Shown here in pieces: positions 1 to 64,000 of a stretch of 64,000 nucleotides of DNA. The notes beneath the pieces are model-generated. The model was given only the letters and a program-made list of their open reading frames with translations. It had not been told where the DNA came from and made no database searches. Position 1 is the stretch's first letter. Every line of letters begins with the position of its first letter. Source of the DNA: Bacteroidales bacterium (GTDB lineage: Bacteria; Bacteroidota; Bacteroidia; Bacteroidales; UBA1556); assembly GCA_027064095.1 (NCBI GenBank), contig JAMOQI010000057.1, forward strand, positions 1-64,000, given 5' to 3'. A program made the position numbers and the translations under genes.

Positions 1-140
1 ATATTTTTCAAATACCCAAATTTGAGTTTTTCTAAATCAGCCTGTTCCGAACTTGTTTCGGGAGGGTTCTCTTGCTTTGCACTCCGCTATTCATTGCTTA
101 TTAATACAAAAGCAAAGCGACTTGTATGAATAATGCGGGG
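1..140 (-). repeat. Dispersed structured intergenic repeat, copy A (truncated by window start)
   Basis: caaatacccaaatttgagtttttctaaat...ctattcattgcttattaatacaaaagcaaagcgacttgtatgaataatg; reverse complement matches copies C and D, same strand as copy B. Confidence 0.75.
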
Positions 141-157
141 TAATTTATAAGAAAATA

Positions 158-1816
158 TTATTGCTTGATAATTTTCTTAGAGAATATCTTATTGCTAATT
201 TCAATATTCATAAAATAGACACCTTGTGATAAATTAGATATATTGTCAATGTAGTAAAGATTGTTGCCTTTTATCGATTGAATATTTTCTTTTCTCCATA
301 CTTCTTTACCTCCAATATCGAATATTGAGATATTTAATTTGTGACTATCACTTTCATTTAATAAGATATATAAGTCTCTGACAAAAGGGTTTGGTAATAT
401 GATGGGACCTTTTATATCCTCAATAGGTAAAATTGTATCCACATTTAACAAAATGGAAGCTAGATAGAAATTGGGAATTCCGTAGCCATATAAACTATCA
501 GGTTTTAAAAATTGCCTTGAAGATTTCCTAATAGCATCTCTATATTCTTGAGCACTTTTTGTTTTTGTTGCCTGCAATAAACAAGCCGTTGCTCCTGCTG
601 TAAATGGTGTAGAGAAGGAAGTTCCATTTATTCTAATAATTTTTCCTGATGTGCTAATAACTGCGGCATTTTTTCCTCTCGCAGAAATATCTGGTTTAAC
701 TCTACCGTCGGATGAATATCCATGGGAACTGAAACTTGCTATTTCATCGTTTCTATCAACTGCTCCAACAGATATAACATCTTTAGCATCAGTGGGAAAA
801 CATATTTTACCCCACGAATTATTCCCTTCATTTCCTGCCGAGTTAAAAACTAATATCCCCTTTTCACTTGCTTTTTGAGCAGCTCTACTAACTAAGGTAG
901 TTTTCCCGTCTAATTGATCTATATTGTGATTGTATTTACTACTATCAAAACGAGTATAAACTAATGAAGATGTTATTATATCAACACCTAAAGAATCAGC
1001 ATATTCAGCTCCGAATAGCCAATTTGCCTCTTCAACAGGAAACTCTGAGCGATTGTCTTCAGTTTGAAAAAGATAGTAATCAGCATCAATTGCGCTTCCT
1101 GCAAATTTATTAGAAATAAATCCTGCCATAGTGGATAATACCATTGTGCCATGTGAACCAGAGTTAAATACTTCTTTCCCGTCGGTAGTAAAATTATGAT
1201 ATCCTAATAAATGATTATTAGATCGCAAATATTGAAATGCAGTCATAGTATTAACATTATTAAAACCATTATCTAAAACAGCTATCTGTATTCCTTCTCC
1301 TCTATATCCATTGTCTATCAGAGATTGTAATCCAATACTGTGAATTCTATCAGAAGTTTCTAAGAATGAGCTAATATTTGTTGTGTCATGATTTGATTGA
1401 TAACTGCTTGATTTTTTATTATTATCGCTAAATCCTATTTTTATATTTAAAAAAGGAGCCATAAATGCGATGCTGTCAACAATTGAAGAATGTTTTACTC
1501 TTTTTAATTTTATTGAATCGTCAATATAAACCATGGCTGCATTCATCCATCTTGATTGGTACGTTATTTCTAATCCATAATTTAACAAGCTATCTAAATA
1601 GAAAGGATTTACCGGAAAGTCACTACTATCAATCTGGATTTTGTTTCTTAGCCTTCTATCAATTGCTCTTTGTGAAAGGTAAATATTGGGGTTTGTAATA
1701 GAATAAGGGCTATTGTTCTTGTCTTTGAATGATATTAAATACCAGGATGGGAAACTTTGAGCATTTATACTCAAACTCATTGCTACTGTTAAAATGCTTA
1801 GTAAAAAAATTTTCAT
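158..1816 (-). CDS. S8 (subtilisin-like) serine peptidase with T9SS type A sorting domain
   Basis: Signal peptide; catalytic motifs IAVLDNGF (Asp), GSHGTMV (His), GTSFSTPF (Ser); C-terminal PNPF...GVYFMNIEISNKIFSKKIIKQ sorting domain. Confidence 0.93.
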   Translation of the reverse strand: MKIFLLSILTVAMSLSINAQSFPSWYLISFKDKNNSPYSITNPNIYLSQRAIDRRLRNKIQIDSSDFPVNPFYLDSLLNYGLEITYQSRWMNAAMVYIDDSIKLKRVKHSSIVDSIAFMAPFLNIKIGFSDNNKKSSSYQSNHDTTNISSFLETSDRIHSIGLQSLIDNGYRGEGIQIAVLDNGFNNVNTMTAFQYLRSNNHLLGYHNFTTDGKEVFNSGSHGTMVLSTMAGFISNKFAGSAIDADYYLFQTEDNRSEFPVEEANWLFGAEYADSLGVDIITSSLVYTRFDSSKYNHNIDQLDGKTTLVSRAAQKASEKGILVFNSAGNEGNNSWGKICFPTDAKDVISVGAVDRNDEIASFSSHGYSSDGRVKPDISARGKNAAVISTSGKIIRINGTSFSTPFTAGATACLLQATKTKSAQEYRDAIRKSSRQFLKPDSLYGYGIPNFYLASILLNVDTILPIEDIKGPIILPNPFVRDLYILLNESDSHKLNISIFDIGGKEVWRKENIQSIKGNNLYYIDNISNLSQGVYFMNIEISNKIFSKKIIKQ

Positions 1817-1822
1817 TGATAA

Positions 1823-2491
1823 TTATTCTGTTCCGTATTCTAATAGTTGATAAATAACAGAGTATCCTTGTAAACCTGTTGTAAGTTTCTTTTTATTAAT
1901 ATGTTTGGAATAGAACATGCCTATATTTCTTGCATACTTTTCTTCATATATTATTTCTTGAATTAAATCAACTTCTTCATTGTAAATAACGGTTAAACAA
2001 CTGTCATTTTTCAGTCCTAATACTGTAGATTTATAATCTACATCAGAATATTGCGAGTCGGCAGACTCATTAATGTTCAGACTATTGTAATCCCAATTAG
2101 CACCAGCTACAACCGGAAAAATAAGTTTTATATATCTCATATTCTCTTGAACGGATTCTAATCTGTCATTTGTTATTGTTAATGAATAATTTGTATTAAA
2201 TGTCCATTGATTTGTATCACTTTTGGTGAATTTTTTCCAACGATAACTCAATCTGTTTTCGTTGTCATAATATTGACTATCAATAACTAATTTTACTTGA
2301 TAGCTAAAAGTGTCAATGGTAGAATTATAATCATTCCAAACTATTGAATCTACTTGATAGATACTATAGTTGTTTGTTTTTAAAGGGAAATAATTATAAC
2401 CCATATTTACGATTTCTTGTTTGCTTTTTTTACAAGAATATGTAAATGTTAACAGTGCTGCAATTAGTACAATAAATCCTTTAATTTTCAT
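1823..2491 (-). CDS. Hypothetical lipoprotein
   Basis: Lipobox-like LLTFTYSC; no family recognised. Confidence 0.75.
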   Translation of the reverse strand: MKIKGFIVLIAALLTFTYSCKKSKQEIVNMGYNYFPLKTNNYSIYQVDSIVWNDYNSTIDTFSYQVKLVIDSQYYDNENRLSYRWKKFTKSDTNQWTFNTNYSLTITNDRLESVQENMRYIKLIFPVVAGANWDYNSLNINESADSQYSDVDYKSTVLGLKNDSCLTVIYNEEVDLIQEIIYEEKYARNIGMFYSKHINKKKLTTGLQGYSVIYQLLEYGTE

Positions 2492-2532
2492 ATATTAATT
2501 ATTTTATCAGTCACATGAGTTATATGATTTTA

Positions 2533-3633
2533 TTAGTCTAATTTCTTCATAATAAAACCTCCTGCAATTACATCATCATTTTCAAAAAACACTGCTGATT
2601 GTCCGGGAGTAATTGCGGATACCTTCTCATTAAACTCAACTCTTATAGTATTATTGTTATCGTTGTAAAGAATTGCCGGAGTTCCGGGGTCGTGATGTCT
2701 TATCTGTACTTCTACTTTCATTCCATCTTCTATCTGAGTATATTTTTGCCAGTTGATTTTTCCAACAATCATTTTTTTACTCATTAGTTCATTTTTGGGA
2801 CCAATTACTATCCTGTTGTTTTCAGCATCAATATTATTAACATAATATGGTTCACCCATAGCTACCAGTCCACGCCTTTGTCCAATAGTATAAAAGGGAA
2901 AACCGGAGTGTTTGCCAACTACAGTACCATCTTTAAGTACAAATTCACCACCATTTACTTTTTCTTCTAAACCTTCAACTTGTCGCTTTAAGAAACCACG
3001 ATAATCATTGTCTGGAATAAAACATATTTCATAGCTCTCGCTTTTTTTTGCAAGATTATCAAATCCATTTCTTATAGCAATTTCTCTTATTTCTGATTTA
3101 TGGAAATCTCCAAGTGGGAAAATGGTACGAGCTAAATTTTCTTGACTTACACCCCAAAGAACATAACTTTGATCTTTACCTCCATCAACACCTTTTGTTA
3201 CATAATACCTTCCATTTTTTTGTGCTAATTGGGCGTAATGTCCTGTTGCTATATGATAACAGTCTAATTCATCAGCTCTTTTCAAGAGAGCTTCCCATTT
3301 CATAAAAGTATTACACAAAATACATGGATTTGGTGTTCTTCCTACCATATACTCTGAAATAAAATTATTTACTATGCTATTTTCAAAATCTTCTCTGATA
3401 TCAATAATATAATGTGGAAATCCTTTGTTAACGGCTAATTCGCGGGCGTCGTTAATAGAGTCGAGGCTACAACATCCGGTTTCCTTGCTACTGCTGCCAG
3501 TTGTGGAATAGTCCCATGTTTTCATAGTCATTCCTACCAATTCATAGCCTTGTTCTATTAACAGTAATGCGGCAATGGAACTGTCTATTCCTCCGCTCAT
3601 TGCCACTAATACTCTATTGTTTTTTTTTACCAT
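2533..3633 (-). CDS. mnmA: tRNA-specific 2-thiouridylase MnmA
   Basis: AMSGGIDSS PP-loop, NPCILCNTFMKW, GHYAQL, SYEICFIPD, full-length 366 aa. Confidence 0.97.
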   Translation of the reverse strand: MVKKNNRVLVAMSGGIDSSIAALLLIEQGYELVGMTMKTWDYSTTGSSSKETGCCSLDSINDARELAVNKGFPHYIIDIREDFENSIVNNFISEYMVGRTPNPCILCNTFMKWEALLKRADELDCYHIATGHYAQLAQKNGRYYVTKGVDGGKDQSYVLWGVSQENLARTIFPLGDFHKSEIREIAIRNGFDNLAKKSESYEICFIPDNDYRGFLKRQVEGLEEKVNGGEFVLKDGTVVGKHSGFPFYTIGQRRGLVAMGEPYYVNNIDAENNRIVIGPKNELMSKKMIVGKINWQKYTQIEDGMKVEVQIRHHDPGTPAILYNDNNNTIRVEFNEKVSAITPGQSAVFFENDDVIAGGFIMKKLD

Positions 3634-4393
3634 TATTCTCTTTCCTATTGTCTATATATTTATTGTTGACATTATCCATTAAGTAAACCTGTTTGCCGTT
3701 TTCATATCTCTTCTCAATCTCCATAAATCCCATTTTGTATTTTTGAAATGAGTTTTTGATACCATTTACGTCAAATCCAATCCATACTCCGTCCATCTTA
3801 CCATTTACATACTGGCCTTTTCTAGATATTTTGCCGTCGATATAATAAGTAATATAGCTACCTGCCATTTTCCCCTCCACAAAAGTTGCTGATAACTTTA
3901 ATTTGCCATTGGAATAATACTCTTTCCAAGGACCATTTCGTAATCCATTATCCCATAAAACTTCACTTGCTAATTGACCATTTGGATAATACATTTTCCA
4001 GACTCCGTTTTTTATCCCATTAGAATAATTTTCTTCGCTAACTAAATTCCCATCTTTTGATCCATAATATTTCCATGTGCCATGCTTTTTTTTATTACGA
4101 TAAAAGCCGGTTGCTTTAATGACACCATTTTCATAAAAGGTCTTGATGGCAGCAAGAGTACCCTTTTCAGTGAAATTTATCTTACTTTGTATTTTCCCTG
4201 ATGGGTAATAATAGATAAATTGTCCAGTTTCGTATCCATTCTCAAACTGTCCCTTATATTTTATTTGTCCATTTTTAAATTTCTTTTGCCATTTTCCAAT
4301 TTTTCTGCCTTGAGAATCAGTTTTATTATACATCTGAGACATAGCTAAAACCGAGGAAAATACAAATAAAATTATTAATGATAAATTCTTCAT
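3614..4393 (-). CDS. MORN-variant repeat protein, secreted
   Basis: Signal peptide then repeated G.W..YY.NGQL/K.....NG motifs; 3' end overlaps the mnmA 5' end by 20 nt. Confidence 0.85.
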   Translation of the reverse strand: MKNLSLIILFVFSSVLAMSQMYNKTDSQGRKIGKWQKKFKNGQIKYKGQFENGYETGQFIYYYPSGKIQSKINFTEKGTLAAIKTFYENGVIKATGFYRNKKKHGTWKYYGSKDGNLVSEENYSNGIKNGVWKMYYPNGQLASEVLWDNGLRNGPWKEYYSNGKLKLSATFVEGKMAGSYITYYIDGKISRKGQYVNGKMDGVWIGFDVNGIKNSFQKYKMGFMEIEKRYENGKQVYLMDNVNNKYIDNRKENNGKKKQ

Positions 4394-4536
4394 ATTATAT
4401 GTTTTCGTACAAAAGATTTAAATAAGCCATAAATTTCAAGGTGAATTAAAATATATAGCAACTACAAAACTACTTAAAAAAAGTATGAGATAATATATAA
4501 CGATAAAAACGAAAACTATTTCAATGGTATATTTAG

Positions 4537-5064
4537 TTACACACCTAGTATTTTGGCATCAACAAAGAAAACAGAATGAATGTCAATAGTATAATCATGA
4601 GTTAATACTTCATCAGTAGTTGTTGTAATTTTAAGCTTAAAGCTGTCTTTTTTAATGTATTCTTTTAAATCAGTATTTGAAACATCGAGTTTTAGTTCTG
4701 TAGTATTGTCAGGTATATTATCTTTAGATGCAATTTTAATGTCTGATAAGCCATCAGCAGAAATGTAAATCTCAATAGATTTTAAAAAGCTAAAATCATC
4801 ACCCGATGGGTCTGAAATAGTCATTGTCATAGATTTAAGGTTAATACTTTCTATAAGATCTTTTCTAGTGTCATTAGATTCGAAAGTAGATTCTGAACTA
4901 GTGGATATATCAGGAGTGTAAATGTTGAAAGGTATATTAACTCCAAATGTTGATTCCACAGTAACAGAGGAATCATAATCCATGTCAAATTGAGTTAGCT
5001 TGTCTATTTTTTTACATGAAAAAAGAAGTGCTATAAAAATAAATACTAATGCTATTTTTTTCAT
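4537..5064 (-). CDS. Hypothetical lipoprotein
   Basis: Lipobox-like IALLFSC; 175 aa; no recognised family. Confidence 0.75.
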   Translation of the reverse strand: MKKIALVFIFIALLFSCKKIDKLTQFDMDYDSSVTVESTFGVNIPFNIYTPDISTSSESTFESNDTRKDLIESINLKSMTMTISDPSGDDFSFLKSIEIYISADGLSDIKIASKDNIPDNTTELKLDVSNTDLKEYIKKDSFKLKITTTTDEVLTHDYTIDIHSVFFVDAKILGV

Positions 5065-5087
5065 AATTAGTTTAATTTAAGTTTTTT

Positions 5088-5513
5088 TTAATTTAAGGCT
5101 TTAGTAATACTCTTTTTTAAAACATTTTTGTTTTTTAACCCAACTAATCTTTCAAATTCTTTACCGTCTTTAAATATTATAATGGTTGGTATATTTCGAA
5201 TACCTAATTGTTGAGCCGTTTTTTGATTTTTTTCAACATCTAATTTCCCTACTTTTACATTATTGTCATTATTCTCTTCAGCCACCGTGCTAACTATAGG
5301 CCCTTGTATTTTACAAGGCTGACACCATTCTGCCCAAAAATCTATTAGTACAACCTTTGTTTTAAGTTGTTGTTTAAAATTCTGGTCTGTAAATTCAACT
5401 AATTTATCGCTATCTTCAGTTCCTACTCCCGACATGAACATCCTATATCTTCGAATCATTAAGAAAGCTAAGATTATCACTACTGCTATTATTATGTATG
5501 CTGTTGTACTCAT
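5088..5513 (-). CDS. Membrane-anchored thioredoxin
   Basis: N-terminal TM helix; WAEWCQPCK active site; IRNIPTIIIFKDGKE cis-Pro region. Confidence 0.93.
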   Translation of the reverse strand: MSTTAYIIIAVVIILAFLMIRRYRMFMSGVGTEDSDKLVEFTDQNFKQQLKTKVVLIDFWAEWCQPCKIQGPIVSTVAEENNDNNVKVGKLDVEKNQKTAQQLGIRNIPTIIIFKDGKEFERLVGLKNKNVLKKSITKALN

Positions 5514-5682
5514 TTCATCATTCTCAATTAATAAATAGAATGCAAAAGTACTAACATTTTTTAATGGTATTTTAAAAGATATTTTGAATTGGTTTGAAGA
5601 TTATGATAGAAGTTCTCCGATAAAACTAATAAGGTGTAAGCAAATAGGTAATAATATGTATACAACCAAATGGTAATTTTAG

Positions 5683-5690
5683 TATCTTTG
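5683..5690 (+). promoter_or_regulatory. Candidate Bacteroidota -7 element TATCTTTG
   Basis: TAnnTTTG match about 40 nt upstream of the 5731 CDS; no clear -33 TTG at canonical spacing. Confidence 0.4.
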
Positions 5691-5730
5691 TAAATAGTTC
5701 TTAAATAAAAAACTTATCTTAATTATTATT

Positions 5731-8142
5731 ATGAAAAATTTATTAATTCTTTTCTTGATTAGTAGTTTTGTTTTTAGTTTACCGAAAATTAAAGCTCAAA
5801 CGGTATCTATTACACCTACTACATTAGATTGTGGTAAAATTGAAATTTATAATGTGACTGATGGGTCTCATAGTTTTGATGCAGTTATTGGAGCTGCTAC
5901 ACCCACGCAAGATATTACAATAGATGCTTATGATTCTGCAGCAAATAATATTTCACCATCTTTTGAGGTCTCAATAGATGGAACCAACTGGTCTACATCA
6001 GTTACTTTCACACCAAGTACAGCTGGAGAAACAAAAACAATTTATGTTAGGAATTCCCCTACAGTTGACCAAGATGATAATAAATCAAGTGATATTTATG
6101 TTTATAATGCAGATTATAGTTCTTATGATGATATAGTTGCTTCAACAACAATTATATATCCAGAGATGGATGTGCAGGGGAATAGTAATGCTATTAGTAA
6201 TGGAAGTACTACTCCAAGTACTACAAATAATACAGACTTCGGAAATGTAAATATTAATAATAACAAAGATATAGTTTATACTATCGAAAACACCAAAGGT
6301 GGGTTTCCTCCATCCGATAGAGGTAAATTATTTTTAAAAGATAATGGAGGTGGATACGTTGAGCTTTCAGGTACTGATGCATCTATGTTTAGTGTTACCG
6401 TAGCTCCAACATCACCTATTAATCCGGCAGGTGGAACTTCTGATTTTACAGTTCGATTTATTCCAACCAGTACTGGTACAAAAACTGCTACAATAACTAT
6501 CTATAATAATGATTCGGATGAAAATCCTTATACTTATAGCATTCAAGGTACAGGAGTAGCTGTTGTTCCAACTGTTGCATCAACTACCGCTGTTAGTTCA
6601 AGAACAGAATCGTCTGCTTCTAGTGGCGGAAATGTAAGTGATGATGGAGGAAGTTCTGTAACTGATAGAGGAGTATGTTGGAATACATCAACGTCGCCTA
6701 CTATTTCTAATAGCCACTCTTCTGATGGAACTGGTACCGGTACTTTTTCAAGTACTATTACAGGAGGTGTTAGCAGTGGAACATTGTACTATGTACGTGC
6801 TTATGCAACAAATTCCGCTGGAACTTCTTATGGCCCTGAAATTACGTTTTATACCCTTTCTGCTGAACCAACAGATCAAGCTTCTAACTTCAGTAATACT
6901 GCAAAAAGTGATACTACACTTGATCTTTCCTGGTCAAGTGCATCAGGTGCTGACGGATATATTGTTCTTAAGAAGGATGGGGCAACTGCACCAAATAATA
7001 CTGGGGTTGATGATGGTATGAAATATACTAGCTTTAGTAGTTTGCCGGCAGGAACAAGTGTGGTTTGTGAAACAACCTCTACAAGTTGTCAAGTAACGGG
7101 TTTAAGTGCTACAACAGAATACAGTTTTTCTATAATTCCATTTGCTGTTGATGGTGATGATGCAACATATAACTATAAAACTGATGGAACTTTAGCTAGT
7201 TTAACAGCTTCTACTACTGCAGCTGTACCTTCTACACAAGCTTCAAATTTAAAATGGGCAACTGCTTCTTCAACCAGTATGGAGTTGACATGGGATAATG
7301 GTAATGGAGTAGGTAGAATTTTTGTTATGAAAGCCGATGGAAACGTTACTGACCCTTCCAATGGAACTACATATACTGCAAGTTCTACATTTGGAAGTGG
7401 TGATGATATTGGTGCTGGGTCTTATGTTGTATATAATGGTACAGGAAGTGCTAAATCAAGTGTTGTTGTAGATAATTTAACCTCAAGTACTACTTATTAC
7501 TTAAAGGTTTTAGAATATAATGGAAGTGGTGCTCAGACTACTTATAATACATCTTCATCAGGTACTGGTTTTGCTAATGGCAATAATGGTTCAACAGGAT
7601 TACCTATAAGCTTAATTTCCTTTACCGCAGATGTATCCAACAATAATGTATCACTTGATTGGGAAACAGCTTCTGAAGAGAATAATGATTATTTTATTAT
7701 TGAGAGGTCATTCGATGCTGAAAATTTTACTCCTATTGGTAAAGTACAGGGAACTGGAAACAGTAATGTTACTCAAAAGTATCAATATGTTGATGATGAT
7801 GTGACCAGTAATGGGGTTGTTTATTACCGTTTGCATCAATATGATTTTGATGGCAAAGATGAAATATTACCTAGTATTTCTGTTACTTTAAAAGATATTG
7901 AAGTAGGAATAGAATCAATTAGTATAATTGATAATTTTTTAAAAATTGATTATTCAAACTCAAAAGGAGTAAATACTGTGTTTCAAATTGTTGATATCAA
8001 TGGTAAGAGTTTACAAATGGCATTTTCAAGCGCTAGTGGTAAGCAAAGTGTAAACTTTAACTTGTCCGGATTAAGCCATGGTATTTATTTTATTTCAATG
8101 GAGCAAGAAGATAGATTAATTACTCGAAAGTTTATTTACTAA
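5731..8142 (+). CDS. Secreted multidomain T9SS cargo (choice-of-anchor D-like and fibronectin III-like domains)
   Basis: Signal peptide; FGNVNINNNKDIVYTIENT...FTVRFIPTSTGTKTATITIYNNDSDENPYTYSIQGTG (ASH/anchor-D-like); FNIII-like segments; C-terminal LSGLSHGIYFISMEQEDRLITRKFIY sorting domain. Confidence 0.9.
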   Translation: MKNLLILFLISSFVFSLPKIKAQTVSITPTTLDCGKIEIYNVTDGSHSFDAVIGAATPTQDITIDAYDSAANNISPSFEVSIDGTNWSTSVTFTPSTAGETKTIYVRNSPTVDQDDNKSSDIYVYNADYSSYDDIVASTTIIYPEMDVQGNSNAISNGSTTPSTTNNTDFGNVNINNNKDIVYTIENTKGGFPPSDRGKLFLKDNGGGYVELSGTDASMFSVTVAPTSPINPAGGTSDFTVRFIPTSTGTKTATITIYNNDSDENPYTYSIQGTGVAVVPTVASTTAVSSRTESSASSGGNVSDDGGSSVTDRGVCWNTSTSPTISNSHSSDGTGTGTFSSTITGGVSSGTLYYVRAYATNSAGTSYGPEITFYTLSAEPTDQASNFSNTAKSDTTLDLSWSSASGADGYIVLKKDGATAPNNTGVDDGMKYTSFSSLPAGTSVVCETTSTSCQVTGLSATTEYSFSIIPFAVDGDDATYNYKTDGTLASLTASTTAAVPSTQASNLKWATASSTSMELTWDNGNGVGRIFVMKADGNVTDPSNGTTYTASSTFGSGDDIGAGSYVVYNGTGSAKSSVVVDNLTSSTTYYLKVLEYNGSGAQTTYNTSSSGTGFANGNNGSTGLPISLISFTADVSNNNVSLDWETASEENNDYFIIERSFDAENFTPIGKVQGTGNSNVTQKYQYVDDDVTSNGVVYYRLHQYDFDGKDEILPSISVTLKDIEVGIESISIIDNFLKIDYSNSKGVNTVFQIVDINGKSLQMAFSSASGKQSVNFNLSGLSHGIYFISMEQEDRLITRKFIY

Positions 8143-8195
8143 TAATGTAACTATGAGTATAGCTTATGCCGAATTCAGGTTAATAGAATAAATTG

Positions 8196-8241
8196 TTAAT
8201 TAAAAGGCGTTAAAGATTAATCTTTAACGCCTTTTAATTAA
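8196..8241. terminator. Perfect 46-bp palindrome, probable rho-independent terminator
   Basis: ttaattaaaaggcgttaaagatt|aatctttaacgccttttaattaa; 23-bp perfect inverted repeat, A-rich left and T-rich right. Confidence 0.75.
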
Positions 8242-8500
8242 ATAAAATTTTAACTCAAACTATGTATTAGAACTTTGTTATGAAATATTTTTAGTAAGGG
8301 ATGGATTTTCTAATTTATGTTTCGGGTTAAATTCAAAAATGATATTTCCTAATTTCTATGATTTGTGCAAAAAACTTTGATAATTATAGAAAATTATGAC
8401 TTTATAATATCAAAGATAACTAAATGAAAAAAAAATGCTGATTTATAATAATTTATTATATCTTCGTATGCCAAATTAAGCATTTAAATTGGCTTAATAG

Positions 8501-10048
<1,548 letters not shown>

Positions 10049-10059
10049 ATAATTGAATT

Positions 10060-10296
10060 ATGAAAGTTGAGGTTATTACTCCAGACAAGACTCTATTTTC
10101 AGGAGAACTGGATTTAGTGAAAGTGCCCGGGATTGATGGATTTTTCGAAATAATGAATTTCCACGCACCAATGGTGTCAATCCTTACTAAAGGAGAAATT
10201 AAGCTTGTGGATCATAAAAAACAAGAGCAGTTTCTTGAAATTAATGGTGGTGTTATTGAAGTAAATAATAACGTCGTTAAAATTTTAGCTGAATAA
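10060..10296 (+). CDS. atpC: F0F1 ATP synthase subunit epsilon (short form)
   Basis: Directly downstream of atpD; MKVEVITPDKTLFSGE...GIDGFFEIMNFHAPMVSIL typical of the epsilon N-terminal beta-sandwich; only 78 aa. Confidence 0.93.
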   Translation: MKVEVITPDKTLFSGELDLVKVPGIDGFFEIMNFHAPMVSILTKGEIKLVDHKKQEQFLEINGGVIEVNNNVVKILAE

Positions 10297-10314
10297 AGTT
10301 TTACATATAAATAT

Positions 10315-10343
10315 AAAAAGCTCCTTCTGGGAGCTTTTTTTTT
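10315..10343 (+). terminator. Rho-independent terminator after atpC
   Basis: aaaaagctcc-ttct-gggagctttttttt stem-loop plus T tract. Confidence 0.9.
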
Positions 10344-10353
10344 ACATAATATT

Positions 10354-10611
10354 ATGAATGAATATCTTAGTTTAGCAATAGTTTGTATTTTAGTTTTTTT
10401 TATCAATATACCATTTGGGTATTGGCGTTATGGCGTTAAAAAGTTTAGTTTACAATGGTTTCTTGCTGTTCATCTACCTATTCCATTAGTTGTAGCGCTG
10501 AGGTATGGTTTTCATCTGGGATTTCAGTTATATACATACCCATTTATGATCTTTGCATTCTTCTCGGGACAATGGTTAGGTGCAAGAATTAGAAAGAAAA
10601 AAACGAATTAG
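10354..10611 (+). CDS. Small hypothetical membrane protein
   Basis: 85 aa, two to three hydrophobic helices; downstream of atpDC. Confidence 0.7.
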   Translation: MNEYLSLAIVCILVFFINIPFGYWRYGVKKFSLQWFLAVHLPIPLVVALRYGFHLGFQLYTYPFMIFAFFSGQWLGARIRKKKTN

Positions 10612-10645
10612 AATTGATAGTTTTCTTTCAGAAATATCTAAATTT

Positions 10646-10691
10646 ATTAGTTCTACTTAATAGTCAGGATTATTTGTAAATAATCAGGGTT
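10646..10691 (+). repeat. Solo palindromic end of the dispersed intergenic repeat
   Basis: attagttctacttaatagtcaggattatttgtaaataatcagggtt; matches the hairpin end of copies C and D. Confidence 0.7.
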
Positions 10692-10814
10692 AATCATAAT
10701 AATATTATAATTTTAGTTCAATTGTACTATTATCTGAAAAACAATAAGTAATTATTGCATTTTTTTAAGTACTTTTATGCTTTAATCATTTAATAAATTT
10801 TATTTTATATTACT

Positions 10815-13800
10815 ATGAGAAACTTTATTTTCACTATAGTTATTATATTGACATTCAGTCTTTTTGCTAACTCTCAATCAGTAGATAGATTATTTCGTTT
10901 TCCAGCTATTCATGGAGATACAATTGTATTTACCTATGCAGGAGATTTATATAGTGTATTGAAAACAGGTGGTGAAGCTAGAAAATTGACATCAGGAGAT
11001 GGTTATGAAATGTTTGCAAAGTTTTCTCCCGATGGTAAAACGATAGCATTTACGGGTCAATATGATGGTAATACTGAGGTTTTTACTATTCCTTCGAAAG
11101 GTGGGTCACCAAAGAGACTAACCTATACAGCAACACTTTCACGTGATGATATTTCTGATAGGATGGGGCCAAACAATATTGTTACTGCTTGGACTCCTGA
11201 TGGTGAAAATATTGTTTATCGTTCTCGTAAACATAGTTTTAATTCATTTGTAGGTTCTTTGTTTATTGTTTCTAAGAATGGTGGAATGAGTCAGCAGCTT
11301 CCATTATCTACTGGAGGGTTTTGTTCGTATTCTTCTGATGGTAAGCAGTTAGCATTTAACAGAGTAATGCGTGAGTTTAGAACTTGGAAATATTACAAGG
11401 GAGGCATGGCTGATGATGTTTGGATTTATAATTTTGAGACAAAGGCTTTAGAAAATATTACTAATAATAATGCACAGGATATTTTCCCAATGTGGTATAA
11501 AAATCGTATCTTTTTCCTTTCTGATAGAGATAGAACTATGAATTTATTCTCTTATAATATTGAAACAAGAGAGACTCATAAGTTAACCCAATTTGAAGAT
11601 TATGATATTAAATTTCCATCTATCAACGATAATCAGATTGTTTTTGAGAATGAAGGTTTTATTTATGTTTATAATATTGATATTCAGAAATTGGAGAAAG
11701 TTAATATTACAATAAATAATGATTTTTTAGAATCAAGAAATCAGTTTGTTGATGCATCAAAATATATAAATTCTTATAGTGTATCTCCCAAGGCAAAACG
11801 TATTGCTGTTAGTGCAAGGGGCGATATTTTCACACTTCCTGTAAAAGAAGGAATCACTTACAACTTTACTAAATCATCAGGTGCTTTTGATAGAAATGTT
11901 GAATGGTCTCCTGATGGGAAATATATAGCTTTTCTTTCCGATAAGGATGGCGAGTATGATATATATATTATGCCTTCTGATGGTAGTGGTGAAATGCAAA
12001 AAATAACCTCTGATGCCAAATCATATAAATTTGAAATACAATGGTCGCCTAATAGTAAATATATTCTTTGGAGTGATAAGAATATGAATCTTAGATATGT
12101 AAATATTGAAACAAAGGAAGTTACTCAAGTAGCGCATAGTTTAACTTGGGAGATAAGAGATTATGATTGGTCTCCTGATAGCCGTTGGATATGTTATTCT
12201 GATAATGATGGCTCTGGAATAAACCAAATATATCTTTTTGATACAAAATTGAAAACTAATAAAACGGTTACTAACAAATGGTATGATTCATCAAATCCAA
12301 TATTTAGTGAAAATGGTAAATATTTATTCTTTGTATCTAATAGAGTTTTCAACCCAATTTATTCTGAGGTAGAATGGAATTATGCTTATAACAATATGAG
12401 TAAGATTTATTTTATTACTCTTCAAAATGATGAGAAAAGCCCTTTTGCTCCTAATGATGATTGTGATGCCAAAGTTGATAAAAAATCAGATGATAAAAAT
12501 AATGTTGATGTTATTATTGATTTTGAGAATATAGAAAATAGAGTAGTTGATTTACCAATTCCTGCAGGATATTATTGGAATATATCCATTCCTGATAATA
12601 GAGTTTATTATAACTATTTTACTACAGGTAAAAAATCAGCACTTAAAATGTATGATTTATCTGAGAAAAAGGAAACAAATTTAGGTGAAGGTTTCTCTTA
12701 TTCTCTTACCCCCGATTTAAAGAATATGCTTATTGCAAAAGGAAAGAAAATACAGGTAATTCCTTTGCCTTCTTCTGCTGTAAAGTTAAGTAAACCAATT
12801 GATATAAGTGGTTTAAAAGTATGGGTAAATAAACATGAAGAATGGGCTCAGATATATAAAGAAGCCTGGCGTCAGATGAGAGATTTCTTTTATGATTCAA
12901 ATATGCATGGTCTCGATTGGCAAAAGATGTATGATAAGTATGCAATTCTTGTACCTTATGTAAATAATAGAAATGATCTTAATTATTTGATTGGGGAGTT
13001 AATAGGAGAATTGAATATTGGCCATGCTTATACTGGTGGAGGAGATCGTACAATGCCAAAAAGATATAAAACCGGGTTGCTTGGTGCACAATTGTCAAAA
13101 GATGCTGAAAGTGGTTTTTATAGAATTGATAAGATTCTTAAAGGTGAAAACTTCAATTCAAAATTATTCTCTCCTTTAACGGAGGTTGGCTTAAATGTAT
13201 CAGAAGGAAATTACATTATAGCTGTTGATGGAATATCGTGTAAAGATTATGATGACTTTTATGAAATGATGTTTGATAAGGCAGGTAAAATAGTTTCTTT
13301 AAAGATTAACAGTATTGCTTCTGAACAGGGAGCTAGAACTATTTTCGTTAAACCAATAGCTGATGAGGCGTCTTTGTATTATTATAATTGGGTTCAAGGA
13401 AATATAGAAAAAGTAAACAAAGCTACTAATGGTCAGGTAGGATATATTCATGTTCCAGATATGGGGAGGGATGGTTTAAATGAGTTTGTAAAATATTTTT
13501 ATCCACAACTAAGCAAAAAAGCTCTTATCATTGATGATAGGGGAAATGGTGGAGGAAATGTTTCACCAATGTTGATTGAAAGATTGAGAAGAGAAATAAC
13601 ACGTGCAAATATTTTACGTAATGCAAGCGTGTCTACTCAAACTCCAACAAAAATGATGCGTGGCCCAATGGTATTACTAGTAAATGGTTACTCTGCCAGT
13701 GATGGAGATTTGTTCCCATATAGTTTTAGAAAGCATAATTTAGGTTTAATAATTGGAAAGCGTACATGGGGAGGAGTAGTTGGCATAAGAGGATCTTTAC

Positions 13801-14039
13801 CTTTTATTGATGGTGGAAGTTTAACAAAACCGGAATTTGCTAGTTATTCTGCTGATGGAAGCAAGTGGATTATTGAAGGCCATGGTGTAGACCCTGATAT
13901 TGTTGTTGATAATAATCCGGCAAAAGAATTTTTAGGCGAAGACCAGCAACTGAATAGAGCTATTGAAGAAGTGATGAAGTTGCTTAAAAAATATAAATCT
14001 ATACCACCACCACCTCCTTATCCTAATAAAAGTAAGTAA
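10815..14039 (+). CDS. Tricorn-like protease: TolB-type beta-propellers, PDZ, S41 peptidase
   Basis: Repeated FSPDGK/WSPDGKYIAF blades; S41 catalytic region LLVNGYSASDGDLFPYSFRK; signal peptide. Confidence 0.93.
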   Translation: MRNFIFTIVIILTFSLFANSQSVDRLFRFPAIHGDTIVFTYAGDLYSVLKTGGEARKLTSGDGYEMFAKFSPDGKTIAFTGQYDGNTEVFTIPSKGGSPKRLTYTATLSRDDISDRMGPNNIVTAWTPDGENIVYRSRKHSFNSFVGSLFIVSKNGGMSQQLPLSTGGFCSYSSDGKQLAFNRVMREFRTWKYYKGGMADDVWIYNFETKALENITNNNAQDIFPMWYKNRIFFLSDRDRTMNLFSYNIETRETHKLTQFEDYDIKFPSINDNQIVFENEGFIYVYNIDIQKLEKVNITINNDFLESRNQFVDASKYINSYSVSPKAKRIAVSARGDIFTLPVKEGITYNFTKSSGAFDRNVEWSPDGKYIAFLSDKDGEYDIYIMPSDGSGEMQKITSDAKSYKFEIQWSPNSKYILWSDKNMNLRYVNIETKEVTQVAHSLTWEIRDYDWSPDSRWICYSDNDGSGINQIYLFDTKLKTNKTVTNKWYDSSNPIFSENGKYLFFVSNRVFNPIYSEVEWNYAYNNMSKIYFITLQNDEKSPFAPNDDCDAKVDKKSDDKNNVDVIIDFENIENRVVDLPIPAGYYWNISIPDNRVYYNYFTTGKKSALKMYDLSEKKETNLGEGFSYSLTPDLKNMLIAKGKKIQVIPLPSSAVKLSKPIDISGLKVWVNKHEEWAQIYKEAWRQMRDFFYDSNMHGLDWQKMYDKYAILVPYVNNRNDLNYLIGELIGELNIGHAYTGGGDRTMPKRYKTGLLGAQLSKDAESGFYRIDKILKGENFNSKLFSPLTEVGLNVSEGNYIIAVDGISCKDYDDFYEMMFDKAGKIVSLKINSIASEQGARTIFVKPIADEASLYYYNWVQGNIEKVNKATNGQVGYIHVPDMGRDGLNEFVKYFYPQLSKKALIIDDRGNGGGNVSPMLIERLRREITRANILRNASVSTQTPTKMMRGPMVLLVNGYSASDGDLFPYSFRKHNLGLIIGKRTWGGVVGIRGSLPFIDGGSLTKPEFASYSADGSKWIIEGHGVDPDIVVDNNPAKEFLGEDQQLNRAIEEVMKLLKKYKSIPPPPPYPNKSK

Positions 14040-14064
14040 TAAGAGGCTATTTAGATTCAATAAT

Positions 14065-14760
14065 ATGGACGATTTAAAGCGCATAAGTATCAAGGAATGG
14101 GACTATGATGACCGTCCAAGAGAGAAAATGCTTATTAAGGGAAGAAAATCTCTTAGTAATGCTGAGCTTATTGCCATTATTATTGGGTCTGGAAATAGAG
14201 AAGAATCGGCAGTGGAGCTTTCAAAAAGAATTTTAAACTCTGTAGATAATGATTTAATATCTCTAGGAAAGCTTAGAATTGAAGAAATGATACGTTTTAA
14301 AGGAGTTGGGGAGGCAAAAGCTATAGGCATTGCAGCAGCAATGGAATTGGGTCGTCGTAGGAGGGAAGCTGAGGTTAAAGAAAAGAAAAAAATTACTTCT
14401 TCTAAAGATGTTTTTGAAATATTTCAGCCTAATATGACAGACTTGCCTTATGAGGAATTTTGGGTTCTTTTGTTAAATAGAGCCAATAAAATAATTGGTA
14501 AATATCAAGTGAGCAAAGGAGGTGTGTCGGGTACAATTGCCGATCCTAAGTTGATATTTAATATTGCAATTTCTAACCTTGCTTCTTCCATTATTCTTTG
14601 TCATAATCATCCAAGTGGTAACATTAAGCCTTCGAATGAAGATACTAGGCTTACAAATAAAATTAATAAGGCGTGTGATTTACTTGAATTGAAACTTCTT
14701 GACCATATTATTGTGGGAGATCAGAAATACTATAGTTATGCTGATGAAGGAATGCTTTAG
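14065..14760 (+). CDS. radC: RadC family JAB1/MPN-domain protein
   Basis: HNHPSGNIKPSNED JAMM motif; N-terminal HhH-like segment. Confidence 0.95.
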   Translation: MDDLKRISIKEWDYDDRPREKMLIKGRKSLSNAELIAIIIGSGNREESAVELSKRILNSVDNDLISLGKLRIEEMIRFKGVGEAKAIGIAAAMELGRRRREAEVKEKKKITSSKDVFEIFQPNMTDLPYEEFWVLLLNRANKIIGKYQVSKGGVSGTIADPKLIFNIAISNLASSIILCHNHPSGNIKPSNEDTRLTNKINKACDLLELKLLDHIIVGDQKYYSYADEGML

Positions 14761-14787
14761 ATTGTTACAGATTTATTTTATTGTAAG

Positions 14788-16101
14788 ATGAACAAAAAGA
14801 TATTGATATTAGTTCCTAAAAGAACAAACCGCTTGATTTTTATCTTTAACCATTTTTTTAAAGAACTTTTGGGGCTGGAGCCGGAGTTTTGTCTTGATAA
14901 TAAGAAGTTTGAAGATTATGATGGTATTAAGATACATTATGGATTTTCTGCTATTGGTGATGAGTTTTTTATTGCTGCCGAAGAGCTGCTATTCGAAAGA
15001 GGAATTAAAGACCAAGAGTTAAGCTTTGGCGAATATTATAATTTGCCTACTCTTTTCCCTACTTATAATCGAAAGTCAAAATACAATTTTGATTTGTTTT
15101 CTGCATCATTTTATCTTATAAGCCGTTACGAAGAGTATTTACCTTTTATGAAAGATAAGTATGGAAGATTTCCTGCCTCTGAAAGTATAGCTTTAAAAAA
15201 TAATTTTCTTAATAAACCCTTAATTGATATCTGGGCTAAAGATTTAGGCTACCTCCTTCTAGAGCATTTTCCCGGTATTGAAATACAAAGACCTGAATAT
15301 AAATTTATACCAACTATAGATATTGATGCAGCATTTTCCTACAAACATAAGGGGGCATTGAGGATTATGGGAGGATACCTTAAAAGTTTTATGTCTTTAG
15401 AATTTAAAGATTTATTAACAAGGACTAGGGTTTTGTTAGGAAAAGAGAAGGATCCTTTTGATACCTTTGATTATTTGTTTAATACTATTAGAAATAACAA
15501 ACTTAAAGCTATTTTCTTTATTCTATTTGCTGACTATGGTACTAATGATAAGAATATACCCACTTATAGCAAGTCTTTCCGTGAATTAGTAGCATATATT
15601 GGAGATAATGCTGAAGTTGGGATACATCCTTCTTTTACTTCAAATTCAATTCCGTCGAAACTCAAAAAAGAAATTATAACTCTTAGTAAAACAGTGCATC
15701 AAGAAATCTTGAAAAGTCGTCAGCACTTTTTAATAATTCATATGCCTTCTACATATAGAAACCTTATAATACATTCTATAACAGATGATTATAGTATGGG
15801 CTATGCTGACGAAATTGGTTTCAGAGCTTCTACTTCTATGCCTTTTTTATTTTATGATTTAGAGATGGAATATACAACTTCATTAAGAATTCATCCTTTT
15901 GCTGTTATGGAAGGGACCCTTAAAGATTACAAACAATTTAATACTGATGAAGCTATTTCTGCTTATAGAGAAATAATTGATGAAGTAAAATCTGTTGATG
16001 GAACATTCATAAGTATTTGGCATAATGAAAGCTTAAGTAATAGTAAACGTTGGGTTGGTTGGAAAGCTGTTTTTGAAAAAATGATAGAATATGCAAAATG
16101 A
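14788..16101 (+). CDS. Polysaccharide deacetylase family protein
   Basis: TIDIDAAFSYKHKG plus GIHPSFTS and WHNESLS motifs; Bacteroidota-type DUF7033-like N-terminus. Confidence 0.82.
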   Translation: MNKKILILVPKRTNRLIFIFNHFFKELLGLEPEFCLDNKKFEDYDGIKIHYGFSAIGDEFFIAAEELLFERGIKDQELSFGEYYNLPTLFPTYNRKSKYNFDLFSASFYLISRYEEYLPFMKDKYGRFPASESIALKNNFLNKPLIDIWAKDLGYLLLEHFPGIEIQRPEYKFIPTIDIDAAFSYKHKGALRIMGGYLKSFMSLEFKDLLTRTRVLLGKEKDPFDTFDYLFNTIRNNKLKAIFFILFADYGTNDKNIPTYSKSFRELVAYIGDNAEVGIHPSFTSNSIPSKLKKEIITLSKTVHQEILKSRQHFLIIHMPSTYRNLIIHSITDDYSMGYADEIGFRASTSMPFLFYDLEMEYTTSLRIHPFAVMEGTLKDYKQFNTDEAISAYREIIDEVKSVDGTFISIWHNESLSNSKRWVGWKAVFEKMIEYAK

Positions 16102-17149
16102 AAATATATTATTTTTTTTCTTAATTATTTTTTTTCTTAATTCATGTTCCATTGAAGAGAAAGCAGCATTGAAATCTCAAAAGGATATTCAAAATACAAC
16201 AGTGCTGCTCTATGCACAGCCTGAATTATATAAATATAATACAAAGGTTAATATTCCTGATGATATTCCTGATGAAGAATATGATCGTTTATATTTGCAA
16301 TCGATGGATAGTAGTGACTTTATTGCCGATATAGATATTGATGCATATTGGATTCAATTTCATAATGAGATTCAGAAAAATATTATTAATTCCGGTTTTA
16401 TATATTTATCATCTGATAGTATTACAGAATTTATTGATAAGGATAAACCTAAATTTATTTTTGATATTAAGCAAATAGAACTTGATGAGCATAGAATATT
16501 TTTTGTAGATACTATTCCTGCCCCTTATGAAGGTTTTGGATATTTTGATGAAAATTATTCAAAACGTGTTATAGCAAAAGATTTTGAAGCGATAATAGAA
16601 AATTATGAAGTAGAGATTCCTAGAAGATACTACAATGATGATGCCCCACCTCCTGAACTTAAAATTCCAAGCTATAATACATACAATCCGATTGTTAATA
16701 AGTATAGTGAAATACAAATAATAAAGCCTATAAATGCTGCTTCTATTAATTTTTGGATAGAGGTAAATTCATATCTTAAAAATCAAGTGCATAGGCGAGA
16801 ACTGATATTTATTTCAAGAAGTATGGAGGATATAGTAACTAATGATGTGAATATAACATACGATGATTTACTAAATATTCAAGCGTGGTATAGGTTTTCT
16901 AACTTAGGATATAAAATTGACTCGATAGACATAGATAAGATTTGGTTAAATTCCGGAGTATGGTCAAGAGAAGTAACCGACATTCTAAATTCTTATATGG
17001 TAAATAAAATTATCGAGGATTATATACACAACGCCTCCGATACTAAATACCGTAAACGATTTTGGATATTTAATGCTAAAACAGGGAGAATTTTACCAAC
17101 TGATAATACTCCAGAATATAAAATATTGGAGCAATATGAGGCTAATTAG
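16091..17149 (+). CDS. Hypothetical lipoprotein
   Basis: FFLNSCS lipobox; overlaps upstream CDS by 11 nt. Confidence 0.75.
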
Positions 17150-18006
17150 TCTAGAATTCGTAACAAATATTCTCCATATCCACTATTGATTAGTGGTTCT
17201 GCAATTATACGAAGTTGTTTGGCAGAAATATATCCCATTCTATATGCTATCTCTTCAATACACCCAACTTTTAGACCTTGACGTTCTTCCAGGACTTGTA
17301 CAAATTGTCCCGCTTGAATAAGAGATGAGAATGTACCTGTATCAAGCCATGCCGTTCCACGACTTAGCATTGCTACCTTTAATTTGTTTTTTCTTAAGAA
17401 AATTTTGTTTATATCAGTAATTTCATACTCTCCTCTATTACTTGGTTTGAGAGTTTTAGCAATTTCTACTACTGAGTTGTCGTAAAAGTATAAACCAGGA
17501 ACAGCATAATTTGATTTTGGAAATTCAGGTTTCTCTTCAATAGAAACGACTTTCATATTATCATCAAATTCTACAACACCATATCTTTCGGGATCATTTA
17601 CATGGTATGCAAATACTACACCCCCATCAGGATCAACATTTTGTTGAAGTACACTAGCCATATTCGAACCATAGAATATATTATCTCCTAGAATAAGTGC
17701 AACTTTATCATCACCAATAAACTCTTCTCCAAGTACAAAAGCTTGAGCCAAACCATTAGGTATAATTTGTTCTTTATAAGTAAACTTACAACCAATTTGA
17801 CTGCCATCACCTAATAATTTTTGGAAACCTGGAAGGTCATAAGGTGTTGAAATTATCAATATTTCTTTAATACCAGCTAGCATTAATGTTGATAGAGGAT
17901 AGTAAATCATTGGTTTATCATAAACAGGCATGAGCTGCTTTGATACTGCTTGTGTTAAAGGTCTAAGTCTTGTTCCTGATCCTCCGGCTAATATTATTCC
18001 CTTCAT
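17146..18006 (-). CDS. rfbA: Glucose-1-phosphate thymidylyltransferase
   Basis: [54 protein letters not shown]. Confidence 0.97.
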
Positions 18007-18025
18007 TGGTGTTAAATTTAATGTG

Positions 18026-18928
18026 TTATATTATTTTCAAAAACTCTATTTCTTTTTTTGTCAGATGTCTCCAACGTCCTCTTGGTAAGTCTTTTTTAGT
18101 AAGACCGGCAAAGACTACTCTATCTAATTTGACAACTTCGTATCCAAAGTGCTCAAAAATTCTTCTTACTATTCTATTTTTACCAGAGTGGATTTGGATT
18201 CCTATTTCTTTTTTAGAGGTGATATCTTCAACATAGCTTATTTTATCAACGATGATAAGTCCGTCTTCTAATGTAATACCATTAGATATTTCAAGCATAT
18301 CATTCTTTGTTAGAGGTTTATCAAGAAAAACATGATATACTTTTCGCACTCTGTGTTTTGGATGAGTAAGCTTTTTTGCCATATCACCATCATTGGTAAA
18401 TAGTAATAGACCAGTCGTTTTTAGGTCAAGACGACCAACGGGGTAAATACGCTCTGAACATGCATTTTTTATTAAATCCATTACGGTCTTTCTATCCTCC
18501 GGATCGTCAGTAGTTGTTACAAATCCCTTAGGTTTATTTAGTAAAATATATTGAAGTTTTTCAGCTACTAGCAATTGACCATCTAAATGTACTTTTTCTC
18601 CTTTTTTTACCTTATATCCAAGTTCAGTAACAATCTTATTGTTGACAGTTATAGCACCAGTTTCTATTAGTTTATCTGCCTCTCTTCTAGAACAAACGCC
18701 AGAGTGAGCAATATATTTATTTAGCCTTATACTCCCATCTTTATCGAATTGAAGAGTTGTATTTTTTGCTGAAGACTTTTTACTTGGTGCCGGTTTTGAT
18801 ATTTTTTCTACTCTTTTAGCTTTCAGATTATTTTTTTTACTGTATTTGGAAAAATCACCATCGTAGTGTTTCTTGCCACTTCTTGTATTTGCTGATTTTA
18901 CTTTAGATTTTCCGTTGCGTTGTGCCAT
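18026..18928 (-). CDS. Pseudouridine synthase (RluB/RsuA-type) with basic N-terminal extension
   Basis: S4 domain [46 protein letters not shown] catalytic motif. Confidence 0.95.
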
Positions 18929-18952
18929 TACTGATATAAATTATTTAATCGG

Positions 18953-18960
18953 CAAAGATA
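18953..18960 (-). promoter_or_regulatory. Candidate -7 element TATCTTTG
   Basis: CAAAGATA on the plus strand, about 25 nt upstream of the pseudouridine synthase start. Confidence 0.4.
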
Positions 18961-18985
18961 GTCCCTATTTAGTAGTAAATTAGAT

Positions 18986-19780
18986 TTATTTCTTCTTAAA
19001 CTCTTGAATCTTATTGTCGAAGAATAATAAATATTTGCCTTTAGGTAATTTATCAATATTAATATATCTATCGTATCCACTTAATAGGAGGCTTCTATTT
19101 AAATCATAAATCTCATATTCCGTTTTTCTAGAAAGAACTATTTCATCAATAAATTTCTTATTTTGAATATAAATTGGATTTTGATTTGAAGCATTAAAAA
19201 TTAGGTCTCTAGACCTTACTTCTTCTCCTTTTATGTTAATAGATTTTACCCTATATATATTTTTCCCAGAATGTGGACGAATAGTAATTTTATAGATATT
19301 ATTAGCAACAGTATCTATTGGATCTACCTTTGCAACGGTTTTCCATTGATTCCATTTATATTGTTCTACAATAATAGGATAATCACCCGGGACACCTCTA
19401 ATATGCCATTTTAACTCGTCATTTTTAGTATATACAGGTTTGGCAATTCTAAATTTTACCGGAGGCATCAAAGCTTCTGGATTTACAATTACAGGAGCAA
19501 AATTACTTTCATATATTACTATAATACTTACTCTATCTCCTTCATCAAAGTTATATGATCCTAAATCTACTTCTATTCCATTGGTTTTTAAGTCTTCGGA
19601 TATGGTGTCCTTATTAACTATCAGTTTCTGTATGCTAAAAGAATCTGCAACTGATGGGTTGTAAACGTAAATATTTGTACCATAATACATTCCGCTAATA
19701 CTTATAGTGTCAACCTGTGAGAATAATGTATTTGTGAATACAATAAATATAAATATCAGAATACGTTGAATCATTATCAA
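18986..19780 (-). CDS. Hypothetical secreted protein
   Basis: Signal peptide; no recognised family. Confidence 0.7.
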   Translation of the reverse strand: MIMIQRILIFIFIVFTNTLFSQVDTISISGMYYGTNIYVYNPSVADSFSIQKLIVNKDTISEDLKTNGIEVDLGSYNFDEGDRVSIIVIYESNFAPVIVNPEALMPPVKFRIAKPVYTKNDELKWHIRGVPGDYPIIVEQYKWNQWKTVAKVDPIDTVANNIYKITIRPHSGKNIYRVKSINIKGEEVRSRDLIFNASNQNPIYIQNKKFIDEIVLSRKTEYEIYDLNRSLLLSGYDRYINIDKLPKGKYLLFFDNKIQEFKKK

Positions 19781-19912
19781 AAGTTAGTAGCCTTAAATCA
19801 ATAAGACATATTCGGTCATTTGATACGTAAAACTTCTAATGTGGTTACACCGGAGTATTTGACAGAAGAATTATGCTATTGGTTTTTATAACTATTTTAT
19901 ATATAAAAACAA

Positions 19913-21874
19913 TTAGTTCTTAATAATTTTTCTGACAATAGTTTCTTTGGTGGTATTAATTCTAATAATATATACTCCACCCTCATAAGTAGTTAAATCT
20001 AACGAATAATTTTTGGAATTTATTCCTTTAATAGAATTTATAATTCTACCATTAATATCCATTATCTCAATAGCATAAATTGGTTCCTTGCTTTGAATAG
20101 CAGAAATGCTTTTAGTTGGATTTGGCATAATCTTCAATGTGTTTCTGCTTTCTGGTAAGTTGATGCTTATATTTGTAGAAATATTTGATATTGCAATCAG
20201 GTGAATATCTGGATCAAACTCAACAGTGTCGATATAAGAATTAACATGCACATTAAAATTTTGTCCACTGAATGTATTGTTTAACACTACAATAGTATCA
20301 ATATTATTTCCTTTTAGACGAATTGGTACTGGCATTTCAAAAAAACTTACTGATGAGTGAGTTGTGGTTTGGTCAAGAATAATGTTTATACTGTCTTTTG
20401 CAGATTGGTATGTGGTAACAGTATAAATAGGAAAGCCTTGCCCATAGTACCAATCATCGAAAAATTCAGTTAGATTAAGACCGCTAGCTGCTTCCAGATG
20501 AGATTTTAAATCGGAAGTATGAGCATATCCGAAGCTTAGATTAGGATCGAGTAGATAGTTGTGAATACCTGCAAAAAATGCAGAATCACCACATACCCAT
20601 CTTAGCATATGCAATACATAGGCTCCTTTACTATATGATAATCTACTGTTGAAAATTCTATTAACACTTGTAGTATCATCACAATATACCGAACCGTCTG
20701 GTTCTTGCATAACATGGCTACTTGTTTGGTTTTTCCATGTTTCCCACCATGGTGTATTTGGCATGTGTTCATATGTAAGCCCTGTTAAATAGGTTGCAAA
20801 ACCTTCATTTAGCCATATGTCGTGCCAGCTTCCACATGTAACCATATCGCCAAACCACTGGTGAGCAAGTTCGTGAGCCATAAGACTATGGCTAAAACCA
20901 CCCATAAAACTCATGGTTTGATGTTCCATACCGCCACCCCAGCCAAATTGGGCATGTCCGTATTTTTCGTTAGTGTATGGATAGTCAATAAATAAATTGC
21001 TATATAATTGAATACTAGCAATAACATTTGGAGTCTGAGTGACGACGGTAGCTGAATCTTCAGGGAAAATGTAATTAAGAACTTCTACGGTTCCTGAGTT
21101 AATATTTGCAAAGTCTGAGTACGTAGCATAGTTGGTTACAGCTATAGCTACCAAATATGTTGCTATTGGATAACGATGTTTCCAGTGAAACAACTTCCCA
21201 TTTCCTTCATTTATCTCTGAAACAAGAACTCCATTAGAAGCGACTCTTTGTCCGGTTGTGGTATGCACATATACGTCTAACGAATCTATTTTGTCACTTA
21301 GGTCGTTTTTGTTGGGCCACCATTCTCTTGCTCCATAAGGTTCAGAGAGTGTCCATATTATTGGTGAATTGGCATGTGTGCTTTGGATAAAAGCTCCAAA
21401 GCCACTTCCTATACCCGGTGTTCCATGATAGTATATTTCCAATGAATCTAATGTTTGATTTGCCAATGTTGAATTTAGATAGATATTTAATAAATACGAT
21501 CCACTATCGGCAAAGGTTAAATTTTGCTTATGAAAAATAACACTATCTACAGTCATTGTATTATCTAACTCAAAAGTAATCTCATTTACGTTGGGCTCTG
21601 TAGTTTGAAATAATGTAAATACTGAACCGCTAATAAAATTCACAGATGGGTCGATAGTCCAATTCATTCGATGGTATTTAATATCGATATTCTGACCTGC
21701 AAATGATGAATTAGTTCCGGCTTTAGCAAAAAATTGCTGTTTTGTGTGAGAACATGTGCTTATCGCAGTTTGGTTTATAATTTCAGTATTTAGGTCTTGA
21801 TTTTGATATTGGGCTTTTAATGTAAATTGCAAAAAGCTTAATATAATGACTAATACAATCTTGTTGATATTCAT
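19913..21874 (-). CDS. M1 family metallopeptidase with T9SS sorting domain
   Basis: HELAHQWFGD zinc site, WLNEGFATYL, GGGMEHQ; C-terminal GGVYIIRINTTKETIVRKIIKN. Confidence 0.95.
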   Translation of the reverse strand: MNINKIVLVIILSFLQFTLKAQYQNQDLNTEIINQTAISTCSHTKQQFFAKAGTNSSFAGQNIDIKYHRMNWTIDPSVNFISGSVFTLFQTTEPNVNEITFELDNTMTVDSVIFHKQNLTFADSGSYLLNIYLNSTLANQTLDSLEIYYHGTPGIGSGFGAFIQSTHANSPIIWTLSEPYGAREWWPNKNDLSDKIDSLDVYVHTTTGQRVASNGVLVSEINEGNGKLFHWKHRYPIATYLVAIAVTNYATYSDFANINSGTVEVLNYIFPEDSATVVTQTPNVIASIQLYSNLFIDYPYTNEKYGHAQFGWGGGMEHQTMSFMGGFSHSLMAHELAHQWFGDMVTCGSWHDIWLNEGFATYLTGLTYEHMPNTPWWETWKNQTSSHVMQEPDGSVYCDDTTSVNRIFNSRLSYSKGAYVLHMLRWVCGDSAFFAGIHNYLLDPNLSFGYAHTSDLKSHLEAASGLNLTEFFDDWYYGQGFPIYTVTTYQSAKDSINIILDQTTTHSSVSFFEMPVPIRLKGNNIDTIVVLNNTFSGQNFNVHVNSYIDTVEFDPDIHLIAISNISTNISINLPESRNTLKIMPNPTKSISAIQSKEPIYAIEIMDINGRIINSIKGINSKNYSLDLTTYEGGVYIIRINTTKETIVRKIIKN

Positions 21875-21888
21875 AAAATTTATTTTTA

Positions 21889-24800
21889 TTATTTCAATAA
21901 TTTAAAGACACCAATAATTCCATTATCGTTTGTTATTTGCAAATAATAAACTCCTGATGCAAATATTGATATATCAATTGTTTCAGTTACGTTTAGTGGA
22001 TTATTAATGGCTTTTTGTTTTATTATTTGACCTAAACTATTGTAAATATAGTATTTATATTTTAACAGGTTTGATTTAGATATATCTAGAGTGAAGATAC
22101 CATTTTTTGATGGATTTGGATAAATAGAAATAGCTTTTGTTGATAATGAATTATCTATTCCAACAGTATTATTTATGTAAATTGTTCTGTATGAAACACA
22201 TTCATTAGAGTCTTTTAGAGTGACTTTATATAGACCTTTACAAAGGTTTATAGCAGTTTGAGTGGTTTGATTGGCAGGGTCGTTCCATTGAAAGCTATAT
22301 GGAGGAGTTCCTCCCATTGGTGATGATGTTGCCGTTCCGGTGCAGTTATTTAAAGTGTCATCAGTATAAGATGTTGTCATATCCAAGGCGCTAGGTTGAC
22401 TGATTACAAAACTTGCTTGTTTGCTACAGCCAAGAGTATCAGTAACAATAACAGTGTAATTGCCTGCACTTAAGCTGGTTCTGTAGCTTCCAGTACCTCC
22501 TGAAGTCCAGAAGTAGGTATATGGACCGATACCACCAACGACATTTAGATTTATACTTCCTGAAGTTCCAAAATAACATTTTGCATCTTCCACAACTCCG
22601 GTTATTTGAATAGGGCTACTAGGGCCAATAACTTCTAAAGTATCGTGTATTATTGAGTTTTGAGCATCTGTAATTGTTACAGTAAAAATGCCAGCATTTA
22701 AGTGTTCGATTTTTGCAGTGGTATCTCCAGTATTCCATAAATATTGATATGGAGGAGTACCACAGGCAGGGAAAACTTCTAAGCTTCCAAGGCTATCATT
22801 GTAACATATATTATTTGTGGAGTTACTATAGAGGCTCATACTATTACCATTTCCAATTATAATAGTTTTTAATAAAGGTTTTTTATTTCTTGCAGTAATT
22901 GTTAATGTTAAGCTGGCTCCTTGGATGCCATTAAGAGGAATAAAACCATTACCGTTAATTAATTGTGTTCTGCCAAGTAATACTCCATTGCCCATTAGTG
23001 TAGCTATAGCATCAGACACATTACAATTTGAGATAATATAAGCAGAATCAATACAATTTATTGAATCTGGAAGAGTGGCTGTAATATAACCCGGACTTTC
23101 TGTCCATATTTTCATTGCAGGGTCTCCAAAATAATGAAATAATTCATAAGTATAGCGATTTCCTCCATTGCTTCCTCCCCATGTTTGCACCATACGTACA
23201 AGACCGTGATTCATTACGTCACCCATTTTCACTATATCGCTATGAGTATTAACATTTGGGTAGCTATTCCCTCCGCTACCAAATACTGGTAATAACCCAG
23301 GATTTGACCAAATTCCATCAATCATGCCTAATGATAATCCATCATTGTATCCACTATAACTATAATATGAAGCAGCAACAACACCTACGGCGCCACCATT
23401 TGTTTTTCGCATAAATGTTTCAGCAAAACAAGATGGTAATGTAAACTCACCAGTATGGCAGTTAATACTAAAAACCACAGGTAACTTATTACCATTGGAT
23501 AGGTTGTTTATTTTAGTACTTGTATAGTATGGGTGCGCCCAACCAATTCCACCAGAATATCCATGGTCGCGATGGAAAACCAAGAATTTACCAGCATTGA
23601 TTGCATTTGTAATATCAGTGTGCCCACTTTGCCAGTAAAATCCACTAGACTTTAGTAAGGCTGAATCTAAAGCTTGTCCATTTGAATAATATCCATTATT
23701 GTAATTCAAAGGTATAACATTATTGTCGGTATAATAAAGTCGTTGGCTATCATACCCTTGACTTAAAAGGTAGGTGCGAATATTTTCACTAGTGTGTAAA
23801 AATCTTCTATCAGCATATCCATCATTATTATCATCTTGATACATAGCACAGTTCAGAGCATTTTGATAAAATAGACTGTCGTTAATTGGGTTACGCTCAT
23901 AATTTATAATTCTCTGTACTTGCATCATAGCATTGGATGCAGAACTTGGAGAAATTCTCCCTTTGGCCATATCCGGTACAAAATCATTGTTCCCATCCAT
24001 GCATACATAATAAAGATCTGAGCCGAATGTTTCAGCCCCATTTTGAGTGTAATGTACTTCGGAAGGAACATCTTGATCATCTCCAATTATTAATAGATAA
24101 TCAGGTTTTGGAGTCCATAAATTATAGCGAGTACTAACAGCATTTTTGACTGATAATGCTGACCAATTGCTTGAAGAAACAACATCAACAGTATAACCCA
24201 TTTGGCGTTTCCAATTTGCAATTGAATCAGCAGCAGCAAGATAATTGCTGTGAGTTATTATAATGTAGTTCTTACTATTATTATTTAAAGTATTAAAATT
24301 TTGTGAGTTTTGGTAATATTTTCTTGCCTCCTTTTCCCATGATGCTGAGTTTAAAGGATAATTTAACAGCTGATTAATATAGTTTTCCGAATGATTATTA
24401 TAATTTGTGAAGGCATTAGCACCTGAGAAAGTTATTTTATAATTTATATTTTCATGTAAAAACAATTTCTCTGTAGCCGGGTTGTATTGCACAGGGCAAA
24501 CTTGTACCATAAGCATTCGTAATCCCCTAAATTTCATTTCTCCAATAATACTAACACTTTGTAATGGATAAATGGCATCAGTATCGTAAAAATCTTTATT
24601 AATCGTAAATTTTGGGTCTGGAGCACCTTCTGTATCAACAGCAGGTTTTAAAGCAGGAAAAACTCTTTTGGTGTTAGCTACCGATGGAACATCGTTATTC
24701 AATTTTAGTTGGTAATCAGCTCCTTCCGGAACTGCTATCAAGTCAATATGAGAAGGAAGAGCCGGCAGCCCAACTTCTTGAATATGGCTAAAATCTGTTA

Positions 24801-25023
24801 TGCTTAGCTTTTGATATATTTTACCTTTGTGTGTTATTGGGAAGGAAAATAGTTTATTGAAACTGTAATTTACTTCTATGCCTTCAAGTCCATTATCAGT
24901 AATATTTCTAATTGGAGATGAATTTTCTGTATTATTAGAGCCTTTGGGTTGAATAATTTGAATTTGAGCATTACTTATACTGTATGAAATTAACAGTATA
25001 GTTAGGAGTAAAATTAATCGCAT
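21889..25023 (-). CDS. Gingipain-like C25 cysteine peptidase with SprB-like repeats and T9SS sorting domain
   Basis: Propeptide-like N-terminus; FHRDHGYSGG and VFSINCHTGEF catalytic regions; three ...GG..PY.Y.W..G......L..G.Y.V.V.D..GC units; C-terminal ASGVYYLQITNDNGIIGVFKLLK. Confidence 0.92.
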   Translation of the reverse strand: MRLILLLTILLISYSISNAQIQIIQPKGSNNTENSSPIRNITDNGLEGIEVNYSFNKLFSFPITHKGKIYQKLSITDFSHIQEVGLPALPSHIDLIAVPEGADYQLKLNNDVPSVANTKRVFPALKPAVDTEGAPDPKFTINKDFYDTDAIYPLQSVSIIGEMKFRGLRMLMVQVCPVQYNPATEKLFLHENINYKITFSGANAFTNYNNHSENYINQLLNYPLNSASWEKEARKYYQNSQNFNTLNNNSKNYIIITHSNYLAAADSIANWKRQMGYTVDVVSSSNWSALSVKNAVSTRYNLWTPKPDYLLIIGDDQDVPSEVHYTQNGAETFGSDLYYVCMDGNNDFVPDMAKGRISPSSASNAMMQVQRIINYERNPINDSLFYQNALNCAMYQDDNNDGYADRRFLHTSENIRTYLLSQGYDSQRLYYTDNNVIPLNYNNGYYSNGQALDSALLKSSGFYWQSGHTDITNAINAGKFLVFHRDHGYSGGIGWAHPYYTSTKINNLSNGNKLPVVFSINCHTGEFTLPSCFAETFMRKTNGGAVGVVAASYYSYSGYNDGLSLGMIDGIWSNPGLLPVFGSGGNSYPNVNTHSDIVKMGDVMNHGLVRMVQTWGGSNGGNRYTYELFHYFGDPAMKIWTESPGYITATLPDSINCIDSAYIISNCNVSDAIATLMGNGVLLGRTQLINGNGFIPLNGIQGASLTLTITARNKKPLLKTIIIGNGNSMSLYSNSTNNICYNDSLGSLEVFPACGTPPYQYLWNTGDTTAKIEHLNAGIFTVTITDAQNSIIHDTLEVIGPSSPIQITGVVEDAKCYFGTSGSINLNVVGGIGPYTYFWTSGGTGSYRTSLSAGNYTVIVTDTLGCSKQASFVISQPSALDMTTSYTDDTLNNCTGTATSSPMGGTPPYSFQWNDPANQTTQTAINLCKGLYKVTLKDSNECVSYRTIYINNTVGIDNSLSTKAISIYPNPSKNGIFTLDISKSNLLKYKYYIYNSLGQIIKQKAINNPLNVTETIDISIFASGVYYLQITNDNGIIGVFKLLK

Positions 25024-25163
25024 AATAATTTGTTGTTTGTGTGTTGCATGTCAATAATATCGCAAATATACTAAAATACCATAATGGATAAGATATAATA
25101 CGAAATGATTAGGTAGAATAGACAGAAAATAAATATAAACGTTGCTTTTGATTAAAATAACTA

Positions 25164-25865
25164 TTATTGAGTTAAAAACTTTGCAAAATTATATTCCCAT
25201 GGGCCTAGTTTAGTTTCGTACGACATGGCTTTTTTAATCATTTTGTCGAAGACAATATTACTAACTTCTATAGCTCCCATCCTAAAGCTATGTGGGTTAC
25301 TAACTTGTGAATCTATAAAGTGAAAATCCCAATTTTTGAGCATAAACGCAAGTGCATGAAGTGCTATTTTTGATGTGTTGGGAATTATGTGAAACATGCT
25401 TTCCCCAAAGAAAGCTCTACCTAATGAAATACCATAAAGTCCACCAACCATTTTGTTTTCAAGATAAACCTCAACAGTGTGTAAATATCCCATGTCAAAT
25501 AATATACTGTAGACATTAATTATCTCATCCGAAATCCAAGTGTCTTCTTGCCCTGTTCTGTCTACTGTGGCACAATTTAGAATAACGTCTTTAAAATTAG
25601 TATCTAATTTTATCTCAAAAGGATATTTCTTTATTGTTCGACGAAGTGATTTCGGTATTTTTAATTTTCCAGGAATATAAACAGGGCGATATGGACTTGC
25701 CCACCAAAGTATATCATCTTCGGGGTTAAACCAAGGGAAAATACCAAGAGAGTAAGCCAGCAAGAGTCTATCAACATTAAGATCTCCTCCTATAGCTAAT
25801 AAGCCATTTTCGTCAGCTAAGAGTGGGTTCGGGAAAGCTATGTCATCACCAAGAATGAAAATCAT
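25164..25865 (-). CDS. aat: Leucyl/phenylalanyl-tRNA--protein transferase
   Basis: LLAYSLGIFPWFNPEDDILWWASPYRPV; GGLYGISLGRAFFGESMF. Confidence 0.97.
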   Translation of the reverse strand: MIFILGDDIAFPNPLLADENGLLAIGGDLNVDRLLLAYSLGIFPWFNPEDDILWWASPYRPVYIPGKLKIPKSLRRTIKKYPFEIKLDTNFKDVILNCATVDRTGQEDTWISDEIINVYSILFDMGYLHTVEVYLENKMVGGLYGISLGRAFFGESMFHIIPNTSKIALHALAFMLKNWDFHFIDSQVSNPHSFRMGAIEVSNIVFDKMIKKAMSYETKLGPWEYNFAKFLTQ

Positions 25866-25876
25866 CTCTAATAGAT

Positions 25877-26617
25877 TTAAAACTTTGAAAGCTTATAAAT
25901 ATAATAAACATTTATAGTAGGAAACCATCCATATTTCTTCATTGTTTGTTGTAGTTTTTCATTTGTAAGCTCAGATATAGGTGAGATATATCTATAATCA
26001 GACTGTAAATTATGATGTGAGAGTATAGTTTTATTAATACCGACCTCTACTCGCAACTCTGAATTGGGATTCAATAATGGGATTATTTTTCCTGCAATAA
26101 AGCCAATATTTATATAATTTGTATTAAGAGTAAGGGGTTTTGTGCTTTGACTTTTGGCAATTGGGCCAAGAGGAATTTCTCCGGAATTTAAATCCACATC
26201 AAAGGCTTTATTGATTACATCATCGGTGATATCACGTTTTAGTAAATTCATCCATTGTATACTAAATGCTCCGTAATATCGGCGATTATCAGAGCCAAAG
26301 TAGTAATGTGCACCTATATCGAGACCAGCACCAATAGAAAATGGCTCATTTAGAATAGCTGTAATATTAGGGTCTGCACCCCATAGATTCATATATCCAG
26401 TTGGCACTTTTGAGAATGGGAAAGTGACAAATTGAGTGCTTAAATGAATAGCAAAACGAGTACTGAATCTTACAAAATATCCAATATCGTATGTATATGG
26501 AAGTTTAATGCCCGCTCTCAAGCCTTGCTCTTCAGGTTGCGAAAAAGCTAAGTTAGATGTGAAAAGTATTAGTGTAATACTTATTATTATTTTAATAAAA
26601 TGCCTTTTTATACTCAT
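25877..26617 (-). CDS. Hypothetical outer-membrane-like protein
   Basis: Signal peptide; alternating beta-strand pattern, aromatic C-terminus. Confidence 0.65.
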   Translation of the reverse strand: MSIKRHFIKIIISITLILFTSNLAFSQPEEQGLRAGIKLPYTYDIGYFVRFSTRFAIHLSTQFVTFPFSKVPTGYMNLWGADPNITAILNEPFSIGAGLDIGAHYYFGSDNRRYYGAFSIQWMNLLKRDITDDVINKAFDVDLNSGEIPLGPIAKSQSTKPLTLNTNYINIGFIAGKIIPLLNPNSELRVEVGINKTILSHHNLQSDYRYISPISELTNEKLQQTMKKYGWFPTINVYYIYKLSKF

Positions 26618-26731
26618 ATTTATTTTGAGTTTATTTCAAACTGTAAAGATAGAATAAATTAAAAAGCTTGACTTTGAAAATTATTATTTAAAAAGCAGAA
26701 TAAAATATATTTCTATATATTAAAAAAAGTG

Positions 26732-26739
26732 TATTTTTG
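26732..26739 (+). promoter_or_regulatory. Candidate -7 element TATTTTTG upstream of tRNA-Cys
   Basis: TAnnTTTG match 18 nt upstream of the tRNA 5' end. Confidence 0.4.
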
Positions 26740-26757
26740 CAATCCGGAAATTGAAAA

Positions 26758-26828
26758 GGTCTCTTGGCCGAGTGGCTAGGCACCGGTCTGCAAAACCGTC
26801 TACCCCGGTTCGAATCCGGGAGAGACCT
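26758..26828 (+). tRNA. tRNA-Cys (GCA)
   Basis: GGTCTCT/AGAGACC acceptor stem, anticodon loop CTGCAAA, GGTTCGAATCC T-arm, U discriminator as expected for Cys. Confidence 0.95.
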
Positions 26829-26842
26829 CAATAATTATTACT

Positions 26843-26882
26843 AATCTCCAATTCTTAATTTAAAGAGTTGGAGATTTTTTTT
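26843..26882 (+). terminator. Rho-independent terminator after tRNA-Cys
   Basis: aatctccaattctt-aatttaa-agagttggagatttttttt. Confidence 0.88.
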
Positions 26883-26898
26883 GCAGAAATCAAAAACT

Positions 26899-27130
26899 AA
26901 TTCGGATTATTCATAAATAATTCTGACGATTAAGTAAAACTAATAACCTCAGTTCAACGAAAAATTTTACTCGCAGAAAGCTTATATCTAACAGAGGTAA
27001 ATAAATTTGGGTCTAGATTTAAGTTTTTCTAATTGAGTATGTCCCTAAATTATTTTGGAGAGGTTTCCGCATTGCATTTCGCTATTCATTGCTTATTAAT
27101 ACAAAAGCAAAGCGAATTGAATGAATAATG
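26899..27130 (-). repeat. Dispersed structured intergenic repeat, copy B
   Basis: aattcggattattcataaataattctgacgattaagtaaaactaataacctc...cagaaagcttatatct...cgctattcattgcttattaatacaaaagcaaagcgaattgaatgaataatg; reverse complement aligns with copies C and D. Confidence 0.85.
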
Positions 27131-27336
27131 TGCATTAAATTTACAAATTATTGGAAACAAATTGTATAAATTTAATATTTTAATAATACGAAGTTACTAT
27201 CTATCATAGTTTTATATTTTGCATCTATTTTAACAAATTAAGTATGTATTTTTTATTTAAATTTAAATACCGATAAGCAAGCTTAATTTCAATATATTTT
27301 CTACTTTCGCATATACAATATTATATAATTATTACA

Positions 27337-29958
27337 ATGAGATTATTTTTTATAGTTATAATTATTCTAAGCTATGGGGTATTATTTTCTCAGGAGAAAA
27401 AGACTTATACCTGTAGTAGAATATCTCAAGAGCCTATAATTGATGGTGTTTTAAATGATGATGTCTGGAAAACAGGAGAATGGGAAGGTGGTTTTGTTCA
27501 AAGAGAGCCAATTGATAATAGTAAGCCTAGTCAAGAAACGTTTTTTAAGGTTTTTTATACCGATAACTTTATTTATGTTGCCATAAAAGCTATGGATACT
27601 CAAGCGGACTCTATTGATAGTAGATTGGTACGAAGAGATAAGCAAGAAGGAGATATGGTGGCGGTGCATTTTGATAGTTATAATGATTCCAGAACTTCAT
27701 TTAGTTTTTTCGTAAATGCTGCCGGTGTAAAATCTGATGTTTTATTAAGTAATGGAGGTAATAAAAAAGATGCAAACTGGAATCCTATTTGGCAGGTAAA
27801 AACTACTAAAGATGGTAATGGGTGGTATGCTGAGATGAAGATTCCATTGAGTCAGTTGAGATTTTCTAAAACTGATAATAAAGTGTGGGGATTCGAGGTT
27901 TCGCGATATATTTTCCGTTTACAGGAGTTATCACTATGGCAACCAATTCCACAAACTGAGTCAGGTTGGGTTTTTAATTTTGGGAAGCTTTATGGTATTT
28001 CGGATATAAAACCTAAAAGAATTATTGAGATTGCACCATATGTTAGTGGAGGATTTGAAAGTTATGAGAAGGAGGAGGGGAATCCTTATGCCGATGGGAG
28101 CAATCTTTTGCATGGTTTGGGTGTTGATGGGAAAATAGGACTTAGTAATGATTTCATTCTGGATTTTACTGTAAATCCGGATTTTGGACAAGTAGAGGCA
28201 GACCCTTCACAAGTTAATTTGACAGCTTTTGAGGTATATTTTGAAGAGCAACGTCCTTTCTTTGTTGAGGGAGGAAATATCCTTGATTTTAAGATCACCC
28301 CCGGCGACCATGATGTTGCTCGTGACAATCTTTTTTATTCTCGAAGAATAGGTAGAAGGCCGCAGTATTATCCTAATTTGCGAAATAATGAGTTTATTGA
28401 TTTTCCTATGGCTACTTCTATATTGGGTGCTATGAAAGTTTCCGGGAAAACCAAGAGTGGATTCTCACTTGGTGTAATTGAGAGTGTTACAAAAAAACAA
28501 AAGGCTTTAATTTCTTTTGATGGAGAAGAAAGAGAACAAACTGTGGAACCACTTACTAATTATTTTGTTGCCAGGGCTCAACAGGATATTAATCAGGGAA
28601 ATACAATTATTGGTGGAGCGATTACCTCAACAAAAAGATTTATAGAAGATTCAGCCTTGACATTTCTTCCAAAAACAGCTTTTAGTAGTGGATTAGATTT
28701 TACGCAATATTGGGATAAAAGAAAATATTATTTTAAAGTTGATGGTGTATATAGCTATATTAATGGTGATTCTTTGTCGATGATTGACAGACAAACATCT
28801 CCGCAGCGATATTTTCAACGTCCTGATGCTGATTACCTTATTCTTGATTCCGGTATTACAAGTTTATCCGGTTATGGGGGGAATATTTCGGCAGGTAAAC
28901 AAGTGCCAAGTGGGTTGAGCTATAGTGTAAATGGCTCATTAAGATCGCCTAATATTTCTATAGAAGATTTGGGATATTTGAGAAAGAGCGATTACATTAT
29001 GCAGTCGGCAAGGGTATCATATAGGTTTACTAAACCAATGTTCTTCTATCGTAATATCGATATTGGAATGGTCCAATGGAATGGTTGGGACTATGGAGGA
29101 AGAAGTACATTTAATGGTGGTATGGCTTGGTTTACAATGCAATTTAAGAATTATTACACTTTTGTATTACGCTCCTCAGCAGAAACTAATATTCATGATA
29201 ATTATAAATTGCGTGGAGGCCCAACTTTTTATGATCCTGGAAATGTTAGTATTAGGGCTAATATAGAAACTAATGAATCGAAGAAGTTTTATATGGATTT
29301 TGGCTTTAGACAAGGATGGGGACAATATTCATTCAGTAGAAAAAACGCATGGGACGCAGGTTTTACATATCGTCCAATAGACGCTTTGGAGCTAGCTTTT
29401 CATCCAAATATTAGCTTTAATCGTAATGATCTGCAATATGTTGATGAGTTATATAATGATAAGGAAATTAGATATATTTTATCTTCTATAGACCAAACAA
29501 CTTTAGTCTTTAGATTTTATTTAAATCTAAATTTAAGTCCAAATCTAACTATTCAATATTTTGGCTCGCCTTTTATTAGTACAGGAAGATATTATGATTT
29601 TAAAATGGTAGTAAATTCTAATGCGGCTAATTATAATGATAGGACACATCAATATCTGGATAATGAAATATCTTATAATACCACTGATGATACTTATGAT
29701 ATTGATGAAAATGGTGATGGTAATATAGATTATAGTATTTATAATCCTGATTTTAATTTCAAACAGTTTCAGTCAAATCTAGTTTTAAGATGGGAGTTTA
29801 CTCCTGGTTCTGTATTATTTCTTGTTTGGTCACAGAATAAAACTAATGAAAATGGTTTTGGAACATTTAATTTTAGTGATGATATGAGCAATCTTTTTGG
29901 TACTATACCTCACAATGTATTCTTATTAAAGTTCTCTTATAGATTCTATAATAAGTAA
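27337..29958 (+). CDS. DUF5916 family outer membrane protein with N-terminal CBM9-like domain
   Basis: PIIDGVLNDDVWKTGEWEGGFVQREP...TSFSFFVNAAGVKSD; FILDFTVNPDFGQVEADPSQVNLTAFE; C-terminal barrel ending KFSYRFYNK. Confidence 0.9.
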   Translation: MRLFFIVIIILSYGVLFSQEKKTYTCSRISQEPIIDGVLNDDVWKTGEWEGGFVQREPIDNSKPSQETFFKVFYTDNFIYVAIKAMDTQADSIDSRLVRRDKQEGDMVAVHFDSYNDSRTSFSFFVNAAGVKSDVLLSNGGNKKDANWNPIWQVKTTKDGNGWYAEMKIPLSQLRFSKTDNKVWGFEVSRYIFRLQELSLWQPIPQTESGWVFNFGKLYGISDIKPKRIIEIAPYVSGGFESYEKEEGNPYADGSNLLHGLGVDGKIGLSNDFILDFTVNPDFGQVEADPSQVNLTAFEVYFEEQRPFFVEGGNILDFKITPGDHDVARDNLFYSRRIGRRPQYYPNLRNNEFIDFPMATSILGAMKVSGKTKSGFSLGVIESVTKKQKALISFDGEEREQTVEPLTNYFVARAQQDINQGNTIIGGAITSTKRFIEDSALTFLPKTAFSSGLDFTQYWDKRKYYFKVDGVYSYINGDSLSMIDRQTSPQRYFQRPDADYLILDSGITSLSGYGGNISAGKQVPSGLSYSVNGSLRSPNISIEDLGYLRKSDYIMQSARVSYRFTKPMFFYRNIDIGMVQWNGWDYGGRSTFNGGMAWFTMQFKNYYTFVLRSSAETNIHDNYKLRGGPTFYDPGNVSIRANIETNESKKFYMDFGFRQGWGQYSFSRKNAWDAGFTYRPIDALELAFHPNISFNRNDLQYVDELYNDKEIRYILSSIDQTTLVFRFYLNLNLSPNLTIQYFGSPFISTGRYYDFKMVVNSNAANYNDRTHQYLDNEISYNTTDDTYDIDENGDGNIDYSIYNPDFNFKQFQSNLVLRWEFTPGSVLFLVWSQNKTNENGFGTFNFSDDMSNLFGTIPHNVFLLKFSYRFYNK

Positions 29959-29999
29959 ATATTATACAGTATATATACTTTTTCAGAACATTACATTCT

Positions 30000-31424
30000 T
30001 TATTTTTTCATCTCCTGTTCTCGGTGTCGTAGTATTACTTTTATATTATATTTATTTCTAAGGAATTTGGTCATATATTCAGCCATATAAACAGACCTAT
30101 GTTGACCTCCTGTGCAACCAAAATTCACACTAAGGTGATCGAAGCCACGTTCCAGATATTTTTCTACCGATTGCTGTACAAGAGCAGTAGTGTTTTCCTT
30201 AAAAACTTTTATATCAGCTTCTTTGTTTAGAAATTCTATTACTTTTAAATCTTTGCCTGTAAGTTGTTTATATTCATCATAACGTCCGGGATTATGTAAT
30301 GCTCGACAATCGAAAACAAAACCACCACCATGGCCACTTTCATCAACAGGGATGTTTCTTTTATAAGAGAAACTATTGATACTTACTACGAGCTTATTCC
30401 TATTTGCTCCTATTGCTTTTAGTTTATCTGATTTTACTAGTTTATGAAGAACAGGGATAAGGGTTGGTAGTTTAATTGGTAAATCTAATTTACTAAGTAC
30501 ATAATCCATATTGTTAAGAGCAGGAGGAATACTAGCAAGAAAGTGGGCTTTCTTCTCATAAAATCCTCTAAAGCCATACGCTCCCATAGCTTGCATAATA
30601 CGTATTAAAACATAAGCGTTAAATTGTTTTCTGAATTCTGTTTCATCAATATCAACATATTTTTTTAATTCGTTGATATAGAAGTTCAAAAGTTCTTGTC
30701 TTATTTCCTGAGGTATTTCAGCTTTTGCATCATAAAGCAAAGATGCAATATCATATTGTAATGCGCCCTTTCTTCCTCCTTGATAATCAATGAAATAAAC
30801 TTCATTATCTTTAATCATTATATTTCTAGATTGAAAATCTCGATATAGAAAGTAATCTTGCTTGCTTGTTAATAAATAGTCTGTAAGAGCTTGGTAATCA
30901 TCTTCCAATGCTTGCTCATCAAAAGGAATTTGTGCCAGTTTAAGGAAATAGTATTTAAAATAGTTTAAATCCCACATCATTGATTGTTTATCAAAACTTG
31001 CACGAGGATAACAAAGGCTGTAATTTAAGCCTTTGCCTGCTTCAATCTGGAATTTTGGAAGCTCTTTGAGTACTTTAATATATACTTGTTTAAGCTCATC
31101 TGTAAAATCTGATTTCTCTTTTTCTTGTGTCAAAAAAGCAAATAAGGTTGTATTCCCTAAATCTTCAATTAAGTAAATGTCTTGGGTAACATCTTCAGCA
31201 TATATCTTTGGTACATTAAGTCCATGTTTAATAAAATGCTTGGAAAATTCCACAAAAGCTAGATTTTCTTTAGTGTCGTGATTGTAAACGCCTAAGACTG
31301 TATTTGTTGCGCTATGAATTCTATAATACTTTCTGTCAGATCCGGATAAAGCTAATGGGGTGACCTTGGTGGCTTTTTCTCCTGACCATTTTTCGAATAA
31401 ACGAACAATATTTTCTTCAAACAT
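30000..31424 (-). CDS. Aminoglycoside phosphotransferase-like kinase fused to RapZ C-terminal domain
   Basis: N-terminal YRDFQSRNIMI...VYFIDYQGG kinase motifs; C-terminal GGGFVFDCRALHNPGR and NFGCTGGQHRSV RapZ-C motifs; no RapZ P-loop. Confidence 0.92.
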   Translation of the reverse strand: MFEENIVRLFEKWSGEKATKVTPLALSGSDRKYYRIHSATNTVLGVYNHDTKENLAFVEFSKHFIKHGLNVPKIYAEDVTQDIYLIEDLGNTTLFAFLTQEKEKSDFTDELKQVYIKVLKELPKFQIEAGKGLNYSLCYPRASFDKQSMMWDLNYFKYYFLKLAQIPFDEQALEDDYQALTDYLLTSKQDYFLYRDFQSRNIMIKDNEVYFIDYQGGRKGALQYDIASLLYDAKAEIPQEIRQELLNFYINELKKYVDIDETEFRKQFNAYVLIRIMQAMGAYGFRGFYEKKAHFLASIPPALNNMDYVLSKLDLPIKLPTLIPVLHKLVKSDKLKAIGANRNKLVVSINSFSYKRNIPVDESGHGGGFVFDCRALHNPGRYDEYKQLTGKDLKVIEFLNKEADIKVFKENTTALVQQSVEKYLERGFDHLSVNFGCTGGQHRSVYMAEYMTKFLRNKYNIKVILRHREQEMKK

Positions 31425-31468
31425 AATATCAAATAATAAATGAAACAGCTAGTTTATATTAATTTCCA

Positions 31469-31476
31469 CAAAGATA
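31469..31476 (-). promoter_or_regulatory. Candidate -7 element TATCTTTG
   Basis: CAAAGATA on plus strand about 45 nt upstream of the 31424 start, between pyk and the kinase-RapZ gene. Confidence 0.35.
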
Positions 31477-31510
31477 TAGAATCATAAATTCCTTTTGGAT
31501 GTATTAATAT

Positions 31511-32935
31511 TTATTTTCCACTAACAAATTTTAATAACTGGTCAATTCTCCCTATTTCAAGAAATGATGCACCAGCGCCTTTACCAAAGTTTCCAGCAAC
31601 AAAAGCAAGCATATCCTTTTCATTATAGTTTTGTTCTCTTTGAAGCTTTTTTATTGCTAGTTCAAGTATTTTAGTATGTGGTATATTTTCATTAATAGTA
31701 TCAGAATATACACCATAAGAAAGGGCTAAATATCTCATTGTTTCTTCAGAGTAGCATTGTGCATAAACAAGGGCATGACCTCTATAGGCGGCCAGACCAC
31801 GCACTGTATTTCCTGATGAGGTGTCAGCAATAATGGCTCTAATTGGCAAGCTAGAAGTAGCTTCCACTGCTGCTTTTACCATAAAAGCAGCTTTACGAGT
31901 GGATAGCAATTTAGTATCTATGTCTAAATATGCAGGAGAACTTTTTTCCACCTCCTTAGCAATAGAACTCATCATTTTAACAGCTTCTAAAGGATATTTA
32001 CCATAGGCAGTTTCTCCACTTAGCATAATAGCATCAGTGCCTTCGAAAATAGCATTTGCAATATCGTTTACTTCAGCACGTGTAGGACGTGGATTTTCAA
32101 TCATAGTATGTAGCATTTGAGTAGCTACAATTACAGGTTTTCTCGCTTTTACGCATTTGCGGATCATTTCTTTCTGAACTACCGGTAACTTCTGTGAGCT
32201 AATTTCAATAGCAAGATCTCCACGTGCTACCATTACACCATAAACATGCTCCAAAATGCTATCCAGATTATCAACGCCTTCTTTATTCTCAATTTTGGCG
32301 ATAATTTTCATGGGGCTTTCCATGGCGTCTAAAATGCTTTGTACAGCAATAACATCTTCAGGCTTTCTTACAAATGAATGTGCTATAAAGTCTAAGTTGT
32401 GTTCTGCAGCAAACCTGATAAAATCCATATCTTTTTTTGTTAAAGCAGGAAGTTTTATCAATGCAGATGGAATATTCACACTCTTATGCCCTTGTATTCT
32501 TCCATTGTCTTGTACCTCACAGATCAAATAATCATTTTCTTCTGCGATAGCAATAAGCTCCATAATACCGTCGTCGATAAGTATTTTACTGCCTATTTTT
32601 ACATCTCTTACAAAGTTAGTATATGAAACATATAAGCAGTCTTTAGTACTTTTGGTGTTGGGCTTTCCCTTTATTTTTATTCTATCACCACGTTTTACCA
32701 CCAAATCTTCATCCATTGAGTTGGTGCGTATTTCAGGGCCCTTAGTATCAAGCAGAATGGCTATTTTATTGGAAACAGCTCTAACATTTTTAATTACCTT
32801 TAGTGCGTCATCATGTGTTTGATGTGCTGTATTTAATCGTACCACATTCACCCCATTTTCGTAAAGGCTACGGATAAATTCTATATCACATTTTTTGTCA
32901 GATATAGTGGCTATAATTTTTGTCTTTTTATACAT
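31511..32935 (-). CDS. pyk: Pyruvate kinase
   Basis: TKIIATISDKK, LLDTKGPEIRT, MVARGDLAIE, ATQMLHTMIENPRPTRAEVNDIANA. Confidence 0.97.
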   Translation of the reverse strand: MYKKTKIIATISDKKCDIEFIRSLYENGVNVVRLNTAHQTHDDALKVIKNVRAVSNKIAILLDTKGPEIRTNSMDEDLVVKRGDRIKIKGKPNTKSTKDCLYVSYTNFVRDVKIGSKILIDDGIMELIAIAEENDYLICEVQDNGRIQGHKSVNIPSALIKLPALTKKDMDFIRFAAEHNLDFIAHSFVRKPEDVIAVQSILDAMESPMKIIAKIENKEGVDNLDSILEHVYGVMVARGDLAIEISSQKLPVVQKEMIRKCVKARKPVIVATQMLHTMIENPRPTRAEVNDIANAIFEGTDAIMLSGETAYGKYPLEAVKMMSSIAKEVEKSSPAYLDIDTKLLSTRKAAFMVKAAVEATSSLPIRAIIADTSSGNTVRGLAAYRGHALVYAQCYSEETMRYLALSYGVYSDTINENIPHTKILELAIKKLQREQNYNEKDMLAFVAGNFGKGAGASFLEIGRIDQLLKFVSGK

Positions 32936-33237
32936 AAAGAGATCTTTAATATTTGCGGCAAAATTAACTATTAATGGGTAAGGTTTTAGACGTCTTTTTA
33001 TAAAGTTTTGATAATGTTTTTGTCTTTTAGTTTAATTTGAGATGTTAAATTAATTTTAGTTATTATCATTGTATGTGATTAGAGCATTGATGACACGAAT
33101 ACAATTAATTATTACAAATCAGTGTTAAACTGTAATATCTGCCTTATATTTATTATATTTTGTGGTTTATTAATATTATAGGCTAATTTCATTCTTATTA
33201 TTTTTATTAAGTTTGCAATATACAAATAAAAATACTT

Positions 33238-33726
33238 ATGGATACTGTTTTAATTATAGTTGGTTTATTATTTATTTTAGCAGGAATTGTTGGTTGTATA
33301 ATTCCTGGTATTCCGGGGCCTCCATTAGCTTATGTAAGTTTGATTCTATTGGAATTTACTGAAAATGAGCCATTTTCCTTTACCTTTATGGTTTCATGGG
33401 CAATTATTGTGGTAGGAGTTACGGCATTAGATTATTACGTTCCGGTGTGGGGTACGAAAAAATTTGGTGGTAGTAAATATGGTATGTGGGGAAGTATTAT
33501 TGGTTTGATAATTGGTCTTTTTACTAGCCCTCTTGGTATTATTATAGGTCCATTTCTAGGTGCTTATATTGGTGAATTGATAGGCGGAATGAGAAATAAG
33601 GAGGCATTAAAAGCCGGTTTAGGCTCTTTTCTTGGTTTTGTCGCAGGTATAATTATGAAATTAGCAGTTATTGTGACTATTGCATATTATTATGTTATGG
33701 AGAGCTGGCAGTTTTTTATGGAATAA
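33238..33726 (+). CDS. DUF456 family membrane protein
   Basis: GIVGCIIPGIPGPPLAYVSLILL and glycine-rich TM segments. Confidence 0.9.
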   Translation: MDTVLIIVGLLFILAGIVGCIIPGIPGPPLAYVSLILLEFTENEPFSFTFMVSWAIIVVGVTALDYYVPVWGTKKFGGSKYGMWGSIIGLIIGLFTSPLGIIIGPFLGAYIGELIGGMRNKEALKAGLGSFLGFVAGIIMKLAVIVTIAYYYVMESWQFFME

Positions 33727-34329
33727 TTATGTTAGTCGTTTAGCAAATTCTAATAAACTTGAAAAACTATAATCGATAATATCTTTATTAATAACAGCTA
33801 TATTCTTGTCTCCAATAAAAACGGTTTTCATCCTAGCGTTTTTGCCAAATTTCATATCACTTATACTATCTCCAACCATTATACTTTTCTTAAAATCAAT
33901 TTCCGGGAAATCTAATTTTGCCTGAAGAGCCATACCTATTTCGGGCTTTCTGTTTTTACTATTACTATTAGCTAAATCAGGACAAAAATATATTTTGTTT
34001 ATTTTGCCTCCTGCTTTTACAATGTCATCATTCATTTTTTTATGGACTAATGAAAGATCATCAATACTCATTAGCCCTTTCCCAATGCCTTGTTGATTTG
34101 TCACTACTAATATTGGATAAAACAATTTTTTAAAAATAACAATAGCTTCCAAGCTGCCATCAATAAAAACAAATTCAGAGGGTTTTTTGACGTAGTTATC
34201 TATAATTCTGACATTTATAACCCCATCTCGATCTATAAATAAACTCCAGTCCTCCTTTGAAACTAAGTCTTTAATATCCAAGTTCTGTAAATTCATTTTG
34301 TGCTTTTTTATAATCTTCGGGAATTCCAA
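33727..34329 (-). CDS. gmhB: HAD-IIIA phosphatase, GmhB-like
   Basis: LFIDRDGVINVR, VVTNQQGIGKG, FCPDLANSNSKNRKPEIGM, MVGDSISDM; adjacent to gmhA and a nucleotidyltransferase. True start may be the internal MNLQNLD. Confidence 0.82.
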   Translation of the reverse strand: MEFPKIIKKHKMNLQNLDIKDLVSKEDWSLFIDRDGVINVRIIDNYVKKPSEFVFIDGSLEAIVIFKKLFYPILVVTNQQGIGKGLMSIDDLSLVHKKMNDDIVKAGGKINKIYFCPDLANSNSKNRKPEIGMALQAKLDFPEIDFKKSIMVGDSISDMKFGKNARMKTVFIGDKNIAVINKDIIDYSFSSLLEFAKRLT

Positions 34330-34978
34330 TATCTAAGAAATAATCTTCAAATTTAAATCCATAGAATGAAAATGAGGAACAAAACTTTTCGAAGACATCT
34401 GTTTCCAATGAGAATTTATTTGGTAGAGGGATTTCTTTAAAAAAATCTTTGGTAATAATGTAAGTTCCACCGTTAATAATGCCTTTTCCGGAAAAAACAC
34501 CTTTCTCAGCAAATTTCAGAATTCTGTTTTTATCATCAATAATCACATTGCCATATCTTTTTACTTCATCTACCAGTCTCAATGCTAATGAGAATTTGCT
34601 ATTATTTTTTTTGTGTTTTTTATATAAATCTTGTAAATCAATTTCAAATATTGTATCGCCGTTAACTACAATTGCCTCTTGAGTAAGTAACTTCTCAAAA
34701 GCTAATTTTATTCCACCACCAGTTCCTAAAGGTGTTTTTTCAATGGCATAATCAATTTCAACACCATTAAAAGAATTATGAAAGTGATTAATAATTTGTT
34801 CAGAAAGATAGCCAACAGAAAGGATAATACGTTTAATACCAAAGCTTTTCAGATAGTTAATTTGATATTCTAAAAAAGGCCTGTTATTTATCAGTGCCAT
34901 TGGTTTAGGAGTATCTTGTATCACCTTTTGAAGCCTTGTGCCAAAACCTCCTGCTAATATTATGGCTTCAGTTATCAT
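34271..34978 (-). CDS. hddC: Nucleotidyltransferase, HddC-like (heptose 1-phosphate NDP-transferase)
   Basis: AIILAGGFGTRLQKVIQDTPKPMALINNRPFLEY, VVNGDTIFEID; context gmhA/gmhB. Confidence 0.8.
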   Translation of the reverse strand: MITEAIILAGGFGTRLQKVIQDTPKPMALINNRPFLEYQINYLKSFGIKRIILSVGYLSEQIINHFHNSFNGVEIDYAIEKTPLGTGGGIKLAFEKLLTQEAIVVNGDTIFEIDLQDLYKKHKKNNSKFSLALRLVDEVKRYGNVIIDDKNRILKFAEKGVFSGKGIINGGTYIITKDFFKEIPLPNKFSLETDVFEKFCSSFSFYGFKFEDYFLDIGIPEDYKKAQNEFTELGY

Positions 34979-35547
34979 TTTGGGAAAAGTTTGGATTCAA
35001 CAAATTGGCAAATAATATGTCCAATCATAATATGAGATTCTTGTATTCTGGGAGTATCAGCTGAAGGTACATTAATAAGAATATCTGCCACCTCTTTCAT
35101 TTTTCCACCACTTTCTCCTGTTAATGCAACAGCTGTAATGCCTTTTTCTTTTGCAACCTCAAATGCTCTGATAATATTTTTAGAATTACCGGAAGTAGAT
35201 ATTCCAATAAGGATATCACCTTTTTTTCCTGCACCATTTATATATCTTGCATAGATTTCTTCATAGCTGTAATCATTAGCTACAGCTGTTAGATAAGAGG
35301 TGTTAACATGAAGAGCTTCTGCCGCTAAAGGAGGTCTGTCGTAATAAAATCTACCTGACAATTCTGCCGCTATATGTTGTGCATCAGCGGCACTCCCACC
35401 ATTGCCACAAAAGTATACAGAACCACCATTGCGATAAGTTGAAACAATTAGATTAGTAACTTGTTCGATGTTTTTATTTAGTATCTCTGATTCAATAATG
35501 CTTTGTTTTACAGCTATTGATTCAGAAATTATCTTTTTTATGTCCAT
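34975..35547 (-). CDS. gmhA: Phosphoheptose isomerase (SIS domain)
   Basis: VYFCGNGGSAADAQHIAAELSGRF, GISTSGNSKNI, QESHIMIGHIIC. Confidence 0.93.
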   Translation of the reverse strand: MDIKKIISESIAVKQSIIESEILNKNIEQVTNLIVSTYRNGGSVYFCGNGGSAADAQHIAAELSGRFYYDRPPLAAEALHVNTSYLTAVANDYSYEEIYARYINGAGKKGDILIGISTSGNSKNIIRAFEVAKEKGITAVALTGESGGKMKEVADILINVPSADTPRIQESHIMIGHIICQFVESKLFPK

Positions 35548-35590
35548 ACGTTATTAAAATAAATTCAATGCAAATATATAGTATTTTTTC

Positions 35591-35598
35591 TACCTTTG
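35591..35598 (+). promoter_or_regulatory. Candidate -7 element TACCTTTG
   Basis: TAnnTTTG match 27 nt upstream of the acyltransferase start. Confidence 0.4.
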
Positions 35599-35625
35599 TC
35601 ATTCACATATATTGAGTTTTGAAAG

Positions 35626-36474
35626 ATGTCTGAGCAAGTTGAAATAGGTAAGAAGTTTGTAGATATTCCAAAAATAATAGAAGATAAAAATCCAAGATTA
35701 GCAAAACGTTTACCACGCTTTGTAGTTCGGTTGATAGAGAAGATAGTTCATATTGATGAGGTGAATTATTATATTTATAAATGGCGTCATTTGACAGGCC
35801 TTTCTTGGGCAGATCAGTCTATCATTGATTTTGAAATAGATCTTACAACCAGTGGTGTAGAAAATATTCCTAAAACAGGAAATCAAATGATAGTAGCAAA
35901 TCATCCTCTTGGCGGTTTTGATGGAGTGGCTTTGATGAGTGTTGTTGGCAAAGTTAGGCCAGATATTAAATTCCCTGTTAATGATATTCTTATGAAGGTT
36001 CCGGGTCTAAAGCCATTGTTAGTTCCTATCAACAAACATGGAAGGAATAGCTATAATATTGAGCTATTGGATTTGGCCTTTTCTTCTGATGAAATGTTAT
36101 TATTTTTTCCTGCCGGTTTAGTTTCAAGAATACAAAAAGAAGGAATTAGAGATCTGGAATGGAAGCACACTTTTATATCCAAATCAATAAAATATAAAAG
36201 GGATGTGATACCGGTATTTATTTATGCATATAATAGCATGTTTTTCTATCGCTTGGCATATTGGCGTAAGAAGTTAGGTATAAAATCAAATATTGAGATG
36301 CTATTCTTACCAGCTGAAGTTTTCAAACAGCATAGAGCTAAAATACACATTCATTTTGGAGAGCTTATTCCATATACTACTTTTGATAATTCTAAAAGCA
36401 AGAAAGAGTGGGCAGCATGGGTGAAAGAAAGAATTTATAAAATGGCTGTGGAACAAGGTTTTAAACTTAAATAA
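35626..36474 (+). CDS. Acyltransferase (PlsC-like, lysophospholipid/ornithine-lipid type)
   Basis: MIVANHPLGGFDG (HxxxxD-like) and LLFFPAGLVSR. Confidence 0.85.
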   Translation: MSEQVEIGKKFVDIPKIIEDKNPRLAKRLPRFVVRLIEKIVHIDEVNYYIYKWRHLTGLSWADQSIIDFEIDLTTSGVENIPKTGNQMIVANHPLGGFDGVALMSVVGKVRPDIKFPVNDILMKVPGLKPLLVPINKHGRNSYNIELLDLAFSSDEMLLFFPAGLVSRIQKEGIRDLEWKHTFISKSIKYKRDVIPVFIYAYNSMFFYRLAYWRKKLGIKSNIEMLFLPAEVFKQHRAKIHIHFGELIPYTTFDNSKSKKEWAAWVKERIYKMAVEQGFKLK

Positions 36475-36494
36475 TATAAAATTTAATTAGGAGT

Positions 36495-37598
36495 TTACCT
36501 TTTAGCCTGACTTTCGTATTCTTTTCTGCTTATTCCGGTTAGGATAATTTCTTTGTTTAAAATAAATTCTCCAATTTTATTTTTTGGTAGGGTAAGTACA
36601 TATTTTCTACCATTTGTTGCTGGAATATACTTCTTTTTGTATTGTGGGTTAAGTTTTGAGATATCTCTTTGGTCCATTTCCAGCCAATCAGCTATTTGTT
36701 TGAAATTCATTTTCTCACTAACATAAACAGTATCATAATCAAAATAACTAATGATATCGCCTTCCGTTTTAATATTGTGAGCACTTGAATAGTTCATCAG
36801 ATAATTAATAGCAACAAAAGCAGGAACATAGTTTTGTGTTTCGCGAGGAAGATATTTTTTTATTTCCCAATAATCTGTTGAGGTTCCGCATCTACGGATA
36901 GCTTTATTTACATTTCCTGGTCCAGCATTATAGGCTGCTAGAACTAAGTTCCAATCATGGTAAATATTATATAAATCTGAGAAGTGTTGACAGGCAGCTT
37001 CGGTAGATTTATATATATTCATTCTATCATCAAGTTTGGAATTATAGTGCAATCCGTAAAGCCTTCCTGTACCGGGCATAAATTGCCATAATCCTAAAGC
37101 TCCAGCCCTTGACTTGGCTTTAGGATTTAGAGCTGACTCAACCACAGCAAGGTATTTTAGCTCCATTGGTAGCTGATATTTGTCCAACATTTCTTCGAAA
37201 AGAGGAAAATACAATTCTTGCTTTTTTAATGCCTTACTTATTAACTTAGGTCTTCTATTAGTATAAAAAAGTATCATCTTTCTTACATCTGCATTATACT
37301 GAAAACTAAAAGGACTGTTGATATTTAAAGTCGCAATACGCTCCATATAAGTAGTATCTAAATATGTTGGTATTGAATCTTCAGGGAAATTGTAGGATAA
37401 CTCCCATAAATTAAGGTCATTACTATCAGTATAGCAGCTAGTATAAATGCTATCACAGATTCTTAGTTCCGGAAAATCGGACCTAAAAATTTGCATATTA
37501 GTACTGTCATTAGGTGCTGCTTTACTCGGGTCGTTATGATTAGCACCCATTACAATAAGAAAGTTAAAAGAAAGAAAAAGTATTAATATTATTTTCAT
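36495..37598 (-). CDS. Lytic transglycosylase (MltD-like) with LysM-like C-terminus
   Basis: ELKYLAVVESALNPKAKSRAGALGLWQFMPGTGRLYGL; LVLAAYNAGPGNV. Confidence 0.94.
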   Translation of the reverse strand: MKIILILFLSFNFLIVMGANHNDPSKAAPNDSTNMQIFRSDFPELRICDSIYTSCYTDSNDLNLWELSYNFPEDSIPTYLDTTYMERIATLNINSPFSFQYNADVRKMILFYTNRRPKLISKALKKQELYFPLFEEMLDKYQLPMELKYLAVVESALNPKAKSRAGALGLWQFMPGTGRLYGLHYNSKLDDRMNIYKSTEAACQHFSDLYNIYHDWNLVLAAYNAGPGNVNKAIRRCGTSTDYWEIKKYLPRETQNYVPAFVAINYLMNYSSAHNIKTEGDIISYFDYDTVYVSEKMNFKQIADWLEMDQRDISKLNPQYKKKYIPATNGRKYVLTLPKNKIGEFILNKEIILTGISRKEYESQAKR

Positions 37599-37607
37599 AA
37601 AGAAATA

Positions 37608-37799
37608 CTATTTATCTTTTTTTTCTTCTTTTTCGTCCTCAGTTGCTTCTTTGGTCCCTTTTTTAAATTCACCAATACCTTTTCCTACACCTTTCATTAG
37701 TTCAGGGATTTTTTTACCTCCAAATAATAAGATAATAATTACTAAAACAATGATAATTTCAGTGGGGCCTGGTGAAAATAATAATATTGAATTAAACAT
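37608..37799 (-). CDS. tatA: Sec-independent translocase subunit TatA
   Basis: [42 protein letters not shown]. Confidence 0.95.
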
Positions 37800-37897
37800 A
37801 GATTCTGAGTTTTAAATATATTCAACAAAATTAACTAAAAAAACATTAATTTTGATTTTTATAATTATAGCCTTATTCACAACTTGTTTTTAATAAA

Positions 37898-38350
37898 ATG
37901 GCAAAAAAATTAAGCATTGATATAGAGGAGGAAACAAATTATTTTGTGATAGGAATTAGCAGTACTTTAAAAGATTACAGACTGATGTTTTTCCTTAATA
38001 AGATTGATGATTTCGACTTTAAACGTGCCGAAACTTTTATATTTAATAAGAAAGACAAAAAATTTTCTTATTCTATGTATACCTATATTGATGAATTTAA
38101 TTTGCAGAATTTCTATTTATTGTCAAATAAGGTTAACTCTGTGAAACTTGTTCCAGACTACAAGCACTTCGATTATATTCTTATATTAGAAGGAGAATTT
38201 GAAGACGAATATGTTGGTGGATTAGTTAAAAAAATTAATTCGGTTTCCGGGGTTATGTTTGCTAGTGAAGTGAATTATAGTTCCATCAACAAAGTTCCAA
38301 ACCTGAGCCTTTCATTTGAGATGCATCTCGATAATATTCTTAAAAAATAA
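37898..38350 (+). CDS. IPExxxVDY family protein
   Basis: MAKKLSIDIEEETNYFVIGISSTLKDYRLMFFLNK and VPDYKHFDYILIL matching the family signature region. Confidence 0.85.
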   Translation: MAKKLSIDIEEETNYFVIGISSTLKDYRLMFFLNKIDDFDFKRAETFIFNKKDKKFSYSMYTYIDEFNLQNFYLLSNKVNSVKLVPDYKHFDYILILEGEFEDEYVGGLVKKINSVSGVMFASEVNYSSINKVPNLSLSFEMHLDNILKK

Positions 38351-38975
38351 AAGATTGTATTTAGCAAAATCTCCATATATTCTTACTAAAATTTCTCAGA
38401 AGTGGATTCATTGGGAAGTGAAGGATGTTATTGATACTATATTTCTTACTTTTGATGATGGTCCAATACCTGAAGTAACTCCAAAAGTATTAGATCTTTT
38501 GCAAAAATATAGTGCAAAGGCTACATTTTTTATGGTTGGAGAGAATGTGCAGCTTTATCCTGAACTATATCAAAGAGTTATATCTGAAGGTCATGCTGTT
38601 GGCAATCATAGTTTTAATCATCTAAAAGGTTTTTCTACTCCAAATGAGGATTATTTTATAAATATTGAGAAAGCTTCTAAATATATAGATAGCAGCCTGT
38701 TTAGGCCTCCTCATGGACAAATAAAACCTAGTCAAATTAAAGTCTTGAATAAGAGGTATAAGATTATTATGTGGTCGGTATTAAGTGGTGATTTTGACCC
38801 TAAGCTAAATTATGATATTTGTACAAAGAATGTTATCGAAAATGCAAAAAATGGTTCAATTATTGTGTTCCACGATAGTCTTAAAGCAGAAAAGAATATG
38901 TTACCTGCTTTAGAGAATACTTTAGTCTATTTTTCTAAAAAAGGCTTTGATTTTAGAAGTTTAAAGAATTTATAA
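38316..38975 (+). CDS. Polysaccharide deacetylase (NodB homology)
   Basis: FLTFDDGPIPEVTPKVLDLL, GHAVGNHSFNH, FRPPHGQ. ORF-track start is TTG at 38316 inside the upstream gene; TTG at 38355 (YLAKSPY...) is a plausible alternative. Confidence 0.92.
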   Translation: MRCISIIFLKNKRLYLAKSPYILTKISQKWIHWEVKDVIDTIFLTFDDGPIPEVTPKVLDLLQKYSAKATFFMVGENVQLYPELYQRVISEGHAVGNHSFNHLKGFSTPNEDYFINIEKASKYIDSSLFRPPHGQIKPSQIKVLNKRYKIIMWSVLSGDFDPKLNYDICTKNVIENAKNGSIIVFHDSLKAEKNMLPALENTLVYFSKKGFDFRSLKNL

Positions 38976-38984
38976 TACAAAATA

Positions 38985-40376
38985 ATGCGTGCCATTTATA
39001 CATCTACTTTGTTGTTCTTATTGATTTTGTTGACGCAAAATGGATATTCGCAAACATCAAAATATTCTTCTCAAGATAGTATTGAAGTTCACTATAATTT
39101 TATTGTTGCTGCTAGTAAAGGTGAAGTGAATAGCGTAAATGTATTTATCAATCTTGGAGTAAATTTAGACTATAGAGATGGACAGGGAGCTACTGCTCTT
39201 TTTTATGCTGTTAATAATGGGCATATAGAGGTTGTTAAGACATTATTATATTATGGAGCCAATACAAACCTTGGCACTTACGATGGTTATACACCTTTAA
39301 TGGCGGCTTCTGCTAATGGTGATATTGATATGGCTCAGTTGTTACTTTATATCAAAAGTACAAAATTAGATTTGTATGATAATAAATATGGTACAGCTTT
39401 GAATTACGCAGCATATTACGGCAATTATTTTATTGTTGATATGTTGCTTTTTTATGGTGCCAATGCAAATATTTTAGATAGAAATTTTAATTCTAGTTTG
39501 TATTATGCTGCTCTAAATGGAGATACTGCTATTGTTTCTCGACTCATTAAAGCTAAAACTAAGATTTTGCATCAGAATAAAGATGGAATTTCACCCATGC
39601 ATATTGCTATAATCAAAAATGATACTGTTCTTTTCGATTTATTTTATAAGAGAATTAATTGGGTAGATATAGAGTCTTCTACACTTGAGGATTTGGTTAA
39701 GGCTGCTGTTAAATTTGAAAATGTTTATGCATTGGATTCTTTGCTGAAGTTGGATAATAATGATCTTTGCCAAAATAAGGAAATTACAAGAATAGCTTAT
39801 GTTACAGAGAATAGAAAAGTGATTAAAACTATTAAAGATTTAAATTTTAAGAAAATTTACACTCCGATTTTTTCGGCATTTCAATCTAATTTTAGCACCT
39901 CTTTTAATGGCGATGATTATATGTGTTATATGAGTATTGGAGTCAGAGAATCTCGATATAATTTAGATTTTAATATACGCTATGGTACTAGGTTTAGCCA
40001 GCATAGTATTGTTAAGCAGCAAAGTAAGAATGTGTACTATCAACTTTGGGAGAAGAGACGAATTATAGGCGTACAATTAAGAAAGAATTTTCTTTTGAGT
40101 AAATATAATTATTTTACTATAAAACCTTTTGTGGCAATAGATTTTCAAGGACATTGGGGCAAATATAAAGGCTATTCTGAAGGTATTAGTCCCAATTTTT
40201 ATATGGTACCGGAAATGGGCGTCTCTTTTCAAAAAGATTGGTTGGTATTTGATCTTTCATATCAATATGCTAAGTTCGTATTGGAAGGAGTTTCAAATAG
40301 CAGAATAAATTTAGGCATTGGTTTTATGATTCCTTTTTACGATAAACCAAATATAGATAATGAAATATGGGAATAA
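38985..40376 (+). CDS. Secreted ankyrin-repeat protein with C-terminal putative beta-barrel
   Basis: Signal peptide; about five to six ANK repeats (GATALFYAVNNGHIEVVKTLLYYGANTN etc.); C-terminal amphipathic strands ending FVLEGVSNSRINLGIGFMIPF. Confidence 0.85.
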   Translation: MRAIYTSTLLFLLILLTQNGYSQTSKYSSQDSIEVHYNFIVAASKGEVNSVNVFINLGVNLDYRDGQGATALFYAVNNGHIEVVKTLLYYGANTNLGTYDGYTPLMAASANGDIDMAQLLLYIKSTKLDLYDNKYGTALNYAAYYGNYFIVDMLLFYGANANILDRNFNSSLYYAALNGDTAIVSRLIKAKTKILHQNKDGISPMHIAIIKNDTVLFDLFYKRINWVDIESSTLEDLVKAAVKFENVYALDSLLKLDNNDLCQNKEITRIAYVTENRKVIKTIKDLNFKKIYTPIFSAFQSNFSTSFNGDDYMCYMSIGVRESRYNLDFNIRYGTRFSQHSIVKQQSKNVYYQLWEKRRIIGVQLRKNFLLSKYNYFTIKPFVAIDFQGHWGKYKGYSEGISPNFYMVPEMGVSFQKDWLVFDLSYQYAKFVLEGVSNSRINLGIGFMIPFYDKPNIDNEIWE

Positions 40377-40810
40377 AAATTAGTAATAACAAGCTTTTGG
40401 TATTATTGGTAATTGTTTTAGTATCAACATCATGCAATAAGGGGAGTTTCGATGATAGTGATGTGGATTGCTATACCTACGATTATTCTGATTGTGAAAC
40501 TCAAAGACCTAGAGAAGCAGAAGTGGACTTTTTTTTTACTATTAATAATAATTTTAATTGGGTTCCTTTCGAGCTATATAAAGGCAATGTGGATAATGGT
40601 GAATTAATTCTTAGAGATACAGCATGGAATTCAAAAGTTACTTATGTTATGCCTATTCCAGAAACTTATTCTGTAAGAGCTATATATGAGCGTAATGGGG
40701 AAACTATATATACTGTTGATGGAGATCGATTAGATGTATTGTCGAAGCAGGTTTGTGATTCTATTTGCTGGACTATTAATGTTGATAATTTTGATTTAAG
40801 ATTACACTAG
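40367..40810 (+). CDS. Small hypothetical lipoprotein, Cys-containing
   Basis: VLVSTSCN lipobox; overlaps the ANK gene 3' end by 10 nt. Confidence 0.78.
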   Translation: MGIKISNNKLLVLLVIVLVSTSCNKGSFDDSDVDCYTYDYSDCETQRPREAEVDFFFTINNNFNWVPFELYKGNVDNGELILRDTAWNSKVTYVMPIPETYSVRAIYERNGETIYTVDGDRLDVLSKQVCDSICWTINVDNFDLRLH

Positions 40811-40898
40811 AGTTTAAATTGTTATATTGTTGATATTTAGAATGTTTAATTATGTAGATTTATAAATTAACATCTTCTAGTATAAAAGCAAAAAAAAC

Positions 40899-40906
40899 TA
40901 TCTTTG
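40899..40906 (+). promoter_or_regulatory. Candidate -7 element TATCTTTG
   Basis: TAnnTTTG match 25 nt upstream of the GH92 start. Confidence 0.45.
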
Positions 40907-40931
40907 TTAAATTTTATAATTTTGAAGTCAT

Positions 40932-43856
40932 ATGAAGAGGTTTTTTTATTTGTTTACAATGGTATTATTGATTGTTTCATTTACAAATTGTAATAAAAAT
41001 AATACAAAGAATGACATCCTCAATTATGTAAATCCTATTATCGGAACAGGAGGTCATGGACACACATATCCCGGAGCCACTTCGCCTTTCGGAATGGTGC
41101 AATTAAGTCCGGATACTCGATTAGGAGGTTGGGATGGATGTTCGGGATATCATTATTCCGATTCGATAATATATGGCTTTTCACATACTCATTTAAGTGG
41201 TACAGGAGTTTCTGACTATGGTGATATATTAATTATGCCTATTCATGGTAATTCTGTATTTGATAAAACTAAATATTCTTCTCATTTTTCTCACAAAAAT
41301 GAAAAAGCTGAAGCCGGTTATTATAAAGTACTTTTAGATAAAGGCAATATTTTGGCAGAACTTACAACCACTACAAGAACAGGAATGCATAGGTACTCTT
41401 TTGATAATGAGGATAGTAATAAGATTGTTCTTGACCTTCAACACAGAGATATAGTTTTAAAATCTTATTTTAAAAAAGTAAACGATTCTACTATTGAAGG
41501 ATATAGAATTTCTAAAGCATGGGCACAACATCAAACTGTTTGTTTTGTGATGGTTTTCTCACATAAAATCCTGAATATTAATATAAAGTCACAGGATAGT
41601 GTGTTCAATTCTGATGAGTTTGTTTTGGATAAAGGAGTGGTTGCATCAATAAATTTTGGAACTATTGAGAACAAACAAATACTGGTAAAAGTTGGAATAT
41701 CTGCTGTAGATATTGATGGTGCGGTGAAAAATTTATCTGTAGAAAATCCTTCGTGGGATTTTGACAGTATTAAAGTGGCTAATCAGAATTACTGGCGTAA
41801 AGAGCTTGGTAAAATTGAAATAGAAGATAAGGATATTGAAAGAAAAACTAATTTTTATACCTCACTATATCATACTATGATAGTTCCTAATATGTTTTCT
41901 GATGTTGATGGCAGATATAGAGGGATGGATTTAAAAATACATAAAACAAAATCGAATCAATATACTGTGTTTTCACTCTGGGATACATACCGAGCCACTC
42001 ATCCATTATATACTATTATTGATACCAAGCGTACTAGAGAATATATACAAACATTTAAAAATCAGTATAATGACGGTGGCACTCTTCCTATTTGGGAACT
42101 TGCTGCAAATTATACCCGATGCATGATTGGATATCATTCCATTCCGGTAATTGTAGATGCTTATATGAAAGGTTTGACAGATATTCAGGCAGATACTCTG
42201 TTGCAAATGATGCTTACAAGTGCTTATGAAAACAATTCGGGGCTTAATGCTTATCGTAAATATGGATATATTTCTAGTGGTGATGCTGCTGAATCTGTTT
42301 CCAAAACATTGGAATACGCTTATGATGATTGGTGTATTGCTACATTAGCTAAAGAATCTGGCAATGATAGTATTTATAAGGAATTTATTAAAAGAGCCCA
42401 AAATTATAAGAATTTATTCGACTCCCAGACTAATTATATGCGACCAAAGATAAATCAGACATGGAAGACTCCTTTTGATCCTTCGGAAGTAGATTTTAAT
42501 TATACTGAGGCTAATTCATGGCAATATAGTTTTTATGTGCCTCAAGATATTTATACTCTTATAAAATTAAATGGAGGAAGGGAAAATTTTGAGAAAAAGC
42601 TTGATAATTTGTTTTCGGCAAATAGCAAAACAATTGGAAGACAGCAGTCTGATATTACCGGTCTGATAGGTCAGTATGCTCATGGAAATGAACCTAGCCA
42701 TCATATGGCATATCTTTATAATTATGTAAACAGGCCTAAAAAAACACAAAAGTATGTTAGTAAAATTGTAAATAATTTTTATAAAAACACTCCCCAAGGG
42801 CTTTGTGGTAACGAGGATTGTGGACAAATGTCGGCATGGTATGTTTTATCTACTATAGGATTTTATCCTGTTAATCCGGCAAATGGAGAATATGTGTTTG
42901 GTAAACCGTTTTTTGATAAAACAATAATTAATCTTGAAAGTGGAAAACGGTTTATTATAGAGAGGACTGGTTCCAAAAAGCCAGATGCCGTTGTAGGAGC
43001 AATATTTTTAAATAATAAAAAATATAGCAAGGCTTATATTGATTATAAGGATATTATGCATGGTGGCAAGTTAGTGTTTGAAATGACTGATAGCAACTCA
43101 ATTGACTTTAATGATGCCGATTTACCAAAATCGATAATTTCTGATTATCTTATTGTCACTACACCTACAATAGTTAAGGGGAAAAGGACATTTAGGGATT
43201 CTACAATAGTTGTGATTGAGAAAATTGATGATGAAAAAATATTTTATTCTATTGATAATGGTGTTAAGTGTGAATATAATTTGCCTTTTTTTATTAAAAG
43301 CAGTTGTCAACTTAGAATGTGGAAGGATAAAAGTCCGGTAGTAATTGCATATTTCTATAAGATACCAGAAGGAATGAAAATTTCGATAAGCAATAAATGG
43401 CCAAATCAGGATTTTCCTTGGCATAAGCAATATAATGCCGGTGGAAATGATGCTTTAATAGATGGCATAAAAGGAACATTGAACTTTAGAACAGGTGACT
43501 GGCAAGGTTATTATTGGGAAGATTTTGAAGCCGTTGTAGATTTAGGTAAGTCAAAAAAAATTCATAGCATTAGTGTAAATTGTTTGCAGGATACTCGTTC
43601 ATGGATTTGGATGCCTGTTGAGGTAAAATATTTGGGGTCAAATGATTCAATTACTTTCAAACCTCTGGGTGTTATTACTAATACCGTTAGTAAATTTGCG
43701 GAGGGACCTCTAATTAAGGATTTCAAAATAGCAATTAATAATAAATCATTCAGATATATAAAAGTTTTTGCTAAGAATCATAATATTTGTCCAAAAGGTC
43801 ACCCCGGCGAAGGGGGAAAAGGATTTATTTTTATGGATGAGATTGAGGTTAAGTAA
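40932..43856 (+). CDS. GH92 family glycoside hydrolase (alpha-mannosidase), lipoprotein
   Basis: VNPIIGTGGHGHTYPGATSPFGMVQLSPDT; GNEDCGQMSAWYVLSTIGFYPVNP; SFTNC lipobox; C-terminal F5/8-like discoidin segment. Confidence 0.95.
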   Translation: MKRFFYLFTMVLLIVSFTNCNKNNTKNDILNYVNPIIGTGGHGHTYPGATSPFGMVQLSPDTRLGGWDGCSGYHYSDSIIYGFSHTHLSGTGVSDYGDILIMPIHGNSVFDKTKYSSHFSHKNEKAEAGYYKVLLDKGNILAELTTTTRTGMHRYSFDNEDSNKIVLDLQHRDIVLKSYFKKVNDSTIEGYRISKAWAQHQTVCFVMVFSHKILNINIKSQDSVFNSDEFVLDKGVVASINFGTIENKQILVKVGISAVDIDGAVKNLSVENPSWDFDSIKVANQNYWRKELGKIEIEDKDIERKTNFYTSLYHTMIVPNMFSDVDGRYRGMDLKIHKTKSNQYTVFSLWDTYRATHPLYTIIDTKRTREYIQTFKNQYNDGGTLPIWELAANYTRCMIGYHSIPVIVDAYMKGLTDIQADTLLQMMLTSAYENNSGLNAYRKYGYISSGDAAESVSKTLEYAYDDWCIATLAKESGNDSIYKEFIKRAQNYKNLFDSQTNYMRPKINQTWKTPFDPSEVDFNYTEANSWQYSFYVPQDIYTLIKLNGGRENFEKKLDNLFSANSKTIGRQQSDITGLIGQYAHGNEPSHHMAYLYNYVNRPKKTQKYVSKIVNNFYKNTPQGLCGNEDCGQMSAWYVLSTIGFYPVNPANGEYVFGKPFFDKTIINLESGKRFIIERTGSKKPDAVVGAIFLNNKKYSKAYIDYKDIMHGGKLVFEMTDSNSIDFNDADLPKSIISDYLIVTTPTIVKGKRTFRDSTIVVIEKIDDEKIFYSIDNGVKCEYNLPFFIKSSCQLRMWKDKSPVVIAYFYKIPEGMKISISNKWPNQDFPWHKQYNAGGNDALIDGIKGTLNFRTGDWQGYYWEDFEAVVDLGKSKKIHSISVNCLQDTRSWIWMPVEVKYLGSNDSITFKPLGVITNTVSKFAEGPLIKDFKIAINNKSFRYIKVFAKNHNICPKGHPGEGGKGFIFMDEIEVK

Positions 43857-43881
43857 TGAATTTAGATAATTATTTTATCAC

Positions 43882-43926
43882 TTTAGTTTTACTTAATTGT
43901 CAAGATTATTTGTGAATAATCCGAGT
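43882..43926 (+). repeat. Solo palindromic end of the dispersed intergenic repeat
   Basis: ttagttttacttaattgtcaagattatttgtgaataatccgagtt, nearly identical to the copy D end. Confidence 0.78.
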
Positions 43927-44006
43927 TAACAAAGTGAGGATACGATTGCTCTTTTTGATAATGCCTGATACAATAAATCAATATTATTTTAAAGCTTCAA
44001 ATTGAT

Positions 44007-44014
44007 TAACTTTG
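44007..44014 (+). promoter_or_regulatory. Candidate -7 element TAACTTTG
   Basis: TAnnTTTG match 22 nt upstream of the gltX start. Confidence 0.45.
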
Positions 44015-44036
44015 CCGCCTTAAATTTTTTTTAGAA

Positions 44037-45557
44037 ATGTCAGAGAAAACAGTAAGAGTAAGATTTGCACCAAGCCCAACTGGACCATTACATATTGGTG
44101 GTGTTCGAACAGCATTATACAATTATTTATTCGCTCGTCAGAATGGTGGGAAAATGATATTGCGAATAGAAGATACAGATCAAAGCCGTTTTGTTGAAGG
44201 TGCTGAGGACTATATTATTAATGCTTTACAGTGGTGTGGAATAGAGATTGATGAATCTGTAATTAGTGGAGGTGATTTTGGACCTTATCGTCAATCGGAT
44301 CGTAAGGATTTGTATGAAGCTTATGCTGATAAGCTAATAGAAAATGATTGGGCATATTATGCTTTCGATACTGCTGACGAGTTGAATAAATTACGCTCTG
44401 ATGCTGAAATGCAAGGCAATACTTTCGTTTATAGTCATGCTAATAGAAATAGCCTTAATAATTCTTTAAATATAGGGTTGCAAAAAGCAAAAGACTTGAT
44501 TTCTCAAGGTGATGACTTTGTTGTTAGGTTCAAAATGCCAGAGGATTATGAGTTAGAAATGCAAGATATTATAAGAGGCGATGTAAAAGTAAATACAGCT
44601 ACTCTTGACGATAAAATCCTTTTTAAGTCAGATGGAATGCCTACATATCATCTTGCTAATATTGTTGATGACCACTTAATGGAAATATCTCATGTTATCA
44701 GAGGTGAAGAGTGGTTACCATCAATGCCATTGCATATTATGCTTTATAAGGCTCTAGGTTGGGAAACCCCACAATTTGCGCATTTACCGTTACTTTTAAA
44801 ACCTAAAGGAAATGGGAAATTAAGTAAACGTGATGGCGATAAATTAGGTTTTCCTGTTTTTCCTACACAATGGGTAAATCCACAAACTGGAGAAAAATCA
44901 ATGGGATACAGAGAAGAAGGATATTTCCCTCAAGCATTTATTAATATGCTTGCCCTCTTGGGGTGGAATAGTGGTACTGAGCAAGAGATTTTCAGTATGG
45001 AAGAATTAATAAAGAAGTTTAGTCTTGAAAGAGTTAATAAGTCTGGGGCTCGCTTTGATCCTGAAAAAGCAAAGTGGTTTAACCACCAGTATATGATTAA
45101 AAGTGACGATGCTGAGTTGGCAAAGTTGTTTAATAAGCAACTTCAAACTAAGAATATTGATGTAGATTTCGATAAGCTGGTGAGGATAGTCTCTATTGTT
45201 AAATCCAGAGCGGTATTTGTTAAAGACTTATGGGAGCAAAGCTCATTCTTTTTTGTAGCACCTACCGAATACGATGCCAAAACAAAAAAGAAAAACTGGA
45301 AAGAGAATACTCCGGCAATGATGACTGATTTGATTAATGTTCTTAACGGAATAGCAGATTTTAGTAGTGCGAAAACTGAAGAAATTGTAAAAGCCTGGAT
45401 ATTTGAAAATGAATATAGTATGGGGAAGGTAATGAATGCATTTCGTTTAAGTGTAGTAGGTGCCGCTAAAGGTCCTCATATGTTTGATATCATTGAGATA
45501 ATAGGTAAAGAAGAAACTATAAAAAGAATTTCAAAAGCTATTGACGCATTGGGTTAA
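44037..45557 (+). CDS. gltX: Glutamate--tRNA ligase
   Basis: RFAPSPTGPLHIGGVRTALYNYLFAR; KLSKRDGDKLGFPVF. Confidence 0.98.
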   Translation: MSEKTVRVRFAPSPTGPLHIGGVRTALYNYLFARQNGGKMILRIEDTDQSRFVEGAEDYIINALQWCGIEIDESVISGGDFGPYRQSDRKDLYEAYADKLIENDWAYYAFDTADELNKLRSDAEMQGNTFVYSHANRNSLNNSLNIGLQKAKDLISQGDDFVVRFKMPEDYELEMQDIIRGDVKVNTATLDDKILFKSDGMPTYHLANIVDDHLMEISHVIRGEEWLPSMPLHIMLYKALGWETPQFAHLPLLLKPKGNGKLSKRDGDKLGFPVFPTQWVNPQTGEKSMGYREEGYFPQAFINMLALLGWNSGTEQEIFSMEELIKKFSLERVNKSGARFDPEKAKWFNHQYMIKSDDAELAKLFNKQLQTKNIDVDFDKLVRIVSIVKSRAVFVKDLWEQSSFFFVAPTEYDAKTKKKNWKENTPAMMTDLINVLNGIADFSSAKTEEIVKAWIFENEYSMGKVMNAFRLSVVGAAKGPHMFDIIEIIGKEETIKRISKAIDALG

Positions 45558-45589
45558 TAGTAACAATAATTTATTTTAAATAATGTATA

Positions 45590-46870
45590 ATGAATAAAGC
45601 GATAATAATAGTAATAATAGCCTTTTCAAGTCTTTTGTTAAGGGCACAAGATGATATTAAAGTAATGCAATATAATCTTTTAAATTATGGGAATATTACC
45701 TCATATTGTACTGCTAGTAATAATAATATGGCAACCAAAGAAGGATATCTAAGGACTATTATTAACTATGTAAATCCGGATATTTTTACCGTTAACGAGT
45801 TGGCAAGCAATACTTATGTTATTGGCCGCCTTCTTGATTCGGTTATGAATAATAATCCTCTAAAGATATATGGTAAAGCTGATTATATCAATACTAATGG
45901 TAGTGATTTAACAAATATGTTGTATTACAATAAAGCCAAACTTGTTTATGTTAGTGCCGAAAGCCTTCAGAATCATGTTAGGGATATAGTTTTGTATAAG
46001 CTATACTATAAAAGTCCAAATCTTGCTCAGTCGCATGATACTGCATGGGTAAATTTTATTGTTGGACACCTGAAGGCAGGAAGTGGTTCTTCTGATAAAG
46101 CCGATAGAGATCAGATGACTTCTGATGCAATGACATATCTTGTTAATCATAATTATCATGGTAATTATACTTTTATGGGTGATTTTAATATTAGAAGTAG
46201 TAACGAACAGTCTTACAAGAATTTGATAAATTATTCTGATATTAATTATCGTTTTTTTGATCCTATAAATCGCCCCGGGAATTGGAATAATTCTAGCAGT
46301 TATGCCGATATACATACTCAGTCTACACATTCTTCATCAAATGGATGTGCCTCCGGGGGAGGTTGTGATGATAGATTTGATTTTATTCTTATTTCTAATG
46401 ATTTAAAGCAAGGAAATGCACATGTTAATTATGTTGCTAATAGCTATACTGTTATTGGAAATGATGGAAATCATTTTAACAAATCTATAAACTCTGGAAC
46501 AAACAATAGTGCTCCTGCTAACATTATAAATGCTTTGTATAATATGAGCGATCACTTGCCTGTTTCGCTTGAGTTGCATTTTGATAATCAAGTTTCCACT
46601 GTTGCTAAAAATGATAATAATTACTTAAAAGTAAACTACCAAAATCCTGTTGATGGGAATTTAGATTTGTATATTGAGAGTAATGAATATCAGGAGTTAT
46701 CAGTAGAATTATGGTCTATTAATGGGCGAAAAATCAGTAGTGAAGATTTAGGAAGAAATATGTATTTTCATACAAACATCTCAATGCAGGATTTGTCAAA
46801 AGGCATGTACTTTATAAGAATAGTAAATTTGTATGGTGAGAATATTTATTCATCTAAAATCATTAAATAA
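45590..46870 (+). CDS. Secreted endonuclease/exonuclease/phosphatase-fold protein with T9SS sorting domain
   Basis: IKVMQYNLLNYG, MGDFNIRSSNE, FDFILISNDL, MSDHLPVSLEL; C-terminal SKGMYFIRIVNLYGENIYSSKIIK. Confidence 0.9.
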   Translation: MNKAIIIVIIAFSSLLLRAQDDIKVMQYNLLNYGNITSYCTASNNNMATKEGYLRTIINYVNPDIFTVNELASNTYVIGRLLDSVMNNNPLKIYGKADYINTNGSDLTNMLYYNKAKLVYVSAESLQNHVRDIVLYKLYYKSPNLAQSHDTAWVNFIVGHLKAGSGSSDKADRDQMTSDAMTYLVNHNYHGNYTFMGDFNIRSSNEQSYKNLINYSDINYRFFDPINRPGNWNNSSSYADIHTQSTHSSSNGCASGGGCDDRFDFILISNDLKQGNAHVNYVANSYTVIGNDGNHFNKSINSGTNNSAPANIINALYNMSDHLPVSLELHFDNQVSTVAKNDNNYLKVNYQNPVDGNLDLYIESNEYQELSVELWSINGRKISSEDLGRNMYFHTNISMQDLSKGMYFIRIVNLYGENIYSSKIIK

Positions 46871-46879
46871 ATTACAGTA

Positions 46880-47533
46880 ATGCCTTTTGTAAATAAAATA
46901 AGTCGTTTTATAATTTTTATCACACTGTTTCTTTTAACGTCATGTGTTGATATACTGAATGTTGTAAATATAAATTCAGATAAAAGTGGAACTGCTTTTG
47001 TTGGAATTCAAGTTAATGCCATCAGTAGTTTGATCAATCTAAGTGGTGAAGATTTACAAGATGAGATTAAAAATTCAGTTGTGTCATTTCCTTCACAGGC
47101 AGCCGCTGATTTAAGTACAATTTCTGGAATTCACAATATTAAGACATATACCACTTTGGCATTGGGTAAAATAGGGGTAGAGTTCGAATTTGATAACCCA
47201 CGTGCATTGAATAAAGCATATTATAAGTTGTTAGGAAAAGAGAAAAAATTTTATTACCCAAAATTAATAAGTATTACGAGGAATAAGGTAAAAGTGAAGA
47301 ATATTACTCCTTATATAAATTATTATTTTAATAATAATGAGAGTATGCTTACAAAGAGTGATTTACTTAAATATCTTAAATATACTACCTTAATAAAGGT
47401 CCCAAGGAATATTAAGGAAGGTTCATTTCAACATGGTAATTTATCTAATAATAAAAAAGAATTGCGATATAGTATTCCAATGAAAAGAATTATAGATGAA
47501 TCTGCATCAACCTCCAATGAGTTGAAATATTAG
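46880..47533 (+). CDS. Hypothetical lipoprotein
   Basis: FLLTSCVD lipobox. Confidence 0.72.
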   Translation: MPFVNKISRFIIFITLFLLTSCVDILNVVNINSDKSGTAFVGIQVNAISSLINLSGEDLQDEIKNSVVSFPSQAAADLSTISGIHNIKTYTTLALGKIGVEFEFDNPRALNKAYYKLLGKEKKFYYPKLISITRNKVKVKNITPYINYYFNNNESMLTKSDLLKYLKYTTLIKVPRNIKEGSFQHGNLSNNKKELRYSIPMKRIIDESASTSNELKY

Positions 47534-47542
47534 TATATTACA

Positions 47543-48124
47543 TTAGTTTTCTTGTTTGGCTTTATTAAAACATTCTCTACAAAGGGGCTCGTAGCTTTCT
47601 GTTTCTCCTAGCATTACCAATTTATCATTTATAACTGTTCTGTGCGAAATATGCGCTAATTTACCGCAGCGCATACATATTGCATGTACTTTAGTAACAT
47701 ATTCCGCTGATGCCATTATTTGTGGCATTGGGCCAAAAGGTTTTCCTTTAAAGTCCATGTCCAAGCCGGCAACAATAACTCTTACGCCTCTATTAGCCAG
47801 CTCATTACATACTTGTGGGAGCTCTTCGTCAAAAAATTGAGCTTCGTCTATTCCTACTACTTCCACATCATTGGCGAGTAGCAAAATATTATTAGAAGTC
47901 TCTACCGGAGTGGATGGGATTTCGTTTTTGTCATGAGAAACAACTTTTAATTCATCATAGCGAACATCAATAGCAGGCTTGAATATTTCCACTTTCATCT
48001 TAGCAATTTTAGCTCGTTTAAGGCGACGTATAAGCTCTTCTGTCTTGCCAGAAAACATTGATCCACATACTACTTCTATCCAGCCCGATTCTTGTTTATT
48101 ATTTGTTGAATTCTCTAAAAACAT
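47543..48124 (-). CDS. tdk: Thymidine kinase
   Basis: [29 protein letters not shown]; zinc CMRCG...CREC. Confidence 0.97.
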
Positions 48125-48255
48125 TCTCGTATATTTGTATTATTTAGAATATCTTTACACTCGATTTTAATGAGTGTATTTTATTGATTGTAAAAAGGCA
48201 AATTTAAGGAAAACACTTTGTTATTTTAGTAATGTGAATAAATAAATTTTAAACT

Positions 48256-49074
48256 ATGAATTCTGGACAGAAAAAACATCCTATTGAGCTGATTGATAGC
48301 ATAAAAATGCAATTGGAAAAGCTTGTTAATTATGAGCAGAAAGCACCTTTAATTGAGGTTGATATTGTTAAAGAGAATATAAGGAATCTTTATGAATTAG
48401 TGGATAGTATGTTTTTAGATTCTGCTAATTTTTCAAAACCTGAGATAGAAGCTATTGATAAAGAAATAGAGGATTTGCTTGATGAGGCTAACAATGAGTT
48501 TGAAGTTAAAAAGGAAACACAAATTAGGGAGCAGGAAGAAATTTTGGACGCTCAATTAGAAGTTGAAGATGTGGAACCTGAAGTTACTGAAGATAATATC
48601 GAAGATACAATTGCTTCAATTGAGGAAGAGCTTGAAGATGTGGAAGAGGAAAAAATAAAGGAACCTGTAAAAGAAAGGCCTAGCCTTAGAAAAATTGAAA
48701 AGAAAGCTGAACAGAAGGTAGATAAAACAAATAGTGGGAAGAAAAAAATTGTTCATGTACTTGATATAGAAGTTGAACAGGAAGATGAAGAAAATGAGGA
48801 AAAAGAGGATGCTTTAATGGGACAAAAATTGAAAAGGAAAGCAATTAAAAGCCTTAAACATGGAATAGGTATTAATGATAAGTTTATGATTATTAATGAT
48901 TTATTTGAAGGTAGAGCTAAAGATTTTAATGCTGCCATAAAAGAACTAGATAATAAAGAGAATCTTCAATCAGCTATTTTTCTTTTAGAAGATATGAAAG
49001 ATGAGAATCTTTGGGAAACAAAAGACAATGCTTATATTCAATTAAAAAGTTATATCGAACGTAGATATATGTAA
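48256..49074 (+). CDS. Hypothetical protein, acidic/charged linker with compact C-terminal domain
   Basis: Highly charged middle; C-terminal GIGINDKFMIINDLFEGRAKDFNAAIKELDNKENLQSAIFLLEDMKDENLWE...YIERRYM looks folded and conserved-like. Confidence 0.8.
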   Translation: MNSGQKKHPIELIDSIKMQLEKLVNYEQKAPLIEVDIVKENIRNLYELVDSMFLDSANFSKPEIEAIDKEIEDLLDEANNEFEVKKETQIREQEEILDAQLEVEDVEPEVTEDNIEDTIASIEEELEDVEEEKIKEPVKERPSLRKIEKKAEQKVDKTNSGKKKIVHVLDIEVEQEDEENEEKEDALMGQKLKRKAIKSLKHGIGINDKFMIINDLFEGRAKDFNAAIKELDNKENLQSAIFLLEDMKDENLWETKDNAYIQLKSYIERRYM

Positions 49075-49116
49075 TATAGTTTTGAAAAGATAATAAAGTG
49101 TAATAAAGCAAAAATA

Positions 49117-49150
49117 AAAGGCTGCTCTTGTAAAAAAGGGCAGCCTTTTT
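49117..49150 (+). terminator. Rho-independent terminator
   Basis: aaaaggctgctc-ttgtaaaaaa-gggcagccttttt. Confidence 0.88.
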
Positions 49151-49555
49151 ATTGCTACAAAATAATAACAAGGCTATTATATAATGTTTTATGACAATTT
49201 ATATGTAGATGTAAAATGCTAACTAAAAATCACTATAAAAAATTGTTTGTAGATACTTATTCATTAAAGATAAATAATCTTAAAGATAGACTTGTGATTT
49301 AGCAATTTTACCAGTCGAATTTGCATAATAATGTCAATCATTTAAATTTCTTTTTTTGTTTGAGCAAAATCCAATATCATTGGGTGAAGAAATTTATGTA
49401 GTACTGAGAGCTTGTACAGAATATAATATTGAAATTGTGATGTTAGATATTTGTTATGGAATAAAAAGGAAATGCTAATATTTATTTGTTAATTAGCAAA
49501 ATATTCAACATTTTTAATTAAATTCGTGCTCATAAAAACACCTTAAATATTTATA

Positions 49556-52500
49556 GTGCTTAAAATCATTGACAATATTCATTTAATTTTTCAGGGGATA
49601 AACAGAGGAGTTAAATTTATACTACAAATTCTGTTATTGCAATTGTCTTATAAATTATCTGTTTTTCGTATAATTAGCAAGGTTGAAAGTAGACCTAATA
49701 CTGTTATTATTAGTACATTTTTCTTGCTATTTCAAATTATTTCTTATGCTCAATCAAATTCTATAGATTATAAAGTACAGCGCATAACTACTGAGATTCA
49801 AAAGACATTACCCGGAATTTCGCAAAATACTATTCGTTGTATATACGAAGATCATAAAGGTCTACTTTGGTTTGGTACATGGGATGGACTAAATCGGTAT
49901 GATGGTATCCGTTTTGATATTTTTAGAATGAAAGTAGGCGATAGTAAAACGAACCTAAGTAATAATACTATTAATGTTATCACTCAAGACAAACAGAAAA
50001 ATATTTGGGTGGGGACTGATGGTGGTATTAATTGTTTAAGGTATATAGATTTTAAAAGAGAAAACATAGAGCTGTCAATTCGATATCCCATATTAGATGA
50101 CACTATTCATGCTATTTATGTTGATGCTCAAAATAGGATATGGGTAGGTACTCAAAAAGGTTTGTATATTATTAACTCTCAAAGAGACAGCGTGATATCC
50201 TTGTCAAAACTGGTTAAAAATGAAACTGAATTAGATGAGATTGAAATACGGCAAATTGTAAAATTTGATGATAGATATGTTTGGGTTGGTACTTCTAATG
50301 GTATTTATAAAATAAGTGTTATTGATGAGAAGATATATCATTATGCTAAACCACTGATAAGCGACAATCATATTACTTTTATTGAAAATTTTCATGATAG
50401 CATTATGTTTATTGGTTCAGAAAATGGATTAAATATTTTGTGCTCGGATAAAGATACCATTGAACAATTGTATCCTTTCTCTAATGATATTGGTGAAAAT
50501 GTTTTTTTAAGTGGAATGCTTTTTAATGAAAAAGAATTCCTATTTGGGGTCTCGGTTCATGGTTTAATTAAATATAATATTGAAAACAAAAAATTTAGTC
50601 CTTTTAAATTTCCAAATATTGGTAAGACAAAGAATGGAGCTTTTAATCCGCAAGATGAGGATATTTCTTGCATGAAAAAAGATCAGTATAATAATTTGTG
50701 GTTAGGGACAGCATGGAATGGATTTATATGTTTAAGCCCGGAACCATTATTTTTTAAGACATTTAATGCAAATGATGGAGGATTTAACGACAATCATATT
50801 TGGTCGTTTTGTTACAACAATGATGAGCTATGGGTTGGAACAGAAAAAGGTGTCAATATTTATAATAATAACACTCATAAAATTAGATTTATAACTAAGA
50901 AGAATGGACTATCATCAAATAGAATACGTTCTATAACAAGGGATAAATATGGTCGTATGTGGGTTGGTACATTTGATAAAGGGATAAATATTATCAATAA
51001 TGATGGTTCAATTATTCACTTTATTTACAAAGATTCTAATTCGGTATTGCCTAATAATACAGTGTGGAATATGCTAGAAGACACTTCGGGATATATGTGG
51101 GTGAGTACTTTTGGAGGACTAGTTAAAATAGACTATACAAACTTTACTTCAATCATTTATGCCCACAATCCTCAAGATAATTCCTCACTAAGTGCAAATT
51201 ATGTTTATAATTCCAGCTTTGATAGCTTTGGTAGATTGTGGGTAAGCACTTATCATGGATTAAATTTGTTTCAACCAAAGACAAATAGTTTTAAAAGATA
51301 TTATCATGAAGAAGGAAATCCAGCTAGTTTAAGTACAAATAAAATATTTAAAGTTTATGATGATGGCGAAGGCTATCTTTGGATAGCTACCATTGGTGGA
51401 GGACTGAATAGACTTAATCTCAATAGCGAGGAAATAGATTGGTTTACAACTAAAGACGGATTATCTAATAATATAATTTATAGCCTTATTGACGATGGTA
51501 TGGGCTATCTTTGGTTGAGCAGCAACCTTGGGATAAATAGGTTGAATATACATACGTTGATTGTTAATACTTATAATGTTGATGATGGGCTTCAGTCATC
51601 AGAGTTTAATTTTGGCGCTGATTTGATTGATGACAATCATAATATATATATGGGGGGAATGAAAGGTTTTAATGTTTTTAATCCTAGAAAGATAAATAAT
51701 AAAGAATATCAAGCAGATTTATGTATTAGTGCCTTTAATGTGCCTAAAAGTGGAAGTATTTATAGTGTAGATTTTGGTGATACAGTTTATTTAAAACCGA
51801 GTTTAAACTCTTTTGAAATAGAATATACAAAGCTAAACCTTAAGAATTCATCCAAGGAGATTTTCCGACACAAACTTATTAATTATGAAACTGATTGGAT
51901 AAATAATAATGGCGTATTAGCAAAAGCAACGTACACAAATGTTCCCTCCGGAAAGTATGTGTTTTCACTGCAATCTGCTGATAAATATGGCGTATGGAAT
52001 ACTGAACCATATTATTTAACAATTATTGTTGAAGAGGATTGGTATAAAACATTTTGGTTCCTTTCAGTTGTTATTTTAGTGTTACTAATAATAATTGTTG
52101 TTGTTGTTAGACTGAGGTTTAAAAGATTAAAATTTAAGTCGAATGTCGAGAAACAAATTTATCAACTTGAAAAACAATCATTGCGATTGCAAATGAATCC
52201 ACATTTTGTCTTTAATACACTTAATTCTATTCAAAGTTTTATACTGAATAATGAAAAAGAAGAATCAATTTCGTATCTCTCTAAGTTCTCTAAGTTAATG
52301 AGGATAATACTCAATAATAGTAGCAAAAGTATTATTCCGCTTGAAAACGAAATAGAAATGTTAAATCATTATATAGTTTTGGAGCAACTTCGTTTTGATA
52401 ATAGATTTGATTATGAAATATTTGTTGATAAATACATTGATAAAGAGTTTGTTAGTATACCCGGTATGCTTATACAGATATATGTAGAAAATGCAATTAT

Positions 52501-52813
52501 TCATGGTCTTGCACCACTCAAAGAGAGAAGAGGGAAGCTGAGAATTAGTTTTGATTTAAAAGATAATAAGCTCCGGTGTACTATTGAAGATAATGGAGTG
52601 GGAAGGAGCTTTTATGAGAATAAATCTGATAAATTGCATGAATCTAAAGGGATGCTAATTAGTAAAAAACGTCTGGAAATATTAAATAGAAGTTCTAATG
52701 AGCCTCCATTGCATATTTATGATTTAGTAGATGAAAATGGAACTGCTATCGGTACAAGAGTGATATTAATAATTGATATAGAATATATTAGCGAACATGA
52801 TGGTTTTAAATAA
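49556..52813 (+). CDS. Sensor protein: two-component regulator propeller + Y_Y_Y + LytS-type histidine kinase
   Basis: Repeated LWFGTWDGLNRYDG/MWVGTFDKGI blades; TM segment; LQMNPHFVFNTLNSIQSFI and IYVENAIIHGL. ORF start is GTG; true start is uncertain. Confidence 0.92.
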   Translation: MLKIIDNIHLIFQGINRGVKFILQILLLQLSYKLSVFRIISKVESRPNTVIISTFFLLFQIISYAQSNSIDYKVQRITTEIQKTLPGISQNTIRCIYEDHKGLLWFGTWDGLNRYDGIRFDIFRMKVGDSKTNLSNNTINVITQDKQKNIWVGTDGGINCLRYIDFKRENIELSIRYPILDDTIHAIYVDAQNRIWVGTQKGLYIINSQRDSVISLSKLVKNETELDEIEIRQIVKFDDRYVWVGTSNGIYKISVIDEKIYHYAKPLISDNHITFIENFHDSIMFIGSENGLNILCSDKDTIEQLYPFSNDIGENVFLSGMLFNEKEFLFGVSVHGLIKYNIENKKFSPFKFPNIGKTKNGAFNPQDEDISCMKKDQYNNLWLGTAWNGFICLSPEPLFFKTFNANDGGFNDNHIWSFCYNNDELWVGTEKGVNIYNNNTHKIRFITKKNGLSSNRIRSITRDKYGRMWVGTFDKGINIINNDGSIIHFIYKDSNSVLPNNTVWNMLEDTSGYMWVSTFGGLVKIDYTNFTSIIYAHNPQDNSSLSANYVYNSSFDSFGRLWVSTYHGLNLFQPKTNSFKRYYHEEGNPASLSTNKIFKVYDDGEGYLWIATIGGGLNRLNLNSEEIDWFTTKDGLSNNIIYSLIDDGMGYLWLSSNLGINRLNIHTLIVNTYNVDDGLQSSEFNFGADLIDDNHNIYMGGMKGFNVFNPRKINNKEYQADLCISAFNVPKSGSIYSVDFGDTVYLKPSLNSFEIEYTKLNLKNSSKEIFRHKLINYETDWINNNGVLAKATYTNVPSGKYVFSLQSADKYGVWNTEPYYLTIIVEEDWYKTFWFLSVVILVLLIIIVVVVRLRFKRLKFKSNVEKQIYQLEKQSLRLQMNPHFVFNTLNSIQSFILNNEKEESISYLSKFSKLMRIILNNSSKSIIPLENEIEMLNHYIVLEQLRFDNRFDYEIFVDKYIDKEFVSIPGMLIQIYVENAIIHGLAPLKERRGKLRISFDLKDNKLRCTIEDNGVGRSFYENKSDKLHESKGMLISKKRLEILNRSSNEPPLHIYDLVDENGTAIGTRVILIIDIEYISEHDGFK

Positions 52814-52840
52814 GGAGTGTAGAATTTAAATATTTGTATA

Positions 52841-53590
52841 ATGAGAATGTTGAATACAGTTATAATAGATGATGAAGAAAAGTCAAGGCAAACGCTTAGG
52901 CAAATGCTTTCGCTATTTTGTAAGAATGTCCAAATTATTGGTGAAGCAAAGGATGTTAGAACAGGCTTTGAGTTGCTTTCAATTGTAAAGCCGGATTTGG
53001 TATTTCTAGATATAAAGATGCCTGATGGAAATGGTTTTGACCTAATTCGTAAATTAAATTCACGAAATTTCAATCTTATCTTTACAACTGCATTTGACCA
53101 GTATGCTATCAAGGCATTTAAGTTTAATGCAATTGACTATTTGCTAAAACCTATTGATACAGATGAGCTTAAAGCGGCGGTAGATAAGGCGGGAAAATAT
53201 ATTCTAACTAATAAGACAAATGTCGATAATCTTATTAGCAATACTTTAGAAGAAAATAAGGAGGACCAGAAAATAGTTTTATCTACAGCGGAAGGAATGC
53301 ATATTATTAAGGTGAAGAATATTATCCGATGCCAAGCTGATGATTATTATACAAATTACTTTTTAAATGATGGTCGTAGGATTATGATATCAAAGACTTT
53401 GAAAGAAAGTGAAGAATTGCTTATTGATTACAATTTTATTCGCCCTCATCGTTCACACCTGATAAATATCTCATATATTAAAAAGTATGTAAAATCTGAT
53501 GGTGGTTATATCGTACTCGCCGACGATTCAAAAATACCTGTATCTCGTCGTAAGAAAGATATAATGGCTGAATATCTTAAAGGAATTTAA
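52841..53590 (+). CDS. LytTR-family response regulator
   Basis: VIIDDEEKSRQTL, LVFLDIKMPDGNGF, C-terminal FIRPHRSHLINISYIKKY LytTR domain. Confidence 0.95.
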   Translation: MRMLNTVIIDDEEKSRQTLRQMLSLFCKNVQIIGEAKDVRTGFELLSIVKPDLVFLDIKMPDGNGFDLIRKLNSRNFNLIFTTAFDQYAIKAFKFNAIDYLLKPIDTDELKAAVDKAGKYILTNKTNVDNLISNTLEENKEDQKIVLSTAEGMHIIKVKNIIRCQADDYYTNYFLNDGRRIMISKTLKESEELLIDYNFIRPHRSHLINISYIKKYVKSDGGYIVLADDSKIPVSRRKKDIMAEYLKGI

Positions 53591-53646
53591 TAATTCTTTT
53601 TTCTTTAATTTAAGTAATTATCACTTTGAATAAAGGTTTGTTAAAT

Positions 53647-54660
53647 TCATTCACTACATTTTAGCAGTATTTTACCTTGCGACATATTGGTTTTATATGA
53701 ATTTACAGCTTCTTCCACTTTTTCAATATTTATTGTTTTGCTGATTGTTGTTTTAAGTTCATTTTTTAGTAAGCTCTGAGCTTTTTTAATTCTTTTCAAT
53801 GTTTTTATAATACCTTGATTTGAAGAGTAATTTCCTAAATAAAAACCTTTAATTTCCTTATTCTGTTGTAATAATACTCTGCTGTCAAAACACGATTTTT
53901 CCTCCGATAGATTTGCATATAAATATACTGTGCTGCCTTCCATTCCTGATAAGATATAATCATTTGTACTTAGACCTCCAACAGCATCAAAGAATAATGT
54001 GATATTTAGTTTTTTTGTTAGTTCTTTTAAATCCTCAGGAAAAGAAGAACTACTGCTATTAAGGACGTATTTGGCCCCTAGTTCTTTTAATGATTCAACT
54101 TGTTTATCGTTTCTAACAATACTTACTAAATCAAAATTTTCCTTAATGGATAGGGCGATAAGCATTTTCCCAAGTGCGCCTCCTGCTGCATTATTTACAA
54201 AAGCTTTTGTTTTATGTTTAGCCATAATATCTACAAAAGCCAAGGCTGTAAGTGGATTTACTATTAGTGATGCAGCCTGTTTAAAGTCTATGTTATCAGG
54301 TGTGGGTATAACGTGCATAGCCGAAGTAAGTGTATATTCAGCCCAAGTTCCTCCCAAATTATCGGAAGAAGTACAGCTTACTTTTTTCCCCATTCTTACT
54401 GCTGGGATAATTCCTCCACCTACAGCAATAACAGTTCCACTGCCTTCAATGCCGGGAATAATTGGATAATTAGGTTTATTTATATAGGTGCCTTGTAGCA
54501 TACTTAAATCTGAGGGATTAATTGATGCATACTCCATTTTAACCAATACTTGACCTTTACCGGGTTTAGGTACATCAACCATTTTTATCTCTAATTTTCC
54601 CCCTTGAGAAGATTGTACAACAGCTCTCATTTGCTTCGGAATGTCAATTTTTATAGCCAT
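53647..54660 (-). CDS. Zinc-binding dehydrogenase / quinone oxidoreductase-like MDR protein
   Basis: VLVKMEYASINPSDLSMLQG, GIEGSGTVIAVGGG, NNAAGGALGKMLIALS. Confidence 0.9.
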   Translation of the reverse strand: MAIKIDIPKQMRAVVQSSQGGKLEIKMVDVPKPGKGQVLVKMEYASINPSDLSMLQGTYINKPNYPIIPGIEGSGTVIAVGGGIIPAVRMGKKVSCTSSDNLGGTWAEYTLTSAMHVIPTPDNIDFKQAASLIVNPLTALAFVDIMAKHKTKAFVNNAAGGALGKMLIALSIKENFDLVSIVRNDKQVESLKELGAKYVLNSSSSSFPEDLKELTKKLNITLFFDAVGGLSTNDYILSGMEGSTVYLYANLSEEKSCFDSRVLLQQNKEIKGFYLGNYSSNQGIIKTLKRIKKAQSLLKNELKTTISKTINIEKVEEAVNSYKTNMSQGKILLKCSE

Positions 54661-54969
54661 AACTGTATCAACTTTTGATGCTACTTATTTATGTAAATAT
54701 TATAGAAATGCAAAAGTACAAAATGTACAAACATTAAATATTTTATTAATCTTTATTGCAATTTTGTTCCCATTTGCTAATTTTTTTTATCAAGTTTTTT
54801 AGAATAAAGAGGTACTTTTTTCATTACTTTTAATAATTTTATTTACATAAAAGCGTGAATAATAGACATATATAGCTTTTTTGTTTGTTTGTGGATAATA
54901 TTTATTTAGTTCTATTCTAAATAAGGCAAATTTTTAATATTTTTATGGCTTAATTAAAGCACTTAATTC

Positions 54970-55437
54970 ATGATACCTAAGAATCATAAAATGGACGATA
55001 GTTATGAAACTGTAAAACAGATTTTTACTAACTATCTTGAACAAAAGGGACATCGTAAAACTCCAGAGAGATTCTCTATACTTAGAGAGATTTATTCTAG
55101 TGAAAAACATTTTGATATTGAGTCACTATACTCTCAAATGAAAAAGAATAAATATCGTGTTAGTAGAGCTACTTTATATAATACAATAGATATTTTACAA
55201 CAATGTAAATTGGTAACAAAGCATCAATTTGGTAATAATAGTGCTCAATTTGAAAAATCTTATAAATTTAAGCAACACGACCATATTATTTGTTCAAAGG
55301 ACGGAAAAATTATCGAATTTTGTGACCCTAGGATTCAGGAGATTCAAGATTCTTTAGAGAAGTTATTTAATATTAAAATTAGCCATCATTCTTTGACTTT
55401 TTATGCAGATTGTACTTCTGAAAATGAGTCAAAGTAA
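54970..55437 (+). CDS. fur: Fur family transcriptional regulator
   Basis: [66 protein letters not shown]. Confidence 0.92.
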
Positions 55438-55448
55438 TATTCTTTCTT

Positions 55449-56753
55449 ATGAACAAAATGAAAGTTGACATCCTTTTAGGCCTTCAATGGGGAGATGAAG
55501 GAAAAGGAAAAATTGTGGATGTATTTACCCCTAAGTATGACATTATTGCACGCTTTCAAGGCGGACCTAATGCTGGTCACACATTAGAATTTAATGGTCA
55601 AAAGCATATTTTACATACTATTCCTTCAGGAATATTTCACCCTGAGACCATTAATATAATTGGCAATGGTGTAATAATTGATCTTAAAATTTTACAAGAT
55701 GAATTAGAAAAGCTTAAGGATAAAGGTGCTGAACCATGTAAAAACCTTTTTATTTCAAAGAAATCGCATCTTATTCTTCCTTCTCATAGAATGTTGGACG
55801 CGGCATACGAAAAGTCCAAAGGCGATTCTAAAATTGGATCTACTTTAAAAGGAATTGGACCAACATATACTGATAAAATAGCACGTTTAGGCCTTCGAAT
55901 AGGAGATATATCTATGGCTAATTTTATGGAGCGTTATGAGAAATTAAAATCCCTACATTTTGATATTTTAAAAACATATTCTTTTGATATAAATCAGCAT
56001 ACAATAGATGGGTTAAAGTTTGATGAATATGAACAAAAGTGGCTTAATGCGATAGATTATATCAGTGATATTAAAACTATTGATGGTGAGCAATTTATAA
56101 ATGATAGTCTAAAAGCTGGTAAAACTGTTTTAGCAGAAGGTGCACAAGGAACGTTATTGGATGTTGATTTTGGCTCGTATCCATTTGTCACCTCTTCAAA
56201 TACTGTAAGTGCTGCAGTTTGTACAGGCTTGGGAGTTGCTCCTAATAGTATCGGTAAAGTATTTGGTGTATTTAAGGCTTATTGTACAAGAGTTGGAAGT
56301 GGCCCTTTCCCAACAGAGCTTTTTGATAATACAGCTGAGGAGTTGAGAGTAAAGGGACATGAATATGGCGCTACTACAGGTCGTATAAGACGTTGTGGAT
56401 GGTTAGACCTCCCTGCTTTACGATACTCTATAATGATTAATGGAGTTACGGATTTAATAATTACAAAGGCTGATGTAATGGATGATTTTGATGAAATAAT
56501 GGTGGCAACACATTATAAAATCAATGATAATATGCTTGATTATATGCCTTTTGAAGTTTTGGACAAAAACCTTGATGTTGTTTTAGAAGTTCATAAAGGC
56601 TGGAAACAGAGTATTACTGATGCAAATGATGAGAATCAATTACCTGACACTTTTATGGAATATATTGAATATATTGAGAAAGCTGTTGATTGTCAAATTA
56701 GTGTTATTTCAGTTGGCCCCGATAGAAAGCAAACTATTATGAGAAGATTGTAG
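55449..56753 (+). CDS. purA: Adenylosuccinate synthase
   Basis: VDILLGLQWGDEGKGKIVDVF; GPTYTDKIARLGLRIGD; EGAQGTLLDVDFGSYPFVTSS. Confidence 0.98.
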   Translation: MNKMKVDILLGLQWGDEGKGKIVDVFTPKYDIIARFQGGPNAGHTLEFNGQKHILHTIPSGIFHPETINIIGNGVIIDLKILQDELEKLKDKGAEPCKNLFISKKSHLILPSHRMLDAAYEKSKGDSKIGSTLKGIGPTYTDKIARLGLRIGDISMANFMERYEKLKSLHFDILKTYSFDINQHTIDGLKFDEYEQKWLNAIDYISDIKTIDGEQFINDSLKAGKTVLAEGAQGTLLDVDFGSYPFVTSSNTVSAAVCTGLGVAPNSIGKVFGVFKAYCTRVGSGPFPTELFDNTAEELRVKGHEYGATTGRIRRCGWLDLPALRYSIMINGVTDLIITKADVMDDFDEIMVATHYKINDNMLDYMPFEVLDKNLDVVLEVHKGWKQSITDANDENQLPDTFMEYIEYIEKAVDCQISVISVGPDRKQTIMRRL

Positions 56754-56805
56754 GTTTCTTATTGGAGGTATTTATAGAGAATTAATTTTTAATTTATATA
56801 ATATT

Positions 56806-57606
56806 ATGAAAAAATTATTGATAGTATTTTTATTATTAGGCTTAACTAGTCAATTATCATTTGCCCAGAAATTAATAGACACCCAGAAATTAATAGATAC
56901 TAAGAAGGTTCCGGTTATTGTTACCAAACGCTTTGCAAAAAAACATAGAAATGCTAAAGAAGTTAAGTGGTTTTTATATGATAAGGAGCATAATTATCTT
57001 GTTAAGTATTTTACTAATGCAATGGAGTGTGAATCTGTTTATGATAATTCAGGTAAAGAATTATCTTCAAAAACAGAGGTGCCTTTAAGTAAACTAAATT
57101 CAAAAATATCAGAAGATATTCGCACTAATCACAAAGATAAAAAAGTAGATAAAGCTTATTTAATAATAAAAGGACCAAGAGAAAAATATTATTCTGTGAT
57201 TCTATTGAAGAGTCAAGGAAGAAAAAAAGACCCTCTTGTATATGAAGCTCAGTATAATTTTAATGGCTCGTATTTAACTCTATATGAGCCTGATATTGTT
57301 GATGAAGTTGTTGAAGAAAAAGGCGCTGATAAATATGAACAAAAGATGGAAGAAGAAACAGAGGAGTTAGAAGGCAGTTATTCATCTGAGAAAATAAGTA
57401 AAGGCGATTTGCCTTCTCCAATAATAGATTATATTAAGAATAATTATGATGTTGCATATAGGTATAAAGAAATTTATGCAAAGTATAATAATAAATATGG
57501 TGATTATTATTATGTGGTACTTAAAAAACAAGGAGAGAAAAAGAAATTTGTACACTTTTTCGATATGTATGGGAAGCTGATAAAAGTGGATGAAGTAGAA
57601 TTATAG
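56806..57606 (+). CDS. Secreted PepSY-like domain protein
   Basis: Signal peptide; VTKRFAKKHRNAKEVKWFLYDKEHNYLVKYF and second half PIIDYIKNNYD...YYVVLKKQGEKKKFVHFFDMYGKLI typical of Bacteroidota PepSY-like proteins. Confidence 0.75.
   Translation: MKKLLIVFLLLGLTSQLSFAQKLIDTQKLIDTKKVPVIVTKRFAKKHRNAKEVKWFLYDKEHNYLVKYFTNAMECESVYDNSGKELSSKTEVPLSKLNSKISEDIRTNHKDKKVDKAYLIIKGPREKYYSVILLKSQGRKKDPLVYEAQYNFNGSYLTLYEPDIVDEVVEEKGADKYEQKMEEETEELEGSYSSEKISKGDLPSPIIDYIKNNYDVAYRYKEIYAKYNNKYGDYYYVVLKKQGEKKKFVHFFDMYGKLIKVDEVEL
56864..56899 (+). repeat. 18-bp in-frame tandem duplication
   Basis: cccagaaattaatagaca / cccagaaattaatagata, encoding tandem QKLIDT at the signal-peptide junction. Confidence 0.9.
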
Positions 57607-57632
57607 GATTATATAATTCATAATATAAAATT

Positions 57633-57662
57633 AAAAGCTGCTGATTATCAGTGGCTTTTTTT
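57633..57662 (+). terminator. Rho-independent terminator
   Basis: aaaagctgctga-tta-tcagtggctttttttat stem-loop plus T tract. Confidence 0.85.
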
Positions 57663-57671
57663 ATAAAGCTA

Positions 57672-57705
57672 AATTGTTAGGTTTATTTGTGAATAATCAG
57701 GGTTG
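57672..57705 (+). repeat. Solo palindromic end of the dispersed intergenic repeat (diverged)
   Basis: aattgttaggtttatttgtgaataatcagggttg. Confidence 0.6.
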
Positions 57706-57709
57706 AAGA

Positions 57710-58465
57710 TTAGTAATAATAATACTTTTTAGGTGCTTTGCTATAAATTGGTATTATCCATCCTATTTTAAAACTATACATAATAGCTGTATAACTCAGT
57801 TTCGTATTTTCGTTGTAATCAGCATTATATGTTCTTCTGTTCTGAACAAAGGCTTGAGTAAATTCAAAACCTGCATATAAATTTGTTAGGTTGCGAGCAC
57901 CAAGATATCGATATCCGATAAATTGTGTTAGACTAAGTCCGTTTGTTAATCTGTCATACATTTTTTTATTCTCACCATTTATTTGTGGGGCAGTCATTTC
58001 AGGATTCTCAATTCTAGTTTTGTACTGCATTAGTCCGGTTCCAATTTGTATAAATGGGCCACTATTAGGATTGGGTGATAAAAAATTAAATTGATAACCT
58101 GTAAATATTTGTACATTAAAACCCCTGTGATATAAAAACACTTCGGCATATTGACCATTACCATCGATTATATAACCATGATCATTTACAATATCTTTAA
58201 AATAGGGTATTTCATTTTTTACATTATCACTAAAAAAATATTCAAAGCCAAGTCCTAAAATAAATTGATTTTTAAATTTTAGATTAAAGTCTGTTCCTAT
58301 TGCATTGCAATTACCATATTGGTTTGCTAATTCACCAGTTGTAAAATGATAGCCATAATGTATTCCTATTGATGGAATAAAAATAGAAGAATCACTTATT
58401 TCTTTTTGTGCAAATGAAAAACTTGATAGTATGGATAATGCAAGTATAAGGTAAAATGATCTCAT
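57710..58465 (-). CDS. Hypothetical outer-membrane-like protein
   Basis: Signal peptide; beta-rich (GLGFEYFFSD, NLYAGFEFTQAF, SFKIGWIIPIY). Confidence 0.7.
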   Translation of the reverse strand: MRSFYLILALSILSSFSFAQKEISDSSIFIPSIGIHYGYHFTTGELANQYGNCNAIGTDFNLKFKNQFILGLGFEYFFSDNVKNEIPYFKDIVNDHGYIIDGNGQYAEVFLYHRGFNVQIFTGYQFNFLSPNPNSGPFIQIGTGLMQYKTRIENPEMTAPQINGENKKMYDRLTNGLSLTQFIGYRYLGARNLTNLYAGFEFTQAFVQNRRTYNADYNENTKLSYTAIMYSFKIGWIIPIYSKAPKKYYYY

Positions 58466-58579
58466 AAAAATTATCTTAATCTTAATTAAATTTATAATTT
58501 ATACAAACTAATATTGGCAAAGTAACGAAAAGTATTTGATATTGTTATTTGCTTTTATCACATATTTTTAATCAGCATT

Positions 58580-58822
58580 ATTTATACAAATGCAAAGCGA
58601 ATTGTATCAATAAGCTTTGAGTAGTGGGGGTAATGCAGGAAAATCCTCTAGAAATAAGTTCGGGACAGGTTGATTTAGAAAAACTTAAATTTGGGTATCT
58701 GGACAATATCCAAACTTATAAACTTCGATTAGGTATAAGTTTTTTGTGAGTGAAATCTTATGTCGAACTGAGATTATTAGTTTTACTTAATCGTTAGGAT
58801 TATTAGTGAATAATCCGGGTTT
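58580..58822 (+). repeat. Dispersed structured intergenic repeat, copy C
   Basis: atttatacaaatgcaaagcgaattgtatcaataagc...taatgcaggaaaatcctct...gatttagaaaaacttaaatttgggta...attagttttacttaatcgttaggattattagtgaataatccgggtt. Confidence 0.88.
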
Positions 58823-58829
58823 ACCTGCT

Positions 58830-59303
58830 TTATTCATGATGATAAGGTTCATTTCTAAGAATGCTCATAGCTCTATAGCATTGTTCAAGAAGTAATAATC
58901 TAATCATCTGGTGAGAAAAAGTCATTTTAGAAAGAGCAATTTTTTGTTGGCTTTTAGAATACACATCTTTGCTGAAACCATAAGGACCACCAACGATTAA
59001 ACAAAGAGATTTTATACCACTATTCATTTTATCCTGAAGGTATTTTGCATATTCAATACTTCTAAACTCTTTACCTTTTTCGTCCAAAAGAACCACAAAA
59101 TCTGAATTGTCAATTTTATTAAGAATAAGTTTTCCTTCCTTTTCTTTTTGCTGTTCGATTGTTAATGATTTAGCCTTTTTCAAGGCAGGAATAACTATTA
59201 TCTCTAAAGGTAAATAATTCTTTAGCCTTTTTTCAAATACATTACAAGCTTGATTTAAATAATTTGCCTCTGTTTTGCCAACAAAAATTATTTTTAATTT
59301 CAT
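58830..59303 (-). CDS. rlmH: 23S rRNA (pseudouridine1915-N3)-methyltransferase RlmH
   Basis: LDEKGKEFRSIEYA, LIVGGPYGFSKDV, SKMTFSHQMIRLLLLEQCYRAMSILRNEPYHHE. Confidence 0.97.
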   Translation of the reverse strand: MKLKIIFVGKTEANYLNQACNVFEKRLKNYLPLEIIVIPALKKAKSLTIEQQKEKEGKLILNKIDNSDFVVLLDEKGKEFRSIEYAKYLQDKMNSGIKSLCLIVGGPYGFSKDVYSKSQQKIALSKMTFSHQMIRLLLLEQCYRAMSILRNEPYHHE

Positions 59304-59330
59304 GGTTCAATAGATTAATGAAAACATAGA

Positions 59331-61571
59331 TTACTCTATTCTGTATATATTCTCTATGCCTTCAATTTTCTGGAGTTTTTTAATAATGGTGCTTAATTGC
59401 TCACTGTCTTTTACATAAATCATTACGCTGCCTTCAAAAAGGTCGTTGTTAGTTTCTACGGTAAAAGATCTAATATTTATTCCTAATTCAGAAGAAATAA
59501 TATTTGAAACATCATTTATTAATCCTAGTCTGTCGCTACCATAAAACTTTATTCCAGTAAGGAATTGAAGGTCTCCTTTTTCTCTCCATTTGGCTTTTAT
59601 TATATTACTACCATACTTTGACATAAGTTCTGATGCCTCAGTACAAGTAGTTCTATGGATACTAATACTATTATTTTTTTCTATAAAACCAATAACATCA
59701 TCCCCCGGTATTGGTTTGCAACATTTAGCTAATATGATTTCTGCATGGTCATATTTCTTTGATAATAACAGTCCATTGGGTTTTTTCTTTAACTTTTTTT
59801 GGATAATACTTGAGAGCTCCTCCGTTTTACTTATAGTAGGTTTTTTGCTAAAAGGATTTAGATATTTAATCCAGTTATTCTTTTCCTTATTGTATTTAAT
59901 AAATTTTTCAAGATCTTCTTCTGTAAGCTGTCCTTTCCCCAATCGAAGATAAAGGATTGAAATTTCGGATAAACCTAAATAATTTAACAAATCTTTTTCC
60001 AGTTTGTTATTACATTGTAAATCTTGACTTTCACAATAAATCGATAATATTAATTCTCCTTTTTGAATGTATTTACGCTTATTAGCATTAATAGAATTCT
60101 TAATTGATGACTTTGCTCTGGCAGTATATGCCCAATCCAGCCATTCATCTTTTGGCATCTGTTTACGCGAAGTGATAATCTCAATCTGATCGCCGCTTTT
60201 CAACCTATGATTCAATGGTGTTAACTGGTTGTTGATTTTTGCTCCTATTGCTGTATCTCCGATTTTAGAATGTATTAAGTATGCAAAGTCTATAACAGTA
60301 CTGCCTTTAGGCATGGTCATGATATCCCCTTTAGGGGTAAATACATATATTTCATCTGAAAATAGATTGAGTTTGAATTCATCTAGAAATGCTAGTGCAT
60401 CAGAATCTGGATTTTTAAGTGTGTCTTGTATCTTACTTAACCAAACATCTAAACCTCCAATAGTATCTGTTTTGTCCTTATACTTCCAGTGAGCAGCATA
60501 GCCTTTTTCTGCTATCTCATCCATTCGTTTACTTCTAATCTGAACTTCAATCCATCTTCCGCTTTTACTCATAACCGTAGTGTGAAGAGCCTCATAACCA
60601 TTGGCTTTGGGTACTGAAATCCAATCTCTGAAACGGTCTTGTTTAGGAACGTAAATCTGTGTAATACCTGCATATACTTTCCAGCAATCCAGTTTTTCAT
60701 TTTCAATATCACTATTTAAAATTATTCTAACAGCAAAAATGTCATAAACTTGCTCGAAATTAATCTTCTTAGTTTGCATTTTATTCCAAATAGAACTAAT
60801 TGATTTATTACGGTGAATAATTTTGTATTCAAGTCCACTTTTGTCAAGTTGTTTTTTTATTGGTTGAATAAATTTATGAATAGATTTTTTTAGGTCAACT
60901 TCATTACTCTTTAATTTTTCTGAAATAATTCTATAGGCATCAGGATTTTTATATTTCAACACTAAATCTTCCAACTCGCTTTTAATTTCAAATAAGCCGA
61001 GTCTATTAGCAATTGGTGCATACAATATACTGGTCTCCGAACTTATTTTCATTTGCTTTTCTTTAGGCATAGACTCAAGCGTCCTCATATTGTGTAGCCT
61101 ATCAGCAAGCTTAATTATAATTACTCTTACGTCATCAGCAAGTGTTAGTAGTATCTTTCTAAAATTTTCTGCTTGTAATGATTCACTTTGAGCAAATATG
61201 GAAGATATTTTTGTGAGACCGTCAACTATTTTAGCAACCTTTTTACCAAACATCACTTCAATGTCTTTTAAGGTATAGTCAGTATCTTCAACTACATCAT
61301 GTATGAGCGCACATATAATAGAAGTGGTTTTTAATCCAATATCACGAGTGCAAATAAGTGCAACCTCCAGTGGATGAAAAATATATAATTCACCACTTTT
61401 TCTACGTACACCTTCATGTGCCTGCTGTGCAAAAATAAAGGCCTTTTTTATCTGCTTACGTTTTTCAGGGTCGTCTACTTTACTGTAATGCATTATTTGC
61501 CTAAACTTATTATTTATAAGTCGCTTTTCCTCGGCCTCAGTATTTTCTATTTTAGTAGTCTCTGTTGTCAA
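59331..61571 (-). CDS. Bifunctional (p)ppGpp synthetase/hydrolase, RelA/SpoT family
   Basis: HD motif ICALIHDVVEDT, synthetase KANGYEALHTTV, TGS VFTPKGDIMTMPKGSTVIDFAY, C-terminal ACT. Confidence 0.96.
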   Translation of the reverse strand: MTTETTKIENTEAEEKRLINNKFRQIMHYSKVDDPEKRKQIKKAFIFAQQAHEGVRRKSGELYIFHPLEVALICTRDIGLKTTSIICALIHDVVEDTDYTLKDIEVMFGKKVAKIVDGLTKISSIFAQSESLQAENFRKILLTLADDVRVIIIKLADRLHNMRTLESMPKEKQMKISSETSILYAPIANRLGLFEIKSELEDLVLKYKNPDAYRIISEKLKSNEVDLKKSIHKFIQPIKKQLDKSGLEYKIIHRNKSISSIWNKMQTKKINFEQVYDIFAVRIILNSDIENEKLDCWKVYAGITQIYVPKQDRFRDWISVPKANGYEALHTTVMSKSGRWIEVQIRSKRMDEIAEKGYAAHWKYKDKTDTIGGLDVWLSKIQDTLKNPDSDALAFLDEFKLNLFSDEIYVFTPKGDIMTMPKGSTVIDFAYLIHSKIGDTAIGAKINNQLTPLNHRLKSGDQIEIITSRKQMPKDEWLDWAYTARAKSSIKNSINANKRKYIQKGELILSIYCESQDLQCNNKLEKDLLNYLGLSEISILYLRLGKGQLTEEDLEKFIKYNKEKNNWIKYLNPFSKKPTISKTEELSSIIQKKLKKKPNGLLLSKKYDHAEIILAKCCKPIPGDDVIGFIEKNNSISIHRTTCTEASELMSKYGSNIIKAKWREKGDLQFLTGIKFYGSDRLGLINDVSNIISSELGINIRSFTVETNNDLFEGSVMIYVKDSEQLSTIIKKLQKIEGIENIYRIE

Positions 61572-61680
61572 TTATAATAATATTTATACGTGTTTTAGAT
61601 TTTAAAAGCGTAAAGATATGGAAAATATCTTCAATTTTGATATCATAGAAAATAATTAAATCATAAGAATATTAACCGGT

Positions 61681-61880
61681 ATTATTCATGCAAAAGCAAA
61701 GCGAATTGTTTGAATAAGCAATGAATAACGGAGGGCAATGCAGGAAAACTCTGATATAGGAAAACTTAAATTTGGATAATTGAAAAATATTTAATTTTAT
61801 TAACTTCATTAGATATAAGCTTTCTGTGGAGGTTATTAGTTTTACTTAATCGTCAGGATTATTTGTGAATAATCCGAGTT
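61681..61880 (+). repeat. Dispersed structured intergenic repeat, copy D
   Basis: attattcatgcaaaagcaaagcgaattgtttgaataagcaatgaataacggagggcaatgcaggaaaactct...ggaaaacttaaatttgga...agatataagctttctgtggaggttattagttttacttaatcgtcaggattatttgtgaataatccgagtt. Confidence 0.9.
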
Positions 61881-62052
61881 GATATTTTTGATGCAGAAGG
61901 ATAGAGCTTAATTAAAGCCATTATTAAATTGTTATAAAAATATATTTAATGTAAAAAAACGTATGAAATTAATAATAATTGATTATTTTGTTACAAATAA
62001 GCATTTAAGCGTCAATTAATAAATAACACTGTCAATATATTGAATTTTTGTT

Positions 62053-62060
62053 TATCTTTG
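62053..62060 (+). promoter_or_regulatory. Candidate -7 element TATCTTTG
   Basis: TAnnTTTG match about 68 nt upstream of the 62129 start. Confidence 0.4.
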
Positions 62061-62128
62061 GTTTTTGTGTATTGCAAATATTTTATTCTAAACGGTAAAC
62101 CCATATTTATTAATTAAATAATTACATC

Positions 62129-64000
62129 ATGAAGTACTTTTTACTATCAACATTAATGTTTATAGCTTTTATTTCGAGTAGTTTACAAGCCCAAACTGTT
62201 GTTTACAACGAGGATTTTGATGGCTCTACTCAAGCTGTAACATCAACATCTACCGGATCAAACGCGTGGGGGCTTTCCAGTTCCTTTTATGTTTCGGGTC
62301 TAAAATCAGACTCCTGTGTTGTTACAGCAGGGGATTCAACTTTTTTAACAACAGATTCATTTTCTACTACTGGAAATACATTTGTAATGTTAGAGTTTGA
62401 TCAAATATGTAAAATAGAATATTTGGATGAGGGAATTGTTCAAGTTTCTGCTGATAACGGTGCCACTTGGATTCAGCTTACAAGTCCAATGTATTTAGGA
62501 GCCGGTCAATTTGGTAACCTTGGAAATAAATTTTCATCTGCTACTTATGTAACTGATTGGGTTCCTACTAACGATACACTTCAGCCGACTAATACATGGT
62601 GGAAGCATGAGACCTTTGATATTTCTTCCATTGCAGCTAATAGTTCTCAGGTAAAAGTCAGATTTTTACTAAAAGATGGTCCAATTGCTAATGGCTCTAA
62701 TGGAAATAGAGGTTGGTTTATTGATAATATAAAGGTTACAACTGCTCTTTCAGAGCTTCAGCCTCCTACTATTACTTATTCTACTCCGTTGATTGAGGAC
62801 TCTGTATTTAACTATGGTCCTTTTATAATTCAGACTACGATAACTGATGCTTCGGGAATAGATACAGCATTATTGGTTTATCAAAGAAATTCTGGTGTAT
62901 GGGATACAATAGGAATGCAGGGTGGTGGTTCTATCTTTAATGGGATAATTGATACTATTCCCGCATTTGCAACTTATGATACAGTAAGATATTTTGTGAT
63001 TGCCAAAGATGCATCATTATCTCATAATGTTGCAAGAGAGCCTTCCAATGGAAGTATTCAATTTATAATATATAATTCACCACCTCCTCCGGGCTGTTCT
63101 TCACCAATAACTACATTCCCTTGGATTGATAATTTTGAGTCAAATTCAAATGTTGCTTCTCCGTCATGCGGTGGAATATTTCCAGTTGCTGGTTGGACAA
63201 ATGTTAGTGGCGCTACAAATGGTTGGGCTCCTCACAGTGGTGGAACTACTAGTAGTAATACCGGACCAACAGGAGATCATACAACCGGTTCCGGTATCTA
63301 TTTATATACTGAAACATCTTGTTCCTCTGGATCGTATGTCGCTAAGATTGAAAGTCCTTGTATGGATATCTCTGGTTTATCAGCTCCTCAATTAGAATTC
63401 TGGTATCACATGTTTGGTGCTGCAATGGGTACTATGGATATTGAAATATGGTATGGTGGACAATGGGTAAATATTTGGAGTAAAACTGGTGACCAGGGTA
63501 ATCTTTGGCAAAAAGCTACTGTTAATTTGATTCCTTATAAAGGAGTTACCAAACTTAGACTTATTGGTACAAGAGGTAGTTCATATACCTCAGATATGGC
63601 TATTGATGATATAAAAATATGGGTGCCACCAGCAAATGATGCTGGAGTTACTGCATTGAATTATCCTGTATCCCCATCAATATCAGGAACATTACCTGTT
63701 TATGCTAGTTTTATGAATTATGGTTCTGCCAATCTTTCTTCTGTTGAATTTAATTGGCAAATTAATGGTGTAAATCAAACTACGGTTAACTGGAGTGGAT
63801 TAGCTCCTCCAATGACATCAGTGGATTCTATTTTGCTAGGAACTTATACATTTACTGCTGGAGCTCCTACCATTAAAATGTGGACTAGTAACCCTAATGG
63901 TGTTGCTGATGGATTTAATTATAATGATACTTTGGAAACTACTGTTGTAGTTTGTGATGGTTATCTTCATGGAAATTACACTGTTGGAACGCCTACATCA
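62129..64000 (+). CDS. Large secreted multidomain adhesin-like protein with MAM-type domain (3' truncated by window end); probable T9SS cargo
   Basis: ATG at 62129, open to the window end (missed by ORF track): MKYFLLSTLMFIAFISSSLQAQTVVYNEDFDGSTQ...; ITTFPWIDNFESNSNVASPSCGG...APQLEFWYHMFGAAMGTMDIEIWYGGQWVNIWSKTGDQGNLWQ... MAM-like. Confidence 0.88.
   Translation, partial: MKYFLLSTLMFIAFISSSLQAQTVVYNEDFDGSTQAVTSTSTGSNAWGLSSSFYVSGLKSDSCVVTAGDSTFLTTDSFSTTGNTFVMLEFDQICKIEYLDEGIVQVSADNGATWIQLTSPMYLGAGQFGNLGNKFSSATYVTDWVPTNDTLQPTNTWWKHETFDISSIAANSSQVKVRFLLKDGPIANGSNGNRGWFIDNIKVTTALSELQPPTITYSTPLIEDSVFNYGPFIIQTTITDASGIDTALLVYQRNSGVWDTIGMQGGGSIFNGIIDTIPAFATYDTVRYFVIAKDASLSHNVAREPSNGSIQFIIYNSPPPPGCSSPITTFPWIDNFESNSNVASPSCGGIFPVAGWTNVSGATNGWAPHSGGTTSSNTGPTGDHTTGSGIYLYTETSCSSGSYVAKIESPCMDISGLSAPQLEFWYHMFGAAMGTMDIEIWYGGQWVNIWSKTGDQGNLWQKATVNLIPYKGVTKLRLIGTRGSSYTSDMAIDDIKIWVPPANDAGVTALNYPVSPSISGTLPVYASFMNYGSANLSSVEFNWQINGVNQTTVNWSGLAPPMTSVDSILLGTYTFTAGAPTIKMWTSNPNGVADGFNYNDTLETTVVVCDGYLHGNYTVGTPTS

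What the first reader, a model, noticed from the sequence alone, without database searches (positions are those of the whole stretch)
58580..61880. Dispersed structured intergenic repeat family (copies A-D plus three solo ends)
Four long, diverged but alignable copies lie only between genes: 1-140 (-), 26899-27130 (-), 58580-58822 (+), 61681-61880 (+). Shared blocks in order are AGCAAAGCGAATTG, GGAGGGCAATGCAGGAAAA, GAAAAACTTAAATTTGG, AGATATAAGCTTTCTG, TTAGTTTTACTTAATCGTCAGGATTATTTGTGAATAATCCGAGTT. None encodes a protein. Conservation of both ends around a more variable middle resembles a MITE or a mobile structured-RNA/REP-type element. No transposase is in the window, so the mobilising enzyme, if any, is elsewhere.
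Basis: seen in the sequence. Interest (0 to 1): 0.72.

Follow-up and report, generated by a model that had tools for sequence, protein, structure and literature searches.

The report
Structured MITE family moved by IS1380
The repeats are roughly 100 decaying copies of a small non-coding jumping element that most likely borrowed the transposase of IS1380-family insertion sequences and lands at TTAA sites; it is an ordinary kind of genomic parasite, but its multi-hairpin architecture is kept by matching base changes across many bacterial genera.

Summary
The window holds three full copies, one copy cut by the contig end, and three degraded right ends. The whole 2.13 Mb draft genome gives 102 covariance-model matches, a few of them double-counted. 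An occupied and an empty version of one site in genome G075 show insertion with a 4-bp target duplication (TTAG), and four further concordant non-TTAA duplications support this. No IS1380 gene is found in the window's own 86%-complete assembly, and its copies are old. The orthologous rlmH-g57710 spacer in congeners lacks copy C.

The unusual part is a near-constant core of about 171 nt made of several hairpins. It recurs in about 19 genera of the order with compensatory base changes. G-U and A-C mismatches are equally common, and resident copies decay without compensation, which argues against a host RNA function. Inverted hairpin loops point to replication template switching as a cause of the covariation. 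This is a new family of a known kind; trans-mobilisation was not tested experimentally.

The parts
61672..61882 (+). Copy D: MITE of 203 bp (61676-61878), flanked by TTAA (61672-61675) and its decayed partner TTGA (61879-61882); upstream of relA; has lost hairpin module ii and part of module iv
   Evidence: CM match E 5.8e-22; sequence; alignment with other copies
58568..58823 (+). Copy C: MITE (58572-58819), flanked by TTAA and decayed TTTA; flank ends 6 bp before the rlmH stop codon; absent from the orthologous spacer in congeners G001 and G006
   Evidence: CM match E 7.1e-14; synteny rlmH-g57710 in G001 and G006; spacer comparison
26897..27138 (-). Copy B: MITE (26901-27134), flanked by TTAA and TTAG; loop of the first hairpin inverted
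   Evidence: CM match E 4.8e-9; sequence
1..143 (-). Copy A: left part of a MITE, cut by the start of the contig; left flank TTAC; first hairpin loop inverted
   Evidence: Sequence; CM match 27-143 E 4.2e-6; window starts at contig base 1
10554..10693 (+). Degraded copy: right part with terminal hairpin and CAGGGTTAA end recognisable
   Evidence: CM match E 2.1e-6; direct repeat family D1
43787..43929 (+). Degraded copy: right end (43883-43929) clear, left part eroded or lost
   Evidence: CM match E 8.5e-5; family D1
57609..57706 (+). Most degraded copy: only the right end is recognisable
   Evidence: CM match E 0.017; family D1

Best explanation
The repeats are a family of non-autonomous DNA transposons (MITEs). 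They have no gene of their own and were moved by transposases of the IS1380 family, the bacterial relatives of piggyBac, which recognise their ends (CCYGNATTATTCA...TGAATWATNCGGG). They insert at TTAA, less often CTAA, TTAG or TTAC, and duplicate those 4 bp. Shown: shared ends with IS1380 elements, the target duplication, an occupied and an empty site, the genome-wide copy number, and old decaying copies in the window's genome. Inferred: mobilisation in trans, and loss of the active IS1380 from this lineage or its absence from the draft. Also inferred: the matched arms of the internal hairpins are kept by replication template switching within an architecture inherited by active lineages, rather than by a host RNA function.
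For: Genome-wide copies. TTAA-bounded elements in other families of the order. IS1380 transposase (NF033539, E 2.5e-92) with matching ends: L122 has TTAA|CCCGGATTATTCATA...tnp...TATGAATAATCCGGG|TTAA. L120, L121, L124, L125 and L133 also carry both ends, each end reached in at most 6 of 300 resampled sequences; L118 carries one end with 0 of 300. Empty site L116 against filled L054, with duplication TTAG. Concordant duplications CTAA/CTAA (L099, L105), TTAG/TTAG (L100, L054), TTAC/TTAC (L171). Two elements in tandem sharing one TTAA (L112). Copy C absent from the orthologous spacer in G001 and G006. PMC10045372 states that IS1380 and piggyBac share 4-bp duplications and 5'-CC..GG-3' termini.
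Against: No IS1380 gene was found in the window's own assembly, nor in G059, G283 or G350, whose copies are nearly identical and so recent. Co-occurrence of MITE and IS1380 over 393 genomes is only 3, against about 1 expected. Draft genomes often miss IS genes, but this was not shown here. The IS and the MITE share only the outer 15-25 bp.
Confidence: 0.88

Rival explanations
1. A functional structured RNA, either host-encoded or carried by the element: copies are transcribed and the hairpins act as RNA, for example as terminators, stabilisers or a retro-element RNA.
For: Strong folding of recent copies (z -5.7 and -7.6). 91% of cells paired and 50 double-change cells against 20.6 in shuffles. 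Near-constant core length over genera.
Against: G-U and A-C mismatches are equally common: 27 against 28 pairs show them across genera, and 73 against 62 single changes within the window genome. Double changes in the window genome are near the independent expectation (27 against 23.2). No bias in gene context was seen (8 convergent, 7 divergent, 11 tandem). Copy D folds little better than shuffles (z -1.6). No Rfam match. 4-bp target duplications indicate DNA transposition.
Confidence: 0.06
2. A REP/BIME or PATE-type element moved by a Y1 (HUH) transposase as folded single-stranded DNA.
For: Subterminal hairpins at both ends and the conserved single-strand architecture.
Against: Direct 4-bp target duplications that change together on both sides, which Y1 transposition does not make (general knowledge). 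The same ends occur on a DDE-type IS. Y1 genes themselves were not searched for.
Confidence: 0.03
3. A MITE, but moved by a different transposase family that happens to share TTAA targets and similar ends.
For: IS1380 is missing from several drafts with fresh copies, G350, G059 and G283, and overlap with MITE-bearing genomes is weak.
Against: The ends of six IS1380 elements match at 12-13 of 13 motif positions on both sides with TTAA or TTAG next to them. No other family was seen with such ends, although other families were not searched.
Confidence: 0.08

Closest known systems
IS1380 family insertion sequences (NCBIfam NF033539, Pfam PF13701)
   Same: Same terminal sequence, 5'-CC..GG-3' termini, 4-bp TTAA-type target duplication; present in the same order and in some of the same genomes
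   Different: The element has no transposase gene, is about 170-255 bp, and its interior is unrelated to the IS
piggyBac transposons and their MITEs (eukaryotes)
   Same: TTAA target, CC-start ends; rare variant duplications CTAA and TTAG also reported there (PMC10813416)
   Different: Eukaryotic; only distantly related transposase (PMC10045372)
BrickBuilt, MITE239 and MITE464/PgRS elements of Porphyromonas gingivalis
   Same: Intergenic non-coding MITEs of Bacteroidales with IS-like ends
   Different: BrickBuilt ends (CCGAAAGGTCTC) resemble ISPg1/ISPg9 and it is built of 23-nt tandem repeats (PMC4596501); not the same ends; MITE239 sequence itself was not compared
Structured MITE-like repeats such as Correia/NEMIS, RUP, ERIC and BOX (from general knowledge)
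   Same: Short, intergenic, many copies, fold into hairpins, borrowed transposase in some cases
   Different: Different hosts, ends and targets (IS630-type TA for RUP); no sequence relation tested here

Membership tests
[quoted passage not shown]
   About 171-257 bp; 102 CM matches in 2.13 Mb; 0 of 30 copies inside ORFs
[quoted passage not shown]
   CCYGNATTATTCA at the left, reverse complement at the right; 186 ends against 35 control
[quoted passage not shown]
   L054 filled and L116 empty, TTAG duplicated; concordant CTAA, TTAG, TTAC duplications
IS1380-mobilised element | Ends match those of an IS1380-family IS, with 4-bp duplication and CC..GG termini | tested here: met
   L120, L121, L122, L124, L125, L133; termini rule from PMC10045372
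IS1380-mobilised element | An IS1380 transposase gene in the same genome | tested here: inconclusive
   Present in G286 and G271 (a distant one also in G150); not found in G000, G059, G283, G350 drafts; drafts incomplete
IS1380-mobilised element | Transposition in trans by that enzyme | not testable with these tools
   Needs an experiment
Structured RNA family | Match to a known RNA family | tested here: not met
   Rfam at gathering scores finds only tRNA-Cys in the window
Structured RNA family | Strand-specific constraint on pairing (excess of G-U over A-C) | tested here: not met
   27 against 28 pairs; 73 against 62 changes within G000
REP/BIME or PATE (Y1 transposase) | No target-site duplication | tested here: not met
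   4-bp duplication shown at L054/L116
REP/BIME or PATE (Y1 transposase) | Y1/RAYT gene in the genome | not tested
   PF01797 was not searched

The most novel reading that the evidence does not exclude
The multi-hairpin core, including a possible pseudoknot between the left end and GGGGT/ACCCC, is itself required for mobility: a DDE-mobilised element that is excised or recognised in a folded single-stranded form, so selection on active lineages keeps the fold while resident copies decay freely.
Probability: 0.2. Interest if true: 0.65.

Novelty: new member of a known kind. Interest (0 to 1): 0.4.

Why it matters
It gives a large MITE family of Bacteroidales, for which I found no description, an anatomy, a target rule and a likely enzyme, and it explains some of the intergenic repeats at which assemblies of these genomes break. 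The matched hairpin arms and flipped loops also provide a natural case in which covariation that looks like RNA structure may come from replication template switching, a useful warning for covariation-based RNA discovery.

Tried and rejected
Plasmid, phage and IMG/VR searches found nothing, so the family is chromosomal in the material held. Pairing the listed end motifs to find an autonomous copy in the window's own genome gave none, though the list was truncated. Host RNA function was tested by mismatch symmetry and by compensation within the genome and rejected. A promoter or terminator role was tested by neighbouring gene orientation; no bias was found. An inversion between copies B and D as the cause of the different tRNA-Cys position was considered; by hand, the orientations do not fit. 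Weak PF13701 hits in G075 and G233 (L116, L117) showed no such ends in a motif scan. Literature searches found no description of an IS1380-type MITE in this order, but subscription papers and ISfinder were not searchable.

Full report
1. The observation. The repeats are present at the stated places. The contig begins inside copy A, so that copy is incomplete by assembly. A covariance model built from copies in three bacterial families finds all four copies and the three fragments in the window, with E-values from 5.8e-22 to 0.017. In the whole assembly (2.13 Mb, 85.6% complete) blastn of copy D finds 56 matches. The model finds 102 matches at E<=0.01, a few of them the same place on both strands. 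The end motif TTAAYYNGNATTATTNA occurs 186 times with at most one mismatch, against 35 for the reversed control. None of 30 copies read lies inside an ORF.

2. Anatomy. Read from 30 copies of the window's genome, a full copy is TTAA | CCCGCATTATTCATACAA...TTGTATGAATAA...GCGGGGTGCAATGCGGGAAAACC [module ii: TTCCCGAAACAAGTTCGGGACAGGCT] GATTTAGAAAAACTCAAATTTGGGTATTTGAAAAATATCCAAATTTATT [module iv: AACCTCAG...CTGAGGTT] ATTAGTTTTACTTAATCGTCAGGATTATTTGTGAATAATCCGGG | TTAA. Module ii is missing from some copies and module iv from many; both are absent from most other genomes, and without them the core is about 171 nt. In copies A and B, and in L015, the loop of the first hairpin is inverted, and also once in another genus (L092). 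The apical loop of the central hairpin is inverted in L013, L018, L024 and L030.

3. Distribution. Blastn over 99 relatives found strong matches in two other families of the order, G059 and G075. The covariance model found 25 of 393 genomes of the order (19 of 206 genera), up to E 1e-36, most distant full-length copies being 169-174 nt long. In a separate phylum-wide draw of 395 genomes only the window's own genome matched. No plasmid, phage or IMG/VR match was found.

4. It is a DNA transposon. Most copies are bounded by TTAA on both sides, and in several copies where the bases differ they differ together: CTAA/CTAA in L099 and L105, TTAG/TTAG in L100 and L054, TTAC/TTAC in L171. One element is seen both filled and empty in the same genome, G075: L116 reads ...ACCTTAAACGGATTAG|GTCTGCTCTCC..., and L054 reads the same flanks with 205 nt inserted plus a second TTAG. 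In L112 two elements stand in tandem sharing one TTAA. In the window itself, copy C lies in the spacer between rlmH and gene 57710. That gene order is kept in congeners G001 and G006, and their spacers lack the element; G001 shares the stretch TTGGCAAAGTAACGAAAAGTAT next to the site.

5. The enzyme. Guided by the CC..GG ends and TTAA target, PF13701 was searched in twelve element-bearing genomes and the transposase of G286 in 393 genomes of the order. The proteins belong to NCBIfam NF033539, IS1380 family. The IS copies have the same ends as the repeats. L122 reads TTAA CCCGGATTATTCATA...tnp...TATGAATAATCCGGG TTAA. L120, L121, L124, L125 and L133 have both ends close to the gene, each end reached in at most 6 of 300 resampled sequences; L118 has one end. 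[quoted passage not shown] The weak point is co-occurrence. The window's genome, G059, G283 and G350 show no IS1380 gene, and only three genomes (G150, G271, G286) carry both, about one being expected by chance from 25 and 15 of 393. In the window's genome this fits old, decaying copies (13% divergence from consensus outside stems). In G350 and G059 the copies are nearly identical, so the enzyme must be, or recently have been, there; missing IS genes in drafts is the likely but unproven reason.

6. The conserved hairpins. On a structure drawn from the three families, 91% of cells pair, 14 pairs change on both sides and 50 cells carry double changes, against 20.6 in shuffles (0 of 500); sliding the partner by one column drops pairing to 44-47%. 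Examples are CCCGCATT/AATGCGGG, CCCGCTTT/AAAGCGGG and CCTGAATT/AATTCAGG, and the central stem GAAAAACT/AGTTTTAC, GTAATACC/GGTATTAC and GAATAACT/AGTTATTC. Distant types (L097, L099, L103, L104) keep the architecture with largely different sequence. In these types the element reads as two TTAA-bounded palindromic units in tandem (TTAA-CCTGAATTATTCA...ATAATTCAGG-TTAA-CCCCGA...TCGGG-TTAA), which suggests an origin as a fused pair; this is inference. The pseudoknot GGGGT/ACCCC is supported less well (79% of cells paired).

7. What the hairpins mean. Three tests speak against an RNA product under selection. Across genera, G-U and A-C mismatches are seen at 27 and 28 pairs. Within the window's genome they are 73 and 62, and double changes (27) are close to the independent expectation (23.2), so resident copies are not kept in shape. 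Neighbouring genes show no preferred orientation (8 convergent, 7 divergent, 11 tandem). Another cause fits: template switching between hairpin arms is known to homogenise the arms and invert the spacer (PMC8604942) and to create compensatory-looking changes (PMC8794818), and inverted spacers are what several copies show. I therefore think the fold is inherited with the mobile lineage and its arms are kept matched mainly by this mutational process. A direct role of the fold in transposition is not excluded and is stated as the novel case.

8. Verdict. A new MITE family of a known kind, most likely mobilised by IS1380-family transposases. The RNA part of its reading is not supported, although the structure is real.

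Noticed in passing
L054 and L116 (G075): The same stretch occurs twice in G075, once with and once without the element; the empty copy was brought in by chance through a weak PF13701 hit.
   Followed up: yes
window 58650-58680 and the homologous part of other copies; G019, G022, G072: Module ii (CTTCCCGAAACAAGTTCGGGACAG) matches sequences in other families of the order exactly or nearly (three 25-nt exact matches in G019); it looks like a separate palindromic repeat that entered the MITE. Several G075 copies carry a similar hairpin twice.
   Followed up: no
window 26897-27138, 1-143; L015, L092, L013, L018, L024, L030: Hairpin loops occur in both orientations with the arms unchanged, in two different hairpins and two genera: spacer inversions that suggest template switching.
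   Followed up: partly
window 26758-26829 and L139 upstream of relA: In congener G001 a tRNA-Cys-like sequence lies about 450 bp upstream of relA; in the window tRNA-Cys is 34 kb away beside copy B, while copy D sits upstream of relA. A rearrangement near two MITE copies; a simple inversion between B and D does not fit the orientations.
   Followed up: partly
L097, L099, L100, L103, L105 (G123, G211, G259, G085, G335): A second type of the element in which the internal arm extends over the target bases (CTAACCTGCATTATT/AATAATGCAGGTTAG in L099, CTGACC/GGTCAG in L103), as if arm homogenisation had run into the flanking duplication.
   Followed up: no
L120/L114 (G271): The IS1380 of G271 has a stop codon within its transposase frame, so it is probably inactive; its left end carries the same subterminal hairpin as the MITE right end.
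   Followed up: no
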